Assembly (NCBI GenBank): GCA_031279525.1
Contig: JAITIH010000070.1
Span: 1 to 5,502 of the forward strand
DNA from: Deltaproteobacteria bacterium
Lineage (GTDB): Bacteria > Desulfobacterota > Desulfarculia > Adiutricales > Adiutricaceae
DNA length: 5,502 nucleotides
Reading direction: 5' to 3'
The notes under the pieces are model-generated. The model ran no database searches. It was not told where the DNA came from and was given only the letters and a program-made list of their open reading frames with translations. How positions within the stretch are numbered: the first letter of the stretch is position 1; every line of letters starts with the position of its first letter. Of this stretch, positions 1 through 5,502 are shown in pieces. The position numbers were made by a program, and so were the translations under genes.

Positions 1-21
1 GGCGTAGGCGGGTTTGGGACT

Positions 22-83
22 AAAAAAAGAAAAAACCAAAGCTTAAAGGCTCCCCATCGAGAGCTTTCTCGTTTTTAAGGCTT
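22..83 (-). terminator. Candidate intrinsic terminator of the feoA-feoB-orf1 operon
   Basis: Read on the minus strand, the arms at 74-83 and 39-47 pair with one bulged C (AAGC-C-TTAAA with TTTAAGCTT). They enclose a small hairpin CGAGA/TCTCG (58-71). Three bases later comes the U-rich tract TTTTTTCTTTTTTT (35 down to 22). A stem followed by a long U-run about 100 nt past the last stop codon fits Rho-independent termination of the operon. The stem is AT-rich and bulged, so it is weaker than a textbook terminator. On the plus strand the inner hairpin is followed by TTTTT (72-76), so it might also stop transcription coming from the left. Confidence 0.45.
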
Positions 84-88
84 CATGG

Positions 89-130
89 GCCTTAGCGGTC
101 TCTAGCCGCGAGGCCAGAGACCGCTAAGGC
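89..130 (-). terminator. Perfect 15-bp stem hairpin just after the orf1 stop codon
   Basis: GCCTTAGCGGTCTCT (89-103) and AGAGACCGCTAAGGC (116-130) are perfect reverse complements separated by 12 nt. The stem begins 4 nt beyond the stop codon of the small exported-protein gene. It has no U-tract of its own on either strand, so on its own it is not a standard intrinsic terminator. It could stabilise the 3' end of the mRNA or act with the hairpin and U-tract at 22-83. The structure is directly visible; the role is inferred. Confidence 0.5.
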
Positions 131-134
131 GATC

Positions 135-464
135 TTACTTGACTATGTTTTTCCCCTCGACGGTGACTTCGTGGCCTTCGCCGGCCTCCATTAAGACTTT
201 GTAATCCACGGTGGGCTTAGGAAAGGAATACTCGTCGTCGGCGTTCATGGCCCCGACCACGATCTCCTTGCCGTCGGTCCCTAAAACTTTCACCGTGACC
301 CCCGAGGCCGAGGAGCCGTCGGAGAACCCCCCCTCGCAAGTGATGGACCCGTCGTCGTTGTCCGCGCAGTTCATGTAAGCGCTATGGGCCTGGGCGGACT
401 GAGACCAGAAAATAAGGCCCATGGCTAAAGCGAGAGCCAACCACAAATTCTTCGTTCTTAACAC
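135..464 (-). CDS. Small exported, NikL/CbiL-like putative metal-handling protein downstream of feoB
   Basis: This 109-residue protein has a clear signal peptide: a basic start (R3, K5), a hydrophobic core (L7-W20) and a cleavage motif AQA at 24-26. The mature chain of 83 residues begins with His27. The rest looks like a small beta-sandwich of the type at the N-terminus of NikL/CbiL-type nickel/cobalt uptake proteins and carboxypeptidase-regulatory-like domains: a short acidic loop (D35-D38), F47-S-D-G, V56-x-V-x-V, D64-G, Y79-x-F, then a late G95-E-G-H98. C33 and C43 could form a disulfide. His27 and His98 are the obvious metal-ligand candidates; an exposed N-terminal His is also a copper ligand in CopC proteins. 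I chose the GTG at 462-464 because a perfect GGAGG lies 5 nt upstream; an in-frame TTG at 474-476 would put that site inside the gene. It follows feoB by 80 nt on the same strand with no terminator in the gap, so it is probably in the feo operon. A periplasmic Fe(II)-delivery role is inference; the family assignment is from memory of motifs. Confidence 0.8.
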   Translation of the reverse strand: MLRTKNLWLALALAMGLIFWSQSAQAHSAYMNCADNDDGSITCEGGFSDGSSASGVTVKVLGTDGKEIVVGAMNADDEYSFPKPTVDYKVLMEAGEGHEVTVEGKNIVK

Positions 465-469
465 TTTTT

Positions 470-474
470 CCTCC
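470..474 (-). promoter_or_regulatory. Strong Shine-Dalgarno site that fixes the orf1 start
   Basis: On the minus strand GGAGG is followed by AAAAA and then GTG (464-462). This is near-ideal spacing and much better than anything in front of the alternative in-frame TTG at 476-474, which overlaps the site. Confidence 0.75.
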
Positions 475-544
475 AAACTTAGATGGATGATAAATCTCGT
501 TAATAAACCTCGCCCTTAAAGGCGCGATTAAAAAGGTTAATAAA

Positions 545-3064
545 TTACCCGGCCCCGACTTTGGCCAAAGCCTTCGGGGACTTTTCGGGGATCAGGCCAG
601 TGGCCAGGGTGGCGAAAAGGCAAATCGCGTAGAAGAGCCACATGGTCGCCCAGCCGGAAAGCCCCAATAAGGTCCCGCCGGTGAAGACGGCCATCGCCGC
701 GACCAGGCCAAAGGCGGACTGCCAGGCCAAGGCGAAGAGCATCCAGCGGGTGGAGTTGGCTTGCAGACGCACCATGATGGAAGCCGGAAGGCAAGGAGGG
801 TACAGAGCCATGAAAATCATGAGGGCTAAGGCGTGGAGCGGGGTGAAGCCGCTGCGGTTGTCCTTTAGATCCTGGGCCGGGGAAGTGGCGGCGCCATCTG
901 GGTCCTCCGAAAGGCCATAGATCGCCCCTAAGGTGGCCGCGCTGTTTTCCTTGGCCGCGAAGGCCGAAAGCAGGGCGATGTTGACCCGCCAGTCGAATCC
1001 GGCCCATTTCGTGATTGGCTCCAAGGCCAGGCCGACCATGCCCAAAACGCTGGACTGAAAAGTCTCCTCCTTCATCTCGCGCCTAAGCTTTTTGCGCTCG
1101 CTGGCCACTTTCCGAAGGCCCTTTTTCAGCTCGGAAAACTCTGGCCCCGAGCCCTTTAAAAGGCCGTAAAGGCGCGGGGAGCTTATGGCGAATCTGGCCT
1201 CGACGGCGTCGGCCTTGGCCTGCTCGGTCACGCCTATTTTGGCCGTCTTAATGGCCTCGTCCAAAAGAATTAGCCCGCCGACGTCGTCGGTGGAGACTTG
1301 GCCGTCCAAAGGAGTCCCTTTTAAGCGGCCTAATAAGGCGGCCTTGGCCGCGTCGGCCTTGGCCTCGAAGCCGGCGAACCGTTCCGCGTTTAGCTTAGGG
1401 AAGCTAATGAGGCCGAAAACCACGACCGAGACGACCAAGACCACGGTGACGATCTTTTTCAAAAAGAGCCAAACCCGCTCAACCGTGCGGATCAAGACGG
1501 TCCTGACCCCGGGGGCGTGATAGGGTGGCAGCTCCAAAATGAAAGGCGCGCTGACCTTGCCCTTTAAAACGGTGAGGGTCATGACCCTAGCCACGGGGAG
1601 AGCCATGAGCAGGGTCACCGTGGCGATGAAAAACATGGCCAAAGAGCTCTGGAAAGAGGTGGTGGAGAAAAAGGCCCCAATTAAAATGAGATACAAAGGC
1701 ACCTTGGCCAGGCAGTTCATCATGGGAGCGATGAGAATGGTGGCCAGGCGGGCCTTTTCGTCCGGAATGGCCCTGGTGGCCATGATGGCCGGGATGGCGC
1801 AGCCGCCCACGTAAACCCCGCCTAAAATCAAAGGCAAAGTCGACTGGCCATGGAGGCCAAAGCGCCGAAAGAGCCGGTCCAACAGGAAGGCCATCCTCGG
1901 CATGTAGCCGCTGTCCTCCAAGATGGCGATGAGGGCGAAAAGGAGAATGAAGATGGGCAGGTAATTTAAGACGGCGGCCAAGCTCTTTAAAACCCAGACC
2001 CCCAAGGAATAGGCCACGGGGTCGTCTAAAAAGCCCTGGCTGGGTAGTAAGCTCGTCAGGAAGTCTTGGCCCTGGCCCCACAAGGGCCAGATCTTGGCGG
2101 CCAAGGCCCCGCCGTAGACGATGGAGATCTGATAGAGGCTTAACAAGACGGCCACTAAAATTATGGGCCCAAAGACCCGGTGGCAGACGGCTTTGTCGAT
2201 TTTGTCGGACAAGGTGGCCTTGCCGGGCTCCGAGTCCGTCTGAAACCGCCCGGTCAGCTCCTTGGCCTTCTTGTGCCGGGCGAAGGCCAGATGCCGGGCC
2301 GGGGAGAGGCCCATGGCCCGCTCGAACTCAGCCCCTAGCCGGGCGGCCTCCGCCAAAATCCCCTCGACCTTTTCCGGGGCCTTGTTGGCCAGGCGTTTTT
2401 GGGCCTCGACGTCGCCCTCCAAAAGCTTTAAGGCCAGCCATCTGGGCGAGCAGCCAAGGCCGTCTAGGCTCTTTAACGAGTCGGTTAAAGCCTCCGCCGC
2501 GGACTCCAAAGGCCCGTAGTCCAGCCGAAAGGGCTCTGGCTTCCCGCAGTGGCCGCAAGAGGCGCAATCGGACGGCGGCCCGGCCAGGGCCGCCTTCAGC
2601 TCCCCTAAGCCTTGGCCGCTTTTGGCGGACATGGCAAAGGCCCTAACCCCTAAACTCTCGCCTAGGCCGGCCACGTCGATCCTGACGCCCCGCCTTTTGG
2701 CCACGTCCATCATGTTCAAGGCCAGGATCTGGGGCCGCTCGGTTTCCAATAGCTGGATGGTTAAGTACAGGTTCCTTTTTAAGTTGGCCGCGTCGACGAC
2801 GTTGACTAAAACGTCCGGTTTTTTTTCGACGATGTGCTCCCGGGCCAAAGTCTCTTCCAGCGAGTAGGACGTTAGGCTGTAAGTCCCGGGCAGGTCGACG
2901 ACCATGACGGTCGTCTCCCCCATCTTAAAGCGCCCGGTTTTTTGCTCCACCGTCACCCCGGGGTAATTGGCCACGTGCTGCCGGGCCCCGGTCAAGGCGT
3001 TAAAGACCGTGGACTTGCCGCTATTGGGTTGGCCGGCCAAGGCCACAGAGACTTTAGAGCCCAT
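545..3064 (-). CDS. feoB: Ferrous iron transport protein B, variant-gate subtype
   Basis: This is the inner-membrane Fe(II) uptake permease with an N-terminal GTPase, 839 residues against roughly 700-770 for common forms. G-domain motifs are G1 GQPNSGKS (11-18), G2 T38, G3 DLPG (57-60), G4 NMMD (117-120) and G5 SAK (146-148). A C-x2-C-x2-C cluster (C167, C170, C173) follows, then the helical GDI-like region (about 180-275). Membrane segments begin near 297. Gate 1 reads LGGVYVGGCAIPAIMATR (414-431) and gate 2 includes FAAKENSAATLGAIYG (702-717). C422, C451 and C758 sit where FeoB proteins carry their conserved pore cysteines. Compared with the common GFGCNVPA gate, this one is four residues longer and has Ala instead of Asn; I recall this subtype from sulfate and metal reducers. 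Residues 555-671 form a charged insert between membrane segments, probably outside the cytoplasm. The ATG overlaps the end of feoA by 11 nt, which suggests translational coupling. The frame is intact and looks functional. Confidence 0.97.
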   Translation of the reverse strand: MGSKVSVALAGQPNSGKSTVFNALTGARQHVANYPGVTVEQKTGRFKMGETTVMVVDLPGTYSLTSYSLEETLAREHIVEKKPDVLVNVVDAANLKRNLYLTIQLLETERPQILALNMMDVAKRRGVRIDVAGLGESLGVRAFAMSAKSGQGLGELKAALAGPPSDCASCGHCGKPEPFRLDYGPLESAAEALTDSLKSLDGLGCSPRWLALKLLEGDVEAQKRLANKAPEKVEGILAEAARLGAEFERAMGLSPARHLAFARHKKAKELTGRFQTDSEPGKATLSDKIDKAVCHRVFGPIILVAVLLSLYQISIVYGGALAAKIWPLWGQGQDFLTSLLPSQGFLDDPVAYSLGVWVLKSLAAVLNYLPIFILLFALIAILEDSGYMPRMAFLLDRLFRRFGLHGQSTLPLILGGVYVGGCAIPAIMATRAIPDEKARLATILIAPMMNCLAKVPLYLILIGAFFSTTSFQSSLAMFFIATVTLLMALPVARVMTLTVLKGKVSAPFILELPPYHAPGVRTVLIRTVERVWLFLKKIVTVVLVVSVVVFGLISFPKLNAERFAGFEAKADAAKAALLGRLKGTPLDGQVSTDDVGGLILLDEAIKTAKIGVTEQAKADAVEARFAISSPRLYGLLKGSGPEFSELKKGLRKVASERKKLRREMKEETFQSSVLGMVGLALEPITKWAGFDWRVNIALLSAFAAKENSAATLGAIYGLSEDPDGAATSPAQDLKDNRSGFTPLHALALMIFMALYPPCLPASIMVRLQANSTRWMLFALAWQSAFGLVAAMAVFTGGTLLGLSGWATMWLFYAICLFATLATGLIPEKSPKALAKVGAG

Positions 3065-3284
3065 CTCGCGCGACCTCGACGAACTCGGCCTCGGCGTGGC
3101 GGATGGCCAGGAACACCCCTTCCAGCTGAATTTCCAAAGGGTCGACCAAGGGGGCGTTGCGGATAATTTTTAAGGCCGCCCCCGGACAGAAGCCCAAGTC
3201 CATGAGGCGCCTTTCCAAGGCCCCGTCCGCCGATAGCCCCACCATGCGGCAAGTCTCGCCAGGCTTTATTTCGTTCAAATTCAT
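3054..3284 (-). CDS. feoA: Ferrous iron transport protein A
   Basis: This 76-residue protein is a full-length FeoA, a small cytosolic SH3-like beta-barrel that supports FeoB-mediated Fe(II) uptake. Family hallmarks in order are the start MNLNEIKPGE, R25-R-L-x-D-L-G-F32, P34-G, the D48-P-L-E-I strand, G56, a hydrophobic L59-A-I-R62, then H63-A-E-A and a closing V-E-V (69-71). I start it at the ATG at 3282-3284 because this matches the usual FeoA N-terminus. The frame stays open upstream to a TTG at 3366-3368, but those 28 extra residues are Arg/Phe/Trp-rich, unlike FeoA, and overlap a terminator-shaped hairpin. The Shine-Dalgarno sequence is poor. Its stop lies inside the first codons of feoB (11-nt overlap), so the two are almost certainly one operon. 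Confidence 0.95.
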   Translation of the reverse strand: MNLNEIKPGETCRMVGLSADGALERRLMDLGFCPGAALKIIRNAPLVDPLEIQLEGVFLAIRHAEAEFVEVARDGL

Positions 3285-3339
3285 TAAACACCGCGCTCGC
3301 GATCGCCAAAAGGGCGACCAAAAAAAAGCTAAAACCCTC

Positions 3340-3368
3340 AAAAATTGGCCCCCTAAGGGCTTGGCCAA
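3340..3368 (-). terminator. Terminator-shaped hairpin in the feoA leader (possible attenuator)
   Basis: On the minus strand TTGGCC (3368-3363) pairs with GGCCAA (3350-3345), and CCC (3359-3357) with GGG (3353-3351) around a TTA loop, leaving a three-base AAG bulge on one side. Five U residues follow immediately (3344-3340). The structure ends 55 nt before the feoA ATG. It could end readthrough from upstream or act as a conditional stop in the feoAB leader. No competing antiterminator or leader peptide was identified, so regulation is speculative. Confidence 0.4.
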
Positions 3369-3831
3369 CCTTAACGACTAAACTTTAGGGCATAAAGCCA
3401 GAAAGGGCTTGGCCGTCTCGGCGGCTAACCTTTTGGCTTTAGGCCTTCGACGAAAAACGGCCGGGCCCGCGCCCAAAACCTCTTAAGAAGGCGCCAAAAA
3501 AGCCTAATAAACCCGACGACGCCCTCGCCGAAAAGAGGCCACGCAGGACCATAACGGCTTATAGGGGCTTTAAAAGCGCCTAAAAACCCTTAAAGCCTAA
3601 GGCGGCTAAGGCGATAAAAGGCTAAGGCCTCAGGGCCTTAACGAGCCCAATCAAGGCGTTTCAAGAGGCCAAACCCCTGGCCAAGAGAGGGCTAAAACGG
3701 CCACTTAATGAGACTAAGGCTTTCTAGCCTTTTAAGCCCGCCTAGCGAAGCTGATTAAGTTATTAAATAAACTTTATCTAATTAAATTAAGAATAATATA
3801 TAATTAAATATCTTTTTAAATAAGCATATTT

Positions 3832-3850
3832 ATTATAAATCATTAATAAT
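3832..3850 (-). promoter_or_regulatory. Weak candidate operator/promoter for feoAB in the AT-rich block
   Basis: ATTATAAAT (3832-3840), one central C, and ATTAATAAT (3842-3850) form a 9-1-9 inverted repeat with 8 of 9 pairs, the spacing of a classical Fur box. On the minus strand it contains TATAAT (3837-3832), a perfect -10 hexamer, but no good -35 lies upstream. Only about half of the positions match the E. coli Fur consensus, dyads are common by chance in AT-rich DNA, and the site would leave a leader of more than 500 nt. Treat it as a pointer only. Confidence 0.2.
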
Positions 3851-4057
3851 TTTAAATTTATACATCTAAAAGAGGCTGGCAGCCAACGCAAGAATACGTC
3901 TCTAGTTCCCGCCCCAAAAACGATAGGGGCCGTCGTCGGCCTGGGGCGAGGCCCTTTCTTAGGCGAGAGCTCGCCGGCCCGCCGGCCAAGTCCTAATGCC
4001 TTGATATTAAGACTGATTCTTATTATATACAAAAAATTCGTTGAGGCAAGCAAATAT

Positions 4058-4166
4058 GATGGTCTGGCAAAAACACCTGTTTTCGAAAATCATTAGAAAA
4101 TTATTTTAATAATTTCAAGAGGTTAATTTTCTAGCTTTCATTTTCCGAACTTTTTGCGAAGCCATC
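4058..4166 (+). mobile_element. MITE-like element, copy 1
   Basis: This 109-bp non-coding unit has imperfect terminal inverted repeats: GATGGTCTGGCAAAAA at the left and, as its reverse complement, GATGGCTTCGCAAAAA at the right (13 of 16 match). It is about 85 percent identical by eye to the unit at 4486-4595, in the same orientation. It is flanked by AAATAT (4052-4057) and GAATAT (4167-4172), a 5-of-6 direct repeat consistent with a decayed target-site duplication. No transposase is present, so it would have to be mobilised in trans. The family is not identified. Confidence 0.75.
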
Positions 4167-4485
4167 GAATATTATAGTCTGGGGATTTTTGATTGGCGAG
4201 GCGCGGCGGCTAGAGGCCCGGGCGGGCCATGGAAAAGCGATTTTTTGAATTCCCAAAAAAAGGGGCTCGTAGGTGGTCAGGATAAGAAAAAAAATTACTT
4301 TATAAACAATAATATAGACAACAATCTAGATAATAATCTTAAATCATTTAAATAATTATGTTAATTTACTATATAACAATTCAATTGAATGGATTTTATG
4401 GGACCCTCCTTAGCCACTTTGAGACGCCTAAAAATCCGTGAACGCTTACCTCCTTAGGGCCAAAAAATGCCGCCAACTTAATTTT
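4167..4485. other. Non-coding spacer between the two MITE-like copies
   Basis: No gene is supported here. 4195-4235 is a short GC-rich patch. 4290-4395 is AT-rich and loosely repetitive, with related AACAATAATATAG, ACAACAATCTAG and ATAATAATCT words, and ends with a perfect 12-bp palindrome ATTCAATTGAAT (4379-4390). CCTCCTTAG occurs twice between 4400 and 4460. Nothing in it resembles a transposase or a passenger gene, which argues against a composite transposon. Confidence 0.55.
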
Positions 4486-4595
4486 GATGGTCTCGCAAAA
4501 ACCCCTGTTTTCGGGAATCGGGGGAAAAATCTTTTAATAATTTCAGGAGGTTATTTTTCTGATCTTTCATTTTCCGGATTTTTTGCGACGCCATC
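4486..4595 (+). mobile_element. MITE-like element, copy 2
   Basis: This is the better preserved copy, 110 bp. The left terminus GATGGTCTCGCAAAAA and the reverse complement of the right terminus, GATGGCGTCGCAAAAA, match at 14 of 16 positions. It is bounded by a perfect 6-bp direct repeat AATTTT (4480-4485 and 4596-4601), the signature of a target-site duplication. Its internal part shares TTTTAATAATTTCA and CTTTCATTTTCCG with copy 1; the interior has no open frame of note. It lies 137 bp beyond the stop of the beta-helix gene, between the two minus-strand transcription units. Confidence 0.8.
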
Positions 4596-4732
4596 AATTT
4601 TCACTAGGATTTTTGCCTTTTTAGCGTTTATTCGCGGGTCTTTTTCGCCGCGTTTTTAACGCCGCTTAAAGGGGCAGGGGCAATAGAAGGCCCACAAATT
4701 TCAATTCGCGGGGAGAGAGGGGCTTTTTCGGC

Positions 4733-5502
4733 TTAGGGCTCCATGCCGAAGTCGCTTAGGGTTGGAACCTTAATTTTCGGGAACTTAAACGGAGCGGCGC
4801 TTTCGACGATTTTGATCCCCCGTTGTCTAAGCCCACTTTCTCTTAAAGGAAACCTTACGTCGCGCGCGTTAATCGTAATGTTCACTTTCGAATCCGAAGA
4901 GCGTTGGATTTCCCCAGACACCGCGACGTTTCGCCAGCGAGCGTTTTTAACGTTAAGATCCCCTGGGAAAAGCAGCCCATCGATATTAACGTTCTCAAAA
5001 TCAAGGCCGGTGACGATCATTTTTTTGCCGTCTAAATTGCCGATTATCAGGTTTTTAGCGTTTACGTCGCGAACGTAAAAGTTTCCGCTTACCATATTCA
5101 TAAAAGCGGGACCGCCCCTGTTGCCTTCAAGGTAAACTAAGCCCGTGTCTTTTTTCGCCAACAATACGGTGCGGCCAAATATTAACTCATTAGGATCGTA
5201 GGGAGCGAATGCGTTGTTAATCATATAAAGGGCATCCTGGTTTTCATCTCCCACCTGTCCCGAGGTGAGGGAATCCTTAACCACGGTGGCTACCCTTGCC
5301 CCTTGAAGCATGGAGGAACCTATAAATTTTGAGTTTTCCACGTAACAGTGTTTAGGGAAGCCTAATATACCTGAATGATCGGCAAATTCGCTATTTTTAA
5401 TATGCACAGTGCTATCCTTGCCATACACTATCGCAAATATTTCTCCTTTAAATTTACAATTTTCTATTAAAAGATGAGTTTCACTTAATAAAAACGGTAT
5501 AT
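4733..5502 (-). CDS. Partial repetitive beta-helix-like protein (5' end outside the window)
   Basis: The C-terminal 255 residues of a larger protein whose function I do not recognise. The frame is open to the right edge, so the in-frame GTG at 5426-5428 is an internal Val codon, not a start. Numbering from the first full codon in the window, a motif of the form I/V-x-N-C/S-K/E-F recurs at N14, N36 and N56, with looser copies at D76 and N95. The spacing of 19-22 residues is one coil of a right-handed beta-helix, as in pectate-lyase-like and surface-adhesin folds. A second solenoid-like stretch, rich in alternating hydrophobic and Asn/Asp residues, covers about residues 135-190 (for example LDFENVNIDG and LNVKNARWRNV). 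A Lys/Pro-rich tail ends in DFGMEP. No signal peptide, catalytic motif or transmembrane segment can be judged from this fragment. Its codons look AT-richer than those of feoB, which may indicate a different history. It is separated from feoA by about 1.45 kb and is probably an independent unit. An extracellular or surface role is inference. Confidence 0.75.
   Translation of the reverse strand, partial: IPFLLSETHLLIENCKFKGEIFAIVYGKDSTVHIKNSEFADHSGILGFPKHCYVENSKFIGSSMLQGARVATVVKDSLTSGQVGDENQDALYMINNAFAPYDPNELIFGRTVLLAKKDTGLVYLEGNRGGPAFMNMVSGNFYVRDVNAKNLIIGNLDGKKMIVTGLDFENVNIDGLLFPGDLNVKNARWRNVAVSGEIQRSSDSKVNITINARDVRFPLRESGLRQRGIKIVESAAPFKFPKIKVPTLSDFGMEP

Follow-up and report, generated by a model that had tools for sequence, protein, structure and literature searches.

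Miniature inverted-repeat elements (MITEs) of the IS1182 family, linked to the insertion sequence (IS) ISMac2, have been described in Methanosarcina acetivorans, where they occur in 14 and 7 copies (PMC3852290, Table 4). These archaeal elements measure 160/169 bp, carry inverted repeats (IRs) of 26/25 bp and show a 4-bp duplication or none, and in the published alignments their borders alone resemble those of their partners (PMC3852290). ISPse1 of Paracoccus, another member of the IS1182 family, is 1653 bp long with a 16-bp IR and a 4-bp duplication (PMC3281130), and IS1272 of staphylococci, of the same family, is reported to insert into hairpin targets and to make no duplication (PMC4923244). 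A MITE of Cardinium derives from an IS982-family element, of which intact parental copies are present (PMC9769881).

The MITE family described here was detected through two copies in the window, that is, the whole stretch of 5,502 nucleotides that was analysed, which constitutes the entire contig C126 of the host draft genome. Like the ISMac2-linked MITEs, its members are short and gene-less and have terminal inverted repeats (TIRs) in common with an IS1182-like partner; they differ from them in their bacterial host, their length of 109/110 bp, IRs of about 16 bp and 6-bp A-W4-T duplications (PMC3852290). The partner resembles ISPse1 in IS type and in the 16-bp IR, but its estimated length is about 1.88 kb and its MITEs have 6-bp duplications (PMC3281130); with IS1272 it shares the family, yet here AT-rich hexamers are duplicated (PMC4923244). 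As with the Cardinium MITE, the spread is lineage-specific and took place in a repeat-rich, host-associated bacterium, whereas the IS family is not IS982 and the parental IS of Cardinium is intact (PMC9769881). Among the members compared, and in the parts of these papers that were available, published IS1182 duplications are 4 bp or none, against 6 bp in these MITEs. IS1182-derived MITEs are already published (PMC3852290), and the present family adds an unusual 6-bp target. No report of this family was found among the literature matches listed for IS1182/ISNCY and for MITEs in termite-gut and symbiont genomes, a search in which subscription journals were mostly uncovered.

Results

Two MITE copies upstream of feoA

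Copy 1 lies at 4058..4166 on the plus strand (109 bp; 89% identity to the family consensus) and copy 2 at 4486..4595, also on the plus strand (110 bp; 94%). The first-pass annotation had reported them as repeats of about 85% identity in the same orientation, and this was confirmed; the copies are 428 bp apart. At their 5' start they read GATGGTCT(G/C)GCAAAAA and at their 3' end TTTTTGCGA(A/C)GCCATC. The TIRs of copy 1 are located at 4058..4073 (left, plus) and 4151..4166 (right, minus). Those of copy 2 are at 4486..4501 (left, plus), after which comes CCCC, and at 4580..4595 (right, minus), followed by ATCC, or GTCC in the consensus; in the IS partner, the counterpart of the family left end lies 3' of the transposase gene (tnp-3' end) and that of the right end 5' of it (tnp-5' end). 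Copy 2 is bounded by an exact duplication of AATTTT (4480..4485 and 4596..4601, plus), and the flanks of copy 1, AAATAT at 4052..4057 and GAATAT at 4167..4172 (plus), match at 5 of 6 bases; both pairs of flanks had been noted earlier. Neither copy contains a transposase gene, and the sole reading frame of at least 50 aa over them is one of 73 aa across copy 2.

Both MITEs are situated between feoA/feoB and an ORF at 4733-5500 without family match, and all three ORFs are on the minus strand (feoA, 3054-3368, PF04023; feoB, 545-3064, TIGR00437). Next to feoB, a small ORF (135-476, minus) matches a NikL-type nickel/cobalt ECF subunit with a score below the cut-off (54.5 vs 100 bits). A 39-bp sequence reading ...GTGAACGCTTACC at 4412-4450 of the window recurs with 97% identity at positions 1828-1866 of L318 (G000:C45); in the window it stands 35 bp before copy 2, and in C45 it directly abuts a left-truncated MITE. 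This sequence is reminiscent of an IS66-type end.

Copies in the host genome

The host genome (G000) is a 1.75-Mb draft of 355 contigs that is about 64% complete. A search of it with the consensus, which the first-pass annotation had proposed, revealed further dispersed copies: the 110-nt query had 34 matches (E<=0.001), and after two short ones (C294:808-845 and C39:1-21) were set aside, 32 copies, whole or broken, were examined, 24 of them full-length. The full-length copies have a mean identity of 92.6% to the consensus (range 81.7-96.3) and a mean pairwise identity of 88.1%; with an average divergence of about 12% between copies, many of the insertions are likely old. A search of the host genome for the 16-mer at the right terminus, tolerating at most 2 mismatches, gave 43 matches, and the reversed-pattern control gave 0. 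Given these 43 matches against 0 and the 34 genome matches, the window repeats are not due to chance. Most of the copies (28/32) do not overlap any ORF of at least 100 aa. The exact right-end pattern had 0 matches in collections of genome contigs and viral contigs, a result of little weight because near records may be absent from them.

Additional truncated right ends, not counted among the 32 copies examined, are present in contigs C7 and C97. The end of C7 was considered as an IS end and rejected, as it is a MITE right end joined to a separate repeat that also occurs in C229 and in a related genome, G015. This multi-copy sequence of about 60 bp (TTTGATGGGGGGTGACTGGAAACGGGG...) is found at G000:C7:1-61, at G000:C229:4670-4730 and in at least 9 places in G015. 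The region G000:C225:21555-21779 (L003, L011) contains a tandem pair of MITEs; AAAATT precedes the first, separates the two and follows the second. The decayed fragment of an IS1182-type transposase (C225:21136-21444) lies about 110 bp from this pair.

Target duplications

An exact 6-bp target duplication borders 12 of the 24 full-length copies in the host genome, and 5 or 6 of the 6 flank bases agree in 17 of the 24. When left flanks were re-paired against right flanks (2000 shuffles), this level of agreement was reached by a mean of 2.3 copies and a maximum of 9. These 17 copies support the earlier proposal of a non-autonomous, MITE-like family with 6-bp flanking repeats. Two of the seven copies below 5/6 attain 6/6 if the boundary is moved by 1-2 bases.

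Over seven genomes, 54 of 91 elements have exact 6-bp duplications with the consensus A-W-W-W-W-T; position 1 is A in 44 of these 54, and T occupies position 6 equally often. By genome, exact 6-mers were present in 12/24 elements of G000, 15/21 of G015, 6/13 of G016, 19/27 of G017, 1/3 of G018, 0/1 of G019 and 1/2 of G020, and shuffled pairings gave at most 8 in any of the seven. In the relatives, a script joined terminal matches into elements, working on selected loci and not on whole genomes. In the set of 91, identical copies are collapsed and both contig-end elements without flanks and two mislabelled own-genome copies are excluded; some pairs in dense arrays (L104, L299), possibly mispaired, are retained.

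Empty sites

A relative that runs uninterrupted across the junction was found for 5 of 92 joined-flank queries, searched against the selected loci. The two best of the five are the C228 copy in the host's own genome, where the filled site reads ATCTTT-MITE-ATCTTT and an empty paralogue has one ATCTTT (86.7% identity over 173 bp), and an empty site in G017 (93.1% over 173 bp). Among the five, a 54-nt match lying inside a tandem repeat is weak, and a further 85% match in G017 (L143) to joined flanks was lost under a stricter filter. The first-pass annotation had looked to empty sites for verification of the element boundaries; exact boundaries were obtained for the C228 copy and in relatives. 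For copies 1 and 2 of the window no empty site could be shown, as the feo loci of the nearest two named relatives align only from feoA onwards and not upstream.

Distribution in the genus

The MITE consensus, searched against 37 genomes of the bacterial family, matched four including that of the host, all from the genus of the window. With up to 2 mismatches, the left-end pattern had matches in 6 of 7 genus genomes, G015 with 70 and G017 with 90 being examples; G019 has one match, which equals its reversed-pattern control count, the control giving 0 or 1 per strand per genus genome. The right-end pattern was matched in all seven, 202 times in G017 and 2 times in G019, with the qualification that left ends, too, fit this pattern once 2 mismatches are allowed, as in most of the G015 matches. 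The element hence belongs to a genus-wide group and not to the host genome alone. Judged by identical match positions and scores, G015 and G018 correspond to G038 and G037, the genomes of the metagenome assemblies Cd354_bin82 and Nc350_bin15, respectively, which, judging from their naming style, presumably come from termite guts.

The interiors of the MITEs of about 110 bp in G017, G018 and G016 resemble that of G000, since only 0 to 3 of 300 dinucleotide shuffles reach the observed score; the interior, being similar to that of MITEs in three sister genomes, may predate them. The main MITE of G015 is about 140 bp long with an unrelated interior, and interior homology between G000 and G020 or between G000 and G015 was unsupported (113/300 and 165/300 shuffles reach the score). 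MITEs were also observed within the noncoding tail of IS1182-like copies, namely L144 (G017:C5) at 3525-3631, L331 (G017:C58) at 729-837 and L290 (G018:C69) at 1434-1520. The three apparently sit at or next to one homologous hexamer of the IS tail (about 562-567), and the two flanks of the L290 MITE differ from each other.

A likely IS1182-like partner

In the relatives, the terminal repeats adjoin transposase (tnp) fragments. PF13751 (DDE_Tnp_1_6) was matched above its gathering score of 25.1 bits in L133 (45.7), L147 (46.1; from the host's own genome) and L148 (31.7). Partial matches to NF033551 (IS1182) were obtained for four fragments, L133 (39.0), L147 (38.8), L148 (45.2) and L322 (48.3), i.e., 38.8 to 48.3 bits against a cut-off of 270 that applies to whole proteins. 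No Pfam match was obtained for the two pieces, 229 aa and 73 aa long, of the copy in G018 (L322); PF05598 (DUF772) was not detected in the latter, N-terminal piece and occurs in two unlinked ORFs, L175 and L170.

To compare the ends, 13 tnp-3' and 14 tnp-5' ends were listed by hand. Three of the former (L140, L141 and L142) were assigned by DNA similarity to the IS tail; for only four of the latter (L176, L180, L322 and L328) did a protein or profile search detect a tnp fragment on the stretch that carries the end, the others being placed by DNA similarity. At positions 17-22 the tnp-3' ends are closer to the MITE left end in 13/13 cases and the tnp-5' ends closer to the right end in 12/14, the exceptions being one tie (L331) and one miss (L323). 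Across all 22 positions, 8 of the 13 tnp-3' ends favour the left end and 5 tie, and 14/14 tnp-5' ends favour the right end. The left MITE end is of the type that follows the transposase gene in the IS, and the right end is of the type that precedes this gene.

Contigs with the tnp-5' end continue into a start region, where visual inspection of L303 showed TTGACA-17-TATAAT. There (L303, G017:C83, 1540-1942), the IS left end contains the direct repeat TTTTCGTCTACCAAAACTA, and a consensus-like promoter precedes the transposase start; as speculation, the repeat might be a putative binding site. Two contigs of two species (L322 and L148) suggest an IS length of about 1.88 kb. In C218 of the host genome, a frameshifted, decayed tnp is followed by ...GGGGGGTTTACTAGGGCGTC, which matches the MITE left end at 14/22 positions and is diverged.

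The first-pass annotation had stated that the family could not be assigned to a known IS and had pointed to an IS with the same termini as confirmation. The assignment can now be made, to an IS1182-like element: end-specific termini occur on such copies within the genus, and those found are decayed or cut by contig ends. An intact partner would be marked by the termini GATGCCTTCGCAAAAAGTCC / GATGGCTTCGCGAAAACCCC; no intact transposase gene linked to MITE-type ends was among the matches in the seven genomes. Around three long ORFs of IS1182 type (563, 475 and 479 aa), the stretches scanned, some of which reach contig ends, contained no matching terminus pair, and the 563-aa ORF scored 96.7 bits, below the IS1182 cut-off of 270. 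On the same ground the long-ORF matches to PF13751 (L160/L175, L170 and L172) were rejected as the intact partner. A matching 6-bp duplication was absent at the four two-ended IS copies whose flanks were read (L133, L154, L176 and L180). The partner is named "IS1182-like" because the published duplications compared are 4 bp or none, as opposed to the 6 bp of the MITEs.

Discussion

We consider it highly probable that the window copies belong to a MITE family with 16-bp imperfect TIRs and 6-bp AT-rich duplications, and that its likely mover, acting in trans, is the DDE transposase of an IS1182-like element with the same end-specific termini. The identity of the mover is where another account deserves most thought: a different IS that is lost or unassembled, for instance of ISNCY type, could drive the MITE, the IS1182-like elements having merely convergent or borrowed ends. 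The 6-bp duplication does depart from the published IS1182 values, the tnp fragment of L133 scores about the same with NF033593 (ISNCY_1; 39.7 bits) as with IS1182 (39.0 bits), and a host assembly of 355 contigs with a completeness of only about 64% could hide a driver. We nevertheless judge this account unlikely, for the other fragments prefer IS1182 over ISNCY (38.8 vs 29.2 bits in L147, 45.2 vs 14.9 in L148, 48.3 vs none in L322), and the end-specificity of positions 17-22 in 13/13 and 12/14 IS ends argues against another driver.

Two further readings leave transposition, in whole or in part, out of the picture. If the repeats were selected intergenic RNA or DNA hairpins (a regulator, a terminator or a REP-like sequence) and not transposon derivatives, the plus-strand folding of both window copies, which beats that of shuffled sequences (z -3.2 and -4.3), and the position of 28/32 copies clear of ORFs of at least 100 aa would fit. 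The excess in folding, however, vanishes in 7/7 consensus sequences once the 22-nt ends are removed, so that the hairpin potential stems from the inverted ends; covariation is slight (two-sided change in 3/25 predicted pairs), and no Rfam family reached its gathering score within the window. A functional hairpin would predict neither target duplications nor empty sites, which together largely refute the structured RNA reading; it was rejected and is, in our estimate, very improbable. That the window pair descends from a single insertion duplicated locally in tandem, as the common orientation and the spacing of 428 bp might suggest, is scarcely credible. Homology between the two extends on the left only over hexamers that differ (AAATAT and AATTTT) and on the right stops at the element end, and the copies are unequally close to the consensus (89% vs 94%). 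In addition, copy 2 has a one-base insertion in common with copies in C285, C225 and C137 that is absent from copy 1. Two independent insertions, as the first-pass annotation had held, are thus borne out by the differing flanks and by homology that ends with the elements.

For the MITE family and its IS1182-like partner, movement in trans is an inference, no intact transposase with these ends having been found. The transposase would pair both ends, either cut the MITE out or copy it, and join it to target DNA, AT-rich and for the most part intergenic, that has been cut with a 6-bp stagger; gap repair at the stagger would then make the 6-bp duplication. The MITE itself may have originated when IS termini came to flank unrelated filler. 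A broader history can be offered tentatively, as one possibility that we hold to be rather doubtful: a branch of IS1182-like elements duplicating 6 bp, with A-W4-T targets, may have supported a single MITE lineage of about 110 bp across sister species of this gut-type Desulfobacterota genus, with uneven re-amplification (up to about 200 ends per genome), decay of the parental IS and MITEs inside the tail of their own mover.

On a practical level, these repeats disturb assemblies, as several contigs stop about 115 bases inside an IS end or within a MITE. A MITE family that was otherwise unassigned now has a named likely partner, and a 6-bp target is added to the IS1182 family. The series of seven genomes in one genus, in which the number of matching ends varies between 0-2 and about 200, lets MITE amplification be set against IS decay.
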